The notes under the pieces were generated by a model. That model was not told the DNA's origin, made no database searches, and saw only the letters and a list, made by a program, of their open reading frames with translations. Below are positions 1 through 64,000 of a stretch of DNA of 64,000 bases, piece by piece (within the stretch, counting starts at the first letter, position 1; every line of letters starts with the position of its first letter). The translations under genes were made by a program, and so were the position numbers. The DNA comes from Rhizobium sp. BK650 (GTDB taxonomy: Bacteria > Pseudomonadota > Alphaproteobacteria > Rhizobiales > Rhizobiaceae), in NCBI RefSeq assembly GCF_014195325.1, contig NZ_JACIBK010000001.1, positions 434,001-498,000 on the forward strand, given 5' to 3'.

Positions 1-2
1 CG

Positions 3-1136
<1,134 letters not shown>

Positions 1137-1157
1137 TCGGCAGCATCAGCCCTATCG

Positions 1158-1187
1158 AAAAGCCCGCCAGAGATAGCGGGCTTTTTT
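1158..1187 (+). terminator. Rho-independent terminator of aatA
   Basis: A perfect 9-bp stem (AAAGCCCGC / GCGGGCTTT) with an 8-base loop is followed by a T-run, 22 bases after the aatA stop codon. Confidence 0.88.
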
Positions 1188-1258
1188 GTTGCCTGGTTTT
1201 TCACTTCAACGTGTTTCGAAAGCGATTCCGCTTTTGCCGCTAAGTCCCTGATTCAGAT

Positions 1259-2353
1259 TCAAAGTCCGATTGCGGTCAGCATGATGAAAGTCGCGAAAAG
1301 GATGAAATGCGTCATGCCCTCGATGGCGTTCGTCTCACCATCATTAAGATTGATGGCGGCTGCGATCAGCGTGATCGCGACCATGACAGTCTGGACCGGC
1401 GACATGGCCATGATGAAGGGCTGGCCGGTATAGAGTGCGATGCCCTCCATCACCGGCACGGTCAGAATGACCGTCGAAAGGGAGGCGCCCATGGCGATGT
1501 TGACGGTTGCCTGCATGCGGTTACGCAAAGCCGCCCTTAGAGCGGTCAGGATTTCCGGTGCGGCGGAGATAGCGGCCACCACGATCGCGGTCACGGCCAC
1601 GGGAGCGCCGCTGTCGCGCAGGCCTTCGCTCATAAAGCCCGACATGAATTCGGCGAGCGCACCGATAATGACGACGCCGATAAGGATCACTGCGATCGAG
1701 GTTGAGACCGATCCCTCCTCGTCATGTCCGTCGGGATGTTGCTTCTGTCTCTCCGAGCGCGGATAGCTGTAGGAGAAGAAATAGCTGTGCTGGCCGACCT
1801 GCATGCGCAGGAAGAGGCCGTAGAGGGCGATCATGGCGATGATGGTGAAGGCGGAATAATAGTGCCACTTGTCATCGGGCACGAATTCCGGAACGATCAT
1901 CGAGATGCCCATGGCGGTCAGGATCATTACGCCATAGGTCTTGCCGGAATTGTCGTTATAGGGCTGCTCGCCATGTTTCAGGCCGCCCAGAAGGGCAGCA
2001 AGGCCGAGGATGCCGTTAATATCGAGCATGAGTGCCGAATAGATCGTGTCGCGCACGAGTGTCGGCGAGGTCTCCTCGCCGCTCATCATGATGGCGAGGA
2101 TGACGACTTCAACGGCGACGGCCGACAGCGTCAGGATCATCGTGCCATAGGGATCGCCGACCTTGACGGCCAGAAGTTCGGCATGATGGGCGACACGCAT
2201 GGAGGCGAGCACGATGGTCGCGATAAGGGCTGCTGCGGCTACAAGCGCCATGCCCCGTCCTGCCTCCATGACCGAATGTTCCAACAAATAGGCGATGACC
2301 GCGACGAGGGCCGCCACAATCAAGAAAATTTCTTCCTTAAGATGCAGTATCAT
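1259..2353 (-). CDS. chaA: ChaA-type cation/proton antiporter
   Basis: This is an inner-membrane exchanger of the CaCA superfamily, expected to export Ca2+ (and possibly Na+ or K+) against protons. It has about ten or eleven hydrophobic segments and the two internally repeated acidic signatures of the family: AVEVVILAIMMSG in the first half and AAPEILTALRAALRNR in the second. A hydrophilic, His- and charge-rich loop near residues 205-225 separates the halves. The length of 364 residues is normal for ChaA. The ATG at 2353 is preferred over an in-frame GTG three codons upstream; neither has a strong ribosome site. The gene is divergent from the small DUF2188 gene. Ion preference is inferred from the family only. 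Confidence 0.85.
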   Translation of the reverse strand: MILHLKEEIFLIVAALVAVIAYLLEHSVMEAGRGMALVAAAALIATIVLASMRVAHHAELLAVKVGDPYGTMILTLSAVAVEVVILAIMMSGEETSPTLVRDTIYSALMLDINGILGLAALLGGLKHGEQPYNDNSGKTYGVMILTAMGISMIVPEFVPDDKWHYYSAFTIIAMIALYGLFLRMQVGQHSYFFSYSYPRSERQKQHPDGHDEEGSVSTSIAVILIGVVIIGALAEFMSGFMSEGLRDSGAPVAVTAIVVAAISAAPEILTALRAALRNRMQATVNIAMGASLSTVILTVPVMEGIALYTGQPFIMAMSPVQTVMVAITLIAAAINLNDGETNAIEGMTHFILFATFIMLTAIGL

Positions 2354-2591
2354 TTCTAGCACCAGCGCCGATTTTGATTCCCCGGGGAATCTAAGCCGGT
2401 GATTTTTCTATGCAAGCGGACTCGCCACTGATGAAATTTGCAGTCTGTGACAATTAATGAAATACTGCTTTTCATACGGCAGCCGGAACCCAGATCGCGG
2501 CGTCCTCGAAATCTTCTCAAGCGGCCCGCGCTGAACCGGACATGATCCGGGAGCCTACGGATGCGCAAGGAGAAGAAGAGGAGACAAATGC

Positions 2592-2873
2592 ATGGTCAAG
2601 GTGGTCTACGAAGTCGTACCGCATGACGGCGGCTGGGCCTACAAGCTTGGGGATGTCTATTCCGAGGCATTTCCGAGCCACTCCGAAGCGCTGGAAGCAG
2701 CCCGCATCGTTGCGGCCGAACAGCAGGTTGGCGGCGATTCCGCCGAGATCAGCTGGCAGGATGCGCAGGGCAAGTGGCATGAGGAATATGCAGAGGGTGG
2801 CGATCGTCCCGAGACCGAGGTCGTGGACAGCTTTACCAAAAGCCGTTCGCCCGAGGTTTCCCCGGAGCCCTGA
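2592..2873 (+). CDS. DUF2188 small protein
   Basis: This cytoplasmic protein of 93 residues has the compact beta-rich DUF2188 fold signature: an N-terminal strand (VYEVVPHDGGWAYKLG), a helix starting near SHSEALEAARIVAAEQ, and a strand ending in an acidic tail. The function of the family is unknown. An AGGAG ribosome site lies about 10 bases upstream of the ATG; another ATG four bases earlier is in a different frame. The last 20 residues are low complexity and charged. It stands alone between the divergent antiporter gene and the convergent LysR gene, so context gives no functional hint. Confidence 0.8.
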   Translation: MVKVVYEVVPHDGGWAYKLGDVYSEAFPSHSEALEAARIVAAEQQVGGDSAEISWQDAQGKWHEEYAEGGDRPETEVVDSFTKSRSPEVSPEP

Positions 2874-2908
2874 TCTTCCGCTGATTTTCATCGTCTTTCA
2901 GCGCGTTG

Positions 2909-3817
2909 TCAGGCGCGCGTATCCTTGCATGACTTAATATAGTTCAGCAGGCCCTTGACCAGCGCGTCGAAGGTGACGCGGCAGCGTGGAGAGGTCTTGA
3001 GGTTCTGGTGCATGGCGACCCATGTGCGGAGCGGGATTTCGAATTCATTGGCCAGAATATGAACGAGGTCGGGGTTCGGACGGGCAAGCCCCGTCTGGCA
3101 GATACCGATGCCTATGCCGGCGCGGATTGCTGCTATTTGGGCCAGTTGACTGCTGGTGCGGAAGATATAGCTGAGCTCATCGGCTAGCGGGTAGAGCTTG
3201 CGCATCATTCGGATATAGGCCGTCTGCCGATCGAAACCGATGAAGCGATGACCGGCAAGCTCGGCCATGGTCTGTGGTGTGCCGTGGCGTTCCAGATAGC
3301 GGCGATGTGCATGAAAGCCGAGCGGAATATCACCGATGCGCCGCACCAGCAGCGCATCCTGCTGCGGTTCGGCCATCCGAACCGCGATATCTGCTTCCCG
3401 GTTCATGAGATCTTCCAGCGTGTCGGAAGCCGATAGTTCCACGTGTAGTCCGGGATAGGCTTCCTGCAGGTCGGCGATGATTGGCGGCAAAACTTCGATG
3501 CCGATCACTTCGCTGGCGCTGATGCGCACGGTGCCTTCCACCTTGTCGCGCTGGCTCGATGCGGTACGCAGAAGCGCGGCGGCCGTCGTTGCCAGCGTTT
3601 CGGCATAGGGCTGGAGATCGAGTGCCATGTCGGTCGGCAGCAGGCCGTTCGACGAGCGAGTGAACAACTCGGCGCCGACGGCTTCTTCCAGCGCATCGAT
3701 ATGGCGGCCGATTGTCGGCTGTGTCAGGCCAAGTTCGCGGGCGGCGGCGGAGAGCGATCCGTGCTGCAGTACGGCGAGGAAGGAACGGTAAAAATCCCAG
3801 CTTGGCTCGATATCCAT
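2909..3817 (-). CDS. LysR family transcriptional regulator
   Basis: The N-terminal winged helix-turn-helix covers residues 1-65 (DFYRSFLAVLQHGSLSAAAR, then LTQPTIGRHIDALE), followed by a periplasmic-binding-protein-like effector domain to residue 302. The ATG at 3817 gives a normal LysR length; the frame could extend 25 codons upstream, but those residues do not resemble LysR proteins and would run into the divergent promoter. The start lies 89 bases from the divergent oxidoreductase gene, so by the usual LysR rule that gene is its likely target and the gap would hold the operator. The ligand is unknown. Confidence 0.9.
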   Translation of the reverse strand: MDIEPSWDFYRSFLAVLQHGSLSAAARELGLTQPTIGRHIDALEEAVGAELFTRSSNGLLPTDMALDLQPYAETLATTAAALLRTASSQRDKVEGTVRISASEVIGIEVLPPIIADLQEAYPGLHVELSASDTLEDLMNREADIAVRMAEPQQDALLVRRIGDIPLGFHAHRRYLERHGTPQTMAELAGHRFIGFDRQTAYIRMMRKLYPLADELSYIFRTSSQLAQIAAIRAGIGIGICQTGLARPNPDLVHILANEFEIPLRTWVAMHQNLKTSPRCRVTFDALVKGLLNYIKSCKDTRA

Positions 3818-3906
3818 ATATTTATGTATGGCAGCGGAACTTATTTCGTCAATATTGTTTAGCCTTGGCTCAAGGCATAGTCGTCTCATCAAACAAGGAG
3901 ATGATC

Positions 3907-4914
3907 ATGAGCAGCGAATATCAGGACAAGAAATTGGCGCTCGTTCTCGGCGCGACCGGCGGTATCGGCGGCGCGGTTGCCCGCAAGCTGCAGGCCCGCG
4001 GCTGGACGATCAAGGCGCTCAACCGCAACGCCGCCAAGGCATCGGCGGGCGGGCAGGGCTTCGAGTGGGTGCAGGGCGACGCGATGAATGCGGTCGATGT
4101 TCGCAAGGCGGCGGAAGGTGTTGACCTCATCGTTCATGCCGTCAATCCTCCCGGTTATCGTGATTGGGAAAAGCTGGTTCTGCCGATGCTGGACAATACG
4201 ATTGCCGCGGCCCGCGCCGTCGGCGCACGCATCCTGCTCCCGGGCACCGTCTATAATTTCGGTCCCGATGCCTTTCCAGTCGTGACGGAGGATAGTCCGC
4301 AGCATCCGGTGACGAAGAAGGGCAAGATCCGCGTCGAGATGGAAGAGCGGCTGAGAGCCGCTTCCGAGACCGGTACCGGCGTTATCATCGTCCGCGCAGG
4401 CGATTTCTTCGGGCCAAGCGCCACCAGCAATAGCTGGTTTTCCGCCGCTTTCGCCACGCCGGGCAAGCCAGTTGGTACGATTCGGAATCCGGCGCTTTCT
4501 GGTATCGGGCACCATTGGGCCTATCTGCCTGATGTCGCTGAGACGATGGCGCAACTCGTCGAGCGGGCCGAGCGGCTGCCGGCTTTCGCCTGCTATCACA
4601 TGAACGGTTTCTGGGATGGCGATGGCCGTCAGATGGCTGAGGCAGTCCGGCGTGTTGCCGACGGCAAGGCGAAGATCGGTCGCTTCCCTTGGTTCATCGT
4701 GCCGTTGCTTGCTCCTTTCATGACACTGATGCGGGAGATGAAGGAGATGCGCTATCTCTGGAAAGTCCCGTTGCGCATGAAGAATGACAGGCTGGTGGCC
4801 GAACTCGGAACCGAGCCGCATACGCCGATCGACGAGGCCGTGCGGGCGACTTTGATTGCGCAGCGCTCGCTGCCGGAGATGCATGGCTCGACAGTGCCTC
4901 TCGCGAAGGCCTAA
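3907..4914 (+). CDS. NAD(P)-binding epimerase/oxidoreductase, SDR type
   Basis: This is a cytoplasmic extended or atypical short-chain dehydrogenase-like protein of 335 residues. The Rossmann nucleotide motif GATGGIG is near residue 14, the acceptor strand and helix follow, and a YNFG segment sits where SDR proteins carry the active-site Tyr, though the usual YxxxK spacing is not clear. The reaction cannot be assigned. AAGGAG ends six bases before the ATG at 3907; an in-frame ATG at 3901 touches the ribosome site and is less likely. It is divergent from the LysR gene upstream and convergent with the kinase gene, with seven bases between the stops. Confidence 0.78.
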   Translation: MSSEYQDKKLALVLGATGGIGGAVARKLQARGWTIKALNRNAAKASAGGQGFEWVQGDAMNAVDVRKAAEGVDLIVHAVNPPGYRDWEKLVLPMLDNTIAAARAVGARILLPGTVYNFGPDAFPVVTEDSPQHPVTKKGKIRVEMEERLRAASETGTGVIIVRAGDFFGPSATSNSWFSAAFATPGKPVGTIRNPALSGIGHHWAYLPDVAETMAQLVERAERLPAFACYHMNGFWDGDGRQMAEAVRRVADGKAKIGRFPWFIVPLLAPFMTLMREMKEMRYLWKVPLRMKNDRLVAELGTEPHTPIDEAVRATLIAQRSLPEMHGSTVPLAKA

Positions 4915-4921
4915 AGGCAGG

Positions 4922-5719
4922 TTAGGCAAGTTCTGCGAGCGCGATACGGGCGACCGTCAGAGGTTTTTCGGCGGAGGCATGGTCGCCGTCTTCAAGGAAC
5001 CAGGCGGCGGAGAGGCCGGAATAGGCGGCGATCCACTTCAACAGCCTTGACGGCTCGATATCTGCCTCCTTGGAGACGATTGTAAGCTGGCGCTGGAGGC
5101 GTTTGGGATCTGTCGTCGTCGGCAGATCTTCATTGGCGAAGATATTGGCAAAGTCGTAGCCGCGTTCGCCATAGATCCGCTTGGGATCGATTGCCAGCCA
5201 GCCTCGGTCGCCGAAATCGAGGATGTTGCGGTGATGGATGTCGCCGTGCAGGATGCTGAGTTGCTGTGGCGCAGCGAGCAGGGCGCTTGCTACCTTCCAG
5301 CAATCGGTAAAGGTGCCGCCATGGTTACGTGCTGCCGGTTCCAGACTGCGGAACCAGCGTCCAAGCGTTGGGGAATCGTGAAGAGGCGTGGGGCGTGGCG
5401 CGTGCAACCTTGCTGCAGTCCGCACCATGATGCGGCTTGCCTCATCGTCCTCGCCGTTGAGTGCCATTTCCAGCAGTGAGTATTTGTCCACTGCGCGCTC
5501 CAGAAGGATAGCGTCATCCTCCTGCGCATAAACGCGGGCCGCGCCATCGCCATCCCACCATTTCATCAGTAAGGCGCCTTCGCGCTCGCTGCTGTCGGTT
5601 GCGACTTTCAGCATGGCCGATTTGTCCTGCCAGATGACCGGCAGGAGACGGCTCGAATGAGTGATGATTGGTTGACCGTCAGGTGTCAGCGACCAGCGTT
5701 CGAGATAGGGCGAGAACAT
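4922..5719 (-). CDS. APH(6)-type aminoglycoside / hydroxyurea phosphotransferase family protein
   Basis: This is a kinase-fold protein of 265 residues related to streptomycin 6-phosphotransferases. The catalytic loop HGDIHHRNIL and the metal-binding motif AIDPKRIYGERGYD follow the order and spacing of the family, and an N-terminal lobe with a MLKVATD strand supplies the ATP lysine. Homologues are common on the chromosomes of soil bacteria and are not proof of streptomycin resistance. Nothing around it suggests a mobile resistance cassette: it is a single gene between an oxidoreductase and an old yellow enzyme gene, with base composition like its neighbours. The substrate is unknown. Confidence 0.8.
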   Translation of the reverse strand: MFSPYLERWSLTPDGQPIITHSSRLLPVIWQDKSAMLKVATDSSEREGALLMKWWDGDGAARVYAQEDDAILLERAVDKYSLLEMALNGEDDEASRIMVRTAARLHAPRPTPLHDSPTLGRWFRSLEPAARNHGGTFTDCWKVASALLAAPQQLSILHGDIHHRNILDFGDRGWLAIDPKRIYGERGYDFANIFANEDLPTTTDPKRLQRQLTIVSKEADIEPSRLLKWIAAYSGLSAAWFLEDGDHASAEKPLTVARIALAELA

Positions 5720-5750
5720 AGTACCATGCTAGCGGCAATCTCCTGAAATG

Positions 5751-5776
5751 GAAATCCCGCCAGATAGCGGGATTTC
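5751..5776 (-). terminator. Terminator hairpin downstream of the alkene reductase operon
   Basis: A perfect 10-bp stem (GAAATCCCGC / GCGGGATTTC) with a six-base loop lies 17 bases past the stop of the minus-strand reductase gene. The following T content is modest (TTTCCATTT on the minus strand). Confidence 0.7.
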
Positions 5777-5792
5777 TGTTTGCCGAGGACCG

Positions 5793-6914
5793 TCAGGCGA
5801 CCTTTTCCAGAGCGGGGTAGTCCGTGTAACCCTTTGCTCCGCCGCCGTAAAAGGTCGGCTGGTCGGGCATGTTGAGCTGTGCGCCAACCTTCAGACGTTC
5901 AACGAGATCAGGGTTGGCGATGAAAGGCTTTCCGAAGGAGATGAGGTCGGCGCGGCCGCTTTCGACTGCGTCGATGGCGGTCTCGCGATCATAACCGTTG
6001 TTGACCAACCAATTCGCCTTGCCGCCGGTCTGCTCATAGGCGAGGCGAAGAGCCTTATAGTCGAAGGGCTTGTCGCCCTGCTGGAAGTTGCGATCACCAC
6101 CGGTCTGGCCTTCGACAACGTGAATATAGGCGAGATTGTACCTCGCGAGACCTTCTACGACATAGGTGAAGATCGTTTGCGGGTCGGTGTCGAAGGAGTC
6201 ATTTGACGGCGTGACTGGCGAGATGCGGATGGCGGTGCGGCCTTCGCCGACTTCCTTGCTGACGGCATCCACGACCTCGAAGAGGAAGCGTGCGCGATTT
6301 TCGAGCGAGCCGCCATATTCATCGGTGCGATCGTTGATGCCTGAGCGCAGGAACTGGTCGATCAGGTAACCGTTGGCACCATGGATTTCAACACCGTCGA
6401 AGCCTGCATCGATGGCGTCGCGGGCAGCCCTGCGGAAATCCTCAACAATGCCGGCGATCTCTGCCGTGTCCAGCGCGCGGGGCTCGGACGTTTCTGCGAA
6501 GGCGCCGGTGCCGTCGGCATTGACGAGATAGGTTTTGGTCTTGGCGGCCTTAGAGGTGGAGGAGACGGGCTGTCCGTCGTTTGGCTGCAGGCTGGTGTGG
6601 GAGACGCGGCCGACATGCCAGAGCTGCACGACGATCTTGCCGCCGGCTTGATGAACAGCGCTGGTGACGCGCTTCCAGCCTTCCAACGCTTCCGGCTTGT
6701 AGAGACCGGGAACATGAGCATAACCCTGACCCTGATGGGTGATGGCCGTGCCTTCGGTGATAATGAGACCGGCCGTGGCGCGCTGGCGATAATATTCGAC
6801 GTTCAGATCATTCGGGATAGCGCCCGGAGACCGGTTGCGAGTGAGCGGCGCCATGACGATACGGTTCTTGACGGCGATGTCGCCGACCTGTGTCGGCTGG
6901 AAAAGCTTGGCCAT
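5793..6914 (-). CDS. nemA: Old yellow enzyme family alkene reductase
   Basis: This FMN-dependent cytoplasmic reductase uses NADPH to reduce activated C=C bonds in electrophiles such as maleimides and enones, and often nitro compounds. It is a TIM barrel of 373 residues. Visible signatures are KNRIVMAPLTR at the N-terminus, the HxxN substrate pair in VEIHGANGYL, the signature QFLRSGINDRTDEYGGS and the C-terminal FMN-phosphate region FGKPFIANPDL. It is the last gene of a minus-strand run: ArsR regulator, MFS transporter, reductase, with a 24-base gap from the transporter, and a terminator follows. The context suggests detoxification coupled to efflux. The symbol is by family similarity. Confidence 0.9.
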   Translation of the reverse strand: MAKLFQPTQVGDIAVKNRIVMAPLTRNRSPGAIPNDLNVEYYRQRATAGLIITEGTAITHQGQGYAHVPGLYKPEALEGWKRVTSAVHQAGGKIVVQLWHVGRVSHTSLQPNDGQPVSSTSKAAKTKTYLVNADGTGAFAETSEPRALDTAEIAGIVEDFRRAARDAIDAGFDGVEIHGANGYLIDQFLRSGINDRTDEYGGSLENRARFLFEVVDAVSKEVGEGRTAIRISPVTPSNDSFDTDPQTIFTYVVEGLARYNLAYIHVVEGQTGGDRNFQQGDKPFDYKALRLAYEQTGGKANWLVNNGYDRETAIDAVESGRADLISFGKPFIANPDLVERLKVGAQLNMPDQPTFYGGGAKGYTDYPALEKVA

Positions 6915-6938
6915 GAAAGGTCCTTTCTGCTTGGGGGA

Positions 6939-8105
6939 TCACTCGGCGGCAGCAGAGGCGGCTAGCCCCCGGCCGGAGAGATAGGTGAGGGTGGTGGCCA
7001 CAAGACCGATGAGGGCCATGGCTGCGGCGGCGAGGGGAACGCGGTCAAGGTTGAACCCGGCATCGATGACCAGGCCGCCGACCCAGGCGCCCAGCGCATT
7101 GCCGGTGTTGAAGGCGCCGATATTGATGGTCGATACGAGGTTCGGCGCATTCTTGCCGAAGCCGACAACACCGACCTGCAAGGCGGGAACCGCGGCAAAG
7201 GTGGCGGCCGCCCACAGGAACAGTGTGACTTCGGCCGGGATGATGAAGCGGCTCGTATAGAAGAAGATTGCTGACGTCAGCGCGATTGCTGCGAAGACGA
7301 TGGCGAGTGTCGTTCCAAGACGCCAGTCGGCGAGCTTGCCGCCAATGAGGTTGCCGACCGTCAGGCCGATGCCGATCAGGAACAGCGTCCAGGTTACACC
7401 TTCGGGGGAAATGCCCGTCACGTCACGCAGCAGCGGGGCGATGTAGGTGAAGAGCGTGAACATCGAGGCTGCGAAAAAGACGGTGACCGACAGCGCCATC
7501 CAGAGGCGGACGTTTCGCAAGGCTGCGATTTCTCGCAGGATGCTGCTCTGCTCTTCCTGTTTATCTCTCGGCAGGATGGCGATCAGGCCGACAATGGTGA
7601 CGATACCGATTACGGTAACGACCCAAAAAGTGGAGCGCCAGCCGAAAGCCTGGCCGATGGCAGTGCCGAGGGGCACGCCCAGCACGTTTGCGAGCGTCAG
7701 GCCGGTGAACATCAGAGCAACAGCACGGGCTTTGCGGTCTTCACTGACGAGATTGGCGGCAACGACCGAGCCGATACCGAAGAAGGCGCCATGGCAAAGT
7801 GCGGTGACAATGCGGGCGATCATCAGCACCCAGTAGTTCGGCGCGATCGCGCAGAGCAGGTTGCCGGCGATGAAGAAGGCCATCAGCATAATGAGAGCCG
7901 AGCGGCGCTTCAGCCTGGCAGTCGAGACTGCCATGACGGGTGCGCCGAGCGCGACGGCCAGCGCATAACCCGTGACGAGCCAGCCGGCCTGAGGGATCGT
8001 GACCGAGAGGTCGGCTGCGACTTCGGGCAGAAGGCCCATGATGACGAATTCGGTGGTGCCGATCGCGAAAGAACTCAAGGCAAGAACGAGCAGGGCAAGG
8101 GGCAT
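6939..8105 (-). CDS. MFS transporter, DHA1 drug/sugar efflux type
   Basis: This inner-membrane protein of 388 residues has twelve predicted transmembrane segments. The start (SFAIGTTEFVIMGLLPEVA) and the first cytoplasmic loop (LKRRSALIM) are typical of the AraJ/YdhP-like DHA1 subgroup of proton-driven exporters, and GVPLGTAIGQ is close to the motif C of drug antiporters. It begins three bases after the stop of the ArsR regulator gene and runs into the alkene reductase gene, so the three are very likely one transcript. The exported compound is unknown; co-transcription with an old yellow enzyme suggests electrophiles, quinones or their reduced products. Confidence 0.88.
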   Translation of the reverse strand: MPLALLVLALSSFAIGTTEFVIMGLLPEVAADLSVTIPQAGWLVTGYALAVALGAPVMAVSTARLKRRSALIMLMAFFIAGNLLCAIAPNYWVLMIARIVTALCHGAFFGIGSVVAANLVSEDRKARAVALMFTGLTLANVLGVPLGTAIGQAFGWRSTFWVVTVIGIVTIVGLIAILPRDKQEEQSSILREIAALRNVRLWMALSVTVFFAASMFTLFTYIAPLLRDVTGISPEGVTWTLFLIGIGLTVGNLIGGKLADWRLGTTLAIVFAAIALTSAIFFYTSRFIIPAEVTLFLWAAATFAAVPALQVGVVGFGKNAPNLVSTINIGAFNTGNALGAWVGGLVIDAGFNLDRVPLAAAAMALIGLVATTLTYLSGRGLAASAAAE

Positions 8106-8108
8106 GAT

Positions 8109-8402
8109 TTAGAGATCCCGCGTTAGCTGCTGGAGGAAGGCAGCGATCGTTTCTTCGTTGCGCTTGTAGAAAATCCACTGGCCGACGCGCTTGCTGGTGA
8201 CCAAGCCGGCGCGATGAAGGATACCAAGGTGCGAGGACACGGTCGATTGCGAAAGGCCGCAGCGTTCGAACTGGCTAGCACAAACACCCATTTCAAACGG
8301 GTGTTCCTGCGTCGGAAAATGTTCTTCCGGGTTCTTCAGCCAGTTGAGGATGTCCATCCGGGCAGGATTGGCCAGAGCCTTGAGAATCTCGTCTTTGTCC
8401 AT
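8109..8402 (-). CDS. ArsR/SmtB family repressor with two cysteines near the recognition helix
   Basis: This is a winged helix-turn-helix regulator of 97 residues. The helix LKALANPARMDILNWL and the recognition segment LSQSTVSSHLGILHRAGLV are diagnostic, ending in a beta-wing (GQWIFYKRNEE). There is no metal-binding CVC motif. Cys41 and Cys48 instead flank the start of the recognition helix, as in thiol-based redox or electrophile sensors. The start at 8402 gives the usual family length; an upstream extension of 23 codons would cover the promoter. It heads the operon with the MFS and alkene reductase genes and probably represses it, being inactivated by thiol-reactive compounds. That mode of action is an inference. 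Confidence 0.87.
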   Translation of the reverse strand: MDKDEILKALANPARMDILNWLKNPEEHFPTQEHPFEMGVCASQFERCGLSQSTVSSHLGILHRAGLVTSKRVGQWIFYKRNEETIAAFLQQLTRDL

Positions 8403-8426
8403 CGGTCTTGATCGAACTATAAATCG

Positions 8427-8462
8427 GATTTTATCGATATATGGTTCGAAGATTTTCGATAT
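8427..8462 (-). promoter_or_regulatory. Candidate operator/promoter of the ArsR operon
   Basis: An AT-rich stretch 25-60 bases upstream of the ArsR start contains the palindrome TATCGATA (8432-8439) and two related copies, GATTTTATCGATAT and GATTTTCGATAT. Position and symmetry suit an autoregulatory operator. No single promoter could be fixed. Confidence 0.4.
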
Positions 8463-8517
8463 GCAAATCACGGAGGCGTGAGCGATCTTTCTTTTCCGCC
8501 CTGCTTAAAGTTTAAGC

Positions 8518-8632
8518 AAAAAAAAGAGGGCCACTGGAAAACCAGGGCCCTATAAGTGTGAAGGTCAAAAACCTCCAGAGGGGAACAGCCAACGCGGTGG
8601 CACTGGGAGAGAAGCCACCATGTGCATCAGCT
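8518..8632 (-). ncRNA. abcR: AbcR-type small RNA (ar15 family), lsrB-distal copy
   Basis: This trans-acting Hfq-dependent sRNA family silences many ABC-transporter and other uptake mRNAs in Rhizobiales. The minus strand shows a promoter (TTGAAA, 17 bases, CATATC at 8639-8667), a body with the unpaired CTCCCA target-binding motif (plus-strand TGGGAG at 8604-8609) and CCCCTCTGGAGG, and an intrinsic terminator with a GGCCCTGG/CCAGTGGCC stem and eight T residues ending at 8518. The predicted length of about 115 nt matches the family. In S. meliloti the AbcR1/AbcR2 pair lies between an ArsR-type gene and lsrB, as here. I cannot say which copy is AbcR1. The 5' end is inferred from the -10 box. Confidence 0.85.
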
Positions 8633-8638
8633 ACGTGC

Positions 8639-8667
8639 GATATGGTGCTTCTTTGTGCAGCTTTCAA
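8639..8667 (-). promoter_or_regulatory. Sigma-70 promoter of the first AbcR copy
   Basis: On the minus strand, -35 TTGAAA (8662-8667) and -10 CATATC (8639-8644) are 17 bases apart, with the predicted start near 8632. Confidence 0.65.
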
Positions 8668-8677
8668 TAGTTTTTTG

Positions 8678-8694
8678 TGCATGTCAGCTATGCA
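8678..8694 (-). promoter_or_regulatory. Inverted repeat upstream of AbcR copy 1, candidate LsrB/VtlR site
   Basis: TGCAT-N7-ATGCA is a perfect 5+5 inverted repeat of LysR-box form, centred about 54 bases upstream of the predicted sRNA start and 10 bases from the -35 box. The second copy has the same element at the same distance. Confidence 0.55.
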
Positions 8695-8741
8695 CTGCAC
8701 AAAATTTTCCGCATTGCGGTATCTATCGATAAAATTCAGGC

Positions 8742-8857
8742 AAAAAAAGAGGGCCACCGGAAAACCAGGGCCCTTATAAGTGTGAAGGTCAAAAACCTCC
8801 AGAGGGGAACAGCTAATGCGGTGGAACTGGGAGGAAAAGCCACCGTGTGCATCAGCT
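8742..8857 (-). ncRNA. abcR: AbcR-type small RNA (ar15 family), lsrB-proximal copy
   Basis: This is the second tandem AbcR gene, about 225 bases from the first and roughly 85-90% identical over its transcribed part. The promoter is TTGTTG, 17 bases, CATATC (8864-8892), the CTCCCA motif lies at 8828-8833, and the terminator stem GGGCCCTGG/CCGGTGGCCC is followed by seven T residues ending at 8742. Differences cluster in the stretch just 5' of CTCCCA and in the region upstream of the -10 box, as expected if the two RNAs have partly separate control and targets. It is on the same strand as lsrB, about 100 bases downstream of that gene. Numbering as AbcR1 or AbcR2 is not attempted. Confidence 0.85.
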
Positions 8858-8863
8858 ATGAGC

Positions 8864-8892
8864 GATATGGTGCTTTAATGAGCAAACAACAA
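8864..8892 (-). promoter_or_regulatory. Sigma-70 promoter of the second AbcR copy
   Basis: On the minus strand, -35 TTGTTG (8887-8892) and -10 CATATC (8864-8869) are 17 bases apart, with the predicted start near 8857. The -10 box is identical to that of the first copy. Confidence 0.6.
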
Positions 8893-8902
8893 CCCTTTTT
8901 TG

Positions 8903-8919
8903 TGCATGTCAGTCATGCG
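8903..8919 (-). promoter_or_regulatory. Inverted repeat upstream of AbcR copy 2, candidate LsrB/VtlR site
   Basis: TGCAT-N7-ATGCG matches the element of the first copy except for one arm base, and is likewise centred 54 bases before the predicted start. A further TGCATGATGC lies just upstream, at about 8925-8934. Confidence 0.5.
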
Positions 8920-8960
8920 TGAGTTGCATGATGCGGAATTCGCTTCCATAAAAGTGGAAA

Positions 8961-9857
8961 TCAGAAGTTCCAGTTGCGGGCCTTGCTGACGATGAAATCG
9001 CGGAATGCCTTCAGTTTAGCGGCGTTCTTTATCTCGTCCGGGTAGCAGAAATAGGTATCGAAGGAGGGGACGTCGGCATTGATTGCCAGCTGGATCAGAC
9101 CGGGATCGCGGCCGACAATATAATCCGGCAGGCAGGCAATGCCGATGCCGAGCAGGCATGCACGCTTGATCGAGGTCTGGCTGTTGATCTGCAAATGCGG
9201 AATGCGCTTGTTGTCTGAAGAGCGGCCGGCGATTTCCAGCCAGTTTACGTCGAGCAGGTAACTCGGCGCCGGTTCGCCGAAGGTGATGATGCGGTGATTG
9301 TCGAGATCCTCCATCGTCTGCGGCTCGCCGTGGCGGTTGATATAGGAGGGGGCAGCATAGACATGCATATGCACGGTGAAGAGCTTGCGCTGGATGAGAT
9401 CTGACTGCTGAGGCTGGCGAAGGCGGATAGCGCAATCGGCATGGCGCATGTTCACATCCACTTCCTCGTTGTCGAGGATGAGCTGGATCTGAACGTCGGG
9501 ATAGAGCTGCAAGAATTCCTGTATCTTGTCGGTCAGCCAGCCCTGGCCGAGGCCGACTGTCGTGGTGACGCGCAGCTTTCCGGAGGGCGTTTCCGTCGTC
9601 TCGGTCAGCTGCATCTTCACGGTTTCGAGCTTCAGCAGCACGTCATGGGCAGTGCGGTAAAGCAGCTCGCCCTGCTCGGTGAGGATCAGTCCGCGCGCGT
9701 GGCGGTGGAAGAGCTTTGTGCCCACATCCTGCTCGAGCGCGCTGACTTGACGACTGATCGCCGACTGGGACAGATGCAGCTTGTCAGCCGCATGCGTGAA
9801 CGATCCGGCTTCGGCAGCTGCGTGGAAAATGCGCAGCTTGTCCCAGTCCAATGGCAT
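8961..9857 (-). CDS. lsrB: LysR regulator LsrB/VtlR
   Basis: This 298-residue LysR protein has its winged helix at residues 4-65 (WDKLRIFHAAAEAGSFTHAA; LSQSAISRQVSALE) and an effector domain with cysteines at 142, 234, 242 and near 272. Sequence and place match LsrB of S. meliloti, needed for symbiosis and oxidative-stress tolerance and reported to be redox-sensitive, and VtlR of Brucella and Agrobacterium, which activates an AbcR sRNA. The start at 9857 (MPLDWDKL) is the conserved one; an in-frame ATG five codons upstream is possible. It lies 22 bases after trxB on the same strand, so the two are probably co-transcribed, and the two sRNA genes follow it. This neighbourhood links thiol redox, the regulator and its likely RNA targets. 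Confidence 0.9.
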   Translation of the reverse strand: MPLDWDKLRIFHAAAEAGSFTHAADKLHLSQSAISRQVSALEQDVGTKLFHRHARGLILTEQGELLYRTAHDVLLKLETVKMQLTETTETPSGKLRVTTTVGLGQGWLTDKIQEFLQLYPDVQIQLILDNEEVDVNMRHADCAIRLRQPQQSDLIQRKLFTVHMHVYAAPSYINRHGEPQTMEDLDNHRIITFGEPAPSYLLDVNWLEIAGRSSDNKRIPHLQINSQTSIKRACLLGIGIACLPDYIVGRDPGLIQLAINADVPSFDTYFCYPDEIKNAAKLKAFRDFIVSKARNWNF

Positions 9858-9879
9858 TCCCCCACCCCTCATGCCGTTA

Positions 9880-10854
9880 TTACTCCGCTGCTACGGCAAC
9901 GGGCATGTGGCCCGTCAGATAACGCTCTGCCTCGAGTGCGGCCATGCATCCCATGCCCGCGGCGGTGATCGCCTGGCGGAACGTATCATCAGTCACATCG
10001 CCTGCGGCATAGACACCCTCCAGGCTGGTCGCAGTCGAATTCGGTGCGGTCCAGAGATAGCCGTTATCCTTCAGCTTCAGCTTGCCCTTGAAAAGTTCGG
10101 TTGCAGGCGCATGGCCAATCGCCACGAAGACACCGTCGATCGCGATATCGGTGATAGTGCCGGTGCGCGTGTCGCGCAGGCGAGCGCCGGAAACGGACGG
10201 CGGCATGGGGGGCTTTGCCGGTGCGCCAGTGATTTCGGCAACCTCGGTGTTCCAGAGGATTTTGACGTTCCCCTTGGCGAAGAGACGCTCCTGGAGGATT
10301 TTTTCTGCGCGAAACTCATCGCGGCGATGGACGACAGTGACCGACTTCGCGATGTTGGACAGGTAGAGCGCTTCCTCGACGGCGCTGTTGCCGCCGCCGA
10401 CAACGATTACATCCTTGTTGCGATAGAAGAAGCCGTCGCAGGTGGCGCAGGCCGACACGCCGAAGCCCTGGAAATGCTGCTCGCTTTCGATGCCGAGCCA
10501 CTTGGCCTTGGCGCCGGTCGCGATGATCAGCGTATCGGCAGTCCAGACCTGGCCGCTATCGGTGCGGGCGATGAAGGGGCGCTGGTTGAGGTCGACTTCG
10601 GTCACGAGGTCGTTGACGATTTCGGCGCCGACATGCTGGGCCTGCTGCAGCATCTGATCCATCAGCCAGGGACCTTGGATCGGATCGGCAAAACCCGGAT
10701 AATTCTCGACGTCGGTGGTGATCATAAGCTGGCCGCCCTGTTCCAGACCGGCGATCAAAACCGGCTTCAGCATGGCGCGCGCGGCATAGACCGCTGCCGT
10801 ATAACCGGCGGGTCCGGAACCGATGATGAGCACCTTGGTATGGCGGGCAGACAT
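9880..10854 (-). CDS. trxB: Thioredoxin reductase
   Basis: This FAD- and NADPH-dependent cytoplasmic flavoenzyme reduces thioredoxin. The FAD motif GSGPAGYTAAVYAAR is near the N-terminus, the redox-active disulfide CATC is at residues 136-139, the NADPH motif GGGNSAVEEA follows, and the second FAD contact GVYAAGDV is near the C-terminus. The length of 324 residues is normal. The start at 10854 has AAGGA seven to eleven bases upstream; the longer in-frame start has no support. It is divergent from lrp and 22 bases ahead of lsrB on the same strand, an arrangement that suggests redox feedback. Confidence 0.96.
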   Translation of the reverse strand: MSARHTKVLIIGSGPAGYTAAVYAARAMLKPVLIAGLEQGGQLMITTDVENYPGFADPIQGPWLMDQMLQQAQHVGAEIVNDLVTEVDLNQRPFIARTDSGQVWTADTLIIATGAKAKWLGIESEQHFQGFGVSACATCDGFFYRNKDVIVVGGGNSAVEEALYLSNIAKSVTVVHRRDEFRAEKILQERLFAKGNVKILWNTEVAEITGAPAKPPMPPSVSGARLRDTRTGTITDIAIDGVFVAIGHAPATELFKGKLKLKDNGYLWTAPNSTATSLEGVYAAGDVTDDTFRQAITAAGMGCMAALEAERYLTGHMPVAVAAE

Positions 10855-10962
10855 GGAATTTCCTTTCGACTGGGAGGATTCGGCGGCTAAGCAGCGAATA
10901 AGGCCGTTTCGCGATCCCTGCGCCATTTATGAACGACCAATGCTTTTATTCAAGGGCAGCCT

Positions 10963-10985
10963 TGCATTACCAACAAGGCAATGCA
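10963..10985. promoter_or_regulatory. Inverted repeats between trxB and lrp
   Basis: The 229-base divergent gap contains nested symmetry: TGCAT (10963-10967) and ATGCA (10981-10985) 13 bases apart, and GCCTTG with CAAGGC around the same centre. The half-sites resemble those before the AbcR genes, but the spacing differs. It could serve LsrB, Lrp autoregulation, or neither. Confidence 0.35.
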
Positions 10986-11083
10986 GCTGCTGTGTAAGAT
11001 TCCGTCATCGGACTGAAACTTTCTTGCGTATTCCGTGGCTTTATATAGAAGCTGCCCGCGGGGAATTAAAGAAAGGCCTGAGC

Positions 11084-11551
11084 GTGGTCCGCGCTGAACT
11101 TGACGTTATCGACATAAAGATATTGCGGGAATTGCAGGCCGACGGCCGCATGACCAATGTGGAGCTTGCCGACCGGGTCGGAATTTCAGCGCCACCCTGT
11201 CTGCGCCGGGTGCGCAAGCTTGAAGAAGCGGGCGTCATCGAAGGTTATCATGCCATGCTGAACAGCCCGAAGCTCGGGCTCGATCTCGTCGCTTTCTGCA
11301 TGGTTGGCCTCAAGCATCAATCGGAAGCCAATCTGAAGGCCTTCGCCGCTGCTACGGCTGAGTGGCCGCTGGTGCGTCAGGCCTGGATGGTTTCCGGCGA
11401 CAGCGACTTCCTGCTGCATTGCGTCGCTCAAAACCTCACTCGTTTCCAGGATTTCGTCATCGAAGTGCTGACGGCCAATGAGCATGTCGATACCGTTCGC
11501 ACCATGCTAACGATCCGCCAGGTAAAGAAGCTCGGGCTGGTCGAACTCTAA
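11084..11551 (+). CDS. lrp: Lrp/AsnC family transcriptional regulator
   Basis: This DNA-binding protein of 155 residues typically forms dimers to octamers and senses amino acids. The helix-turn-helix (DIKILRELQADGRMTNVELA, then VGISAPPCLRRVRKLEEAG) is followed by the RAM effector domain to the C-terminus. The start chosen is GTG at 11084, with AAGG seven bases upstream, because upstream in-frame codons run through the divergent promoter and are not Lrp-like. The gene lies divergent to trxB and convergent with a glycosyltransferase gene. Equivalent genes sit in the same place in S. meliloti. The effector amino acid is unknown. Confidence 0.9.
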   Translation: MVRAELDVIDIKILRELQADGRMTNVELADRVGISAPPCLRRVRKLEEAGVIEGYHAMLNSPKLGLDLVAFCMVGLKHQSEANLKAFAAATAEWPLVRQAWMVSGDSDFLLHCVAQNLTRFQDFVIEVLTANEHVDTVRTMLTIRQVKKLGLVEL

Positions 11552-11585
11552 AGCAGGAAAAGAAGCGGTTTTCCGACGGAATGCG

Positions 11586-12380
11586 CTATCCGCGCCAAGC
11601 CTTGTTCAGCCAGTCGGTATTGCCAATGCGGCGATACCATTTGTGGCCGCCCCCTTCAAAAACCTCGCTCATTTTCGGATCGCCGGCGAAGACCACGATC
11701 TTGGCGTCCGGTGGGAGCTCAGGATCTCGCCAGAAGCTCGTGACATGGCGCGGCACGCAGGCGTTCTTGAAGCTTACGCACCATTCGCGCGGCCAGTATT
11801 GCAGGTGTCCATGGGCTTCCAGCTGCGCGCTCTGGAATTGTTGGGAGATTTCGTATTTCGACATGGCCGCCACCGGATCGGCGACGTAGGCGTCGAGAAT
11901 GTAGGCATGCGCGCCGATCTCATAGCGGAAGACTGAACTGTTACCGACCGAGGCCAGGAATTTGTCACGGGCAGGGTTGATCTTGCGCAGCGGCTTCGGG
12001 CGAAAGAGATCGTCGTCGCGGATGATAAGGAACTTGCCTGGATGCTCGAAGAGCGGCTCCAGATCATCGACAATGACGAGATCGAGATCGAGGAAGAGTC
12101 CGGTGCCCTTGAGATCGACAAGCTCGCTGCGGAAGAGCGCCAGTTTCTGCCAGCGACGATCCTTTGAACCCGCCGGTAGGCCGAGCTCGGGCAGGGGGAA
12201 GGTTTCAATACCCTCGTCGAGGCCGGCCATGTTGTCGGTGAAGCAGACGAAGCGGTGCCGACGCTTCAGGTGCCGTTTCACGCCGCGGTAGAGATTGTTG
12301 ACATATTCGGCGCCGTAAAGCGTTCCCCACTTCATGCAGAGCACGTTGACGAGGTTTTCGTCGTTATTTGCGGTCGACAT
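11586..12380 (-). CDS. Glycosyltransferase-like protein of the LPS-core region
   Basis: This cytoplasmic protein of 264 residues is predicted to be GT-A fold. The N-terminal strand VNVLCMKWGTLYGAEYVNNL and the acidic motif FLDLDLVIVDDL (a DxD-type nucleotide-sugar and metal site) are the main evidence; conserved aromatic and basic stretches (YWPREWCVSFK, HKWYRRIGNTDWLN) follow. Similar proteins occur beside lpsB/lpcC in rhizobia. It is downstream of the mannosyltransferase gene with a 52-base gap, on the same strand, so they may form one transcript with greA. Sugar donor and acceptor are unknown; a role in core polysaccharide decoration is inferred from the neighbourhood. Confidence 0.75.
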   Translation of the reverse strand: MSTANNDENLVNVLCMKWGTLYGAEYVNNLYRGVKRHLKRRHRFVCFTDNMAGLDEGIETFPLPELGLPAGSKDRRWQKLALFRSELVDLKGTGLFLDLDLVIVDDLEPLFEHPGKFLIIRDDDLFRPKPLRKINPARDKFLASVGNSSVFRYEIGAHAYILDAYVADPVAAMSKYEISQQFQSAQLEAHGHLQYWPREWCVSFKNACVPRHVTSFWRDPELPPDAKIVVFAGDPKMSEVFEGGGHKWYRRIGNTDWLNKAWRG

Positions 12381-12432
12381 CTGCGTGACTTTACTTTCCT
12401 GATACGTCCGTCACCAAGGATTGACCAACGGC

Positions 12433-13482
12433 TTATGTGCTGAGAAGCTGCTGGTAAATTCGATTGATCGCCGTCGCTTCTTTTTCCAAGGCGAAATTTT
12501 CCCGCACGTGGCTGAGGGCCGATTGGCCGTGGTTTGATGCTAGTGCAGGATCGGCAAGATAGGTGGCGATCGCTGCAGTCAGCGCATTTCCATCGCCGGG
12601 TGGCACGATGATGCCGTTTTCCCCGGACACGATCATTTCAGCGTAAGCGCCCGCGTCAGATGCCACAACCGGTGTCCTCGAAGCCATGGCCTCCAGCGGC
12701 GTTAGGCCGAAGCCTTCGTTGCGGGAGGGGGCGACATAGAGCGTCAGACGGCGATACCAGACCTTGATGTCTGGCACTTCGCCGATGAAGACGATGCGGC
12801 TGGTGAGACCGGCTGCGGCAATATCAGCTTTCAGCTGATCGGCGAAGGCCGTGTGCTCCGGGGTGACGCGACCGGAAATGACAGCCGTCCAGTCGGGATG
12901 CTGCGGCAGAAGCGCGATCATCGCCTGAACGAAAAGGTCGGTACCCTTTTGATGGCGCACGCGGCCGAAGCAGCCGACGAGGTAGCGACCGGACAGGCCG
13001 GTTGCGGCAATCGTATCGTCAGGTCCTGACGGCGGATGAAAAAGAGTGAGGTCGACGCCATGCTGGATGACTGTGTGCGGCACCTTTAGGAAGGAGCCGG
13101 ATCGGCTGCTGGTGGCGATCACGGCATCCATCTGGCGGATCAGCCAGCGGGTGTAGGAGGTGTGACGGCGCTGGGCGGCCGAGGTGAAGACGAGCTTCAG
13201 GGGCATGCGCAACACCTGGCGCAGAAGGATGCCTGCCGCCATCTCATTGTTACGGCGCGCGTGCCAGACGCGGTGGCGGCGTCCGGCCGGCGGACGCCAG
13301 AGGCCGGCAAGCTGCGGCCAATTCAAGCGCGGAAGTTCCGGCGGGAGGCCAGGGCCAAAGGCGGCAATCCTGATCCCGAGCCGAATTTGACAGGGGATGA
13401 GCTGGACAATCGTGGACGTGACGCCGGATAGCCGGCGTTTCAGGTTCGGCGCGATGATCTCGACGTCACTGATATCCGGCAC
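12433..13482 (-). CDS. lpcC: LPS core mannosyltransferase LpcC/LpsB (GT4)
   Basis: This GT-B glycosyltransferase is expected to add mannose to the Kdo2-lipid IVA inner core on the cytoplasmic face. Typical features are VEIIAPNLKRRLSGVTSTI at the start of the acceptor domain, CFGRVRHQKGTDLFVQAM opening the donor domain, and the EX7E-type motif SRNEGFGLTPLEAMASRTPVV near the C-terminus. With the GTG at 13482 the protein has 349 residues, close to the roughly 350 of LpcC and LpsB. The frame stays open upstream into greA, but that part would overlap greA and is not homologous. The ribosome site is weak. It lies 31 bases after greA on the same strand. The symbol follows R. leguminosarum usage; S. 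meliloti calls it lpsB. Confidence 0.82.
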   Translation of the reverse strand: MPDISDVEIIAPNLKRRLSGVTSTIVQLIPCQIRLGIRIAAFGPGLPPELPRLNWPQLAGLWRPPAGRRHRVWHARRNNEMAAGILLRQVLRMPLKLVFTSAAQRRHTSYTRWLIRQMDAVIATSSRSGSFLKVPHTVIQHGVDLTLFHPPSGPDDTIAATGLSGRYLVGCFGRVRHQKGTDLFVQAMIALLPQHPDWTAVISGRVTPEHTAFADQLKADIAAAGLTSRIVFIGEVPDIKVWYRRLTLYVAPSRNEGFGLTPLEAMASRTPVVASDAGAYAEMIVSGENGIIVPPGDGNALTAAIATYLADPALASNHGQSALSHVRENFALEKEATAINRIYQQLLST

Positions 13483-13513
13483 TGGCTGCTCTCGCGGAGA
13501 AAGGTGCGGGCGA

Positions 13514-13990
13514 TCAGCCCCAGGAAACGGATAGGATTTCGTAGGCCTTCGAACCACCCGGCGCGTTGACTTCGATGGAATCGCCGACTTCCTTGCCAAT
13601 CAGCGCGCGGGCGATCGGTGAGGAAATGGAGATACGGCCCTGCTTCACGTCGGCCTCCTGATCGCCGACGATCTGGTAGGTTCTTTCCTCTTCGGTGTCT
13701 TCGTCGACGAGCTTCACCTTGGCGCCAAACTTGATCTTGTCGCCCGACATCTTGGAGAGGTCGATGACTTCGGCGCGTGCCGTCAGATCTTCGAGCTCGG
13801 TGATGCGGCCTTCATTGTGGCTCTGCGCTTCCTTGGCGGCATGGTACTCGGCATTTTCGGAGAGGTCGCCATGGGCGCGCGCTTCCGCAATTGCCTCGAT
13901 GATTCGCGGGCGCTCTTCCTGCTGACGCCAGCGCAGTTCTTCCTGCAGCTTGACGAAACCGCCCTGTGTCATCGGTACCTTATCAACCAT
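13514..13990 (-). CDS. greA: Transcription elongation factor GreA
   Basis: GreA enters the RNA polymerase secondary channel and stimulates cleavage of backtracked RNA. The N-terminal coiled coil runs to about residue 75 and carries the acidic tip region [14 protein letters not shown]; the C-terminal FKBP-like domain contains [19 protein letters not shown]. The length of 158 residues is normal. The start at 13990 is the conserved one ([12 protein letters not shown]), with GAAGGACGAA upstream; the longer reading frame is leader. A hairpin with a U-rich tail sits in that leader, and lpcC and another glycosyltransferase gene follow on the same strand. Confidence 0.95.
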
Positions 13991-14029
13991 TTTTTCGTCC
14001 TTCTCTCCCTGCATCCGCAGTTGGCGCAG

Positions 14030-14069
14030 ACACAAAAGAAAACAGGTCCCGAAGGGGAACTTCGGAACC
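14030..14069 (-). promoter_or_regulatory. Terminator-like hairpin in the greA leader
   Basis: On the minus strand a 10-bp stem with one mismatch (14045-14054 with 14060-14069, five-base loop) is followed by TGTTTTCTTTTG, and lies 40-80 bases upstream of the greA start. It looks like an attenuator, similar in principle to the premature-termination leader (GraL) of E. coli greA. Confidence 0.5.
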
Positions 14070-14239
14070 GTGTTACAATCCTAATTCGTTGCTTATAGCA
14101 GATCGGCACGAGCAATTTCCATAAAATTCGTATCGACGCCGTTTATCTCCCGTGGAAGTGCCTGCTTTTAAAGGGAGGTTGGAGGGAGTTCTTTTGTTCG
14201 TCTTGATTTCGCCACCATGAACATTTAGTGAACAAAGCG

Positions 14240-15472
14240 ATGAAGAAGTCGCTTAGAGAAAGGCTGGCGATCCTCTCCGAGGCCGCCAAATACGATGCAT
14301 CCTGCGCCTCGAGCGGCACGGTGAGGCGGGATTCGGCAGGCTCCGGCGGGCTGGGCTCGACCGAGGGTGCCGGCATCTGTCATGCTTATGCGCCGGACGG
14401 GCGATGCATTTCTCTGCTGAAAATCCTGCTCACTAATTTCTGCATTTACGACTGCGCCTATTGCGTCAACAGGTCGTCCAGCAATGTCGAGCGCGCCCGC
14501 TTCACGCCGGAAGAAGTCGTTTGGCTGACGCTTGAATTTTATAGGAGGAACTATATTGAAGGCTTGTTTCTTTCATCAGGCATCATCCGCTCCTCCGACC
14601 ACACGATGGAGGAGATGGTGCGCATCGTCCGGGAGCTGCGGATCGCGCACGGTTTCCGTGGTTATATCCATCTGAAATCCATTCCGGAGGCATCACCGCA
14701 CCTGATCGAGGAGGCCGGGCTTTATGCCGATCGGCTGTCTCTCAATATCGAGCTGCCGACGGATAGCGGTATCAGCCGATTTGCGCCCGAGAAGAAGCCT
14801 GCAAACATCCGCCGCTCTATGGGCGATCTCAGGTTAAAGATTGAGGCGGCGGCGGAGCCGACGCTGCAGACCAAGAAACGAAAGCGTTTCGTGCCGGCGG
14901 GCCAAAGCACGCAGATGATCGTCGGCGCCGACGGCGCCAACGACGCGACGATCCTCGCGACCAGCGGCCAACTCTACAGCAGCTATGACTTGAAACGCGT
15001 CTATTATTCGGCCTTCAGCCCTATCCCCGACAGCTCGAAGAGCCTGCCGCTCATCAAGCCGCCGTTGATGCGAGAGCATCGGCTCTACCAGGCCGACTGG
15101 CTCTATCGCTTCTACGGTTTCGGCATCGACGAGATCACCTCGACCCAGCAAGGCGGCATGCTGGATCTCAATCTCGATCCCAAGCTTGCTTGGGCGCTCA
15201 GCCATCGCGGCGATTTCCCCATCGACATCAACCGCGCCGACCGCGAGACGCTGCTGCGCGTGCCGGGGGTCGGCACCAAGACAGTAAAGGCTATCCTGGC
15301 CGAGCGACGGCAGCGCCGTCTGCGGATCGAGGATCTGCCGCGGCTTGGCGTGTCGATCCGCAAGGTGCAGGCCTTCATCACTGCCGAGGGCTGGACGCCG
15401 CACCGGCTCGTCGACCGGCCGGACTTGCGAGCGATGTTCGAGCCGCCAGCTGAACAGTTGTCACTGCTATGA
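14240..15472 (+). CDS. Putative DNA modification/repair radical SAM protein
   Basis: This 4Fe-4S radical SAM enzyme of 410 residues belongs to the family that is always found next to a UDG-superfamily protein. The cluster motif C68-x3-C72-x2-C75 (FCIYDCAYCVNR) is intact, followed by the barrel (GLFLSSGIIRSSDHTMEEM, GYIHLKSIPEASPHL, LSLNIELPTD). The C-terminal 70 residues hold a helix-hairpin-helix DNA-binding motif (INRADRETLLRVPGVGTKT). The reaction is unknown; DNA as substrate is inferred from this motif and the partner. The ATG at 14240 was chosen; a GTG four codons earlier is equally possible, and neither has a good ribosome site. Its stop overlaps the next start as ATGA, so the two are translationally coupled. 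Confidence 0.88.
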   Translation: MKKSLRERLAILSEAAKYDASCASSGTVRRDSAGSGGLGSTEGAGICHAYAPDGRCISLLKILLTNFCIYDCAYCVNRSSSNVERARFTPEEVVWLTLEFYRRNYIEGLFLSSGIIRSSDHTMEEMVRIVRELRIAHGFRGYIHLKSIPEASPHLIEEAGLYADRLSLNIELPTDSGISRFAPEKKPANIRRSMGDLRLKIEAAAEPTLQTKKRKRFVPAGQSTQMIVGADGANDATILATSGQLYSSYDLKRVYYSAFSPIPDSSKSLPLIKPPLMREHRLYQADWLYRFYGFGIDEITSTQQGGMLDLNLDPKLAWALSHRGDFPIDINRADRETLLRVPGVGTKTVKAILAERRQRRLRIEDLPRLGVSIRKVQAFITAEGWTPHRLVDRPDLRAMFEPPAEQLSLL

Positions 15473-16917
15473 TGCGCCGGGTCGTGTTGGAGGGCAGAGG
15501 AAATTTCGATGAGTGGCGCAGAGTGGCCCGCGCCTTTGCTGCGGCTGGAATTTTGCCTGATGAAATCGAGTGGTATGAAAAAAGCGATGAGTCGGGCTTC
15601 GCCTTCCAGCGTGACGCGCTGCCGCCCGATCCGCCCGCCAACAGCAAGCCCATGACTGTGCCGACCGTCTTCATGACGCTGGCCGAGGCGGTGATCTGCC
15701 ATAGCGACCGAAAGCGTTTTTCGCTGCTTTACAGCCTGCTCTGGCGAATACAGACGAACCGGTGTCTGCTGGATTTGGTCTCTGATCTGGAAGTGTCGCG
15801 CGCCCGGCTGATGCAGAAGAGCGTGCATCGTGACGCCCACAAGATGACAGCATTCGTGCGCTTCAAGGAGGTGGCGGCCCCCGCTGGCGGGCGGCGGAAA
15901 TTCATCGCCTGGTTCGAACCGGATCACTATATCGTCGCGCGCAAGGCACCCTTTTTTCAGCGTCGTTTCAACGATATGGACTGGCTGATCGCGACGCCGA
16001 AGGGGTCGGCTGCCTGGGACGGCGAGCGACTGACGATCAGCAACATGCCTTGTGAGAAGCCCGATATCAGCGATGCGACCGATGATCTCTGGCGCACTTA
16101 CTATGCCAGCATCTTCAACCCGGCGCGGCTGAAGGTGAAGGCGATGCGGGCCGAGATGCCAAAGAAATACTGGAAGAATTTGCCGGAAGCCGATCTCATT
16201 CCCGGCCTGATCGCCAACGCCGAAGCCAAGGTGCTGGCCATGGCCGAGCGCGAGGCGACGATGCCGCCTCCTTATCATAGCAGGATTCAGGAAGCGGCTG
16301 CCCGCATACCGGCTCCGCAACGGGCACCAGCCGGGACCCTAGAGGCGTTGCGAGAGGAAGCATCTGTCTGCAGCCAATGCCCCTTGCATGCGAAGGCAAC
16401 GCAGACCGTTTTCGGGGAAGGGCCTGCCGACGCGGAGATCATGTTCGTTGGCGAGCAGCCTGGTGATCAGGAAGATCTTGCGGGGCGGCCCTTTGTCGGT
16501 CCTGCCGGAAGGGTTTTTGACGAGGCGATCGCGCAGGTCGGCATCGACCGGTCGAGGCTCTATGTCACCAATGCCGTCAAGCATTTCAAATACGAGCCGC
16601 GCGGCAAGCGGCGCATCCACCAGAAGCCAAATCTTGGCGAGGTGCAGCATTGCCGCTGGTGGCTGAAACTTGAAATCGACTTCATAAAGCCGAAAGTGAT
16701 CGTAGCGATGGGAGCGACGGCGCTCTATTCCCTGACCGGGGAGAAACAGAAGCTTGAGGATCTGCGGGGACGGCCGATTGCGATGGAGGAGGGGCGGATG
16801 CTCTTCGTTACGGTGCATCCCTCCTATCTGCTGCGAATTCCGGACGAGGAGAAAAAGGCGCGGGAGCTCGCCCGCTTCCGGCAAGATATGAATCTGATCA
16901 AGGGGCTGGCGGCCTGA
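15469..16917 (+). CDS. UdgX family uracil-DNA binding protein with N-terminal DUF4130-like domain
   Basis: This 482-residue protein has two parts. Residues 1-270 match the 'probable DNA metabolism protein' (DUF4130) type, including FIAWFEPDHYIVARKAPFFQ and DDLWRTYYASIFNPARLK. Residues 290-482 are a family-4-like UDG fold with iron-sulfur cysteines (CSQCPLH), motif GEQPGDQEDLAGRPFVGPAG and late motif VHPSYLLR. The loop KRRIHQKP at residues 380-387 is the UdgX hallmark; in M. smegmatis UdgX the equivalent His forms a covalent bond with the uracil-derived site, and here it is His384. So the protein probably traps uracil in DNA and does not release it. It overlaps the radical SAM gene by four bases. 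The joint pathway is not established. Confidence 0.9.
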   Translation: MMRRVVLEGRGNFDEWRRVARAFAAAGILPDEIEWYEKSDESGFAFQRDALPPDPPANSKPMTVPTVFMTLAEAVICHSDRKRFSLLYSLLWRIQTNRCLLDLVSDLEVSRARLMQKSVHRDAHKMTAFVRFKEVAAPAGGRRKFIAWFEPDHYIVARKAPFFQRRFNDMDWLIATPKGSAAWDGERLTISNMPCEKPDISDATDDLWRTYYASIFNPARLKVKAMRAEMPKKYWKNLPEADLIPGLIANAEAKVLAMAEREATMPPPYHSRIQEAAARIPAPQRAPAGTLEALREEASVCSQCPLHAKATQTVFGEGPADAEIMFVGEQPGDQEDLAGRPFVGPAGRVFDEAIAQVGIDRSRLYVTNAVKHFKYEPRGKRRIHQKPNLGEVQHCRWWLKLEIDFIKPKVIVAMGATALYSLTGEKQKLEDLRGRPIAMEEGRMLFVTVHPSYLLRIPDEEKKARELARFRQDMNLIKGLAA

Positions 16918-16939
16918 GTGCAGAATTCGATTCAATACG

Positions 16940-18130
16940 TCAGGGGACGAATACCGGATCTTTCGGCAGGTTCGGCGGACTGTATCCGGTCACCATGCGC
17001 ACTCTCACGGATTCATGCAGATTTGCGCCATCGGGGATGAAGCGCCTGTCTTGGCGCGGAAGATAGATGCCCCTTCTATCGCCGCGCCTGCGCCAGGAGT
17101 TTTCCGGCACGCGCCGCGGAATATATTCGAGCAGTTTCCAACCTGCGCTCATCGAATCATGCAGCGGTGCGGCCGCGTTGAGCCCGACATAGTATTTATC
17201 GCTCTTGCCGAGGACGATGTTGTTGATCGTGCGCGAGACGTAGAGAAGGCCTGTGGGTTCCGTTTCCTGGATCATCCAGTCGAGCGGTATCTTGATCTGT
17301 GCGCTTTCGGCCTCCGGGTAGCCGCCGCCGATATCGCCGTGGACACCGGCAAACCAGACCTCCTTGAAGTCCTGTTTTGCGATTGCCGGCTTGAAGGGAT
17401 TGCCGCGATAGTCCTGATCCGGGGTCCACAATTCCGGCTGGAACATGGTTCGTCGCTCATCGATCGCCACGGCATGGCGCACATATTCGACGCTTGGATT
17501 CTTACGGGTGAACGGATGGGTCTTGAACTGAACGCGCCCTTTGCCCCTTTCGATGACAGAGGCGACGGTGTCGAAGAGACCGAGCAGTTTGATCGGCGGG
17601 CGGTCGTTGCGCAGCATGCGCTCATAGAGGCGCATGCTCTTGAAGGCCGAGGAAGGATCACCGCCGTCGACGCGCTGCTCCTGTTCGGGAATGCCCTTGT
17701 AGGTTCTGTAGGCGTAATCGAGCAGGTTTAGGTGATACCTGCTGCAGAGCCCGAAGGCATGGATGAAACCTGCGAGAACACGCGCTGTGTAGGCGCCACG
17801 GCTGAAGCCGAAAATGTAGACGCGGTCCCGGTCGGGGTGGCCTCCGTGATCGTCGGGCGTGCCGACATCGTAGTTTTCGACGAGGAAGCGGTAGGCACCT
17901 TTGACGTTTTCATCGAGACCCCAGCCTGTGGCAAGGCCCCAGACCTCGACGGACTTGCGGTAGACGGGCGACCAGGCATCTGCCGCACCAAGCGTGCCGA
18001 CGCCGGGGTCGTAATAGACGATCTGTTCTTCGCAGCGTTTCAGCGTTCCGAACAGGCGCAGGATGTTAGTGCGGTCTGCAGTTATCTCGTTCGACGTGCC
18101 GTCGAACAGAATGACGATGTTCTTCGACAT
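16940..18130 (-). CDS. DUF2235 alpha/beta hydrolase-like protein
   Basis: This 396-residue protein has the DUF2235 layout seen in Tle1-type phospholipase effectors and many stand-alone bacterial proteins. The N-terminal strand NIVILFDGTSNE provides the oxyanion region, the nucleophile elbow is GFSRGAYTARVLAGFI, and an acidic/His region (LGLFDTVASV, VHGDIGGGYPEAE) supplies candidate Asp and His catalytic residues. It has no signal peptide or membrane segment. No VgrG, Hcp or immunity-like gene is adjacent, so a type VI effector role is not supported; it is a single gene convergent with udgX. The substrate is unknown. Confidence 0.82.
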   Translation of the reverse strand: MSKNIVILFDGTSNEITADRTNILRLFGTLKRCEEQIVYYDPGVGTLGAADAWSPVYRKSVEVWGLATGWGLDENVKGAYRFLVENYDVGTPDDHGGHPDRDRVYIFGFSRGAYTARVLAGFIHAFGLCSRYHLNLLDYAYRTYKGIPEQEQRVDGGDPSSAFKSMRLYERMLRNDRPPIKLLGLFDTVASVIERGKGRVQFKTHPFTRKNPSVEYVRHAVAIDERRTMFQPELWTPDQDYRGNPFKPAIAKQDFKEVWFAGVHGDIGGGYPEAESAQIKIPLDWMIQETEPTGLLYVSRTINNIVLGKSDKYYVGLNAAAPLHDSMSAGWKLLEYIPRRVPENSWRRRGDRRGIYLPRQDRRFIPDGANLHESVRVRMVTGYSPPNLPKDPVFVP

Positions 18131-18221
18131 GCTGCTCCCCCGATACGGCTGGGGAGCAGGCTAACATCAAGTTTCCATGTCTGCAATTTTGGGTCGCAGT
18201 TTGCCAAGCAACGAAGCGAAG

Positions 18222-18244
18222 GCGAAGAGGTGAGGCCTCTTCGC
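18222..18244 (-). terminator. Hairpin downstream of carB
   Basis: A 9-bp perfect stem (GCGAAGAGG / CCTCTTCGC) with a five-base loop starts seven bases past the carB stop. It lacks a T-run, so it may be a weak terminator or an RNA-stabilising end. Confidence 0.45.
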
Positions 18245-18250
18245 TTGATA

Positions 18251-21200
18251 TCAAAAGTAGCTCTGTAGCGGACGGACTTCGAGGTTCCCCGCCTTGAGCG
18301 CCTTGATGGCCTGAGCGGCAGCTTCGGCGCCAGCCATGGTCGTGTAATAGGGCACCTTCTGCATCAGCGTGGCGCGTCGGAGCGACTTGGAATCCGAGAT
18401 CGCCTTGTTGCCATCGGTCGTGTTGATGACGAGCTGGACCTGGCGGTTGCGGATGGCGTCCTCGATATGCGGGCGCCCTTCCAAGACCTTGTTGATCTTC
18501 GTTGCCTCGATGCCGTTTTCGCCGAGGAAGCGGGCGGTGCCGCCTGTTGCCAGCACCTTGAAGCCCTGTTCGACGAGGATGCGGATTGCCGGCAGGACAC
18601 GCGACTTGTCGGCATCGCGCACCGACACGAAGACCGTGCCTTCACGCGGGAGTTCGACGCCTGCGCCGAGTTGCGACTTGGCGAAGGCCAGCGCGAAATC
18701 ACTGTCGAGGCCGATGACTTCGCCGGTGGAGCGCATCTCCGGGCCAAGCAGTGTATCGACACCGGGGAAGCGGGCGAAGGGGAAGACAGCTTCCTTGACG
18801 GCAATGTGCTTCAACGCCCGCGGATCGGGCTTCTCGCCATAGGCCGCGAAGGTCGCGTCGAGTTTCTCGCCAGCCATGACGCGGGCAGCGATCTTGGCGA
18901 TCGGCGCGCCGATGGTCTTGGCGACGAAGGGCACGGTGCGCGAGGCGCGCGGATTGACTTCCAGTACGTAGACGGTGCCATCCTTGATCGCGAACTGCAC
19001 ATTCATCAGGCCGCCGACGTTCAATGCCTTTGCCATGGCCGTTGCCTGGCGCTCCAGCTCGTCGAGCATCTCGCGCGAAAGCGTGCGCGGCGGCAGCGAG
19101 CAGGCGCTATCGCCTGAATGGATGCCGGCCTCTTCGATATGTTCCATAATGCCGGCGACATAAACGTCGGTGCCGTCCGAGAGGCAGTCGACGTCGACTT
19201 CGATGGCGTTGGTCAGGTAGCTGTCGAAAAGCAGCGGGTTCTTGCCGAGCAGTGTGTTGATCTGGCCGGTCTTGTCGTTCGGGTAGCGTGCCTTGATATC
19301 CTCGGGCACCAGTTCCGGCACCGTGTCGAGCAGATAGGTCTGCAGCTGGCTCTCGGCGTGGATGATTTGCATGGCGCGGCCGCCGAGCACGTAGGACGGG
19401 CGAACGACCAGCGGGAAACCGATTTCGGCGGCGACGAGGCGGGCCTGCTCGACCGAATAAGCGATGCCGTTGTTCGGCTGGTTGAGGTCGAGCTTCATCA
19501 GAAGCTTCTGGAAGCGATCGCGGTCTTCTGCAAGGTCGATCATGTCGGGCGCGGTGCCGAGGATCGGGATGCCGTTCTTTTCCAGGGCTTCAGCGAGCTT
19601 CAGTGGCGTCTGGCCGCCGAACTGGACGATGACGCCGACGACTTCCCCCTTTTCCTGCTCGGCGCGCAGGATTTCGATCACGTCTTCGGCCGTGAGCGGC
19701 TCGAAATAGAGGCGATCGGATGTGTCGTAGTCGGTCGAAACCGTTTCCGGATTGCAGTTGATCATTATCGCTTCATAGCCCGCATCCTTGAGCGCGAAGG
19801 CGGCATGGCAGCAGCAATAGTCGAATTCGATGCCCTGGCCGATACGGTTCGGACCGCCGCCGAGGATGACGACCTTCTTGCGGTCGGAGACTAGCGCTTC
19901 GGAGCGGGCCTCGCCGACGAAAGGCGTCTCGTATGTAGAGTACATATAGGCGGTCGGCGAGGCGAATTCGGCTGCACAGGTGTCGATGCGCTTGAAGACC
20001 GGGCGGACGTTCAGACTGTTGCGCAGCTCGGCTACTTCCTTCGGGCGCTTGCCGGTCAGCGTGGCAAGGCGGGCATCAGAAAAGCCCATCGCCTTTAGCA
20101 TGCGCAGGTTGGTCTCGTCGGTCGGGAGACCGTGCTCGCGGATGCGCGCTTCCATGTCCACGATGTTCTTGAGCTGGGCGATGAACCAGGGGTCGATCTT
20201 GCAACCTTCGTGAACCTCTTCGATGGTCAGGCCCATGCGCAGCGCCTGGGCGACCATGCGCAGGCGATCCGGCGTCGGTGTGCCGATCGCGGCGCGGATC
20301 GCGTTCTGGCTGGATTCGCCTTCTTCCGAGTCGGGTATTTCAATTTCGTCGAGGCCGGTCAGACCGGTTTCGAGGCCGCGCAATGCCTTCTGCAGCGATT
20401 CCGCGAAGGTGCGGCCGATCGCCATGACTTCGCCGACCGACTTCATGGCCGTGGTCAGCACCGGGGAGGCGCCGGGAAATTTTTCGAAGGCGAAGCGCGG
20501 GATCTTGGTGACGACATAGTCGATCGATGGTTCGAAGGAGGCAGGGGTCGCGCCGCCGGTAATGTCGTTTTCGAGTTCGTCGAGCGTGTAGCCGATGGCA
20601 AGTTTGGCGGCGACCTTGGCGATCGGGAAGCCGGTGGCCTTAGAGGCGAGCGCCGAAGAGCGCGAGACGCGCGGGTTCATTTCGATGACGACGAGGCGGC
20701 CATCCTTCGGATTGACGGCAAACTGCACGTTCGAGCCGCCGGTCTCGACGCCGATCTCGCGCAGCACGGCGATCGAGGCGTTGCGCATGATCTGGTATTC
20801 CTTGTCCGTCAGCGTCAGCGCCGGCGCGACGGTAATCGAATCGCCGGTATGGACGCCCATCGGGTCGATGTTCTCGATCGAGCAGATGATGATGCAGTTG
20901 TCCGCCTTGTCGCGGACGACCTCCATCTCATACTCCTTCCAGCCGAGGACGGATTCTTCAACCAGCACTTCGGTGGTCGGCGAAGCATCGAGGCCGCTGC
21001 CGACGATTTCGAAGAATTCCGAGCGGTTATAAGCAATGCCGCCGCCGGTGCCGCCGAGGGTGAAGGACGGACGGATGATGGCCGGCAGGCCGACATGGTC
21101 GATCGCCTGGGCGGCGATCGCCATGGCGTGGCTCATATAGCGCTGCTTGCGGTCGCTCTCGCCGAGGTTCCACTGGTTTTCCAGTTCGTCGAGCGCCTTG

Positions 21201-21736
21201 TCGAGATCGGCGCCGGAGAGGCTTTCGCGCAGCTTGGTGCGCTCGGCTTCATGGGTCTTGCGGTCGGCGTCCTTGATGTCGGTGGCGTTTGCCAGCATCG
21301 AGCGCGGCGTTTCAAGGCCTATGCGCGCCATCGCCTCGCGGAACAGCGCGCGGTCCTCTGCCATGTCGATGGCGGCAGGCTTGGCGCCGATCATCTCGAC
21401 ATTATAGCGGTCGAGCACGCCCATGCGCTTCAGCGAGAGCGCGGTGTTCAGCGCCGTCTGGCCGCCCATAGTCGGCAGCAGCGCGTCGGGGCGTTCCTTG
21501 GCGATGATCTTGGCGACGACTTCGGGGGTGATCGGCTCGACATAGGTGGCGTCGGCGAGGCCCGGATCGGTCATGATCGTTGCCGGATTGGAGTTGACGA
21601 GGATGACGCGGTAGCCTTCCTCCTTCAGCGCCTTGCAGGCCTGGGTGCCGGAATAGTCGAATTCGCAAGCCTGGCCAATGACGATCGGTCCTGCGCCGAT
21701 GATGAGGATCGATTTGATGTCTTGGCGCTTCGGCAT
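18251..21736 (-). CDS. carB: Carbamoyl-phosphate synthase large subunit
   Basis: This cytoplasmic subunit makes carbamoyl phosphate from bicarbonate, two ATP and ammonia delivered by CarA, feeding arginine and pyrimidine synthesis. The two homologous synthetase halves are visible: carboxy-phosphate half (residues 1-400, [36 protein letters not shown]), oligomerisation region, carbamoyl-phosphate half (about 560-950, [32 protein letters not shown]), and C-terminal MGS-like allosteric domain ([11 protein letters not shown]). It has 1161 residues against about 1073 in E. coli; part of the difference is an extra charged segment near residues 160-195, usual in Rhizobiales. carA is 9.4 kb away on the same strand, so the subunits are not in one operon. 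Confidence 0.97.
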
Positions 21737-21908
21737 GGGCGATATCCATTTCTAGCTGCGCAAAAAGCCGGCCAGGGTGGGAGGTCACCGGGTCGGGTCG
21801 CGCATTGAGGGTCTTTTCAGGCTAGAAGCGGCTTATAGGCAAATGTTTTTGCAAACGGAACCCCATAAATCACGGAATCGACAGGAATTCGGACCGGCCT
21901 TTGGAAGC

Positions 21909-22937
21909 CTATTGCCCACCGGGCACGACGAGCGTGCGAATCTCGCCGCTAAGCGCCGGATTGGCGATGGCTTCGGGTGCCTGTTCGAGCGTGATCAGAC
22001 GCGAAATCAGCGGATCGACCTTGATCGTGCCTGTGGCGATGAGATCGGCGGCGCGCCCATGCGTGAAGGGATTGAGGAAGGAGCTTATAAGGCTTACTTC
22101 GCGAAACAACAGATCGAAGGGCTCGATCTCAATCTTTGCGCCTTGCGGCATGACGCCGAGGATGACGGCAGTGCCGCCACGCCTTGCGAGCTTCGGCGCC
22201 TGCATTATCGTTTCCGGCACACCAGCACATTCAAAGACGACGTCGGCGCCGCCGGGCAGCAAACCTTGATCGCCGGTAATGCTGCTGACTGCGTCCGCAT
22301 GTGACGGATCGAAGGTCGCGGTGGCACCGAGCGTTTCGGCAAGCGCGCGTTTCTCGGAATTGCGGGTGACCAGCAGAATACGTGTTGCGCCGGCAAGCCG
22401 GGCAAGCTGGACGGTGAGCAAGCCGATCACCCCGCCGCCGAGCACGATGACCGACGAGCCGGTCTTTATGTTGGCGAGATCGACACCGTGCAGGCAGCAG
22501 GCAAGCGGCTCGCAAAAGGCGCCACGCAACGGATCGAGCTCGAGCGGCAGTTCAAAAGCCTGTTTCTGCGGGAGGATGACGTAATCGGCGAAACCGCCAT
22601 CGCGATGGATGCCGATCGCTTGCAGGTTCCGGCAGAGATTGACGCGGCCATTGTGGCATTCTTCGCAGCGGCCGCAGGCGATGTTGGGATCGCCAGTCAC
22701 ACGCATCCCGGGACGAAAGGCGATGACTTCGGGGCCGACGGACTCGATGATGCCGGCGAATTCGTGGCCGAGCGTCACCGGCGGATGCGAGGGGAATTCG
22801 CCGAGAAAAAGATGACGGTCCGTGCCGCAGATGCCGCAAGCTTCGATGCGCACGAGCAGGTCATCCGCCCCGGGGATGGGCTTTTCGATTTCTCGGAGCA
22901 GCAGTCTTCCGGTCGCTTCCAGACGCACGGCCTTCAT
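21909..22937 (-). CDS. Zinc-dependent medium-chain alcohol/polyol dehydrogenase
   Basis: This NAD(P)-dependent cytoplasmic dehydrogenase has 342 residues. The catalytic zinc site is CGICGTDRH plus GHEFAG, the structural zinc has four cysteines in CGRCEECHNGRVNLC, and the Rossmann motif is VLGGGVIGLLTVQLA. The pattern is that of the sorbitol/threonine dehydrogenase branch; the substrate cannot be named. The start at 22937 is preceded by GGGAGAG at good spacing; the 14 extra upstream codons are not conserved-looking. A fragment LEPLACCLHGVD supplies the glutamate seen in polyol dehydrogenases (GAFCEPLACC). It is a lone gene between carB and the NRAMP-like region. Confidence 0.85.
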   Translation of the reverse strand: MKAVRLEATGRLLLREIEKPIPGADDLLVRIEACGICGTDRHLFLGEFPSHPPVTLGHEFAGIIESVGPEVIAFRPGMRVTGDPNIACGRCEECHNGRVNLCRNLQAIGIHRDGGFADYVILPQKQAFELPLELDPLRGAFCEPLACCLHGVDLANIKTGSSVIVLGGGVIGLLTVQLARLAGATRILLVTRNSEKRALAETLGATATFDPSHADAVSSITGDQGLLPGGADVVFECAGVPETIMQAPKLARRGGTAVILGVMPQGAKIEIEPFDLLFREVSLISSFLNPFTHGRAADLIATGTIKVDPLISRLITLEQAPEAIANPALSGEIRTLVVPGGQ

Positions 22938-23095
22938 TAAATCTCTCCCACATTCTCTCCTTCGTTCAGGAAGTGCCAAAGCGGAAGTCTCGTCAAGCGC
23001 TGCGTTCTCCTCCTTGCCGAGGCTTCAGTACACCGATTGCCTGCGGGAACAATATCATGTGCTCAAGGTTTGCTGCCGAGAAACTGGAGGCTGCG

Positions 23096-23248
23096 ATGGT
23101 AGATCCCAAGGACAAAGAACCGGCGGAAGGCTCGCGAGAGACTGTCAACAAGGAGTTGGCCCGTCTGGGACAGCGCAAGCCACAGAGTGGTGTCGGCACA
23201 GATTCTGGACAAAAAGGACCCGCTCAACCGCGATCCACGAACAAGTGA
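23096..23248 (+). CDS. Small hydrophilic protein of unknown function
   Basis: A 50-residue ORF starts with ATG at 23096, preceded by CTGGAGG five bases upstream, which is a strong ribosome site. The product is highly charged and rich in Lys, Gly, Gln and Ser, without membrane segments, and is probably disordered. It ends 36 bases before the NRAMP-like transporter start on the same strand, so the two may be co-transcribed. I do not recognise it. Support is the ribosome site and position only. Confidence 0.45.
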   Translation: MVDPKDKEPAEGSRETVNKELARLGQRKPQSGVGTDSGQKGPAQPRSTNK

Positions 23249-23284
23249 GCTGCCGTCCGTCCGCTTTTGACATCCGTGAGGAAC

Positions 23285-24583
23285 ATGCCGTCGCGTCCGA
23301 GAAACAAAGAAGCCCATTCAGATAATGATAAAGGCAAAGCGGGGTTCGGTGGTCTGCTTGGTCGGGGCATCATTTCGGGCGCAGCCGACGACGACCCGTC
23401 CGCGATAGGGACTTATGCAAGCGCCGGCGCACGCTTCGGGCCAGACATATTGTGGACCGCGCCCGTCACTCTGCCGATGATGTTCACTGTCGTGTATCTG
23501 TCGTCGAAGCTCGGCCAGGTGTCGGGGCGTGGGCTGTTTCACGCGATCCGGGACTTCTATCCTCGATGGCTTCTTTGGACGGTGCTCGTTGGTGTCGTCA
23601 CAGGAAACACGATCGAAGCCGCGGCCGATCTGGGCGGCATGGCGGCCGCCTTGAACCTCTTTCTGCCGGTCCCGGTTCCAGTTCTTGTGGCCGCCGTTGC
23701 AGTCGTCATCTTCGCCCTGCAGGTGCTGGGCTCCTACATGCTCATCCGCCGCGTTTTCCGATGGCTTGCCCTGACGTTGCTCGCCTATGTGGGCGCCGCG
23801 TTGCTGGCGCAGCCCGATTTGCTGGCGACGCTAAAAGGTACGCTCATCCCAAAAATTGAATTCAGCAAGGAGTTTCTGTCGATCATCGTTGCCATTATCG
23901 GGACGACCTTGTCGGCTTATCTTTACACTTGGCAGTCGAACGAAGAGGTCGAAGAGGAAATTGCCGAGGGAAAGACGACGGTGGAGGAACGGCGAGGCGC
24001 CAGTGATCGGGAACTGAGACACTCGAAGCTGGAAATTCTCATCGGCATGACATTTTCCAATCTGATCATGTACTTCGTCATCCTTGCCACCGGCTCGACT
24101 CTGTATACTCACGGTCAGACCGAGATCGAGACGGCCGCGCAGGCCGCCGAAGCCTTGAAGCCGATTGCGGGAGATGCGGCTGGCTACCTGTTTGCGGCCG
24201 GAATCGTCTCGGTGGGGTTCCTTGCCGTTCCTGTCATGACGACCGGTGCCGCCTATGATCTCGCTCAGTCGATAAATATAAAGGGCAGCCTCAACGCCAG
24301 GGCGCGGGATGCAAAATCCTTTTATGTGATCATGGGTATCGTGACGGTGGTCGCTGTCTCTCTGAATTTCCTCGGCTTCAATCCGATGAAGGCCCTCGTC
24401 TGGTCGGGCATTGTTCAAGGCTTCTCAACCCCACCCCTTCTGCTGCTGATCCTGCTGATGACGAATAATCGCAAGATCATGGGCGGACAGGTGAACTCGC
24501 GGGCCATGAATATAATGGGCTGGATCACGACGGCCGTTATCTTTTCCGCCAGTGGGGGCTTGGTCGTCAGTTGGTTCGTCTAA
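23285..24583 (+). CDS. NRAMP-related membrane transporter with non-canonical metal-site motifs
   Basis: This inner-membrane protein of about 432 residues has eleven predicted transmembrane helices and the NRAMP fold order. In helix 1 the usual DPGN metal motif is replaced by DDDPSAIGTY (near residues 34-43), and in helix 6 the usual MPH-type motif is replaced by VPVMTTGAAYDLA. A charged cytoplasmic loop with EEVEEEIAEGKTTVEERRG sits between helices 5 and 6. It is therefore a divergent NRAMP relative, and Mn2+ or Fe2+ transport should not be assumed; a different ion such as Mg2+, or no metal, is possible. The start is uncertain: ATG at 23285, with GTG and TTG options up to 18 bases upstream. 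Confidence 0.78.
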   Translation: MPSRPRNKEAHSDNDKGKAGFGGLLGRGIISGAADDDPSAIGTYASAGARFGPDILWTAPVTLPMMFTVVYLSSKLGQVSGRGLFHAIRDFYPRWLLWTVLVGVVTGNTIEAAADLGGMAAALNLFLPVPVPVLVAAVAVVIFALQVLGSYMLIRRVFRWLALTLLAYVGAALLAQPDLLATLKGTLIPKIEFSKEFLSIIVAIIGTTLSAYLYTWQSNEEVEEEIAEGKTTVEERRGASDRELRHSKLEILIGMTFSNLIMYFVILATGSTLYTHGQTEIETAAQAAEALKPIAGDAAGYLFAAGIVSVGFLAVPVMTTGAAYDLAQSINIKGSLNARARDAKSFYVIMGIVTVVAVSLNFLGFNPMKALVWSGIVQGFSTPPLLLLILLMTNNRKIMGGQVNSRAMNIMGWITTAVIFSASGGLVVSWFV

Positions 24584-24734
24584 ATCTCGAGTTAATGTCG
24601 ATAGGGATGGAGATTACACGAAGCGGATCCGACGCATCCGCGTCGGTCACTCGTTCCTCCGGCTGGAATTCCAGCAGGTGACGGATATATTGATTCATTG
24701 AATATAAGCACTGGTGTAGCCGGGGAGATCGAAG

Positions 24735-25667
24735 ATGGAATGGAAAGGCCGGCGTCAGTCCGACAATATCGAGGATCGCCGCGGCGATGCGTCCGCTGGC
24801 GGCAATCCCTTCGGCCGCGGTGGTGGTTTCAGTTTTCCGTCGGGTGGCGGAGTTGGTCGTCGTGGCGGCGGACTCAGCATTGGCACGATCATCTTTCTCG
24901 TCGTCATCTACCTGATCTTCAAGGCGATGGGCGTTGACCTGCTGCAGGTGATGGAGGGCGGCGGCTCAATGGACGGCGCTGGCGGTTCAGGCTATTCGCA
25001 GGGCGAATCCTCCTTTCGGGTTCCGGCCAATGACGAGATGACCGCCTTCGTGCGCACGGTCCTCGCTGAAACCGAAGATACCTGGCACGGCATCTTTCAG
25101 TCGCAGGGCAAGGATTATGAAGAGCCGCGCCTCGTTCTCTTCTCCGGCCAGACGCAGTCGGCCTGCGGGTTTGCGTCGGCTGCGACCGGGCCTTTCTATT
25201 GCCCCAGCGATCACAAGGTCTATCTGGACACGGCCTTCTTCCAGCAGCTTTCCGACCAGTTCGGTGCATCCGGTGATTTCGCGGAAGCCTATGTGGTGGC
25301 TCACGAGGTCGGCCACCATGTGCAGAACCTGCTCGGCATCCTGCCGAAGTTCAATGAGGCCCGTCAGCGCATGAGCGAGGCCGATGCCAACAAGATGTCG
25401 GTGCGCGTCGAACTGCAGGCCGATTGCTTCGCCGGCATCTGGGGCAAGTTCACGCAGCAGAAGGGCATCCTGGAGGCCGGCGATCTGGAGGAGGCGCTGA
25501 ATGCCGCCCAGCAGATCGGCGACGATACGCTGCAGAAGCGCTCGCAGGGCTATGTCGTTCCCGAAAGCTTCAACCACGGCACGTCGGCCCAGCGCGTGCG
25601 CTGGTTCAAGCGCGGCTTCGATAGCGGGCAGCTTTCGGCCTGCGATACATTCTCCAACCCGATCTGA
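24735..25667 (+). CDS. YpfJ family neutral zinc metallopeptidase
   Basis: This 310-residue membrane-anchored protein has a Gly/Arg/Ser-rich N-terminus (residues 1-45), one transmembrane segment (SIGTIIFLVVIYLIFKAMG) and a periplasmic or extracytoplasmic domain. The zinc motif HEVGHHVQ (HExxH) is near residue 195 and the downstream ADCFAGIWG segment supplies further ligand candidates, as in the Pfam Zn_peptidase family. Family function is poorly known. The region just after the membrane segment is again Gly/Ser-rich. It is transcribed alone, convergent with the aldo/keto reductase gene. Confidence 0.87.
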   Translation: MEWKGRRQSDNIEDRRGDASAGGNPFGRGGGFSFPSGGGVGRRGGGLSIGTIIFLVVIYLIFKAMGVDLLQVMEGGGSMDGAGGSGYSQGESSFRVPANDEMTAFVRTVLAETEDTWHGIFQSQGKDYEEPRLVLFSGQTQSACGFASAATGPFYCPSDHKVYLDTAFFQQLSDQFGASGDFAEAYVVAHEVGHHVQNLLGILPKFNEARQRMSEADANKMSVRVELQADCFAGIWGKFTQQKGILEAGDLEEALNAAQQIGDDTLQKRSQGYVVPESFNHGTSAQRVRWFKRGFDSGQLSACDTFSNPI

Positions 25668-25720
25668 ACGAGATATTCGGCGCCCAACCTCGAGGGCAGG
25701 GCGCTGGTCGTCGTAAATGA

Positions 25721-26713
25721 TTACTTTTCACTGTCCATATGCTTGAGCTGGGCTTCCGGATAACGGGCACCCTTGGCGGCACCCTTGGGCACGGCATGCT
25801 CAATAGCGGAGAGGTCGTCTGCGCTTAACTCCACTGCGCGGGAGCCGAGCGCTTCCGTCAGGCGATCGCGGCGGCGGGCGCCAACCAGCGGCACGATATC
25901 CTTGCCCTGAGCCGCCACCCAGGCGATTGCGACCTGCGCGACCGAGGCGCCTTTGAGAATGGCGATCTTCCTGAGTTCTTCGACCAGTGCAAGGTTCTCA
26001 TCGACATTGCCTTCTTGGAAGCGCGGGCTGGCGGCGCGGAAGTCGCCTTGTGCCTGCTGGCCCTTCTGCCAATGACCGCTGATGAGGCCGCGCGACAGCA
26101 CGCCATAGGCTGTGATAGAAATGCCGAGTTCGCGGGTGGTTGGTAGGATTTCATCCTCGATGCCGCGGGAGATCAGCGAGTATTCGATCTGCAGGTCGGC
26201 AATCGGTGCAACGGCGGCGGCCCTGCGGATCGTATCGGCGCCGACTTCGGAGAGGCCGACATGGCGCACGTAGCCGGCCTCGATGAGATCGGCGATGGCG
26301 CCCACGGTTTCCTCGATCGGCACGTTCGGATCGAGGCGGGCAGGGCGGTAGATGTCGATATAATCAACGCCAAGGCGCTGTAGCGTATAGGCCAGAAAGT
26401 TTTTGATGGCGACGGGGCGGGCGTCATAGCCGTTCCAGCCGTTCGCTGGGTCGCGCAGCGCGCCGAACTTGACGCTGATAACAGCGTTTTCGCGCTTGCG
26501 GCCCTTGAGCGCCTCGCCGATCAGCATCTCATTATGGCCCATGCCATAGAAATCGCCTGTATCGAGCAGGTTGATGCCGGCGTCGAGCGCGGCATGGATG
26601 GTCGCAATGCTTTCAGCTCGGTCGGATGGCCCATACATACCCGACATGCCCATGCAGCCGAGGCCGATGACCGAGACTTCGGGGCCAGTCTTTCCCAAAC
26701 GATAGGTCTGCAT
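25721..26713 (-). CDS. Aldo/keto reductase with substituted catalytic histidine
   Basis: This NADPH-dependent TIM-barrel oxidoreductase has 330 residues. Catalytic Asp51 and Tyr56 (LLDTGDFYG) and Lys82 (SVKFG) are present. The position that holds the tetrad His in most relatives (QHRVDP-type motif) reads YRPARLDP, so His is replaced by Ala125. The cofactor-binding end has SRAVELSADDLSAIE and earlier GLSEVGADTIRRA. This subgroup occurs in other proteobacteria, so it may be a real variant with altered chemistry. The gene is divergent from a LysR regulator gene 111 bases away that probably controls it. The substrate is unknown. Confidence 0.88.
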   Translation of the reverse strand: MQTYRLGKTGPEVSVIGLGCMGMSGMYGPSDRAESIATIHAALDAGINLLDTGDFYGMGHNEMLIGEALKGRKRENAVISVKFGALRDPANGWNGYDARPVAIKNFLAYTLQRLGVDYIDIYRPARLDPNVPIEETVGAIADLIEAGYVRHVGLSEVGADTIRRAAAVAPIADLQIEYSLISRGIEDEILPTTRELGISITAYGVLSRGLISGHWQKGQQAQGDFRAASPRFQEGNVDENLALVEELRKIAILKGASVAQVAIAWVAAQGKDIVPLVGARRRDRLTEALGSRAVELSADDLSAIEHAVPKGAAKGARYPEAQLKHMDSEK

Positions 26714-26824
26714 CTTCTTCTCCTTCAGCGGCGGCCCAATGACGCCCTCGGACGCGGTTTTACAGCAGCTTACTTTGTGCGATAATCCGGATAGTCTCGA
26801 ACAGGCCGTACGGAAAAATGCACA

Positions 26825-27730
26825 ATGGATGACCTTCCCCTGAGTGATCTGGCTGCTTTCGCGGCAATTGCAAGAGAGCGCAGCTTCCGCTCCGCAGCCC
26901 GAAAGCGCGGGGTTTCCGCGTCATCGCTGAGTGATTCCCTGCGGCGTCTGGAAGAGCGGCTCGGTGTCAGACTTCTCAATCGTACGACGCGCTCAGTTAC
27001 GCTGACGGCGGCGGGCCAACGATTGCTCGAGAGGCTTTCGCCGGCGCTTTCAGAAGTGGCGGCCGCGCTCAGTCAGCTCGACAGTTTTCGCGACAATCCG
27101 GCAGGTACGCTCAGGCTTAATGTGCCGAGTATCGTTACGAAGCTCTTCATGGCCGATCTGGCCGCACGGTTTCTGGCGCTCTACCCGCAAATCACGTTGG
27201 AAATCATTGCCGAAGATACATTCATCGATGTGCTGGCCGCCGGCTTCGATGCCGGCATCCGATATGACGAGAGGCTGGAACGCGATATGATTGCCGTGCC
27301 GATCGGTCCACGCCGACAGCGCTATGTTACGGCAGCCGCTCCCGCCTATCTTGCCAGGCGAGGCATGCCGCAGCATCCGCGGGATCTGCTGGAGCACAGC
27401 TGTATCCGCCATCGCTTTCTGAGCGGAGCATCGCTTCCGTGGGAGTTCGAAAGTGGAGAAGAGATAGTCACCATCGCGCCGTCAGGCCCCGTCATCACCA
27501 ATGCGGTGGAAATGGAAATCGGTGCCGCGTTTGCTGGGCTCGGCGTTATCAGAACATTCGAAGAGCTGCTTGCCCCCGGCATTGCGGATGGCCGCCTAAT
27601 ACAGATCTTGAGCGAATGGGACAGCGAGTTTTCCGGTCCACTCCTCTATTATCCGAGCCGTCATCATATGCCGGCGCCGCTACGGGCTTTCGTGGATTTT
27701 GTGCGGATGGAGCAACGAAAGAGCTCCTGA
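26825..27730 (+). CDS. LysR family transcriptional regulator
   Basis: This 301-residue regulator has its winged helix at residues 1-62 (LSDLAAFAAIARERSFRSAA; VSASSLSDSLRRLEERLGVRLL) and an effector domain typical of the CrgA/DsdC-like group (GTLRLNVPSIV, FDAGIRYDERLERDMIAVPIG). It is divergent from the aldo/keto reductase gene, the usual arrangement for a LysR protein and its target. The ATG at 26825 puts the DNA-binding helix at the normal distance from the N-terminus. The inducer is unknown. Confidence 0.9.
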   Translation: MDDLPLSDLAAFAAIARERSFRSAARKRGVSASSLSDSLRRLEERLGVRLLNRTTRSVTLTAAGQRLLERLSPALSEVAAALSQLDSFRDNPAGTLRLNVPSIVTKLFMADLAARFLALYPQITLEIIAEDTFIDVLAAGFDAGIRYDERLERDMIAVPIGPRRQRYVTAAAPAYLARRGMPQHPRDLLEHSCIRHRFLSGASLPWEFESGEEIVTIAPSGPVITNAVEMEIGAAFAGLGVIRTFEELLAPGIADGRLIQILSEWDSEFSGPLLYYPSRHHMPAPLRAFVDFVRMEQRKSS

Positions 27731-27864
27731 ATCATCTGTTTCGACGGCCTAGTCATCGAGAACATTGAGATGTTCACGTATTGTTTCAGCTGCTGCGATG
27801 AGCTATGTCACATATTCGGCGACGAGATCGTCTTTCCAGAAAATACCAGCTGTAGAGATGCTTC

Positions 27865-29112
27865 ATGCTTGATCCGAAATTCGTTCGCCGCGGTCTGTTC
27901 CTGGTCTTCGTCATTCTCTTTCTGGATATTATCGGCATTGCTATCATCATGCCGGTCCTACCTGTTTATCTGGAGCAATTGACGGGCGGTACGGTCAGCG
28001 ATGCAGCAGTCGACGGCGGCTGGCTGATGCTCATTTATTCACTGATGCAGTTCCTGTTTGCGCCGCTGCTCGGAAACTTGAGCGACCGTTTCGGGCGCCG
28101 TCCGATCCTGTTGCTTTCGGTGCTGACCTTCGCCTTCGACAATTTCATCTGCGCCATCGCCACCAGCTACTGGATGCTGTTTATCGGCCGCGTGCTTGCC
28201 GGCATCAGTGGCGGCAGCTTTGCCACCTGCTCCGCTTATATTGCCGATATCAGCAATGAGGAGAACCGCGCGAAGAATTTCGGATTGATCGGCATTGCGT
28301 TCGGCGTGGGCTTCACTATTGGCCCGGTCATTGGCGGTTTTCTCGGCGAGTTCGGGCCGCGCGTGCCGTTCTTCGGCGCGGCCGCACTCTCTTTCGCCAA
28401 TTTTATTGCCGCCTGTTTCCTGTTGCCGGAAACGCTTGATGCAAAGAATCGCCGCAGGTTCGAATGGAAACGTTCAAACCCGCTCGGTGCCCTGCGGCAG
28501 ATGAGGCACTATCCCGGCATCGGTTGGGTCTGTCTTGTATTGTTCCTGTTTTTCCTTGCCCATGCCGTCTACCCTTCGGTCTGGTCCTTCGTCACGACCT
28601 TCCGATACGGATGGAGTGAAGGGCAGATCGGCCTGTCGCTCGGCATTTACGGCATTGGTGCCGCACTGGTCATGGGGCTCGTACTGCCGCGCGTCGTGCC
28701 TGTTCTCGGTGAGTGGAAGACGGCGCTGCTTGGCCTGTATTTCGCGATGGCCGCCCTCACAGGTTATGCCTTCGCCTGGGAGGGCTGGGTCGTCTATACA
28801 GTGATCGTGCTGACTGTCATGGAGAATGTCGCCGACCCGCCGTTGCGCAGCATCGCCGCCGGCAAGGTGCCGCCTTCGGCGCAGGGCGAACTACAAGGCG
28901 CGCTCACCAGCATCAGCAGCATAACGACGATCATCGGCCCGCTGATCTTCACGCAGATGTTCGGCTTTTTCACCAAACCGGACGCGCCTGTCACCTTCGC
29001 CGGTGCCCCCTTTCTCCTGGCGGCTTTTTTCATTCTCGTCTCTGCAGTTGTATTCCTGACGCGCGTGAAGAGGTCGAAGTCGCCGGCCGGAGTCTTCAAT
29101 GCAGCTGAATAA
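27865..29112 (+). CDS. TetA-like MFS multidrug/tetracycline efflux transporter
   Basis: This inner-membrane proton antiporter of 415 residues has twelve predicted transmembrane segments. The start LFLDIIGIAIIMPVLPVYLE, the loop 2-3 motif GNLSDRFGRRPILLLS and the motif C region GFTIGPVIGGFLGEFGP are those of the Tet(A)/TCR branch. Chromosomal members in rhizobia often do not confer tetracycline resistance. No TetR-type repressor is adjacent. It is preceded by the LysR gene on the same strand with a 134-base gap, so it probably has its own promoter. Confidence 0.88.
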   Translation: MLDPKFVRRGLFLVFVILFLDIIGIAIIMPVLPVYLEQLTGGTVSDAAVDGGWLMLIYSLMQFLFAPLLGNLSDRFGRRPILLLSVLTFAFDNFICAIATSYWMLFIGRVLAGISGGSFATCSAYIADISNEENRAKNFGLIGIAFGVGFTIGPVIGGFLGEFGPRVPFFGAAALSFANFIAACFLLPETLDAKNRRRFEWKRSNPLGALRQMRHYPGIGWVCLVLFLFFLAHAVYPSVWSFVTTFRYGWSEGQIGLSLGIYGIGAALVMGLVLPRVVPVLGEWKTALLGLYFAMAALTGYAFAWEGWVVYTVIVLTVMENVADPPLRSIAAGKVPPSAQGELQGALTSISSITTIIGPLIFTQMFGFFTKPDAPVTFAGAPFLLAAFFILVSAVVFLTRVKRSKSPAGVFNAAE

Positions 29113-29251
29113 TCCATCAAAAATGGTGAAGCTGTGATGAATTTTTCAGCATCTGGTTGTTTTGGGGTGGTTCTTTGCGCGGCTTTATTCTAAGCCGATA
29201 TGATATTTTGCCGCGCCGCGGCCCTTAACGATTCAACCTTAGGACAGTGTC

Positions 29252-30655
29252 ATGGACACGCCGATCGACGTGCGCACCGTCACGCCTGCAACCGACAACC
29301 GCTGGTCTGCGCATTTTCGCGCCACGCTGATGCTCGGTGTGCCGTTGATCGGCGCCCAGCTTGCGCAATTCGGTATCGGCATGACCGATGTGATGATCGT
29401 CGGCCAGCTCGGCGCCGAGAATCTTGCGGCCATGGTACTTTCGGCGCAGTTTCTCTTCACGATCCTGATCTTCGGCTCGGGTTTCGCGATCGCCGTCATT
29501 CCAATGGTGGCGCAGGCCTATGGCCGTGGCGATGCCGTGACCGTGCGCCGATCGCTGCGCATGGGTCTCTGGGTCGTCGTCTGCTACTGGCTGCTGATGC
29601 AGCCGGCCTTCTATAATTCCGAGACGATTCTGCGCTATTTCGGGCAGAGGCCCGAAGTGGCGAAGCTTGCCCACGGCTACATCATCATCGGTCAGTTCGG
29701 CGTGCTGCCGGGCCTGCTCTACAATGTCATGCGCGCGCTCGTCAGCGCCATCGGCAAGGCCGGTGTCATTCTCCAGGTCACGATCGCCATGCTGGTCCTG
29801 AATGCGATCGGCGCTTACATTCTGGTGCTCGGCCATTTCGGCTTTCCGGTCATGGGACTGGAAGGTGCTGCCATCGTGTCCGTCGCGGTACAGACGGCCG
29901 GTTTCCTTTTCATCTTGTCCTTCGTGCAGGCCAGGGAAGAGACGCGGCGTTACGAGATCTTCGTGCGCTTCTGGAAGCCGGACTGGCATGCCTTCTTCGA
30001 GGTCATCCGTCTGGGCCTGCCGATCAGCATCACCATCCTCGCCGAGGTCAGCCTCTTCACGGCGGCCTCGCTGCTGATGGGCCATATCGGTACGATCGAG
30101 CTTGCCGCGCATGGTATTGCGTTGCAGTGGGCGTCGATGGCCTTCATGATCCCGCTCGGCCTCGGCCAGGCGGCAACCGTTCGCGTCGGCGTTGCGCACG
30201 GGCAGGGCGATCATGCCGGGTTGGTGCGGGCGGCGATCACGGTGGTGATCATCGCCAGTTGCGCCGCCATCATCGGCAGCCTCATCTTTGCCACCGTGCC
30301 GCAAGTTCTGGCACGTCTGTTCCTCGACGTCAGCCTGCCAGAGGCACCCCAGGTGTTGGCCTATGCCGGTCCGCTGATTATCGTTGCCGGTCTCTTCCAA
30401 TTCGTCGACGGCTTGCAGGCGATTGCCAGCGGGTTGCTGCGCGGGTTGAAGGACGCGCGGGTGCCGATGATCATGGCGCTGATTGCCTACTGGCCGATCG
30501 GCTTCTTCCTTGCCTGGGCTTTTGCCTTCCCCCTCGGCTTCGGTGGTCTCGGCATCTGGTTCGGCTTCCTCGTCGGGCTTGCCGCGGCCGCTGCCATGCT
30601 CTGCGCCCGCTTCTACATTCTGGTTCGCCGGGAAGGCGTAACGGCCGGCGCCTGA
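29252..30655 (+). CDS. MATE family efflux transporter, NorM type
   Basis: This is a 467-residue inner-membrane antiporter with twelve transmembrane segments in two repeats of six. MLGVPLIGAQLAQFGIGMTD in helix 1 and the paired region RLGLPISITILAEVSLFTAA in helix 7 show the internal duplication of MATE proteins. It is expected to expel cationic drugs or secondary metabolites, using Na+ or H+. A 139-base gap with no coding content separates it from the TetA-like gene, and it converges with the small monooxygenase-like gene. Confidence 0.9.
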   Translation: MDTPIDVRTVTPATDNRWSAHFRATLMLGVPLIGAQLAQFGIGMTDVMIVGQLGAENLAAMVLSAQFLFTILIFGSGFAIAVIPMVAQAYGRGDAVTVRRSLRMGLWVVVCYWLLMQPAFYNSETILRYFGQRPEVAKLAHGYIIIGQFGVLPGLLYNVMRALVSAIGKAGVILQVTIAMLVLNAIGAYILVLGHFGFPVMGLEGAAIVSVAVQTAGFLFILSFVQAREETRRYEIFVRFWKPDWHAFFEVIRLGLPISITILAEVSLFTAASLLMGHIGTIELAAHGIALQWASMAFMIPLGLGQAATVRVGVAHGQGDHAGLVRAAITVVIIASCAAIIGSLIFATVPQVLARLFLDVSLPEAPQVLAYAGPLIIVAGLFQFVDGLQAIASGLLRGLKDARVPMIMALIAYWPIGFFLAWAFAFPLGFGGLGIWFGFLVGLAAAAAMLCARFYILVRREGVTAGA

Positions 30656-30679
30656 GCCGGCCGTCTTATCTGTCCGCCA

Positions 30680-31000
30680 TCAAGCAGCGACAGGCTTGTA
30701 GCTGGCGATATCGGCCCGAATGCCGAGGCGCGCAAACATTTCCTGCGGATCGAAGTTGGCCGCCCTTTGGGCTGTTGCAACGGCTGCCTTCACGCGCTCG
30801 ACGACATCGGCGCTTTCCCACCGGGCGATCGTGACAAAATTGAATTCGCCGGGACCGGCGATCTGTTCCAGCACCTCGTGACCGATAAAGCCGTCCTGCG
30901 CCTCCAGCACCTTGTGTGTCCTCATCACATTGACGAGAAATTCCTCACGCGCCGCAGCCGGCACGACGAATTTGTCTACCCTATAAAAAGTTCCGCTCAT
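30680..31000 (-). CDS. Antibiotic biosynthesis monooxygenase (ABM) domain protein
   Basis: This 106-residue protein is a single ferredoxin-like ABM domain (FYRVDKFVVPAAAREEFL, GFIGHEVLEQI, FVTIARWESAD). The family includes quinol- and heme-acting enzymes that usually form dimers; the substrate here is unknown. The start at 31000 has AGGAGAAG at good spacing and removes 17 unsupported upstream codons. It lies between the convergent MATE gene and the carA terminator. A small antioxidant or quinol-modifying role is a guess. Confidence 0.78.
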   Translation of the reverse strand: MSGTFYRVDKFVVPAAAREEFLVNVMRTHKVLEAQDGFIGHEVLEQIAGPGEFNFVTIARWESADVVERVKAAVATAQRAANFDPQEMFARLGIRADIASYKPVAA

Positions 31001-31080
31001 CCAGTCTTCTCCTGCGTTCGAAGTGTTGCAGGCAATTCTGTAATTCCTCAAGTTAAGTTGAGGTCAATATCCGGGCAAAG

Positions 31081-31110
31081 AAAAAAGCCCGCCTGAGCGA
31101 GCCTTTCTGA
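31081..31110 (-). terminator. Terminator of carA
   Basis: On the minus strand AAAGGCTCGC pairs with GCGGGCTTTT across a short loop (two G-T pairs), followed by a T-run, just past the carA stop. Confidence 0.75.
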
Positions 31111-31118
31111 AATCAAGA

Positions 31119-32330
31119 TCAGCGTTCGGCGAGCGCCGGTTCGCCCTTCTTCTCACGTACCATGTTGACGAAGCGGCGGAAGAGGTAATGGCTATCCTGC
31201 GGGCCGGGCGAGGCTTCCGGATGGTGCTGGACGGAGAAGACGGGCTTGCCGAGAACACGCAGGCCGCAGTTCGTACCGTCGAAGAGCGATACGTGGGTCT
31301 CTTCAACGCCAGCAGGCAGCGATTTCGTGTCAACTGCGAAGCCATGGTTCATCGAGACGATCTCGACTTTGCCGGTCGTGTGGTCCTTCACCGGATGGTT
31401 CGCGCCGTGGTGGCCCTGGTGCATCTTTTCGGTCTTGGCGCCAAGCGCCAGGCCAAGCATCTGATGGCCGAGGCAGATGCCGAAGACGGGGATATCGGTC
31501 GCGATCAGCGCCTTGATGACGGGAACGGCATATTCGCCTGTGGCAGCGGGGTCGCCGGGACCGTTCGACAGGAAGATGCCGTCGGGCTGAAGCGCGAGCA
31601 CGTCTTCGGCGCTGCTGGTTGCCGGCATGACGGTAACTTTGCAGTCGAGGCCGGCAAAGAGGCGCAGAATGTTGCGCTTCACGCCGTAATCCAGGCAGAC
31701 GACATGATATTTCGTGTCGGAAGCACCGAGTTCGCCGTACCCTTCGTTCCAGATCCAGGGGGTCTGCGACCACTGCGAGGACTGACCCGACGAGGCGATC
31801 TTGGCGAGGTCGAGGCCTTCGAGGCCGCTCCAGGCCTTGGCTTCCGCCTTCAGCGCGTCGATGTCGAAATTGCCCTGTGGATCATGAGCGATGACGGCGT
31901 TCGGCGAACCGTTCTCGCGGATCCAGGCGGTCAGCGCGCGGGTGTCGATGCCGCAGAGGCCGATGATGCCGCGCGCCTTCAGCCAAGCGTCGAGATGCTT
32001 GGCCGCGCGATAGTTCGAAGGTTCGGTAATGTCAGCCTTGAAAATCACGCCGACCGCGCCGTGGCGTGCTGCCGGCGTCAAGTCTTCGATGTCTTCTTCG
32101 TTGGTGCCGATATTGCCGATATGGGGGAAGGTGAAGGTGACGATCTGGCCGAGATAGGAGGGGTCGGTGAGGATCTCCTCGTAGCCGGTCAGCGCCGTAT
32201 TGAAGACGGCTTCTGCCTGAACCTTGCCGGTTGCGCCGATCCCCTTGCCCTCGATGACTGTGCCGTCGGCAAGAACGAGCAGGGCGGTCGGCTTTTCGGT
32301 GGTCCAGGGTGCTGTTGCGGTCATCTTCAT
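31119..32330 (-). CDS. carA: Carbamoyl-phosphate synthase small subunit
   Basis: This glutaminase subunit supplies ammonia to CarB. The N-terminal half is the CPSase small-chain domain (FNTALTGYEEILTDPSYLGQ), and the C-terminal half is a class I glutamine amidotransferase with nucleophile motif FGICLGHQMLGLALG and the catalytic His-Glu pair in QHHPEASPGP. The length of 403 residues is normal. The 265-base gap upstream, shared with the divergent yqeY-like gene, holds the promoters; I see no clear arginine- or pyrimidine-responsive leader. carB is on the same strand 9.4 kb downstream. Confidence 0.97.
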   Translation of the reverse strand: MKMTATAPWTTEKPTALLVLADGTVIEGKGIGATGKVQAEAVFNTALTGYEEILTDPSYLGQIVTFTFPHIGNIGTNEEDIEDLTPAARHGAVGVIFKADITEPSNYRAAKHLDAWLKARGIIGLCGIDTRALTAWIRENGSPNAVIAHDPQGNFDIDALKAEAKAWSGLEGLDLAKIASSGQSSQWSQTPWIWNEGYGELGASDTKYHVVCLDYGVKRNILRLFAGLDCKVTVMPATSSAEDVLALQPDGIFLSNGPGDPAATGEYAVPVIKALIATDIPVFGICLGHQMLGLALGAKTEKMHQGHHGANHPVKDHTTGKVEIVSMNHGFAVDTKSLPAGVEETHVSLFDGTNCGLRVLGKPVFSVQHHPEASPGPQDSHYLFRRFVNMVREKKGEPALAER

Positions 32331-32595
32331 CCCGTTTCCGGCGGGCCTCTGCGCTGGGATACGCGAGCCGGCCTTTTAATCTCGCAGGTGTATGCGCGCG
32401 GCTTTGGCCGCGTTTGACGCCTGATCACGAATTTTGGTGCAGGTGGCGGTAGATAGCCACGCTCTTCGCTTAGGTCAATCTTTGTACCGCAGATTGCGGC
32501 ACTTTTCTTGCTGATATTGGCCGGATTCTCGCAATTTATTTGATCACATACATCGGCCTGGTTTATGAAAGCGCCATTTTAAAAGGAGTACTGAC

Positions 32596-33048
32596 ATGCT
32601 GCGCGATCAACTCGCCACTGAGCTGAAAGAGGCCATGAAGGCAAAGAAGATGGACCGTCTCGGCACCATCCGTCTCATCCAGGCCGCGATCAAAGATCGC
32701 GACATCGCCAATCGCGGTGCCGGGAAGGAAGAGGCTGGTGATGAGGAAGTGCTGCAGATCCTCGCTAAGATGGTGAAGCAGCGTGATGAGTCGGCAAAGA
32801 TCTACGAGGAGAATGCCCGTCCAGAGCTTGCCGCCAAGGAACGCGCCGAAATCGCCGTCATTCAGGATTTCCTGCCGAAGCAGCTTTCGGATGAGGAAGT
32901 GCGTGCCAATATCGCCGCCATCATCAAGGAAGTCGGCGCCGAAGGCCCGAAGGACATGGGTAAAATCATGGCTGCACTCAAAGAACGTTATGCCGGCCAG
33001 ATGGACTTCGCCAAGGCTTCCGGTGCTGTCAAAGAGCTCTTGAAATAA
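32596..33048 (+). CDS. GatB/YqeY domain protein
   Basis: This cytoplasmic protein of 150 residues is made almost entirely of the YqeY domain: MLRDQLATELKEAMKAKKMDR at the start, then EILAKMVKQRDES and the C-terminal DMGKIMAALKERYAGQMDFA. The domain resembles the C-terminal tRNA-binding part of GatB, but its stand-alone role is unknown. AAAAGGAG lies seven bases before the ATG. It is divergent from carA and close to dnaG, as in many bacteria where yqeY accompanies dnaG and rpoD. Its last 20 bases overlap the convergent hypothetical gene. Confidence 0.92.
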   Translation: MLRDQLATELKEAMKAKKMDRLGTIRLIQAAIKDRDIANRGAGKEEAGDEEVLQILAKMVKQRDESAKIYEENARPELAAKERAEIAVIQDFLPKQLSDEEVRANIAAIIKEVGAEGPKDMGKIMAALKERYAGQMDFAKASGAVKELLK

Positions 33049-33979
33049 GACGTCGCGCTTGCGGTTGTTCTTCGACCGCAGGCCCAAGCACAGCTTCGGC
33101 GGCAGAATCTATGATGGCAAATTTTGCCGCCTGATAATTCCAATATTCGAGCACGAAGCCACGAGAAAGCCAGAAATCACCTTTTCTCGATGGTTCGGTC
33201 CAGCCGACGCTTCCCATGTCCGCGGCCTGCGTCAGCAAGCGCTTCAGGTGCGTATTGGAAATCATGAACTGATCACGAATCTCGCGCAGCGACAGCGGCC
33301 CGACGACGATACGGTTAGCAGAGCGCGGAAAGCCCGGCAGGCGCGAAATCAGATAATCCATGACGAGGCCGCCGGAATTGGCCCAGTTGAACAAATTGAA
33401 CGTGGCGCCGGGATCGCGCACCGCTTCGGTGTCGATGATCTGTTTGGCGATCGGCGGCTGCAGGCGGGCGATCAACCTGGGATCGGCCGTCAGATTTTCC
33501 GTGCGGCTGCCGCCATCGAGGCTGTCCAGAATCATCAGGTGAGCGGCCAGCCATTTGGTGAAATGTTGCTCGGCCGTTTCTGTCGGCTCGAGATAGCGGG
33601 TGCGTTTGTCGGCACCCGGAACGGGGCGCAGGAAGCGATAGGCCAGCATTTCCTGTACGAAGGCGGCTGCGGTGTTGCGGCTGGCGATCTTGTGCTGAAT
33701 GGCGAAGTCGATGAAACGGCCGGAATAGAGACCGCGCCTCTCATCACCAGGATAGCCGTAATAGAGAGCAAAGCCGGTGTGCGCCATCAGCCAGCGCTGT
33801 TGTGCTGCGAATATCGATGCAATACGCGGGCTCTCGCGGTAAATCGCGAGCATTTGATTGGCACAATGAAGAATTGCAGCAAGAAAATTATCGTCGGCTG
33901 CAAGTTTTTCTGCGGTGTAGGCCATAGCACTGTCCAGGAGTTTCGCGCACTCATTTGCCACGCCTATTGGAAGTGTCAA
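33029..33979 (-). CDS. Hypothetical protein with possible C-terminal winged helix
   Basis: I do not recognise this 316-residue protein. It is soluble, mostly helical, and has no signal peptide. Residues 228-268 (LSLREIRDQFMISNTHLKRLL, then GSVGW) look like a helix-turn-helix, so a regulator is possible. The first half contains aromatic and basic helices (RWLMAHTGFALYYGYPGDER). It overlaps the end of the yqeY-like gene by 20 bases in a convergent arrangement, which is unusual but small. A 690-base non-coding stretch lies on its upstream side. Confidence 0.65.
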   Translation of the reverse strand: MTLPIGVANECAKLLDSAMAYTAEKLAADDNFLAAILHCANQMLAIYRESPRIASIFAAQQRWLMAHTGFALYYGYPGDERRGLYSGRFIDFAIQHKIASRNTAAAFVQEMLAYRFLRPVPGADKRTRYLEPTETAEQHFTKWLAAHLMILDSLDGGSRTENLTADPRLIARLQPPIAKQIIDTEAVRDPGATFNLFNWANSGGLVMDYLISRLPGFPRSANRIVVGPLSLREIRDQFMISNTHLKRLLTQAADMGSVGWTEPSRKGDFWLSRGFVLEYWNYQAAKFAIIDSAAEAVLGPAVEEQPQARRLISRAL

Positions 33980-34670
33980 TGCTTTTGTATTTTAGGGGTT
34001 AATCGGTAAGGTAAAACGCAACAACGGCGCTACGTCGGTTTGTCGGAAGATTGAGACGCTTGGTATATTTGTCTTAACGCAGATTTCGGATTCAAACCGC
34101 TGCGCACTTTCCTGGAATTGCCCCAAAAATAAGAAGGCAGGAGCTGGGGGCGCTCCTGCCTTCTTGCTCTTTGCTTCCGTCAGCGACACAGGGTTGAAGC
34201 CCAAGCCGGCGGGTATTTGCAAAGGCACCCTTGCGAGGCGGCGCCGGGGGTAGGGATGGTGCCTCGCTTGGGGATCGCTTTGTTGGCACCGAACTTATGG
34301 CCCGGCCCTGGCTTATTCAAATTACAAAAATATAATAATCCCGAATTCGGCTTTCAGGCCCGTAAGAAGGCACTTCGCTCGCGCTTCTTCAGAAGGCAAA
34401 GCGAAACTCTTCAATTCTCTTGCAACTAATTGTTTTTGCATTTTCTTTGGTTGCAGAGCATTTTCGCAGGATGGACATCGCCGACCCGTCGGAAGTTGGA
34501 AAATGTCAAAAATGTCGCACCCACTGCCAGCCCCCGATAACGCTTTTTTGAGTAGCGTTTGTCGAGATTTTTGACAGGGTTTCCGGCCCTGTGAAAAGCG
34601 GGATTAAGGCAGAAGTTTCGTGGCGCAGTGTAGCAAAGCTGCTTATATGGAGGTTCTGCAAGAGGTAGAG
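33980..34670. other. 690-base intergenic region upstream of dnaG
   Basis: No convincing protein gene is present; the short frames here have unusual composition and no ribosome sites. It holds the strong minus-strand hairpin at 34131-34165, a second long inverted arm pair (GGTGCC at 34259-34264 with GGCACC about 25 bases on), and, close to dnaG, a 10-bp inverted repeat TGTCAAAAAT (34504-34513) / ATTTTTGACA (34567-34576) whose right arm includes a TTGACA -35-like box. A minus-strand small RNA ending at the hairpin is possible. Confidence 0.5.
34131..34165 (-). terminator. Very strong hairpin, terminator-like on the minus strand
   Basis: A perfect 14-bp stem (34131-34144 with 34152-34165) with a seven-base loop is followed on the minus strand by ATTTTTGGGG. 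No protein gene that it could terminate is evident upstream on that strand. Confidence 0.6.
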
Positions 34671-36647
34671 ATGCGCTTTTCACCCACATTCCTGGACGAT
34701 ATCCGCGACCGCGTTCCCATTTCGAATGTGATTGCGCGGCGCGTGAGCTGGGATAAGCGCAAAACCAATGTGTCGCGTGGCGACTACTGGGCGTGCTGCC
34801 CGTTTCATGGCGAGAAATCGCCGAGCTTCCATTGCGAGGACCGCAAGGGGCGCTACCATTGTTTCGGCTGCGGCGTAACCGGCGACCATTTCCGTTTCCT
34901 GACCGAGCTCGAGGGTCTGAGCTTCCCGGAGGCTGTGCAGACCATCGCCGATATGGCCGGCGTTCCGATGCCGATAGCCGATCCGCAGATGGAAAAACGC
35001 GAGAAGGAGCGCACCTCGCTTCTCGACGTCATGGAAATGGCAACGCAGTTCTTTCAGGATCAATTGCAGGCGGCAAATGGTGCCAGAGCGCGGGCCTATC
35101 TGCGTGACCGCGGCCTGACCGGGCGTACGATCGAGACATTCCGGCTGGGTTTTGCGCCTGACAGCCGCAACTCGCTGAAGGAGTTTTTGGCCGGCAAGGG
35201 TGTAACCAAGGAGCAGATCGAAGCCTGTGGCCTTGTCGTGCATGAGAATGTGCCTGTTTCCTACGACCGGTTCCGCGATCGCATCATGTTTCCGATCCTC
35301 TCCTCCCGCGAGAAGGTCATTGCCTTCGGCGGACGTGCCATGTCGCCGGATGCGCCGGCGAAATATCTCAATTCCAACGAGACCGAGCTCTTTCACAAGG
35401 GCAATGTGCTCTACAACTTTGCCCGTGCGCGCCGCGCGATGCAGGGAGCGAATGGCGAAGGCACTATTATTGCTGTCGAAGGCTATATGGACGTCATTGC
35501 GCTATATCAGGCAGGCATCGAAAATGCGGTGGCACCGCTCGGCACGGCGCTGACCGAAAGCCAGCTGGATCTGCTCTGGAAAATGACGGCTCAGCCGGTG
35601 CTCTGCTTTGATGGCGACGGCGCTGGCATTCGTGCGGCCAACCGCGCCGCCGATCTGGCGCTGCCGCATCTGAAGCCGGGGCGCAGCGTGCGGTTTGCGC
35701 TTCTGCCGGATGGCAAGGATCCCGACGATCTCGTGAAGCACGAGGGCAGGGCGCCTTTCGACAAGGTGATGGCGCAGGCAAAGCCGCTTTCGGAAATGCT
35801 CTGGGATCGCGAGGCGAGGGCCGGCAAATTCGATACGCCGGAAGCGCGGGCCGAACTGGAAGCACGGCTGAGGCAGCTCGTCGCCGTCATTGCCGATGAG
35901 AATGTGCGGCGCCATTACCAGCAGGATATGCGCGACCGGTTGAACAGCTTCTTTCAGCCGCAGTTCCAGAATCGCGGCGGAAACGAGCGGCGCAATTTTG
36001 GCGGCAGCAATTTCCGAAGCCAGAAAGGTGGCGGTCCCGGCGGTCCTCGAACCCCCGTTGCGGCATCGGATCGTCTGACCCGTTCCGGCCTCGTGCGCGG
36101 CCATCAGGGCAACACAGCGTTGAGAGAATGCGTGCTGGCGCTGACGGTCATCAACCATCCCGCTTTGATGCTCGACGACTACGACGAAATCGCTTCCATA
36201 GAATATGACAATCGCGACTTGCAGAAGCTCTGGTCTGAAATGCTGGGTGCGGCGGCAGTCGTCGCCGGACCGCATTTGACGCGCGACTATCTGCTGGAAT
36301 GCCTTGATGTCGCCGGTTTCGGTCCGCTGCTCAAGAGCCTCGATCAGCAGGTCCGCAATGCCCGGCTCTGGACGGCAACGGAGGAGGCGGCGATGGAGGA
36401 TGCGCGCGAAGGCTATCGCCAGGCGCTTGCCTTCCACAAGCGCGCCAAGGACCTGCGCTGGCAGAAGATCGAGCTGGAGCGCGATATAGCGCAGGCGACC
36501 GAGGCCGGTGATGATGCCGAGATCGATCGGCTGATGCGCGCGTCTCAGGAAGTGCAATACGAGGCGTTGCGGCTCGAAAACCAGGAAGCCATCATCGATG
36601 GCTTCGGTGTGCTCTCCGGCCGCGTCAAGGGCGCTGCGAGCCACTGA
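34671..36647 (+). CDS. dnaG: DNA primase
   Basis: DnaG makes RNA primers at the replication fork. The N-terminal CHC2 zinc domain ([18 protein letters not shown]; residues 40-65) is followed by the TOPRIM catalytic core ([26 protein letters not shown]) and a C-terminal helicase-binding region that diverges from enterobacteria as usual in Rhizobiales; a Gly/Asn/Arg-rich linker lies near residues 430-465. The 658-residue length is typical. The start at 34671 has AGAGG five bases upstream; 17 codons of open frame upstream are not part of the family. The stop overlaps the recQ start by one base (TGATG). Confidence 0.96.
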
Positions 36648-38512
36648 TGTCGCAGGCTGAACACGACGAACCGTCCTTCTCCGCATCCGAAGCGCTGTTT
36701 ACGGGTGCTGCCCAACCGCTTGATGTGCTGAAGCGCGTCTACGGCTATTCCGCCTTTCGCGGCCGCCAACAGGAAGTGGTGGAGCATGTCGTTGCCGGTG
36801 GCGATGCCGTCGTCCTCTTCCCCACAGGTGCCGGCAAATCGCTTTGCTTCCAGATTCCGGCGCTTTGCCGGGAAGGTCTTGGCATTGTCGTTTCGCCGCT
36901 GATTGCGCTGATGCGCGATCAGGTGGAGGCGATGAAGCAACTCGGCATTCGCGCCGCGGCGCTTAATTCCTCGATATCGCGCGAGGAATATCTCGCGATC
37001 CGCCGCGGTATTTCCTCCGGCGATCTCGACCTGCTCTATGTCACTCCGGAGCGCATCCTGATGGACGGTTTCCGCGAGATTATCGGCAATGCCAAGATCG
37101 CGCTGTTTGCCATCGACGAAGCGCATTGTGTTTCGCAATGGGGCCATGATTTCCGGCCGGAATATCGCGAACTCGGTAAGCTCGCCGAGCAATATCCCGG
37201 CGTGCCGCGCATTGCGCTGACGGCGACTGCTGATCCGCACACTCGGGAAGACATTATCGAGCGATTGATGCTCGACAATGCCGAGGTCTTCACCACCAGT
37301 TTCGACCGGCCGAATATTTCCTACGAGATCGTCGAGCGGGATCAGCCGCGTCAGCAGCTTCTGCGTTTCCTTGCCGGCCACAAGGGCAATAGCGGCATTG
37401 TCTATTGCCTGTCACGCGCTAAGGTGGAGGAAACGGCCGACTGGCTGAACAATCAAGGTATCCGCGCGCTGCCCTATCATGCCGGTATGGACCGGGCGCT
37501 GCGCGATGCCAACCAGGACGCCTTCCTGAAGGAAGAGGAACTTTGCCTTGTCGCCACCGTCGCCTTCGGCATGGGCATCGACAAGCCGAATGTGCGCTAT
37601 GTCGCCCATCTCGATCTGCCGGGGTCGGTCGAGGCCTATTATCAGGAGACGGGCCGTGCCGGCCGTGACGGCCTGTCGTCGGAAGTCTGGATGGCCTACG
37701 GCATGGCCGACGTCATCCAGCGCCGGCGGATGATCGACGAGGGCAACGCGGCCGATGAGGTCAAGCGCATCGAACGCGGCAAGCTGAATGCGCTGCTGGC
37801 GATCTGCGAGACGGCATCTTGCCGGCGGCAGGCGATCCTGGCGCATTTCGGTGAGGCGCATGGCGGCAAATGCGGCAGTTGCGACACCTGTCTGAAGCCG
37901 GTCGAAACCTGGGATGGGACGGAAGCGGCGATCAAGGCGCTTGCGGCTGTCTATCGCACCGGTGAGCGTTTCGGCGCTGGTCATGTCATCGACGTGCTCG
38001 TTGGCAATATCAACGAGAAGACCGAGCGCTTCCGCCATGTCGACATGCCAGTCTTTGGAGTCGGCAAGGATATTCCAGCTCGGACCTGGCAATCCGTCTA
38101 CCGTCAGCTTCTGGCGATGGGGCTGATCCGCATCGACCATGATGCCTTCGGGGCGATAAAGCTGGAACCGGAGGCGCGTGCCGTCTTCAAGCACGAACGC
38201 CAAGTCTTCTTCCGCAAGGACCGTGCGCCTTCCGAGCGGAGGGCGAAAAAGACCGAGCGTGCGGAGCGCAGGACCGGGCTTTCGGGTGCGGATGGAGCGC
38301 TCTTCGAGGCACTCAGGGCAGAGCGCATGTCGATCGCCAAGTCGCTCGGCGTGCCGCCCTATGTCGTCTTCCCGGATACGACGCTGATCGCCTTCGCCAC
38401 CGAGCGGCCGCGCAGCCGCAAGGAACTGCTCGGCATTTCTGGTGTCGGCCAATCGAAGCTCGAGCGCTACGGCGACGCCTTCCTCGATATCATCCTTTCG
38501 CACGACAAGTAA
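36647..38512 (+). CDS. recQ: ATP-dependent DNA helicase RecQ
   Basis: RecQ is a 3'-5' helicase that acts in recombination and fork repair. Motif order is complete: [12 protein letters not shown] (motif 0), [10 protein letters not shown] (Walker A), [17 protein letters not shown] (Walker B with aromatic loop), ALTATA, and [10 protein letters not shown] (motif VI). The RQC zinc cysteines appear as [12 protein letters not shown]...CGSCDTC, a winged helix follows, and the C-terminal HRDC domain spans about residues 540-621. The length is 621. It shares one base with dnaG, indicating translational coupling. This link of primase and RecQ is uncommon outside alphaproteobacteria, as far as I know. 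Confidence 0.95.
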
Positions 38513-38729
38513 CGTGTGCCTGCCGGCTTTCGCCTTTCTACGTCAGGACGCCATATTTCCGGGATGACGGCGATGTCCGAACGAGCAGGATCTGATCAGC
38601 ATCCCGAATGGTCCGAGGAGCTTGACAGGCCGACCTTTCTGCTTGTCACGGCTGAGCGTTGAGCAAGACAAGCCGGTGGCGATGTGCTAACCGAGGCTCG
38701 GACGGGAAACATCAAGAGAAGGGCTCTCA

Positions 38730-39917
38730 ATGACCTCGAATTTCCTCTCGCATCTGCGCAGCGAACTGGCTGCGCTCAAGGATGCTGGCCTCTACAAATC
38801 CGAACGCGTCATCACCTCCAAGCAGGCCGGCGAAATTGCCGTTGCCTCCGGCGAGCGCGTGCTGAATTTCTGCGCCAACAACTATCTCGGTCTTGCCGAC
38901 AATGAGGAACTGGCGGAAGCCGGCAAGAAGGCGCTCGACCGCTATGGTTACGGGATGGCCTCGGTGCGCTTTATCTGCGGCACGCAGGAAGAGCACAAGG
39001 GGCTCGAGGCGCGCATTTCCTCCTTCCTCGGCATGGAAGACACGATCCTCTATTCCTCCTGTTTCGACGCCAATGGCGGCCTGTTCGAGACGTTGCTCGG
39101 TGACGAGGACGCGATCATTTCCGATGCGTTGAACCATGCCTCGATCATCGATGGCGTGCGCCTCTCCAAGGCCAAGCGGTTCCGTTACGCCAACAATGAC
39201 ATGGCGGCTCTGGAAGAAGAATTGAAGAAGGCCGAAGGCTGCCGCTTCAAGATGATTGCGACCGATGGTGTCTTCTCGATGGATGGCATCATCGCCAACC
39301 TGCAAGGCGTCTGCGATCTCGCCGAAAAATATGGTGCGATGGTCATGGTGGATGACAGCCACGCCGTCGGCTTCGTCGGCAAGCATGGCCGTGGCTCGCC
39401 GGAGTATTGTGGCGTCGAAGGCCGTGTCGATATCATCACGGGTACGCTCGGCAAGGCGCTTGGCGGTGCATCGGGTGGTTATACGTCGGCCAAAGCCGAG
39501 ATTGTCGAGTGGCTGCGGCAGCGCTCGCGCCCCTATCTATTCTCCAATACGCTGGCGCCTGTTATTGCGGCTGCGTCGCTGAAGGTTTTCGACCTCATTG
39601 AAAATGGCGATGCGTTGCGCGAGCGGCTGACGGCCAATGCCGCGCTGTTTCGCACCGAAATGACCAAGCTCGGCTTCACGCTTGCCGGCGAAGGGCATCC
39701 GATCATCCCGGTCATGTTGGGAGATGCGAAACTCGCACAGGATATGGCCGCGCTGATGCTGAAGAAGGGCGTCTATGTGATCGGCTTCTCCTTCCCGGTT
39801 GTGCCGAAGGGGCAGGCGCGTATCCGCACGCAGATGTCGGCGGCGCATTCGAAGGCGGATGTCGAGCGGGTGATTGCGGCCTTTGCCGAAGCCGGCCGCG
39901 AACTCGGCGTTATCTAA
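38730..39917 (+). CDS. kbl: 2-amino-3-ketobutyrate CoA ligase (glycine C-acetyltransferase)
   Basis: This PLP enzyme splits 2-amino-3-oxobutyrate with CoA into glycine and acetyl-CoA, the second step of threonine catabolism. Motifs of the alpha-oxoamine synthase family are present: [34 protein letters not shown] and the PLP-lysine motif [13 protein letters not shown]. The 395-residue length is normal. It lies 21 bases ahead of tdh on the same strand and forms the usual kbl-tdh operon. The 217-base gap upstream contains TTGACA-like and TGTCA arms (TGACA-N16-TGTCA, near 38619-38645) that may belong to its promoter. Confidence 0.96.
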
Positions 39918-39938
39918 GAGCCTTGAGGAGAAAAGATC

Positions 39939-40976
39939 ATGTCCAACATGATGAAGGCACTGGTCAAGGCGAAGCCGGAAGTCGGCCTCTGGATGGAGAA
40001 CGTGCCGGTGCCGGAAGTCGGCCCGAACGATGTGCTGATCCGGGTGAAGAAATCGGCGATCTGCGGCACGGACGTGCACATCTGGAACTGGGACCAGTGG
40101 GCGCAGAAGACCATTCCGGTGCCTATGGTCGTCGGCCATGAATTCTGTGGCGAGATTGCTGAGATCGGCTCGGCCGTCACCAAATATCATGTCGGCGAAC
40201 GTGTCTCCGGCGAGGGGCATATCGTCTGCGGCAAATGCCGCAACTGTCGCGCGGGCAGGGGGCATCTCTGCCGCAATACGCTTGGCGTCGGCGTCAACCG
40301 GCCGGGCTCCTTCGGCGAATTCGTCTGCATTCCGGAAGCCAATGTCGTGCCGATCCCGGATGATATTCCCGATGAGATCGCAGCGATCTTCGATCCGTTC
40401 GGCAATGCCGTCCATACCGCACTTTCCTTCGATCTCGTCGGCGAAGACGTGCTTGTGACGGGTGCCGGACCGATCGGCATTATGGGCGCGCTCGTTGCCA
40501 AGCGCTCCGGCGCGCGCAAGGTCGTCATCACCGACATCAATCCGCATCGTCTCCATCTCGCCCGCAAGCTTGGCATTGATCACGTCGTGGACGCGTCGAA
40601 GGAAAATCTTGCTGATGTGATGAAATCGATCGGCATGACCGAGGGCTTCGATGTCGGGCTTGAGATGTCGGGTGCCGCGCCCGCTTTCCGCGACATGATC
40701 GACAAGATGAACAATGGCGGCAAAATCGCCATTCTCGGCATCGCGCCGGCCGGTTTCGAGATCGACTGGAACAAGGTCATCTTCAAGATGCTGAACCTCA
40801 AGGGTATCTATGGCCGCGAGATGTTTGAGACCTGGTACAAGATGATCGCCTTCGTACAGGGCGGGCTGGATCTGTCGCCGCTCATCACGCACCGCATCAA
40901 GATCGACGATTTCCGCGACGGCTTCGAGGCCATGCGCTCAGGCAATTCCGGCAAGGTCGTGATGGACTGGATGTAA
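39939..40976 (+). CDS. tdh: L-threonine 3-dehydrogenase
   Basis: This zinc- and NAD-dependent enzyme oxidises threonine to 2-amino-3-ketobutyrate, the substrate of Kbl. The catalytic zinc residues are in [12 protein letters not shown] and VGHEFCGEI, four structural-zinc cysteines are in [15 protein letters not shown], and the Rossmann motif is [14 protein letters not shown]. The start of the C-terminal region [13 protein letters not shown] and the 345-residue length match E. coli Tdh closely. AGGAG lies before the ATG. It is the last gene of the operon; a 593-base leader of rpoD follows. Confidence 0.97.
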
Positions 40977-41569
40977 GGAGGCGAAGCGACGGTGCCGAGC
41001 GCCGATCTATGGGCCCTGACGGCGACCGCCTGACGGCGATGGCGGCCAGAAGGATCACCGTGTTTCTTGTCATGATCCTTGCCACCGATATTCCCCATAA
41101 TCGCGTACGGCTTGTTTTTACAACTCATGTTGGCGATTTGCGAAGAATCTATGGCGTATGGCTGGCGCGAGTTGCGGTTCTTCTAGTGTTTGTACAAAAG
41201 CCCTTGTCTTTTGCTGGTGACATACTAGATAAGCTTCGCAATCGCTGGCGCGGTTCAAAGCCTGTGGATAAGGCTTTTTCCGGGTTTTCGATGGCTTTTT
41301 TTCTGGAAAAGCTTGACGAGAACAAATTTTGTGGGAATCACCGTTCCACTTGAGCGGTGAACTGGGTCAAGGCGGATCGCACAACCATGGCCGGAAATCC
41401 AATGGCAATTGCGTTTTGCTGTCAGATGCCGGCGATCATGGTTAATCAGGCTTTAAATGTCATCCCGTTAGGTGGGTATAGGTGATTCGAGGCCGGCGCG
41501 CACGCCCGGGCCACGAGACGGCCGTTCACTACAGCGAGTATGAATAGCGTCAGGAAGGCGACGATATAA
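40977..41569 (+). other. 593-base region between tdh and rpoD
   Basis: No gene is convincing. One open frame of 114 codons (41009-41353) lacks a ribosome site and is not protein-like. The stretch becomes AT-rich from about 41090 to 41460, as expected for the rpoD promoter region; CTTGAC (41312-41317) is a candidate -35 box but no good -10 follows. AGGAAGG lies 11 bases before the rpoD ATG. Confidence 0.5.
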
Positions 41570-43624
41570 ATGGCAACGAAGGTCAAAGAGAACGAAGAAG
41601 CGGAAGTCGAACGCGACGGCGCAAGCGACGGCCCTCTTCTCGATCTTTCCGATGACGCGGTCAAGAAGATGATCAAGGCCGCCAAGAAGCGCGGCTATGT
41701 GACGATGGACGAGCTCAACGCCGTCCTGCCTTCCGAAGAAGTGACGTCCGAACAGATCGAAGACACGATGTCGATGCTGTCAGACATGGGCATCAACGTC
41801 ATCGAAGACGAGGAAGCCGAGGAAGCCGGCGCTTCCGGTAGCGACGACGACGATAGCTCCGATAGTGACGACGGTGAGGGCGGCGAACTTGCGCCTTCCG
41901 GCGGTACTGCGCTTGCGACCGCCAAGAAGAAAGAGCCGACCGACCGTACCGACGACCCGGTGCGCATGTATCTGCGCGAGATGGGTTCCGTCGAGCTTCT
42001 GTCGCGCGAAGGCGAAATCGCAATCGCAAAGCGCATCGAGGCCGGCCGCGAAACGATGATCGCAGGCCTCTGCGAGAGCCCGCTGACGTTCCAGGCGCTG
42101 ATCATCTGGCGCGACGAACTGAACGAAGGCACGACGCTGCTGCGCGAGATCATCGATCTCGAAACCACCTATTCCGGTCCGGAAGCCAAGGCTGCTCCGC
42201 AGTTCCAGAGCCCCGAGAAGATCGAGGCTGACCGCAAGGCTGCCGAGGAAAAGGAAAAGACCCGGCGCGCCCGCTCCGGCGACGACGACATTACCGATGT
42301 CGGCGGCGAAGGCATGCCTCCGGAAGAGGAAGAAGAGGACGAGGACGAATCCAACCTCTCGCTTGCCGCGATGGAAGCCGAGCTTCGCCCGCAGGTCATG
42401 GAAACGCTCGACATCATCGCCGAGACTTACAAGAAGCTGCGCAAGTTGCAGGACCAGCAGGTCGAGCAGCGCCTTGCTGCCACCGGCACGCTGTCTTCCG
42501 CCCAGGAGCGCCGCTACAAGGAGCTCAAGGACGAACTAATCAAGGCCGTGAAGTCGCTGTCGCTCAACCAGAACCGCATCGATGCGCTGGTCGAGCAGCT
42601 CTATGACATCAACAAGCGCCTCGTGCAGAACGAAGGCCGCCTGCTGCGCCTGGCTGAATCCTATGGCGTCAAGCGCGATAGCTTCCTCGAACAGTATCAG
42701 GGCGCCGAACTTGATCCGAACTGGATGAAGTCGATCGGCAATCTGGCCGCTCGCGGCTGGAAGGAATTCGCCAAGAGCGAGAACACGACGATCCGCGACA
42801 TCCGCCAGGAGATCCAGAATCTCGCGACGGAAACCGGCATCTCTATCTCGGAATTCCGCCGTATCGTGCACATGGTGCAGAAGGGCGAGCGCGAAGCGCG
42901 TATCGCCAAGAAGGAAATGGTCGAAGCGAACCTTCGCCTCGTCATCTCCATTGCCAAGAAGTACACGAACCGCGGTCTGCAGTTCCTCGACCTCATTCAG
43001 GAAGGCAATATTGGCCTGATGAAGGCGGTCGACAAGTTCGAATACCGCCGCGGTTACAAGTTCTCGACCTATGCGACATGGTGGATCCGTCAGGCGATCA
43101 CCCGCTCGATCGCCGACCAGGCCCGCACGATCCGTATTCCGGTGCACATGATCGAGACGATCAACAAGATCGTTCGTACCTCGCGCCAGATGCTGCATGA
43201 GATCGGCCGCGAGCCGACGCCGGAAGAACTGGCCGAAAAGCTCGCCATGCCGCTCGAAAAGGTCCGCAAGGTCCTGAAGATCGCGAAGGAGCCGATCTCG
43301 CTCGAAACCCCCGTGGGTGACGAAGAGGATTCGCATCTCGGCGATTTCATCGAAGACAAGAATGCGCTGCTGCCGATCGACGCCGCCATCCAGGCGAACC
43401 TGCGCGAGACGACGACCCGCGTTCTGGCATCGCTTACGCCGCGCGAAGAGCGCGTTCTGCGTATGCGTTTCGGCATCGGCATGAACACCGACCATACGCT
43501 GGAAGAAGTCGGCCAGCAGTTCTCGGTTACCCGCGAACGCATCCGCCAGATCGAAGCGAAGGCGCTGCGCAAGCTCAAGCATCCGAGCCGCTCCAGAAAG
43601 CTGAGAAGCTTTCTGGACAGCTAA
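41570..43624 (+). CDS. rpoD: Primary sigma factor RpoD (SigA)
   Basis: This is the housekeeping sigma factor of RNA polymerase, 684 residues. Region 1.1 is near the N-terminus, followed by a very acidic, Asp/Ser-rich linker (residues 80-105) and the non-conserved insert with runs of Glu (about 225-260). Region 2 has the promoter-melting helix [19 protein letters not shown], region 3 has [11 protein letters not shown], and region 4.2 has [20 protein letters not shown]. The C-terminus RKLRSFLDS is standard for alphaproteobacteria. Its last codons form a palindrome, and a second, synonymously different copy of these codons follows the stop. Confidence 0.97.
43592..43617 (+). repeat. Palindrome in the last rpoD codons
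   Basis: TCCAGAAAGCT (43592-43602), GAGA, AGCTTTCTGGA (43607-43617) is a perfect 11-bp inverted repeat with a four-base loop lying entirely inside the coding sequence for SRKLRSFLD. Confidence 0.8.
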
Positions 43625-43632
43625 GAAACTGC

Positions 43633-43659
43633 AAGCTGCGTTCGTTCCTCGACAGCTAA
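43633..43659 (+). pseudogene. Duplicated rpoD 3' end (KLRSFLDS-stop) after the rpoD stop codon
   Basis: Eight bases after the rpoD stop, 27 bases encode K-L-R-S-F-L-D-S-stop in another frame. They differ from the real gene end only at synonymous positions and use codons more typical of the rest of rpoD. Confidence 0.75.
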
Positions 43660-43678
43660 GGTGCCGAGGATTGAAATC

Positions 43679-43709
43679 AAAACCCGGTCAGCCACGCTGG
43701 CCGGGTTTT
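43679..43709 (+). terminator. Terminator of rpoD
   Basis: A 14-bp stem with one G-T pair (AAAACCCGGTCAGC / GCTGGCCGGGTTTT) and a three-base loop ends in T residues, 55 bases past the rpoD stop. Confidence 0.9.
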
Positions 43710-43892
43710 CCTTTGCCCGCGAAGGCTCAGCGGATTAGCCCATGGGGGCATGGTTAGCCCGATTGATGGCTCCCGCATTGCTTGTCCCCACCTGGTGACG
43801 AGCTTATAATTCCCGTGCGGGGAAGAGAGCGGTCGTGGCGTGCGAGCGGTATCATGCGCCGCGTGACCGTAGCCTCCGCCGGGAGGTGCAGC

Positions 43893-44186
43893 ATGACCAC
43901 CTACATTCTGCTGATAAATTGGACTGATCAGGGTATCCGGAGCGTAAAGGACTCTGCCAAGCGGCTGGATGCGGCAAGGAATATGCTCGGCAGCATGGGC
44001 GGTTCCTTCGATAAATTCTATCTCACCATGGGCGAATACGACATGGCGGCCATCTGCGAGGCGCCTGATGATCGCGTGATGGCGCGCTTCACGCTGACGC
44101 TTGCCATGGCCGGCAATGTGCGCACGAAAACCTTGAAGGCGTTTTCGGAAGTGAATTATCGCGACATCATCGGGTCGCTCTCATAG
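43893..44186 (+). CDS. GYD domain protein
   Basis: This small cytoplasmic protein has 97 residues. The start TTYILLINWTDQGIRSVKDS and the signature MGEYDMAAICEAPDD (from which the family name derives) place it in the GYD family, a ferredoxin-like fold of unknown function. GGGAGG lies before the ATG at 43893; 37 further codons upstream are open but not homologous. It follows the rpoD terminator and precedes the DUF930 genes on the same strand with a 78-base gap. Confidence 0.87.
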   Translation: MTTYILLINWTDQGIRSVKDSAKRLDAARNMLGSMGGSFDKFYLTMGEYDMAAICEAPDDRVMARFTLTLAMAGNVRTKTLKAFSEVNYRDIIGSLS

Positions 44187-44294
44187 GGCAGAATGGCTGA
44201 TAACTGGTGACGAGCCAGATGCGGCGTTGCGGTTGTTCCGCGGTGCTGGCAGTGTCGCTGCGCCTTGAACCCAGAGCATGGATTTGCCTTGCTG

Positions 44295-45035
44295 ATGGAA
44301 CATGCCGGCCTGTTGCAGAGAGGAAAGTTCGATCCGGCATTGCCGGCGTCGCTCGTGCTGCATCTGGTCATCGGCTTGCTCCTGCTGGCTTTTCTGCCCG
44401 ATGTGCAGCCGATTAGAGCGCCGCAGGAAGAGAGCGTCGACGTCGAAGTCGTGACACCGCCCGCCATCGCCGCTCCAACTCCGTCGCCTGCCGTCCAGCC
44501 GCTGCCGGACAAGGGCGAAGAGAAAGCAAATTCTGCCGTGCAAGAGGATGTCCCGCCGGCGCCCGAGACGGCATCGAGGGAGATGCCTCCTCCGTTGCCG
44601 AAATTACCGAAGCCAGTGACCTCGGGTCCGCCGGAGCTGACGCAGGCAAGAGAGCTTTTTTCGGGAAAGACGCTGGCCAGTCCCCGCAGTCGGGAGGCGC
44701 GCCAGCTGCTTGGCACGCTGTCAGGCGGGGAGCGCAACCTGCAACTCTGCAACCTCGAAGCGCTGGAGCAGATCAGTCGTTCGCGTCCGGGCTCGGCGCC
44801 TGACCTCGTTGCGCCCTATGCCATGAAGGCGGAGAAGGTGAGGGGTAACAGCGTCGAGGTGGATGGCGGGGCTTTTCGCAGCAAGCGCAACTGGTTCAAC
44901 GTCCGGTTCCATTGTGAGGTCGACCCGGCGGGGCAGGCGGTTGTCGCCTTCGCCTTTGCCATAGGTGACGCCATTCCAAGGAGCGAGTGGCAGGAACACA
45001 ATCTGGTCGCAGATGATGGCGAGGCCGATCAGTGA
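44295..45035 (+). CDS. DUF930 envelope protein, first paralogue
   Basis: This 246-residue protein has a short cytoplasmic N-terminus, one membrane segment (ASLVLHLVIGLLLLAFLPDV, residues 18-37), a Pro/Glu-rich linker to about residue 110 and a C-terminal DUF930 domain with the conserved LCNLEALEQI, AFRSKRNWFNVRFHCEVD and IPRSEW motifs. The layout resembles TonB: an inner-membrane anchor, an extended periplasmic arm and a compact end domain. Function is unknown. The start is uncertain: ATG at 44295 or TTG ten codons earlier, both with weak ribosome sites. A second DUF930 gene follows 48 bases downstream. Confidence 0.72.
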   Translation: MEHAGLLQRGKFDPALPASLVLHLVIGLLLLAFLPDVQPIRAPQEESVDVEVVTPPAIAAPTPSPAVQPLPDKGEEKANSAVQEDVPPAPETASREMPPPLPKLPKPVTSGPPELTQARELFSGKTLASPRSREARQLLGTLSGGERNLQLCNLEALEQISRSRPGSAPDLVAPYAMKAEKVRGNSVEVDGGAFRSKRNWFNVRFHCEVDPAGQAVVAFAFAIGDAIPRSEWQEHNLVADDGEADQ

Positions 45036-45083
45036 GCTAGGAGCGGTAAGCGCCGTGGGCAAAGTTCACGAGGTTTTTTCGAT

Positions 45084-46163
45084 TTGTGGCTTGATGCTGC
45101 CGGTTTTAAAGGCCACATCGCTGCTGTGACAGATGAAGAAGTCGAACCGGCAGATGCCGACCACGAGACGGAGCACCAGGAGCCTCGCGTTCGCTGGGGC
45201 GTTGTCGCGTCCGTGCTTCTGCATGTTCCCGTCGTCGCGCTGCTGATATTCGGCCTCCCTGACATCCAGTTGACGCCCACTGAGGACGAGAGCGTGAAGG
45301 TCGAGCTGGTGCCGCCGCCGGAGGAGAAGAAGCCCGACGAGAAGCCGAAAGAGGAGGAGAAGCCTCAGGAGCAGGCAAAAGCCGAGCCGCCGCCTCCACC
45401 TCCTTCTTCGCCGCCACCATCACCTGCGCCGCAAACACGCGTCGGCGGGAGCGCGCCTGTTTTTGCATTTGGAGATAAAAGCAGCGGCCCAGCGAAGTCG
45501 GTAAACGGAAACGCATCGGAAGGGGAGAAAGATGACACGCCGCTTCCTCCGCCGCCTTCAGTTCCACAGCCACTAGAGGAACAGGCGGTCGATGTCGCTA
45601 ATAAAAGACCACCATCCGAGCAGCCCTCGGGTAGCCCGGTTCCGCAAGATGTGAAATTACCGGAGGTAGCGGCGACCGATGTCCATTCGGAACGGGATAT
45701 GCCTGCGGCGTCAACTCCCGAAGAGGTGAACACGAGTTTCGAGCCTGAAAAGCTCGCTGAGTCTAAAAAGACTGTGCCGCAAAAGGATCAGGTATCGAAG
45801 GCGCCGTTGCCGGAAGTAAAAAGGTTGTTTTCTCAGAATACCACGGACGATCAGATTGCGCAGACAGCAATGGGCAACATGCCGCGCGGCGAGCGCATGA
45901 ATCAATTGTGCAGGACTGAACTCAATCAGCAGATAATTCATGAGGATCCGAAATATCAGGGCGCTGATTTGCCGGTCTATCCGCTCACCAACGAGACTGC
46001 AATCGAGGTACGGAAGGGTGCCTTTTTCAAGGACGGAAAGTGGTACAATGTTCAGTTTAGGTGCGAAGTTGACGCTGATGCCAAAAAAATACTGTCATTT
46101 GGCTTCAAGTTTGGTGGCATGATCCCACGAAGCGAATATCCAAACTTTAACCTCCGTCGTTAG
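45084..46163 (+). CDS. DUF930 envelope protein, second paralogue with long proline-rich arm
   Basis: This 359-residue protein repeats the architecture of its upstream neighbour: an N-terminal cytoplasmic segment rich in acidic residues, one membrane helix (WGVVASVLLHVPVVALLIFGL, residues 38-58), a periplasmic arm of about 170 residues rich in Pro, Glu and Lys with several polyproline runs, and a C-terminal DUF930 domain (MNQLCRTELNQQII, FFKDGKWYNVQFRCEVD, MIPRSEYPNFNL). The arm is twice as long as in the first copy. Start codon candidates are TTG at 45084 (GAGG ten bases upstream) and GTG at 45126. The pair looks like a local duplication. Function is unknown. Confidence 0.72.
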   Translation: MWLDAAGFKGHIAAVTDEEVEPADADHETEHQEPRVRWGVVASVLLHVPVVALLIFGLPDIQLTPTEDESVKVELVPPPEEKKPDEKPKEEEKPQEQAKAEPPPPPPSSPPPSPAPQTRVGGSAPVFAFGDKSSGPAKSVNGNASEGEKDDTPLPPPPSVPQPLEEQAVDVANKRPPSEQPSGSPVPQDVKLPEVAATDVHSERDMPAASTPEEVNTSFEPEKLAESKKTVPQKDQVSKAPLPEVKRLFSQNTTDDQIAQTAMGNMPRGERMNQLCRTELNQQIIHEDPKYQGADLPVYPLTNETAIEVRKGAFFKDGKWYNVQFRCEVDADAKKILSFGFKFGGMIPRSEYPNFNLRR

Positions 46164-46264
46164 CAGAGGGCATCTTTCCCCATCACTGAAACAAGCCACG
46201 CGCAAGCAGCCACTTCTATAGTCTCCAATGGCCGTGATGGTTACGGTGGATAAGGGGACATGAT

Positions 46265-46426
46265 ATGTCGAACGAGATCGAGCACTTCTTCGAGCGTCAG
46301 GAAGAAGCCGTCAGCCTGATGTTCTTGGAAAACAAGGCGGATGAGTTGACCGATATTCTGGTTGCGGCTCTGGAAGAAGCTTTCGAAATTCTTCTGGAAA
46401 GTGCGCCGGCAGAAACCGTCCATTAA
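46265..46426 (+). CDS. Small acidic helical protein, 53 residues
   Basis: This short gene starts with ATG at 46265, preceded by AAGGGG at a seven-base spacing, and encodes 53 residues. The product is acidic and predicted to be wholly helical (FFERQEEAVSLMFLENKADE, then LVAALEEAFEILLES), with heptad-like Leu/Ala spacing that suggests a coiled-coil dimer. It has no membrane segment. I do not recognise it. It lies 47 bases before the APH(3')-type kinase gene on the same strand and may be co-transcribed with it. The strong ribosome site and amphipathic pattern are the evidence. Confidence 0.6.
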   Translation: MSNEIEHFFERQEEAVSLMFLENKADELTDILVAALEEAFEILLESAPAETVH

Positions 46427-46473
46427 GGCGCAGATAGCAAGCTCCTGGGTGGGCTTCTTTCTCTGGGATATCA

Positions 46474-47271
46474 ATGGTTGTTCCGCTTCAGCAAGATGGC
46501 AGGCTACCGGTTTCGCTCCGGAGCCATCTTGGCGGCTATGAATGGCGGCGGGACGCTCTCGGGCGGTCCTCGGCCTGCGTTTTTCGCCTGGAAGGCGAGG
46601 GGCGTCCCGGGCTTTACCTGAAAGGCGAACAGGCAGGCCCGTTCTGCGAACTCGCCGATGAGGCCGAGAGACTTGTCTGGCTTCGCAGTCAGGGCCTCGA
46701 TTGCCCCGAGGTCATTGCCTATGAGAGCGATGGCGAGCGCAGCTTCCTGCTGATGACGGCATTGTCAGGCGCCGATCTCATGACTGCCGCGGCGCTGCTG
46801 CCGGAAGAACGGGTCGATATTCTTGCTTCGGCTCTCAGTGCCCTTCATAGCCTCGATATCAATGCCTGTCCGTTCGACCATCGGCTGAAAAACCGCCTTG
46901 CGTGCGCTGAGGGGCGGATGCGGGCCGGGCTTGTTGACGAGACGGATTTCGACGGGAAGCGTCTCGGCAAAAGCGCCTTCTTCCTCTTCGGCGAATTGCA
47001 GCGGCTGCGGCCGGACAGCGAAAATCTCGTCGTTGCGCATGGCGATGCCTGCCTGCCGAATTTCATGGCGGCTGGCGGGCGGTTTGCTGGTTATATCGAC
47101 TGCTGCCGACTTGGTGTCGCCGACCGCTATCAGGATATCGCGCTGGCCTGTCGCAGCATCGCCCATAATTTCGGCGAGGAATTCGTGCGGCCGTTTCTCA
47201 ATGCTTATGGCCTTTCCCTGATCGATCCCATCAAGATGGATTATTACCAGCTCCTCGACGAATTCTTCTGA
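46474..47271 (+). CDS. APH(3')-type aminoglycoside O-phosphotransferase homologue
   Basis: This kinase-fold protein of 265 residues has the size and motif order of APH(3') enzymes such as that of the neomycin resistance gene: VVAHGDACLPNFM (catalytic Asp), IDCCRLGVADRYQDIALA (metal-binding Asp; the usual DCGRLG has Gly replaced by Cys) and the C-terminal YYQLLDEFF. The N-lobe includes LYLKGE with the ATP lysine. It is probably a functional kinase, but kanamycin or neomycin resistance is not shown by sequence. There is no transposon around it and its composition matches its neighbours, so it appears resident. It is followed by an AraC regulator gene. Confidence 0.83.
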   Translation: MVVPLQQDGRLPVSLRSHLGGYEWRRDALGRSSACVFRLEGEGRPGLYLKGEQAGPFCELADEAERLVWLRSQGLDCPEVIAYESDGERSFLLMTALSGADLMTAAALLPEERVDILASALSALHSLDINACPFDHRLKNRLACAEGRMRAGLVDETDFDGKRLGKSAFFLFGELQRLRPDSENLVVAHGDACLPNFMAAGGRFAGYIDCCRLGVADRYQDIALACRSIAHNFGEEFVRPFLNAYGLSLIDPIKMDYYQLLDEFF

Positions 47272-47322
47272 TCGCTTGCCCGGTTTGCAGTCTGCTGGCA
47301 CAGTCGGCCAAAGGAGATTGCC

Positions 47323-48123
47323 ATGGCTGCCAGCCAGTTCAGAATGCTGCGCTCGTCCGTACCGGGCGTGGAAGCGGTGGTGGCGACGACGGGCCATCGT
47401 TTTGCGCGTCATACCCATGAACAGTTCGGCATTGGGCTGATCGTTTCCGGCGCGCAGAAATCGCTGAGCGGGCGCGGCGTGGTCGAGGCGGAGGCCGGCG
47501 ATCTTATCACCGTCAATCCGAATGAGGTGCATGACGGGGCGCCGATCGGCGAAGCGCGATCCTGGAGCATTCTCTATTTCGATCCCGCCGTCATGCGCGG
47601 CCTTGTGCGCGAGGTGGCAGAGGGCGGCCTTAGTGGCTCCGAGATTCCACGGCCGGTCATTCGGGACGGGTCGCTTGGCAACCGGTTCCGCGCGCTGTTT
47701 TCGGCAGTCACCGGTAATGAGAAGCGGCTGCGCTGCGAGGAACTGCTGCTTTCGGTCATTGCCGACACCATGCGCGAAACAGCGATGCAGGAGGAACCTG
47801 CTTCGGCACCGCGCTCCATTATTCATGCCCGCAGCCTGATTGACGACGATCCGGCAGCGGAAATCTCGCTCGCCGATCTGGCGTACGAAAGCGGTCTCAG
47901 CCGGTTTCAGGTGCTGCGTGCCTTTGCCAGGGCAACGGGCTTTACGCCGCATGCCTATCTCATTCAGGCTCGCGTGCATCTCGCCCGACGGTTGATCGCC
48001 GGCGGTACGCCATTGGCGGAGGCGGCTTTCGAAAGCGGCTTTGCCGATCAAAGCCACATGACGCGCGCTTTCGCTTCCCGCTACGGCCTGACACCTGGCG
48101 CCTATGCACGCGGTCATTCCTGA
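47323..48123 (+). CDS. AraC family transcriptional regulator
   Basis: This 266-residue regulator has an N-terminal cupin-like sensing domain (HRFARHTHEQFGIGLIVSGA, EAGDLITVNPNEVHDGAP) and a C-terminal pair of helix-turn-helices (LADLAYESGLSRFQVLRAFARATG, then LAEAAFESGFADQSHMTRAF) ending in LTPGAY. It precedes the DMT exporter gene on the same strand by 84 bases, a common partnership in which the regulator senses the exported compound. The start ATG at 47323 follows AAAGGAGATTGCC. Confidence 0.9.
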   Translation: MAASQFRMLRSSVPGVEAVVATTGHRFARHTHEQFGIGLIVSGAQKSLSGRGVVEAEAGDLITVNPNEVHDGAPIGEARSWSILYFDPAVMRGLVREVAEGGLSGSEIPRPVIRDGSLGNRFRALFSAVTGNEKRLRCEELLLSVIADTMRETAMQEEPASAPRSIIHARSLIDDDPAAEISLADLAYESGLSRFQVLRAFARATGFTPHAYLIQARVHLARRLIAGGTPLAEAAFESGFADQSHMTRAFASRYGLTPGAYARGHS

Positions 48124-48207
48124 TCGCTTGCCTCTTCTCTTGCAATTTCGTTCAAGACCCATAGCCTCTCAGCCTGTTTGCTGCCGGAGTCTCGAAGGGA
48201 GCAGCAG

Positions 48208-49095
48208 ATGAGCAGGGAAATTCAAGGTTACATCTATCTAGCACTGGCCATGACGACGGTCGGCAGTACAGTGATTGCCAGCAAGGTCATTGCCTCAGGA
48301 CTGCCCCCGTTTACGGCGACGGCATTGCGCTTTGCGGTGGCCTTCCCCTGTTTCCTCTTTCTGATGCGCTGGACAGGAGCTCGATTGCCGCGGCTTTCGG
48401 GATGCGACTGGCTGATCCTTGTCACGCAGGCCGGCGCCGGAAGTGTCGGCTATACGACGCTGTTAATTTCGGGTCTGTCGCTGACATCGGCGGCCAATGC
48501 CGGCGTCATCATCGGCACGCTGCCGATCGTTTCCGCGGCGATCTCCATACTCGTGCTCGGCGAGAGGCCGCAACGTTTCCTGCTTTTGGCAATCGGGCTG
48601 GCGGCGACCGGCGTCTTTTCCATTGCCTTTTCGCCGGCTGCAGGCGGTGGGTCGATTGTTGGTGACATGCTGATCTTTGGCGCGGTCATCTGCGAGGGGC
48701 TGTTCATCCTGCTCAACAAACGGCTTGGCACGTCTATTCCGCCGTTGATGCAGTCCGCTCTGATGACGGCCATCGGCTTCGTCGTTGCGGCTGTGCCCGC
48801 CCTGTTCGAGCATCATGATATTGGGATCGCTTCGCAACCTGCTCTGCTTGCGGTCGTCTATTACGCATTGGTGCCAACCGTCGGTGGTTTCATTCTCTGG
48901 TATGCGGGAGCGGAACGCGTCAGTGGTGCGGAGGCCTCTCTCTTTACGGCTGTTGCGCCGGCAACGGCCGTCACTTTCGCTTTCCTGGTTCTTGGAGAGG
49001 CGATCGGTTTCAACCAGATTTTCGGGATTGCCTGCGTTCTGGCGGCTGTCATAGGTCTTGGCCTCACCGGTCTGCGGCGGACGGCGAGAAGCTAG
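48208..49095 (+). CDS. DMT superfamily (EamA-type) transporter
   Basis: This inner-membrane protein of 295 residues has ten transmembrane helices in two EamA repeats (YIYLALAMTTVGSTVIASKV; DMLIFGAVICEGLFILLNKR). Members export amino acids, metabolites or drugs. AAGGGAG lies six bases before the ATG at 48208; ten upstream codons are open but lack such support. It probably works with the AraC regulator encoded just upstream and converges with a second AraC gene, the stops overlapping by four bases. Confidence 0.87.
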   Translation: MSREIQGYIYLALAMTTVGSTVIASKVIASGLPPFTATALRFAVAFPCFLFLMRWTGARLPRLSGCDWLILVTQAGAGSVGYTTLLISGLSLTSAANAGVIIGTLPIVSAAISILVLGERPQRFLLLAIGLAATGVFSIAFSPAAGGGSIVGDMLIFGAVICEGLFILLNKRLGTSIPPLMQSALMTAIGFVVAAVPALFEHHDIGIASQPALLAVVYYALVPTVGGFILWYAGAERVSGAEASLFTAVAPATAVTFAFLVLGEAIGFNQIFGIACVLAAVIGLGLTGLRRTARS

Positions 49096-49955
49096 GTGCG
49101 ACGGAAGACGTTGCGGTATTCCCGTGGCGTCATGCCAGTCTGCGCCTTGAATTGCCTGTTGAAGTTCGCGAGCGAACCGTAGCCGACCGCGTCGGAAATA
49201 TGGCCGATGGGTTGGTTTGTAGCGGATAGGCGAGCACAGGCATCGCCAATGCGCATGCGGATCAGATAATCGGAGACTGTCGTGCGAGTGTGGCGGCGAA
49301 AGAGCCGGTGCAGACCGGAGACGCTGAGGGCCGCGATATCGGCAAGCTCCTCCAGACCAATCGTGCGAGCGTAATGCAGATGCAGGTGAGTGAGCACCCG
49401 GTCGATGCGCTCGCGGTTTTCCTGCAATTCCGGGCTCTGGCCGGGCGTGCTGGCGAGCGCGGATGTCTGCCGGTCGGCGGCGATACGTCCGAGGATGCTC
49501 AAAAGGGACAGCAGCCGTTCGGCGGGCGGCTTTGAAAAGATTGCCTCGATTTCGTTGCGCACGGTGTCTGCTGTCTCCTTCGAGAATTGCAGTCCCCGGT
49601 CGGCGCGCGACAGCATGGCTTCGATCGGGGCGAACTCGACAGCGCCTGCCGTCACCCGGCGAATCCAGTCCGGGTGAAACCATAAGACCAGGGCGATATG
49701 CGGGATCGTTTCGTCGTATTTTGCGCGGGATACCCAGGTGTGCGGCAGGTTGGGGCCGACGAGCACGAGATCGCCATCCTGATATTCGCCGGTATGATCG
49801 CCGATAAAGCGCTGGCCGATGGAGTTCAGCGTCAGGGTCAGCTCGAATTCGGGATGGTGATGCCATTGAAAGGGGATCGCCTCGTCAAGCCGCCGGTTCA
49901 GCATGCTCCATGACGCATCGGCATGGCGCGGCAGGATTTCGAGATAAGGCCTCAC
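49092..49955 (-). CDS. AraC family transcriptional regulator
   Basis: This 287-residue protein has an N-terminal cupin domain (PFQWHHHPEFELTLTLNSIGQR, YQDGDLVLVGPNLPHTW) and a C-terminal double helix-turn-helix (LEELADIAALSVSGLHRLFRRHT, IGHISDAVGYGSLANFNRQF) ending in MTPREYRNVF. It is divergent from the dioxygenase gene with a 135-base gap and is its likely regulator. Its stop overlaps the DMT gene end by four bases. The ligand is unknown; the histidine-rich cupin sequence suggests a small carbohydrate- or acid-like effector only by family analogy. Confidence 0.9.
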   Translation of the reverse strand: MRPYLEILPRHADASWSMLNRRLDEAIPFQWHHHPEFELTLTLNSIGQRFIGDHTGEYQDGDLVLVGPNLPHTWVSRAKYDETIPHIALVLWFHPDWIRRVTAGAVEFAPIEAMLSRADRGLQFSKETADTVRNEIEAIFSKPPAERLLSLLSILGRIAADRQTSALASTPGQSPELQENRERIDRVLTHLHLHYARTIGLEELADIAALSVSGLHRLFRRHTRTTVSDYLIRMRIGDACARLSATNQPIGHISDAVGYGSLANFNRQFKAQTGMTPREYRNVFRRT

Positions 49956-50090
49956 GAGGCGCCTTTCAGATCATTGACGCCAGAATAATATCATAACCTG
50001 CCATGTTGGCACAACATGGACGGCGATGCGAGGCTACACTCCCATCATCGCCTGAAATCACAGGATTGGATCAAATGATGGGAGGACCTC

Positions 50091-51026
50091 ATGGAACTGG
50101 CAGTGAAACGCGACGCTCATCCGACGGCTTCGTCGGTCACCACCCAGCTCAAGGATATCAAGAAAAGGCTGCCGCTGCGGGTGCTCTCGGAAGCGGACTG
50201 GCAGCACTGGACAACGAAGGGTTATGTCATCGTTCGTCAGGCCGTTCCTGCGGCGAATGTCGAGCGGCTTGTGGAGGTGCTCTGGCGTTTTGACGAGAAG
50301 GATCCGAACGATGCTTCGACCTGGTATGCGCCGCAGCGGCGTGAGCACAAGATGAAGGAGCTCAACAATACCGGCATGCTGGAAATCTATAACCACCAGG
50401 CGCTCTGGGACAACCGGATGGAGAAGCGCGTCTACGACGTCTTCGTCGATATCTGGGACCGCGAAGACCTGTGGGTGACGATCGATCGCGCCAACCTCAA
50501 CCCGCCGAAGAAGGTCAAGGGCAATCCGAACGGTTTCATTCACTGGGATGTCGATACGTCCATCCGGCCGCTGCCGATCGGCGTGCAGGGTGTCTTGAGC
50601 CTGAAGAAGCAGGACGGCGATGTCGGCGGCTTCCAGTGCGTGCCTTATCTCTTCGAGCATTTCGAGGAATGGGTGAAGACGCAGCCCGAGGATCGCGATC
50701 CGATGCATCCCGATATGACCGGCCTTTCCGTCGTCAATATCGACATGGAGCCGGGCGACCTGATGATCTTCAATTCGTTGCTCGCTCACGGCGTTCGTCC
50801 CAACCATTCGGATAACCGGGTGCGCATGGCGCAATATATTTCCATGCATCCGGCCGAATACGACAATGCCGAGGAGCGTGAGGAACGTATTCGCCTGTGG
50901 CGTGAGCGCGATCATCCGAAGCGCGATGCCTTTCCCGGCGATCCGCGCGAGTGGGAAAAGCACAATGCCAAGACCGCCGAGCTGACGCCGCTCGGCCGCA
51001 AGCTGCTCGGCCTCGAGCGCTGGTAA
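50091..51026 (+). CDS. Phytanoyl-CoA dioxygenase family Fe(II)/2-oxoglutarate oxygenase
   Basis: This cytoplasmic oxygenase of 311 residues has a jelly-roll core. The iron facial triad is visible as His and Asp in FIHWDVDTS and the distal His in LLAHGVRPN, with an Arg about ten residues later (DNRVRMAQYISMH) to hold 2-oxoglutarate. The final 60 residues are highly charged. The substrate is unknown. It is divergent from an AraC gene and ends in a good terminator, so it seems to be a single-gene transcript under that regulator. Confidence 0.85.
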   Translation: MELAVKRDAHPTASSVTTQLKDIKKRLPLRVLSEADWQHWTTKGYVIVRQAVPAANVERLVEVLWRFDEKDPNDASTWYAPQRREHKMKELNNTGMLEIYNHQALWDNRMEKRVYDVFVDIWDREDLWVTIDRANLNPPKKVKGNPNGFIHWDVDTSIRPLPIGVQGVLSLKKQDGDVGGFQCVPYLFEHFEEWVKTQPEDRDPMHPDMTGLSVVNIDMEPGDLMIFNSLLAHGVRPNHSDNRVRMAQYISMHPAEYDNAEEREERIRLWRERDHPKRDAFPGDPREWEKHNAKTAELTPLGRKLLGLERW

Positions 51027-51044
51027 AATTATAGTAGATCACAT

Positions 51045-51080
51045 GCCGCGGAGGGGACACTTCCGCGGCTTTCTTCGTTT
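51045..51080 (+). terminator. Terminator of the dioxygenase gene
   Basis: A 7-bp GC stem (GCCGCGG / CCGCGGC) with an 11-base loop is followed by TTTCTTCGTTTT, 18 bases past the stop. Confidence 0.8.
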
Positions 51081-51230
51081 TGGTGCAGACGCGGCGCATT
51101 CGCGTCATGACGCCGGTGGCCGGCTCGCTCTTCACCATTCGAGATTTGCGATATCGAAGCCATTGCCCCCTTGGGATAGCGGCGTCGGCACCCTATCTCT
51201 TCCGGAGATATCCATTCGGAGACGACATCC

Positions 51231-51629
51231 ATGTCAGGCAGGCCGATCAGAATTCCCGGGCCGGATCATCCGATCACCGTCGAACACAATCCCTCCCGCG
51301 TCGTCGTCAAGCTCGACGGCCGCGTCATCGCGGATACGCATGATGCACTGACGCTGCGCGAGGCTTCCTATCCGCCGGTGCAATATGTTCCACGAAAGGA
51401 CGTGGATATGTCGCTGCTGGAGCGCACCGATCATCAGAGCCATTGCCCTTATAAGGGCGACGCTTCCTATTACAGCATTCCTCTTGGCGGCGAGCGTTCG
51501 AAGAATGCGATCTGGACGTATGAGACGCCCAATCCCGCCGTCGCCAACATCAAGGGCTATATGGCGTTTTACCCCGATAGGGTCGATTCCATCGAAGAGC
51601 TGCCGTCTCCCGAGGCTGGGCAGTTCTAA
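51231..51629 (+). CDS. DUF427 domain protein
   Basis: This 132-residue cytoplasmic protein matches the DUF427 fold: RVVVKLDGRVIADTHDALTL, the conserved YPPVQYVPRKDVDMSLLERT and HCPYKGDASYYSI, and the ending YMAFYPDRVD. The family is widespread and uncharacterised; conserved His, Cys, Lys and Asp residues in the HCPYKGDA motif hint at a catalytic or ligand pocket. It follows the dioxygenase terminator, so it has its own promoter, and the next gene is unknown. Confidence 0.9.
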   Translation: MSGRPIRIPGPDHPITVEHNPSRVVVKLDGRVIADTHDALTLREASYPPVQYVPRKDVDMSLLERTDHQSHCPYKGDASYYSIPLGGERSKNAIWTYETPNPAVANIKGYMAFYPDRVDSIEELPSPEAGQF

Positions 51630-51742
51630 GGGATAAGTGCTTTCCCCTTCTGATCTATCGGATCAAGCGCAAGTGGCTCCGGACGCTAAGCGTAATGGGT
51701 TAATTTGAAACCTCCTCATGTCGCGATATCCTTCCCGAGCTT

Positions 51743-52414
51743 ATGCGGGCTGGGGTCATGAAACTGGATCAGGTGGAGCTTCGCTCCGAAGTATTAGATA
51801 TCCGTATCGTAGAGGGTATCGGCGATGGTTCCTTCGATCTCGAATTCGACGTCTCTCGCGATGACGGATATGTGCTGATTCTTCTGGAAATACTGGTAGG
51901 AAGGGGCGATTTTCTCGTTCAGGGTTTCGACGAGGAAAACAGCGCTGCCGCCTCACTTCGGGGCCGGCAACGGGTCTATATAGTAAGACCTGCCAAAGCT
52001 GCTCGCAGGATTGCCGTCGGCATATTTGCTGCCGTCGATAGTAAGGTGCGGGCGACAATCGCCTGCTTCAAGGGAGAGATCGTCGATACACCGGCGGAAC
52101 TGACCTTCCCGCTCTGCAGGGCGCTTTGTAAGCTGCTCGTCGCTTCGTCGCTTGCCTGGATGGGCATTCCGTCTCCGGACATTTTAGATAGGGTGGAGAT
52201 CTCCAGCCCTCCCTCTGTCGAACGGATGAGGCAGCTTTTCATCGGCACGGATGCAATTGGTAGTTCGCAGAACGAACTGCTCGCTCTTGTCGACCCGAGT
52301 TTGCGCTCGGCAATCCTCGATGTCATGGAGGAGACCATGTGGCTGCTCGACATGCGTGACCAACTCCATGCTGCCGCTTGCGAGATGGTCGGCTGTTGCC
52401 CGCCTTCAAATTGA
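51743..52414 (+). CDS. Hypothetical protein
   Basis: I do not recognise this 223-residue protein. It is soluble, slightly acidic, and probably has a beta-rich first half (LDQVELRSEVLDIRIVEGIG, DGYVLILLEILVGRGDFLV) and a helical second half with several Cys. There is no signal peptide. ATG at 51743 and an in-frame ATG at 51758 are both possible; the second has GGGG close by. It lies alone between DUF427 and the MFS transporter gene and has normal codon usage, which supports a real gene. Confidence 0.6.
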   Translation: MRAGVMKLDQVELRSEVLDIRIVEGIGDGSFDLEFDVSRDDGYVLILLEILVGRGDFLVQGFDEENSAAASLRGRQRVYIVRPAKAARRIAVGIFAAVDSKVRATIACFKGEIVDTPAELTFPLCRALCKLLVASSLAWMGIPSPDILDRVEISSPPSVERMRQLFIGTDAIGSSQNELLALVDPSLRSAILDVMEETMWLLDMRDQLHAAACEMVGCCPPSN

Positions 52415-52537
52415 TGCGGCAATTGCGCGCCTCGACTTATTCCGATTGACATACGTCAATTTAAAGCAGAACACCGTTCCGTTTTATAAAGATCCCTATA
52501 AGTACCTGTGGCTGGGCTGCAGGTCGGTGACCGAACA

Positions 52538-53761
52538 ATGGACATAGCAGTGAATAAGCGGGAAAGCGTTCTACGCCATCCCGGCTATCTGAACTTCGCC
52601 GCCTCTCGGGTCTTCTCCTCCCTTTCTTTTCAGGCCGTGGCAATTGCCATGGGGTGGATGATTTACGAACAGACGCATAGCGCCTTCGCGCTTGCGCTTG
52701 TCGGTTTCTGCCAGTTTCTGCCGATGGCGGTGCTGACCTTCGTCGTCGGCCATGTCGCGGACCGGTTCGATCGCCGGCGGATCGGACTTGCCTGCCAGCT
52801 CATCGAAGCGATCACCTCGCTGGTGCTGGCGATAGCGACCTGGCAGGAGTGGCTTTCGCCGGTTGGAATGCTTGTTGCGGTCACAATCATGGGTGCCGTT
52901 GTCGCCTTCGAAAGGCCGACCATGGCCGCACTCCTGCCGAATATCGTGCCGGCCTCCATGCTTCAGCGAGCCGTTGCGATTTCGACTTCGATGATGCAGA
53001 CGGCGCTGATCATCGGTCCCTCGCTCGGCGGTCTTCTTTATGGCGTGAGCCCTGTCGCACCCTTCGCGATGTCGGCCGTCCTCTTTGCCGTGGCAAGCTT
53101 CAACGTCATCTCAATCCGTATGGAGTGGACGCCATCGAAGCGCGAGCCGGTGACTTTATCGTCCGTCTTTGCCGGAGTATCCTTCATCCGCAGTCGGCCG
53201 GTGATGCTTGGCACGATCTCGCTCGATCTGTTCGCGGTTCTGCTCGGTGGCGCCACGGCGCTGCTGCCGATGTTTGCGAGCGACATCCTGCATGCCGGTC
53301 CTTGGGGGCTTGGCATGCTGCGCGCTGCACCCGCAATCGGTGCGCTTTCCATGTCGATCGTGCTTGCCCGACGGCCGCTGACATCGGATGTCGGTCGCAA
53401 GATGCTGCTGGCCGTCGCCGTTTTCGGCGCGGCCACTATCGTTTTCTCCCTTTCCACCAACATTGCGTTCTCCGTCGTCGCACTGCTCGTCATCGGAGCC
53501 TCGGACACCGTGAGCGTCGTCGTTCGCAGCTCGCTGGTGCAGCTTCTGACGCCGGATGAGATGCGCGGGCGCGTCAATGCCGTCAATTCGCTGTTCATCG
53601 GCACGTCGAACCAGCTCGGCGAGTTCGAATCCGGCATGCTTGCCGGTGTGTTAGGGCCAGTCGCGGCGGGTATGATCGGCGGGGTGGGCACGATCGCAGT
53701 GGTGCTTATGTGGACGCGGATCTTCCCCGATCTTCTCAAGGTGAAGACGCTGCAGGGCTGA
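52538..53761 (+). CDS. MFS transporter, EntS-like (MFS_3) type
   Basis: This inner-membrane protein of 407 residues has eleven or twelve transmembrane helices. The pattern NFAASRVFSSLSFQAVAIAMG, the loop DRFDRRRIGLACQ and the late MRGRVNAVNSLFIGTSNQLGEF motif identify the branch that includes the enterobactin exporter EntS and many uncharacterised exporters. No siderophore biosynthesis gene is nearby, so the substrate is open. The start at 52538 is preferred; a start ten codons earlier lacks a ribosome site. AT-rich TATAAA about 50 bases upstream is a candidate -10 box. Confidence 0.85.
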   Translation: MDIAVNKRESVLRHPGYLNFAASRVFSSLSFQAVAIAMGWMIYEQTHSAFALALVGFCQFLPMAVLTFVVGHVADRFDRRRIGLACQLIEAITSLVLAIATWQEWLSPVGMLVAVTIMGAVVAFERPTMAALLPNIVPASMLQRAVAISTSMMQTALIIGPSLGGLLYGVSPVAPFAMSAVLFAVASFNVISIRMEWTPSKREPVTLSSVFAGVSFIRSRPVMLGTISLDLFAVLLGGATALLPMFASDILHAGPWGLGMLRAAPAIGALSMSIVLARRPLTSDVGRKMLLAVAVFGAATIVFSLSTNIAFSVVALLVIGASDTVSVVVRSSLVQLLTPDEMRGRVNAVNSLFIGTSNQLGEFESGMLAGVLGPVAAGMIGGVGTIAVVLMWTRIFPDLLKVKTLQG

Positions 53762-53869
53762 TGGTCTCCCATCTCCTTGCCGCATCGGCCGCGGACATGA
53801 ATCGCCTAGCATGTCGGATGTCGCCGGTGTCGAACGTCCTTCGGACGTTAACGCAAGAGGAGATGTGCA

Positions 53870-54223
53870 ATGTCTTATGTTGATGGTTTCGTCGTGGCCG
53901 TTCCCCGCGAGAATGTCGATGCCTACAAGGAATTTTCGGCCTATGCCGGATCGATCTGGAAGGAATACGGCGCGCTCGAATATGTCGAGTGCCTCGGCGA
54001 CGACGTGCCCTATGGCGAATTGACTTCGTTTCCACGCGCCGTCATGGCCAAGGATGACGAGGTGGTGGTCTTTTCCTGGATCCTCTACAAATCCAAGCAG
54101 GAGCGCGACGCGATCAATACGAAGGTCATGGCCGATCCCCGCCTTTCGAGCGACAAATGGAAGATGCCGTTCGATGGCAAGCGCTTGATCTATGGCGGTT
54201 TCAAGGAGTTGCTGCGGCTCTGA
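53870..54223 (+). CDS. DUF1428 family protein
   Basis: This 117-residue cytoplasmic protein has the ferredoxin-like DUF1428 fold: YVDGFVVAVPRENVDAYKEF, the conserved GALEYVECLGDDVPYGELTS and the C-terminal MPFDGKRLIYGGF. Function is unknown; it belongs to the dimeric alpha-beta barrel superfamily with ABM proteins. AAGAGGAG precedes the ATG. It is followed by the YjbQ gene with a 70-base gap. Confidence 0.9.
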   Translation: MSYVDGFVVAVPRENVDAYKEFSAYAGSIWKEYGALEYVECLGDDVPYGELTSFPRAVMAKDDEVVVFSWILYKSKQERDAINTKVMADPRLSSDKWKMPFDGKRLIYGGFKELLRL

Positions 54224-54293
54224 TGTCCCTGCGCCATTGACTTCGAAGGCGAGGCGCGCCACCTCGCGGAGACAATCTGCGACGGAGACCGCC

Positions 54294-54716
54294 TTGCCCC
54301 AGACGATAGTAACGCTTTCCACCCGCGGCCAGGGTCTCTACGAATTCACCGATCAGGCCAATGCCTTCGTTCGCCTATCCGGCATGGAGGAGGGGTTGCT
54401 GACCGTCTTCGTGCGTCACACGTCCTGTTCGCTGCTTATCCAGGAAAATGCCGATCCTGATGTGAAGACCGACCTCAACAGTTTCTTCCGCCGTCTGGTG
54501 CCGCCGTCTTCCGACCCGTCCATGGGCTGGGTCGTTCACACGATGGAGGGGCCGGACGATATGCCGGCTCATATCAAGGCAGCGCTGACGCAGGTTTCGA
54601 TCGGCATTCCCGTCCAGAAGGGCCGGCTGATGCTCGGTACCTGGCAGGGCATCTATCTCTTCGAACATCGTGACCGCCCGCATCGGCGCGATATCGTCCT
54701 ACATCTCAGCACATAG
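54294..54716 (+). CDS. YjbQ family protein (secondary thiamine-phosphate synthase enzyme)
   Basis: This 140-residue protein matches the UPF0047/YjbQ family: TRGQGLYEFTDQ, the metal and active-site region VFVRHTSCSLLIQENADPDV and the ending GTWQGIYLFEHRDRPHRR with conserved Gly-Trp-Gln. Members have a weak thiamine-phosphate synthase activity, but the natural role is unclear. The start chosen is TTG at 54294, because GGAG lies six bases upstream and homology begins there; an open frame upstream overlaps the DUF1428 gene and is not homologous. Confidence 0.9.
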   Translation: MPQTIVTLSTRGQGLYEFTDQANAFVRLSGMEEGLLTVFVRHTSCSLLIQENADPDVKTDLNSFFRRLVPPSSDPSMGWVVHTMEGPDDMPAHIKAALTQVSIGIPVQKGRLMLGTWQGIYLFEHRDRPHRRDIVLHLST

Positions 54717-54898
54717 CTTGCTTTAACCCATTCCGGCCGAAACTCGCTGGATAGTTTTACTGGAACTGCTCTCGACCGTTAACCGTTCTGAATGTCAACT
54801 GAATGGGTGGTTCGAACGGCATTCAGCTTCACCCGTTTAGTCTTGAGATAATCCCAGAAGGGGAGATCGAGGAAACTATTCACGAGGAGAAACTCCCA

Positions 54899-55207
54899 AT
54901 GTCGCATTTCCTTGCCAAAGCTTCGCTTGCCACGCTGATCGCTCTCAGCGCCATCCCACTTGCCGGCTCTGCTGCTTTTGCGGCGCCGCAGACCGATTTC
55001 GTCGTCAAGGCGCAGTACTACCACCGTCCACCGGTTCACGGCTGCTCGCCGATGGAAGCCATCCGCAAGGCTCGCTATTCCGGACTTCGTGACGTGCGCA
55101 TTTCCAACATCACGCCGCGCCGCGTCGTTGTTGCGGGCCGGTATCGCCATGGCTGGGACCGCATGACTTTCGCGAATGTGCGCGGTTGCCCGCTCATGTA
55201 CCGCTAG
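54899..55207 (+). CDS. Small secreted protein, first of two tandem paralogues
   Basis: This 102-residue protein has an N-terminal signal peptide (about residues 1-28, ending AAFAAP) and a basic mature part. Its C-terminus ITPRRVVVAGRYRHG...NVRGCPL is shared with the next gene product, as is the pair of cysteines (HGCSP and RGCPL), which could form a disulfide in the periplasm. GAGGAGA is eight bases before the ATG. The family is unknown to me; similar short proteins are frequent in Rhizobiales. Confidence 0.75.
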   Translation: MSHFLAKASLATLIALSAIPLAGSAAFAAPQTDFVVKAQYYHRPPVHGCSPMEAIRKARYSGLRDVRISNITPRRVVVAGRYRHGWDRMTFANVRGCPLMYR

Positions 55208-55357
55208 TTCATGTCCGCAGGCAGGAAAGCCTGGCCTTTGGCCGCTTGGCCTTGACTGCGGCACTTTCGCTCGTCTTTTCTCGGAACTGTATGTCAGTGA
55301 TTCCGAAACGGGCTTCGACAATTGCCCGCGCGGCGATCAACCACGAGGATATTTTTC

Positions 55358-55741
55358 ATGATGCAGTTTCTGGCGAAGGCAGGGCTTGCCGCCCTTCTTT
55401 CCGCTGCTGCGCTGGCCGGCACGGTTGCGCCGGCTGCCGCACAGGTGAATATCATTATCGGTGAACCGGACCGTGGTCCGCCACCCCCGGACTGGCGCCG
55501 CCCGCCGCCTCCGCCGCCGGGCTACGGCCGTCCGCCTCTGCCTCCGCCGGGTTACGGCCGTCCGCCGCGCGGCGGCTGCGATCCGCGCATGGCGGAAGAT
55601 ATCGCCCGCGACTACGGCCTGCGCCGCACGCGCGTCGTTGATGTTACACCGCGCCGTGTCGTCGTGCAGGGCTGGAGCCGGCGCGGCCCCGACGAGATGT
55701 CTTTCGGCAACGTTCGCGGTTGTCCGCTTCTGCGCCGCTGA
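55358..55741 (+). CDS. Small secreted protein with PPPGYGRPP repeats, second tandem paralogue
   Basis: This 127-residue protein has a signal peptide (residues 1-28, LSAAALAGTVAPAAAQ), a proline-rich linker made of near-perfect PPPGYGRPP units (residues 45-70), and a C-terminal domain matching its neighbour (VTPRRVVVQGWSRRG, MSFGNVRGCPLLRR) with two conserved cysteines. GAGGA lies eight bases before the ATG at 55358. It appears to be a duplicate of the preceding gene into which a proline-rich arm was added. A terminator follows. Function is unknown. Confidence 0.78.
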   Translation: MMQFLAKAGLAALLSAAALAGTVAPAAAQVNIIIGEPDRGPPPPDWRRPPPPPPGYGRPPLPPPGYGRPPRGGCDPRMAEDIARDYGLRRTRVVDVTPRRVVVQGWSRRGPDEMSFGNVRGCPLLRR

Positions 55742-55763
55742 TATCGGCGTACGATCCTTATAG

Positions 55764-55800
55764 AAAACCGCCCTTGCGATCAGCAGGGGCGGTTTTCTTT
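55764..55800 (+). terminator. Terminator of the small secreted protein gene
   Basis: A 10-bp stem (AAAACCGCCC / GGGCGGTTTT) with a 13-base loop ends in a T-rich run, 23 bases past the stop. It probably works in both directions with the convergent SIMPL gene. Confidence 0.85.
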
Positions 55801-55847
55801 TGAGTGAGGTTCAGGCGCGGGGCAGGGCGCCGAAGCGCCCTGGAATT

Positions 55848-56591
55848 TTACTGCTCGATCGCGAATGTCATGTTGACGGTGACATTGTAGCTGTTTTCGC
55901 CGCCCTGAACCGGGACGGCTGGAACATCGGATGCTTCCTTCATCATCGCTGCACGATAGACCGGCTGCGGCATCGGATGCATGACGTTTTCGCTGATCTC
56001 GATGACCCGGCCGACCTTGACGCCGGCGGCTTCGCTCAGCGTCCTTGCCTTCCTGATGGCATTGGCGACGGCGTTCTTGCGGGCTTCCTCGAGGGCTTCC
56101 TCCGGCTTGTCGTTGGTGAACTGGATATCGCCGCCCTGATTGATGCCGAGCGTGACGGACTGGTCGATGATTTCGCCAAGCTTGGAAAGATCACGGACGC
56201 GCACAGTAACCGAATTGCTGGTCTGGTAGCCGATCAGCTCAGGCGGCTGGGGCTGGTTATCGACCGGCTGCGGGTAATTATACTGCGGCTGGATCGAAAA
56301 GCCTGACGTCTGCAGGTCACGTTCGGCAATGCCGCTCTTCTTCAGCGCAGCCAGCACCTCGTTCATGGCCTTGTTGTTTTCGTCGAGGGCTTCGCGGGCA
56401 GTCTTTGCCTGTTTGACCACGGAGAGATTGACGACGGCCATATCGGGGGCCAATGCCGATTCGCCTTCCGCGGATACGTTGATGACTGCTTCGCGCGGCC
56501 GATTTTCCTGCGCCAGAAGTGGGTGGGATGCTGCAAGCGGCAGGCTCAGTAAGGCTGTCAGAAGGGCAGTCTTGGTGTAGTTCGGCGCCAT
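55848..56591 (-). CDS. SIMPL domain (DUF541) periplasmic protein
   Basis: This 247-residue protein has a signal peptide (residues 1-28, ending PLLAQE) and the SIMPL domain found in outer-envelope and immune-signalling proteins: INVSAEGESALAPDMAVVNL, the central helix DENNKAMNEVLAALKKSGIA and the ISENVMHPMPQ region. Relatives such as Brucella BP26 form large channel-like multimers and E. coli YggE reduces oxidative stress. The exact role is unknown. It is convergent with the small secreted protein genes and divergent from the GT25 gene. Confidence 0.9.
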   Translation of the reverse strand: MAPNYTKTALLTALLSLPLAASHPLLAQENRPREAVINVSAEGESALAPDMAVVNLSVVKQAKTAREALDENNKAMNEVLAALKKSGIAERDLQTSGFSIQPQYNYPQPVDNQPQPPELIGYQTSNSVTVRVRDLSKLGEIIDQSVTLGINQGGDIQFTNDKPEEALEEARKNAVANAIRKARTLSEAAGVKVGRVIEISENVMHPMPQPVYRAAMMKEASDVPAVPVQGGENSYNVTVNMTFAIEQ

Positions 56592-56821
56592 GTTTGTTCC
56601 TCGGCTGTTTGGGTCCCTGCGAGCTTTGTGTCTGCGGATTGTGAAGCTATTGCGGCAGAAATCGATGTGAGAATTGCTTTACTGGGGTGCGCAATTTCGA
56701 CTAAAGGGTGTATGCAGGCAATCAACGCATGGTAGGTAATACGGGCGTATGGTTGTTGCCCGCGGTTCGGCCTCGACTTGTAAAGGACCGCATTTTTGTC
56801 CCATGCAAAAGTTTCGCCTTT

Positions 56822-57559
56822 ATGAAAATAGGTGCCTATGTCATCAACCTGAACCGGTCCATCACCCGCTGGGAAGGGCTTTCGAAGAAGGCTGATTCGC
56901 TGGCGCTCAATATCGTGAGGATATCCGGGGTAGATGGCTTGCAGATTCAGCCCCACGACAAGGCTGACATCAACAAGCGGCAATTTCTTCTTCGCAATGG
57001 CCGGTATTACCTACCAGGTGAGCACGGCTGCTATCGCAGCCACGTCAAGGCGCTTACGGCGTTTCTCGACAGCCACCATGATGCGGCGATCATCATGGAA
57101 GATGACGTGGAGCTTAGGGCAGATCTGATAGACCGTGCGGAGGCTGTCCTGACTGCGGTTCCGAAAGCTGAACTGGTTAAGCTTCTGAACCACCGGTGCA
57201 AGGGCTTCATGCAGAAAGCTACGACGAAATTCGGCGATGCCGTGGGCCGCTGCATCCATGGGCCGCAGGGCTCTGCCGCTTGCTATCTGGTCACCCGATC
57301 CGGCGCTAGGAAGCTCCTGCGGAGCATGACCATCATGGTGTACCCTTTCGATGTGGCATTAGAGCGCGGGTGGTCGACCGAGGTCAACACCTTTACGGTC
57401 AAGAACAATCTGATAGAGCTAGGGCCGAACAGTCACGAAACGGCGATCGCGACGAAGGTCGATTACAGGCGGCAGAAATTAAAGGGAATACGCCGCTCCG
57501 TCACGCATCTGCTTCGCGCCGCCGATTATGCTAGAAGGATACGGTATTCTCTATGGTAG
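56822..57559 (+). CDS. Glycosyltransferase family 25 (LPS biosynthesis)
   Basis: This GT-A enzyme of 245 residues is expected to transfer galactose or a related sugar to lipopolysaccharide or another polysaccharide. MKIGAYVINLNRSITRWEGL, LPGEHGCYRSHVKALTAFLD and the metal-binding EDD motif IIMEDDVELR are the family signatures. The start at 56822 is where homology begins; a longer open frame upstream covers the promoter. Its last seven bases overlap the O-antigen ligase gene, so the two form an operon. Confidence 0.87.
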   Translation: MKIGAYVINLNRSITRWEGLSKKADSLALNIVRISGVDGLQIQPHDKADINKRQFLLRNGRYYLPGEHGCYRSHVKALTAFLDSHHDAAIIMEDDVELRADLIDRAEAVLTAVPKAELVKLLNHRCKGFMQKATTKFGDAVGRCIHGPQGSAACYLVTRSGARKLLRSMTIMVYPFDVALERGWSTEVNTFTVKNNLIELGPNSHETAIATKVDYRRQKLKGIRRSVTHLLRAADYARRIRYSLW

Positions 57560-58896
57560 CGAGCGAAGAGCCGATTGCCACGCCCCCCCGCCTCAAGCCC
57601 GTTCTTGTCATTCTGTGGCTGCTGTTGATTTCGGCTCCCATTGTGGAAAGCGATACCTATCGCTATGCGGCACTGCTGCTGATCGGGACGACCTTCGCCT
57701 ATTTCAAGCCGAATTTTAGTTTGCTGAAGCGTGACTGGCTGGCAAACGCCTGTCTTGCCTGGGGTGCCTACGCGCTGCTGCGCTTCCTTTTCGGTCTGAT
57801 CGTCCATGGCGAGAAGGGCGCGTCCGACTGGCTTTACGCCTTTCCGTTGTTTTTCCCGGCTGTCGGCATCGCGCTTTATTCCAGCCGAAAGCATATCGAC
57901 ACCGTCTTTGCGATCTACTTCCCGGTGGCGCTTGCCGCTTTGCTGATCTCCACCGACTATCGGCTGATCCTTGCAGGCGATGACCGTATTTCGCCGCTCT
58001 ACCACAACAACCTGATCCATGGCGCGATCGGCTGCGGCTTCCTGATGATCGGCGCCTTTTACTGGCTGTTGCACGCCTGGGAGACCGGCAAACTCGCGCG
58101 CCGCTCCGGCAGCTGGATCATTGCCGTCTCGACGCTCATCATCGCGCTCAGCCTTTTCAACATTTACGGCTCCAAGGCGAAAGGCGTCTGGCTGAGCCTC
58201 GTCCTCGTCGGGCCCCTGATGCTCGCCTCGCTGCTGCTTTATGCAGATAGACGTCGGGCCGCGTTAGTGGGGACTGCGGTCGTCGCTCTTATTGCAGCCG
58301 CGCTTTTTGTCGGTGGCGACGATATCTGGAGGTTTGCTGGCCCGACCTATGAGGCAACTGCGCGGATCGAGACCGAAATCTCTGCGCATGGCGCATGGAA
58401 TGCCGTTGCTGACGCGATCGCGTCAAAAGATACGCCGGAGTCGATGAGTGAGCGGCTGCAACTCTGGGCGAACGCTTCGGAAGTCATCGCCCAGGCCCCT
58501 CTCTTTGGTGCCGGCAACCATTGGCTTACGATCTGGGGCTCAACCACCTATGCCAGCGTGCCCTATACGCTGCTTCACAACGGCTATTTCGAGATGCTCG
58601 TCCGGCACGGGCTCTTTGGCATCATCGTTTTCAGCATTCTGGCGGTCGCCATGTACAGACGAGTGCTGGTCGCGCAGAGGGAAAAGCTGATCAGCCTCAG
58701 CGCGCTGCTGGCCTATACCATGGTCACGCTGTTCTTCCTCGGAACGATCCTGTCCAACTCCAACAACCGGCTGGCGATCGGCGAATCGTTCTTCTTCGTA
58801 TTTTCCGCCGTCGCGTTTGCCTGCGGGATCATGTTGAAGAAGGGGGAAGTCAGGCAGGAGGCCGATATGATCGCGGCTGATCAAAAAGCTGCCTGA
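57553..58896 (+). CDS. O-antigen ligase family membrane protein
   Basis: This inner-membrane protein of 447 residues has about eleven transmembrane helices and a large periplasmic loop (residues 260-330) as in Wzy/WaaL proteins. FGAGNHWLTIWGSTTYAS followed by YTLLHNGYFEMLVRHGLFG is the region with the conserved His and Gly used in ligation. It could link O-antigen to the lipid A core or polymerise a polysaccharide. The start overlaps the end of the GT25 gene by seven bases. It is the last ordinary chromosomal gene before the putative island. Ligase versus polymerase cannot be settled from sequence. Confidence 0.82.
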   Translation: MVASEEPIATPPRLKPVLVILWLLLISAPIVESDTYRYAALLLIGTTFAYFKPNFSLLKRDWLANACLAWGAYALLRFLFGLIVHGEKGASDWLYAFPLFFPAVGIALYSSRKHIDTVFAIYFPVALAALLISTDYRLILAGDDRISPLYHNNLIHGAIGCGFLMIGAFYWLLHAWETGKLARRSGSWIIAVSTLIIALSLFNIYGSKAKGVWLSLVLVGPLMLASLLLYADRRRAALVGTAVVALIAAALFVGGDDIWRFAGPTYEATARIETEISAHGAWNAVADAIASKDTPESMSERLQLWANASEVIAQAPLFGAGNHWLTIWGSTTYASVPYTLLHNGYFEMLVRHGLFGIIVFSILAVAMYRRVLVAQREKLISLSALLAYTMVTLFFLGTILSNSNNRLAIGESFFFVFSAVAFACGIMLKKGEVRQEADMIAADQKAA

Positions 58897-58930
58897 ACTG
58901 GCGGAAACTTTAGCCCGGGAAGGTGTCCGA

Positions 58931-58951
58931 GCGCTCCCTGTTGTGGAGCGC
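58931..58951 (+). terminator. Terminator-like hairpin after the O-antigen ligase gene
   Basis: A perfect 7-bp stem (GCGCTCC / GGAGCGC) with a seven-base loop lies 35 bases past the stop; the T-run is poor. Confidence 0.4.
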
Positions 58952-58959
58952 CCGTGTTG

Positions 58960-59106
58960 TCAGATACCGAAATCGTCCAGAAACGAGGGATGGATGGCTG
59001 TCTTCCTTGCCTCGCGCGCATCACGGTAGCGCTGCTGGGCAGAACCGATTCCATTAACAAGTCGTCTCATAAGGCCGCCTTTGCGGCGTTTGAAAATCAA
59101 GTGCAT
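58960..59106 (-). CDS. Possible small basic protein (DUF1127-like tail)
   Basis: A 48-codon minus-strand frame encodes a basic peptide ending in SFLDDFGI. Short rhizobial DUF1127 proteins are also Arg-rich and end their core with a similar LDDLGI-type sequence, so it may be a divergent or truncated member. AAAGG lies eight bases before an internal ATG at 59070, which would give a 36-residue product. Homology is thin; alternatively this is non-coding. Confidence 0.35.
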   Translation of the reverse strand: MHLIFKRRKGGLMRRLVNGIGSAQQRYRDAREARKTAIHPSFLDDFGI

Positions 59107-59367
59107 AGCAAGCTCACTTTTTTTATTTTTGTTAGCCGGCGAGCATATAATTTGTGCGTGATGCTGCAACAATGGGCATTTTAGCATGCCACCTATGCAT
59201 AATGTGACAGTGATATGACATTGACGCGGCTCCGTTGCTGGTGGCGCGCAGAGGGCCTTCCTTTCGGGACGATGGCATCGGCCATAGCGGTACTGTAAGA
59301 TGCGGTGTAATCCTTTCGGTAGAGGAGACGAACATGAAGCGGCGGTCTTCATCCTCTTCCGCCGCTC

Positions 59368-60051
59368 ATGGCAAAGCGCGCCGACATCCTGCTTCCGATC
59401 CTGCAGGCGATGGTCTCGCCCGGGGAAACGCGGTCGCTCGACCCGCTCGCGGCCTACAACATCTTCCCGCCCAAGGGCACGCCCGGAATTGGCGGGGCCA
59501 AGACCAACGTCACGGGCGACGTTGCCACCGGCATGCGCCTGGTTCGCGGAACCGGCACCTCGACCTATGTCGCCAGCAAGGAAGTCGTCGCATTCGGCAA
59601 CGAAAAGCAGGTGATCACGATTACGCCGGTCAACGACGCGGCTGCCGTCCATACCGTCACTTATGGCCTGCCGGCCAAACTCAGCCTCGCAACCCTCGGC
59701 CTGGCCGCCGGCGATTGGCTTGAGATCGAAGTTCCAGTCGAGCTGAACGACTGGGCGGGCTGGGACTATCTCGACAGTTCCATCCGTGGCCCCGTCCAGA
59801 TCGCAAACACGGTGACGGTCACCGGCGGCGGCTGGACGACGGGCAACTACGTCGGCGGGCGGGGACGCTTTGTTATCTGTGGCTCAAAGCTCTGGCTCCC
59901 GCCTGGTCTGACGATCACGAACATCAGGCTCGACAACCTGCTGGTCCTGAGACATCTCTGCAATACGGGAGGCACCGGAGTTGCTAAGATCGGCGCCCCG
60001 ATCATTCGTAAAATCAGCAATCCCAGGACTGCCTGGCAATTGGCTGCCTAA
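59368..60051 (+). CDS. Unrecognised protein in the island, possibly phage-derived
   Basis: This 227-residue protein has no membrane segment or signal. It is rich in Gly, Thr, Ala and Val and looks beta-stranded (VYVASKEVVAFGNEK-like strands, VTVTGGGWTTGNYVGGRGRF, KLWLPPGLTITNIRLDN). Such composition is common in phage tail, fibre or carbohydrate-binding proteins, but I cannot assign it. The ATG at 59368 has no ribosome site, while a strong site with an ATG in another frame lies 34 bases upstream, so the true N-terminus may be lost through a frameshift. The next recognisable gene is the broken methylase. Confidence 0.5.
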   Translation: MAKRADILLPILQAMVSPGETRSLDPLAAYNIFPPKGTPGIGGAKTNVTGDVATGMRLVRGTGTSTYVASKEVVAFGNEKQVITITPVNDAAAVHTVTYGLPAKLSLATLGLAAGDWLEIEVPVELNDWAGWDYLDSSIRGPVQIANTVTVTGGGWTTGNYVGGRGRFVICGSKLWLPPGLTITNIRLDNLLVLRHLCNTGGTGVAKIGAPIIRKISNPRTAWQLAA

Positions 60052-60541
60052 ATTTATCGAAGCGCTCTGGAGATGCGGATGTTTGAATGCCCCTTGCGCG
60101 ACCCTATGGACGAGCACGAACAGTGCTTCATCTATATTCGGCGCATCCAATAAAGAGGGATCGTCAAAGATGATTTGGAGCGCGCGCTCGGCGAGTCTGG
60201 CGGCGTGAGCATCCGTGGAGACGTAGTGGCGTGCGATCGTTTTCAAGATCGCAAACATCGGGCCGGAATCTTTGTGATGCAACTTGCACCCTCCCGTTTG
60301 GTCAGCGGGTGCACGTATGAACATCCAGCCATCAGCGCCAACGAATTCGATTAGCTGATGATGGGAGGAAGATAGGGTTTATTTCGGCTGAGTCTATAGC
60401 CGATCTATCGATATGGCCGCGCGACCGGGCGGCGATGGTGCCTCGTAGCACCAAAGCGACGGGCCTAAGTTTGGCGACCAGACCCGTTCGACAGCAGCTT
60501 GCGATAACCGTCACACCCGTACCCTGCAGGGCGGGACTCCT
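60052..60541. other. 490-base region between the unknown gene and the methylase relic
   Basis: No supported gene is present. A minus-strand frame of 146 codons (59884-60324) starts with a reasonable-looking peptide (MFAILKTIARHYVSTDAHAA) but overlaps the unknown gene and has a weak start; it may be a remnant. The rest shows nothing recognisable. Confidence 0.4.
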
Positions 60542-61233
60542 GTGACTGAGTCGATAGGTTTTGAAATGGCGAATAATGAAATGTGGCGTGAAGTCCCCAA
60601 CACACAGCCCCCGGCAGCATGGATCGGCGGCAAAAGGGCCCTGGCACCGCGCCTGGTCAAGATGATCGCGGAGATCCCGCACACGCTCTATGCGGAGCTT
60701 TTTGTCGGGATGGGCGGGGTGTTCTTTAGGCGACGCAATGTTCCGAGGGCGGAAGTGATCAACGACAGGAACGGCGAGGTCGGGAACCTCTTCCGCATCC
60801 TCCAGCGGCATTATCCGCAGTTCATCGATACGCTCAAATTCCAGGTAACGAGCCGGCGCGAGTTTGAGCGGCTGAAGGCATGTGATCCCGCCACGCTCAC
60901 TGACCTGGAGCGGGCCGCCCGCTTCATTTATCTGCAGAAGCTCGCCTTCGGTGGGAAGGTCGCAGGGCAGAATTTCGGGGTGGTTACGGATGGTGGTGCG
61001 CGGTTCAACCTGACGCGGCTGGCGCCGCTCCTTGAGGACGTCCACGAGCGGCTTGCCGGCGTCGTGATCGGGAACCTGGACTGGTTGGACTTCATCGATC
61101 GATCCTCTCGATCAACGATCGCCCAGAGATCCGCGAGACGTTCGCTTCTTTCGAGCATCACCAAGCCGAATTGACATACTCTGTGGCGGGCGGTGAGGGT
61201 GTTCCAGCGAGAGAGTTGATCATAACCGCATGA
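60542..61233 (+). pseudogene. D12-class DNA adenine methylase with internal deletion and frameshift
   Basis: The first 185 codons encode a clear phage-type N6-adenine methyltransferase N-terminus: AAWIGGKRALAPRLVKMI, the AdoMet motif ELFVGMGGVFFRR, VINDRNGEVGNLFRILQRHY, the TRD-type region FGGKVAGQNFGV and the segment GNLDWLDFIDR. The next residues in intact relatives are a short spacer and the catalytic DPPY motif, but here the frame jumps. From 61102 another frame reads LSINDRPEIRETFASF...TYSVAGG...ARELIITA-stop (61231-61233), the usual C-terminus. So a block of perhaps 30-50 codons including DPPY is gone and the frame has shifted. The native frame ends at 61174. It is inactive as a methylase. 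Start GTG at 60542 or ATG at 60566. Confidence 0.85.
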
Positions 61234-61311
61234 AGAGATTTCCCCGCGCTCGGAGTCTATGCGATCGGACATTTTTGGGCTCGCTCGATGGCGAAGACAC
61301 CAAGCGAGGAG

Positions 61312-61476
61312 GAGGCGTGTCCCGATGATGGATGACGGGGCACGCCTCGACCACGGATCGAAAGGCGGGCTCATGGCTGACGATGAGCCACCTTTTTCTC
61401 CCCCCAGCACTACTCAAACTAGCGGTCGGACCGGGGCCCGCAATCGGACCAAAGTCCCGCGACGCCTAACCCTTTC
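61312..61476. repeat. Structured repeat, copy A
   Basis: This copy of about 165 bp is roughly 75-80% identical to copy B (61592-61749). Three hairpins are present: 61312-61323 with 61337-61348 (12 bp, one G-T pair), GGCTCAT (61368-61374) with ATGAGCC (61383-61389) followed by TTTTT, and GGAC-CAAA-GTCC (61446-61457). The function is unknown. It could be a rhizobial mosaic repeat or an RNA gene. Confidence 0.7.
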
Positions 61477-61591
61477 GGAGTAGCAGACTCGTAAACAGTT
61501 TTGTTCAAAACAGCTGATGGTGGATTGGTTGTACGCGCTCTTATGAGGCCAGTCTCGGACGATGGCGTACCACGCGAGGCGGATAACGGAC
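61477..61591. other. Spacer between the two structured repeats
   Basis: This 115-base spacer is not shared by the repeats. It holds a short inverted repeat around CAGTTTTG-TT-CAAAACAG (near 61497-61514) and no gene. Confidence 0.4.
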
Positions 61592-61749
61592 GGGCGTGCC
61601 CCGATGACAGGGCACGCCTCGCCAAGGATCGAAAAGCGGGCTCATGTACGGAGTGAGCCAAGCTTTTCCTCCTCCCCAGCAGCATTGAAATTAACGGATG
61701 GAGCGAGGCCTGCAATCGGACCAAAGTCCCACGACGCCTAGCTCTTTCA
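61592..61749. repeat. Structured repeat, copy B
   Basis: The second copy lies 280 bp after copy A and ends just before the ligase gene. The same three hairpins are present: GGCGTGCCC (61593-61601) with GGGCACGCC (61610-61618), GGCTCA (61639-61644) with TGAGCC (61654-61659), and GGAC-CAAA-GTCC (61721-61732). Loop sequences and lengths differ from copy A while the stems are kept. Confidence 0.7.
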
Positions 61750-61789
61750 GGTAGAAGACATGCAAAGCTTTTTGTGCTGGCATGTCAGC

Positions 61790-62848
61790 ATGAAGAGACC
61801 GCCACGCCCACCCCGCTCGAAACCATTGCTGCGCGATGACAGCGCCGCGCTGCAATCGCATCCCATGCGCAAGCGTGATCCGGCGCAGCCGCATCTGCCC
61901 TTCGATCCGATGCCCGACCGGGTGGAACCGGCGCTTGCCGTTCTCAAACCGAAGCCGCCACGGGGGCCGGAATGGGCCTGGGAGATTAAGTGGGACGGTT
62001 ACCGCATCGCCGTGCATGCGTCGCCTTCCGGCGTGAAGGTGATCACGCGCGGCGGCCTCGACTGGACGAGTCGTTTCCCAGTGATTGCAGAGGCGGCACG
62101 CGCGCTGGGGTCGGGGTCGATGATCCTCGACGGCGAGGCGGTGATGGGAGATGAAGCGGGACGGTCGGATTTCAACCTCTTGCAAAAGTCGTTGGGCGCG
62201 TCGGGCAAACATGGCGGTGCTCTAGCGTCGCCCGCCATCATGTTCGCTTTCGATCTGCTTTATTTCGACGGCCACGATCTGCGCCGCCTGTCCCAACAAG
62301 AGCGGCGGCAACTGCTCGAAACCGTCATTCCGCCGGATGGGGAAGGGGGCATCCAACTGTCCGACGAGTTTGATGCCGATCCGGTCATCATATTCGAGCA
62401 AGCCTGCGCCTTGGGCCTCGAAGGCATCGTCGGCAAACGCCGCGACAGTCCATATCGCAGCGGTCGAACCGGCGACTGGGTCAAGATCAAATGCGTGACG
62501 AAAGCGGCTTTCGTCATCGTCGGCTATGAACCGGGGCGCAGTTTCGGCGGCTTCAGCAGGCTGTTGCTGGCAGCCTACGAGGACGATCAGTTGCGATATG
62601 TCGGGGGCGTCGGCACCGGCTTCAAGGAGCAGGACACGTTGCGGCTGGGCGCCCTCATGGACAAGCTTCCATGGCGGCGCAAGCAGCCGCCCGTTGGCTA
62701 TAGCGGCAGAAGCCAGATCGTCTGGCTACAGCCTAAGTTGATCGCTGACATCGAGTTTCGCGGGTGGACCCGCGACAACAAGCTGCGGCACTCCTCCTTC
62801 AAACGGCTGGCAGAGCGGCAGGACCATGCCGATGTTTACCGGCTATAA
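61790..62848 (+). CDS. ATP-dependent DNA ligase, LigD ligase-domain type
   Basis: This 352-residue enzyme seals DNA nicks and probably acts in non-homologous end joining or a related repair. The adenylation motif EIKWDGYRIA holds the catalytic Lys, followed by motif III FAFDLLYFDGHDL, motif IV LEGIVGKRRDSPYRSGRTGDWVK, and an OB-fold end (FVIVGYEPGRSFGGFSRLLL, DIEFRGWTRDNKLRHSSFK). It lacks the polymerase and 3'-phosphoesterase domains of full LigD, and no Ku gene is nearby; short LigD-like ligases are common as extra copies in rhizobia. The start is uncertain (61790, 61760 or 61865), with no strong ribosome site. Copy B of the repeat lies directly upstream. Confidence 0.85.
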   Translation: MKRPPRPPRSKPLLRDDSAALQSHPMRKRDPAQPHLPFDPMPDRVEPALAVLKPKPPRGPEWAWEIKWDGYRIAVHASPSGVKVITRGGLDWTSRFPVIAEAARALGSGSMILDGEAVMGDEAGRSDFNLLQKSLGASGKHGGALASPAIMFAFDLLYFDGHDLRRLSQQERRQLLETVIPPDGEGGIQLSDEFDADPVIIFEQACALGLEGIVGKRRDSPYRSGRTGDWVKIKCVTKAAFVIVGYEPGRSFGGFSRLLLAAYEDDQLRYVGGVGTGFKEQDTLRLGALMDKLPWRRKQPPVGYSGRSQIVWLQPKLIADIEFRGWTRDNKLRHSSFKRLAERQDHADVYRL

Positions 62849-62854
62849 TTACGC

Positions 62855-63115
62855 CTACCAGGTTCCCGACTTGAAGCTCGTGAGAAGAGTTGCCTCTAGC
62901 TCACCACAGACGGCAACGTAATGGTCCAAGATCAATTCGTGGTCCGAGCTGTCGCTCTGCCACCTCGCTTTTGCCATGACGGCATCGCCATATGTTTCGA
63001 TAAGCTCTGTCCAACGGGATGCTATTGGCACGTAGGGCTTTAGTTCAGGATGCTTGTCGAGCAAGGACTTCAGACCGATTTGGAAACTCTCGGAGCTAAC
63101 TTCTTTCTCTGCCAT
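62855..63115 (-). CDS. Small hypothetical protein
   Basis: This 86-residue minus-strand protein is acidic, soluble and mostly helical (SESFQIGLKSLLDKHPELKP, ELIETYGDAVMAKARW). I do not recognise it. A GGCAGG sequence lies close to the ATG (three bases), which is a poor spacing. It is convergent with the ligase gene, six bases apart. Normal amino-acid composition is the main argument for a real gene. Confidence 0.5.
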   Translation of the reverse strand: MAEKEVSSESFQIGLKSLLDKHPELKPYVPIASRWTELIETYGDAVMAKARWQSDSSDHELILDHYVAVCGELEATLLTSFKSGTW

Positions 63116-63595
63116 TTACCTGCCAACTCGTCTTCTTCCGCTGTTTTCGAGGCTGAACTCGAGATGAAGAACGGACGCATGGTGCCGGCCCCGCATGCTC
63201 TACAAGCGCGGAGAGTGATCGCGCTATGGGCTGGGGTTGAGCCAGGGGCCGGCGGGCTATTTTGATGGAATTTCAGGTCGCCCGACAAGTCAGCAATAGG
63301 ATGTACTAAGGCTCGGCTAAAGCTGCGTCGAGGATTGTCGCTCATTCGAATAGTATGGCGATCCCCTCAAGCTCTCGATCACTGGCTTAAAATAAGGATC
63401 CTTCGAGAGGACTTTGAAGGGCCTTCAAAGGCTGACGCAGTGATCCTTTTAGAGCTGAAAATTCCGGAACCTTCTGTCAAAATTCCGGTTTTTCGCGTCC
63501 GGCTACACCGGAACTTGGTGTCAAAAATCCGGATTTTCGCGTCCGGCTACAGACGATCTGTTACCTATGTCTCCGGGTCGGACATTAGGCAAAAA
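63116..63595. other. 480-base region before the tRNA gene
   Basis: No gene is supported. The stretch includes the 44-bp tandem duplication at 63464-63551 and otherwise unremarkable sequence. A 117-codon plus-strand frame (63335-63688) runs through the antisense of the tRNA and is rejected. Confidence 0.5.
63464..63551. repeat. 44-bp tandem duplication (two units)
   Basis: Units 63464-63507 and 63508-63551 are adjacent and about 80% identical; the last 33 bases (TGTCAAAA...CCGG...TTTTCGCGTCCGGCTACA) differ at only a few positions. Each starts with CCGGAAC. Repeated TGTC...CA blocks occur at the ends of some IS21-type elements, so this may be an IS end remnant, but no transposase is present. 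Confidence 0.75.
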
Positions 63596-63671
63596 TGGTG
63601 GGCCCGGAGGGACTCGAACCCCCAACCAAGCGGTTATGAGCCGCCGGCTCTAACCATTGAGCTACAGGCCC
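63596..63671 (-). tRNA. ileX: tRNA-Ile(CAU), lysidine type
   Basis: The minus strand gives a full cloverleaf of 76 nt with encoded CCA (63596-63598). The acceptor pair GGGCCTG/CGGGCCC, D-arm TAGCTCAATGGTTAGAGC, anticodon loop CTCATAA with anticodon CAT, and T-arm GGTTCGAGTCC are all intact. The bases after the anticodon stem (CTTGGT) match the isoleucine isoacceptor whose CAU is modified to lysidine-AU, and not elongator or initiator tRNA-Met. Automatic tools often call it Met. Its 3' end faces the accessory region, which is the usual orientation for an integration target. Confidence 0.9.
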
Positions 63672-63861
63672 GGCACCAGGAGTGCTGACAGCCGGGGCAA
63701 TGGCACCCGCGGCTTTTGTCCGCTTAACGCAAATCCGGGAGAGCTACAAGCCATGAGCGCAAGCATCTGTGGACGATGCATATTTCCTGGTCGTCTCTGG
63801 AACCTTCGCACGCTGGCTACATTTATTGCAGTCAGGCTGGATCGGAAGAGGGCAATCGCAG

Positions 63862-64000
63862 ATGGTGGCTTCACAGGGTGCCGTGGTGCTCATCGTCGAA
63901 GATGAGCCGTTGATCAGGTTCAATATTCTGGATGTGCTTGAAGAAGCGGGGCATGTGGCGATCGAGGCTGGGAACGCCGACGAGGCAATGGTGCTTCTGA
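63862..64000 (+). CDS. Response regulator receiver protein, 3' end cut by the window
   Basis: The first 46 codons are present. VVLIVEDEPLIRFNILDVLE is the start of a CheY-like receiver domain: the acidic pair ED near residues 14-15 and the following loop are conserved, while the phospho-acceptor Asp would lie beyond the window edge. AAGAGGG lies nine bases before the ATG at 63862. Whether it is a single-domain regulator or has an output domain cannot be seen. Between it and the tRNA are 190 bases without a gene. Confidence 0.82.
   Translation, partial: MVASQGAVVLIVEDEPLIRFNILDVLEEAGHVAIEAGNADEAMVLL

Follow-up and report, generated by a model that had tools for sequence, protein, structure and literature searches.

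In rhizobia as in Agrobacterium and Brucella, AbcR sRNAs hold nutrient uptake in check. In S. meliloti, the promoter of AbcR1 (PabcR1) has GCAT-N3-TG-N3-T, the LsrB consensus, at -61 to -49 and is bound by LsrB; deleting the consensus cuts reporter activity over 22-fold, and AbcR1 is undetectable in an lsrB mutant (PMC8844928). AbcR2 depends there on RpoH1, whose published consensus is CTTGAA-N16-CCTATAT, and its promoter alignment is reported to show no LsrB motif or further conserved motif (PMC8844928). The two-input model, i.e., AbcR1 controlled by LsrB and AbcR2 by RpoH1, is based on this species. In A. tumefaciens, VtlR binds and activates abcR1, atu1667 and vrsA; the authors propose the same box, and its mutation abolishes the expression of vrsA (PMC7486931). 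In Brucella, the orthologous regulator activates one AbcR sRNA (AbcR2) and three DUF1127 small proteins (PMC12595884). The first-pass annotation of the present DNA also gives as known that VtlR activates an AbcR sRNA in Brucella and Agrobacterium. In addition, oxidation of LsrB favours dimers or tetramers (PMC8844928, PMC10746234).

The window, i.e., the whole 64-kb stretch of DNA that was analysed, belongs to a 6.4-Mb genome in 37 contigs. A set of minus-strand genes in it comprises a thioredoxin-reductase-like gene, lsrB, two ar15/AbcR sRNA genes and an ArsR-family gene:

9880..10926, minus strand: thioredoxin-reductase-like flavoprotein, upstream of lsrB (Pfam Pyr_redox_2)
8961..9872, minus strand: lsrB, LysR-family regulator (Pfam HTH_1 and LysR_substrate; relatives in 80 named loci)
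8745..8857, minus strand: AbcR sRNA copy 1, ar15, in the AbcR1 position proximal to lsrB (Rfam RF02345, 125.3 bits, cut-off 40)
8522..8632, minus strand: AbcR sRNA copy 2, ar15, in the distal AbcR2 position, of AbcR1-like sequence (Rfam RF02345, 116 bits, cut-off 40; trees and AU tests)
8109..8471, minus strand: ArsR-family regulator flanking the sRNA pair (Pfam HTH_5; longest ORF, GTG start)

Both sRNA copies lie above the gathering score of the ar15/AbcR family, and they are the only ar15 matches of Rfam in the whole genome. The lsrB orthologue is adjacent to the sRNA pair, and an alternative ATG five codons in may be its true start. As judged by LsrB, the nearest named loci come from many Rhizobium species and from two isolates labelled 'Rhizobiales bacterium', so that the source is most probably a Rhizobium. 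In A. tumefaciens trxB is likewise a neighbour of vtlR (PMC7486931), and the ArsR gene, the two AbcR genes and lsrB stand in the same order in S. meliloti (PMC8844928).

The promoters of the two copies were read with positions counted from the Rfam ar15 5' ends, 8857 and 8632:

8903..8919, minus strand: predicted LsrB box of AbcR copy 1, CGCATGACTGACATGCA, -62 to -46 (matrix score 27.5; exact GCAT-N3-TG-N3-T)
8678..8694, minus strand: predicted LsrB box of AbcR copy 2, TGCATAGCTGACATGCA, -62 to -46 (matrix score 27.3; exact GCAT-N3-TG-N3-T)
8864..8892, minus strand: core promoter of copy 1, -35 TTGTTG at 8887-8892 and -10 CATATC at 8864-8869 (sequence; conserved columns)
8639..8667, minus strand: core promoter of copy 2, -35 TTGAAA at 8662-8667 and -10 CATATC at 8639-8644 (sequence; conserved columns)
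8926..8928, minus strand: TGC upstream of the copy 1 box, at -71 (sequence; copy 2 has none at -71)
8882..8884, minus strand: TGC at -27 of copy 1, within the -35/-10 spacer, a candidate further half-site
8657..8659, minus strand: TGC at -27 of copy 2 (sequence, conserved columns)

The architecture described in the first-pass annotation is recovered from the sequence and the Rfam ends: each copy has a -10 of CATATC, a 17-base spacer, a -35 box, 10 further bases and then a dyad centred at -54. Both dyads have the LysR-type T-N11-A motif, and both contain GCAT-N3-TG-N3-T at about -61 to -49. Since they fit the published consensus at the published place, the box itself is already known, and earlier papers report it, as the LsrB/VtlR box, at AbcR1 (PMC8844928, PMC7486931). 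The unusual part is the boxed second AbcR copy. The first-pass annotation named neither this point nor a third such promoter in the window, described below. In S. meliloti the box and the need for LsrB are reported at AbcR1 only, AbcR2 having an RpoH1 promoter (PMC8844928); here both copies have the box. The A. tumefaciens locus shares the box, the neighbouring regulator, one activated AbcR and a small hypothetical protein gene as direct target, whereas its abcR2 promoter failed to compete for VtlR (PMC7486931). In Brucella, too, one AbcR is named as activated by VtlR (PMC12595884). Our literature search, which covered record listings and selected passages, gave no report of LsrB control or of the box at the second AbcR of Rhizobium.

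Overall, we consider an LsrB box on both copies, with LsrB driving both AbcR sRNAs, to be the best explanation, at a probability of roughly 80%. By analogy with published work on relatives, which is the source for LsrB binding, activation, the redox input and the mRNA targets, the circuit would run as follows. LsrB, the activator encoded just upstream, would bind the dyad at about -61 to -47 and would contact or recruit RNA polymerase to a weak core (TTG-N20-CATATC), turning on the AbcR sRNA. In the clade of R. leguminosarum, R. etli and R. tropici, both tandem AbcR genes would be of the AbcR1 type and would have an LsrB box of their own, which would put the pair under one redox-responsive regulator. 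Both sRNAs may then base-pair through two anti-Shine-Dalgarno motifs and silence transporter mRNAs. A simple scan of 8480-8960 gave neither an E. coli-type sigma-70 promoter nor a simple terminator; the lack of the former could suit a weak activator-dependent core, yet gives no support for one.

Further TGC elements accompany the boxes. The one at -71 is found in first copies of the leguminosarum clade (40/40), the tropici clade (2/17) and other genera (59/67), and in none of the 57 Rhizobium second copies, so the two copies may differ in their response. The one at -27 is common in Rhizobium, with 109 of 114 rows across both copies, and elsewhere occurs in 52 of 67 first copies and 4 of 26 second copies. 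As the box arms begin at -61 and -50, the TGC/GCAT elements are spaced by about 11 bases or double that, an arrangement that would suit a LysR-type tetramer on one helix face.

A chance origin of the repeat has to be considered as well, since a dyad allowing one mismatch has 14 matches in the window against a mean of 13.7 in shuffles, i.e., the chance level. This means that exactness and position count, not the bare pattern, and these, together with conservation, rule chance out. The exact TGCAT-N7-ATGCR occurs in the 64 kb at these two places only. Moreover, a matrix of 20 columns, built from 67 distinct lsrB-proximal promoters from outside the Rhizobium clade defined below, ranks the two window boxes first and second of 127,962 positions, and the next distinct place scores 16.2 once the opposite-strand readings of the two boxes are set aside. 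When both strands of the 80 named lsrB loci (549,289 bases) were scanned, 265 of the 276 positions scoring at least 14 were ar15 promoters, with the Rhizobium rows outside the training set and the other first copies being training rows. A looser dyad has 25 matches genome-wide against 3 for a reversed control, whose different base order makes it an unfair null, so this enrichment was left unused.

Conservation, which the first-pass annotation had proposed as a check, was assessed in the 80 named loci, which were picked by lsrB and of which 69 have two ar15 matches. An enlarged sample, with other genomes of the family added and identical promoters removed, has 129 lsrB-linked loci in all. We use 'Rhizobium clade' for the named loci L055-L111 except L091 and L106, plus G000, G029, G194 and G128; this group of 59 loci, 58 of them with two copies, was defined after the ranking was seen, and it includes R. 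leguminosarum, R. phaseoli, R. tropici, R. freirei, R. rhizogenes and others. LsrB identity separates the groups imperfectly, since its values in Neorhizobium and in the tropici clade overlap for some rows. In 78 of the 80 named loci, the first copy has either the exact dyad or the strict consensus where it is expected; the first copy of a Neorhizobium locus (L132) has neither, yet reaches a matrix score of at least 10.

Among the second copies of the named loci, the dyad or strict consensus is in its expected position in 54 and missing there in 15. All 54 belong to the Rhizobium clade, where every one of the 54 named second copies scores at least 10 and 52 have the exact dyad. At the level of predicted sites, the box precedes both sRNAs in this strain and in 54/54 named two-copy loci of the clade. 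Counting distinct second copies, a score of at least 10 is reached by 57/57 in Rhizobium, and elsewhere by 3/26 full-length and 0/13 partial ones. In the records of Agrobacterium, Neorhizobium and Allorhizobium, either copy 1 alone is boxed or there is a single copy, and eight Rhizobium-labelled records outside the clade (L114, L115, L117, L118, L120, L123, L126, L134) have no boxed second copy. In 37 of 40 leguminosarum-clade second copies the strict consensus is on the opposite strand only, while copy 2 of the window has it on the promoter strand; affinity or geometry could therefore differ.

Besides these loci, ar15 copies unlinked to lsrB (L141, L142, L005, L011, L012 and others) mostly show a GCATAGCTGCATTGCA-type variant of the box at the same place; 15 of the 17 score at least 10, and 16 of the 17 have no TTG at -35. 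Tandem arrays of three or four ar15 genes after lsrB were also seen (L031 in G100, L014 in G178, L163 in G046), with 9 of 10 copies scoring at least 10.

The likeness of the two window copies in core, A-tract and sRNA could also mean that the shared repeat is a mere leftover of tandem duplication, kept without selection. The first-pass annotation had argued for selection from differences in the bases between repeat and -35. That argument is weak, because 7 of these 10 bases are identical (the shared CAAAAAA) and only 3 differ; it is the cross-species data that bear the case. Within the window, the two copies share 14 of 17 box positions, while the flanks agree at 16 of 37 (-110 to -74) and 1 of 11 (-73 to -63). 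Across genomes, the dyad arms hold 1.57 bits in Rhizobium first copies (n=56) and 1.67 bits in the 57 distinct Rhizobium second copies, where the information drops to 0.61 bits at -100 to -74 (range of this comparison region, 0.21-0.61). Elsewhere the arms hold 1.50 bits in first copies (n=67) and 0.23 in second copies (n=24), and TTG and CCATAT alone stand out by column information in the non-Rhizobium second copies as a group. The unlinked ar15 copies also keep the box. On all these grounds, we regard an unselected leftover as scarcely credible.

Rhizobia have numerous LysR paralogues, and the boxes of this family are short, which leaves room for a LysR-type regulator other than LsrB as the user of the box. 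Against this, promoter binding is reported for VtlR at abcR1 in A. tumefaciens (PMC7486931) and for LsrB at PabcR1 in S. meliloti, where the lsrB mutant has no detectable AbcR1 (PMC8844928). Furthermore, the start of copy 1 is 100-218 bases behind lsrB in all of the 80 named loci, which were picked by lsrB. Another regulator is thus quite improbable, and the first-pass identification of the repeat as the LsrB box is well supported by the agreement of consensus, position, cross-genus conservation and a matrix trained outside the Rhizobium clade, all of them comparisons at the sequence level.

We further compared the sRNAs themselves. The strings CTCCCAGT and TTCCCCTC, which we take to be the anti-Shine-Dalgarno motifs of ar15/AbcR, are both present in 114/114 distinct Rhizobium rows, including all 57 distinct second copies. 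Among second copies elsewhere, 13 of the 26 full-length ones lack the first string, and so do all 13 partial ones, for which the 5' ends were extrapolated. The sRNA trees, made from 119 columns, have many open forks and a low resolution. For the AU tests, 54 rows were hand-picked from 192 distinct sRNAs, in a set without any record named S. meliloti, and the groups were drawn after the first tree was seen, so the p values are lenient. With this leniency, a single clade of Rhizobium second copies with those of other genera is rejected (p 0.0036), as is a clade of the leguminosarum-group second copies alone with those of other genera (p 0.011). The 54-row tree unites the second copies of the leguminosarum group (93/88) next to the Rhizobium first copies. 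The five of the tropici group are scattered over it, and two of these share a weak fork with other genera. In a 151-row tree, the leguminosarum-group second copies are joined by one from outside the clade, that of L114, which has a long branch. A single clade of first copies is rejected (AU p 0.0027), and one origin for all Rhizobium second copies is mildly rejected (AU p 0.032).

Copy 2 of the window differs from an S. meliloti-type AbcR2 both in the LsrB motif upstream and in an sRNA that stands apart from the second copies of other genera. At the low resolution of these trees, the Rhizobium copy 2 looks like a duplicate of AbcR1, not an orthologue of the RpoH-type AbcR2. The simplest reading is that AbcR1 was duplicated with its promoter, or that an existing copy was homogenised by AbcR1, as gene conversion could imitate duplication. 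The leguminosarum and tropici pairs may reflect separate duplications or homogenisation.

On the other hand, the promoter of copy 2 could be a hybrid, read by an RpoH-type sigma through TTGAA at -35 and CCATAT at -10, with LsrB as second input; copy 2 would then stay stress-inducible as in S. meliloti. Its -35 resembles the published RpoH1 consensus CTTGAA-N16-CCTATAT (PMC8844928), and because TTGAA is shared with that consensus a heat-shock-sigma input may remain. In the leguminosarum clade, 35 of 40 second copies have TTGAA at -35 and none of the 40 first copies does; in the tropici clade the relation is reversed (15/17 first, 0/17 second). The match in the window is partial, however, with ATTGAA at -35 and CCATAT at -10, i.e., an A in place of the first C of CTTGAA, and the same -10 is used by both window copies. 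TTGAA is also found in 8 of 67 LsrB-type first copies of other genera, so the hexamer is not specific. We judge the hybrid promoter to be unlikely, and retain LsrB control of both copies as the preferred reading. If LsrB does drive both, the two-input model fails to transfer to the symbionts of pea, bean and clover. The Rhizobium pair would then also bear on how duplicated sRNAs gain or lose separate inputs.

A search for the full promoter pattern (GCAT-N3-TG-N3-TGC, 9-13 bases, TTG, 18-21 bases, ATA) gave three matches genome-wide: one at each AbcR promoter and one at 59198-59146 of the window. There was none in the reversed control, which is as unfair a null here as for the loose dyad. The third place is about 50 kb from the AbcR pair and precedes a small ORF:

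59146..59199, minus strand: predicted third LsrB-box promoter, box 59183-59199, -35 TTGTTG, -10 TTATAT (full-pattern match; matrix)
58960..59106, minus strand: 48-codon ORF P0001 (MHLIFKRRKGG...) behind the third box (ORF listing)

By matrix, this box is the third-ranking distinct place of the window, scoring 16.2 on the plus strand and 10.9 on the promoter strand. The ORF is present in 15 of 40 Rhizobium genomes, and in 9 of the 15 the strict consensus precedes it at an unchanged offset, the remaining 6 being one base off. A family-wide search matched it in 2 of 151 genomes and in 1 of 109 genera, namely this one. It matches no Pfam family above cut-off (best DUF2973, 14.6 bits against 22.2) and no NCBIfam family. 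VtlR activates small-protein genes in Agrobacterium and Brucella (PMC7486931, PMC12595884), which makes the ORF a fitting candidate target. Atu1667, a VtlR target in A. tumefaciens and also a small protein, is a possible parallel; unlike the Brucella targets (PMC12595884), the ORF has no Pfam DUF1127 match. The promoter pattern also points to more candidate LsrB targets, including this unstudied ORF.

In S. meliloti, NfeR1 has been proven to be a target of LsrB, which binds and activates through TGCA-N6-GCAT, a box related to that of the AbcR genes here and likewise upstream of an anti-SD sRNA (PMC10746234). Unlike here, the box is farther upstream (-72 to -60), NtrC represses, and the sRNA family is ar14 (PMC10746234). 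The present genome has six ar14 (NfeR1-like) matches, five of them above the Rfam cut-off. Upstream of them, the best sense-strand matrix scores are 4.6 to 18.8, and four of the six (L135, L136, L138, L139; L136 lies at G000 C16:124320) have a box-like sequence no more than 100 bases from the Rfam start. We lean slightly towards a broader rewiring, in which a boxed second AbcR1 replaced the stress-sigma AbcR2, LsrB commands both AbcR sRNAs, the NfeR1-like sRNAs and a genus-restricted 48-residue protein, and the RpoH1 branch was lost.

DUF1127 genes were considered as further targets and set aside: for the ten DUF1127 matches in the genome, no upstream region of 300 bases reaches a matrix score of 10 on either strand, the best being 8.0. 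Two of them, L229 (G000 C10:53171) and L230 (C7:165573), have upstream GCAT-N3-TG-N3-T strings with matrix scores of 0.8 and 8.0, and lie beside or overlap ar14 matches. Finally, another recurrent box promoter was observed in Rhizobium genomes (L189 and L210, in G029 and G220; G205:C1:2946768), in which the box is followed by TTGCGATTATTTATCGC..CGATATA.
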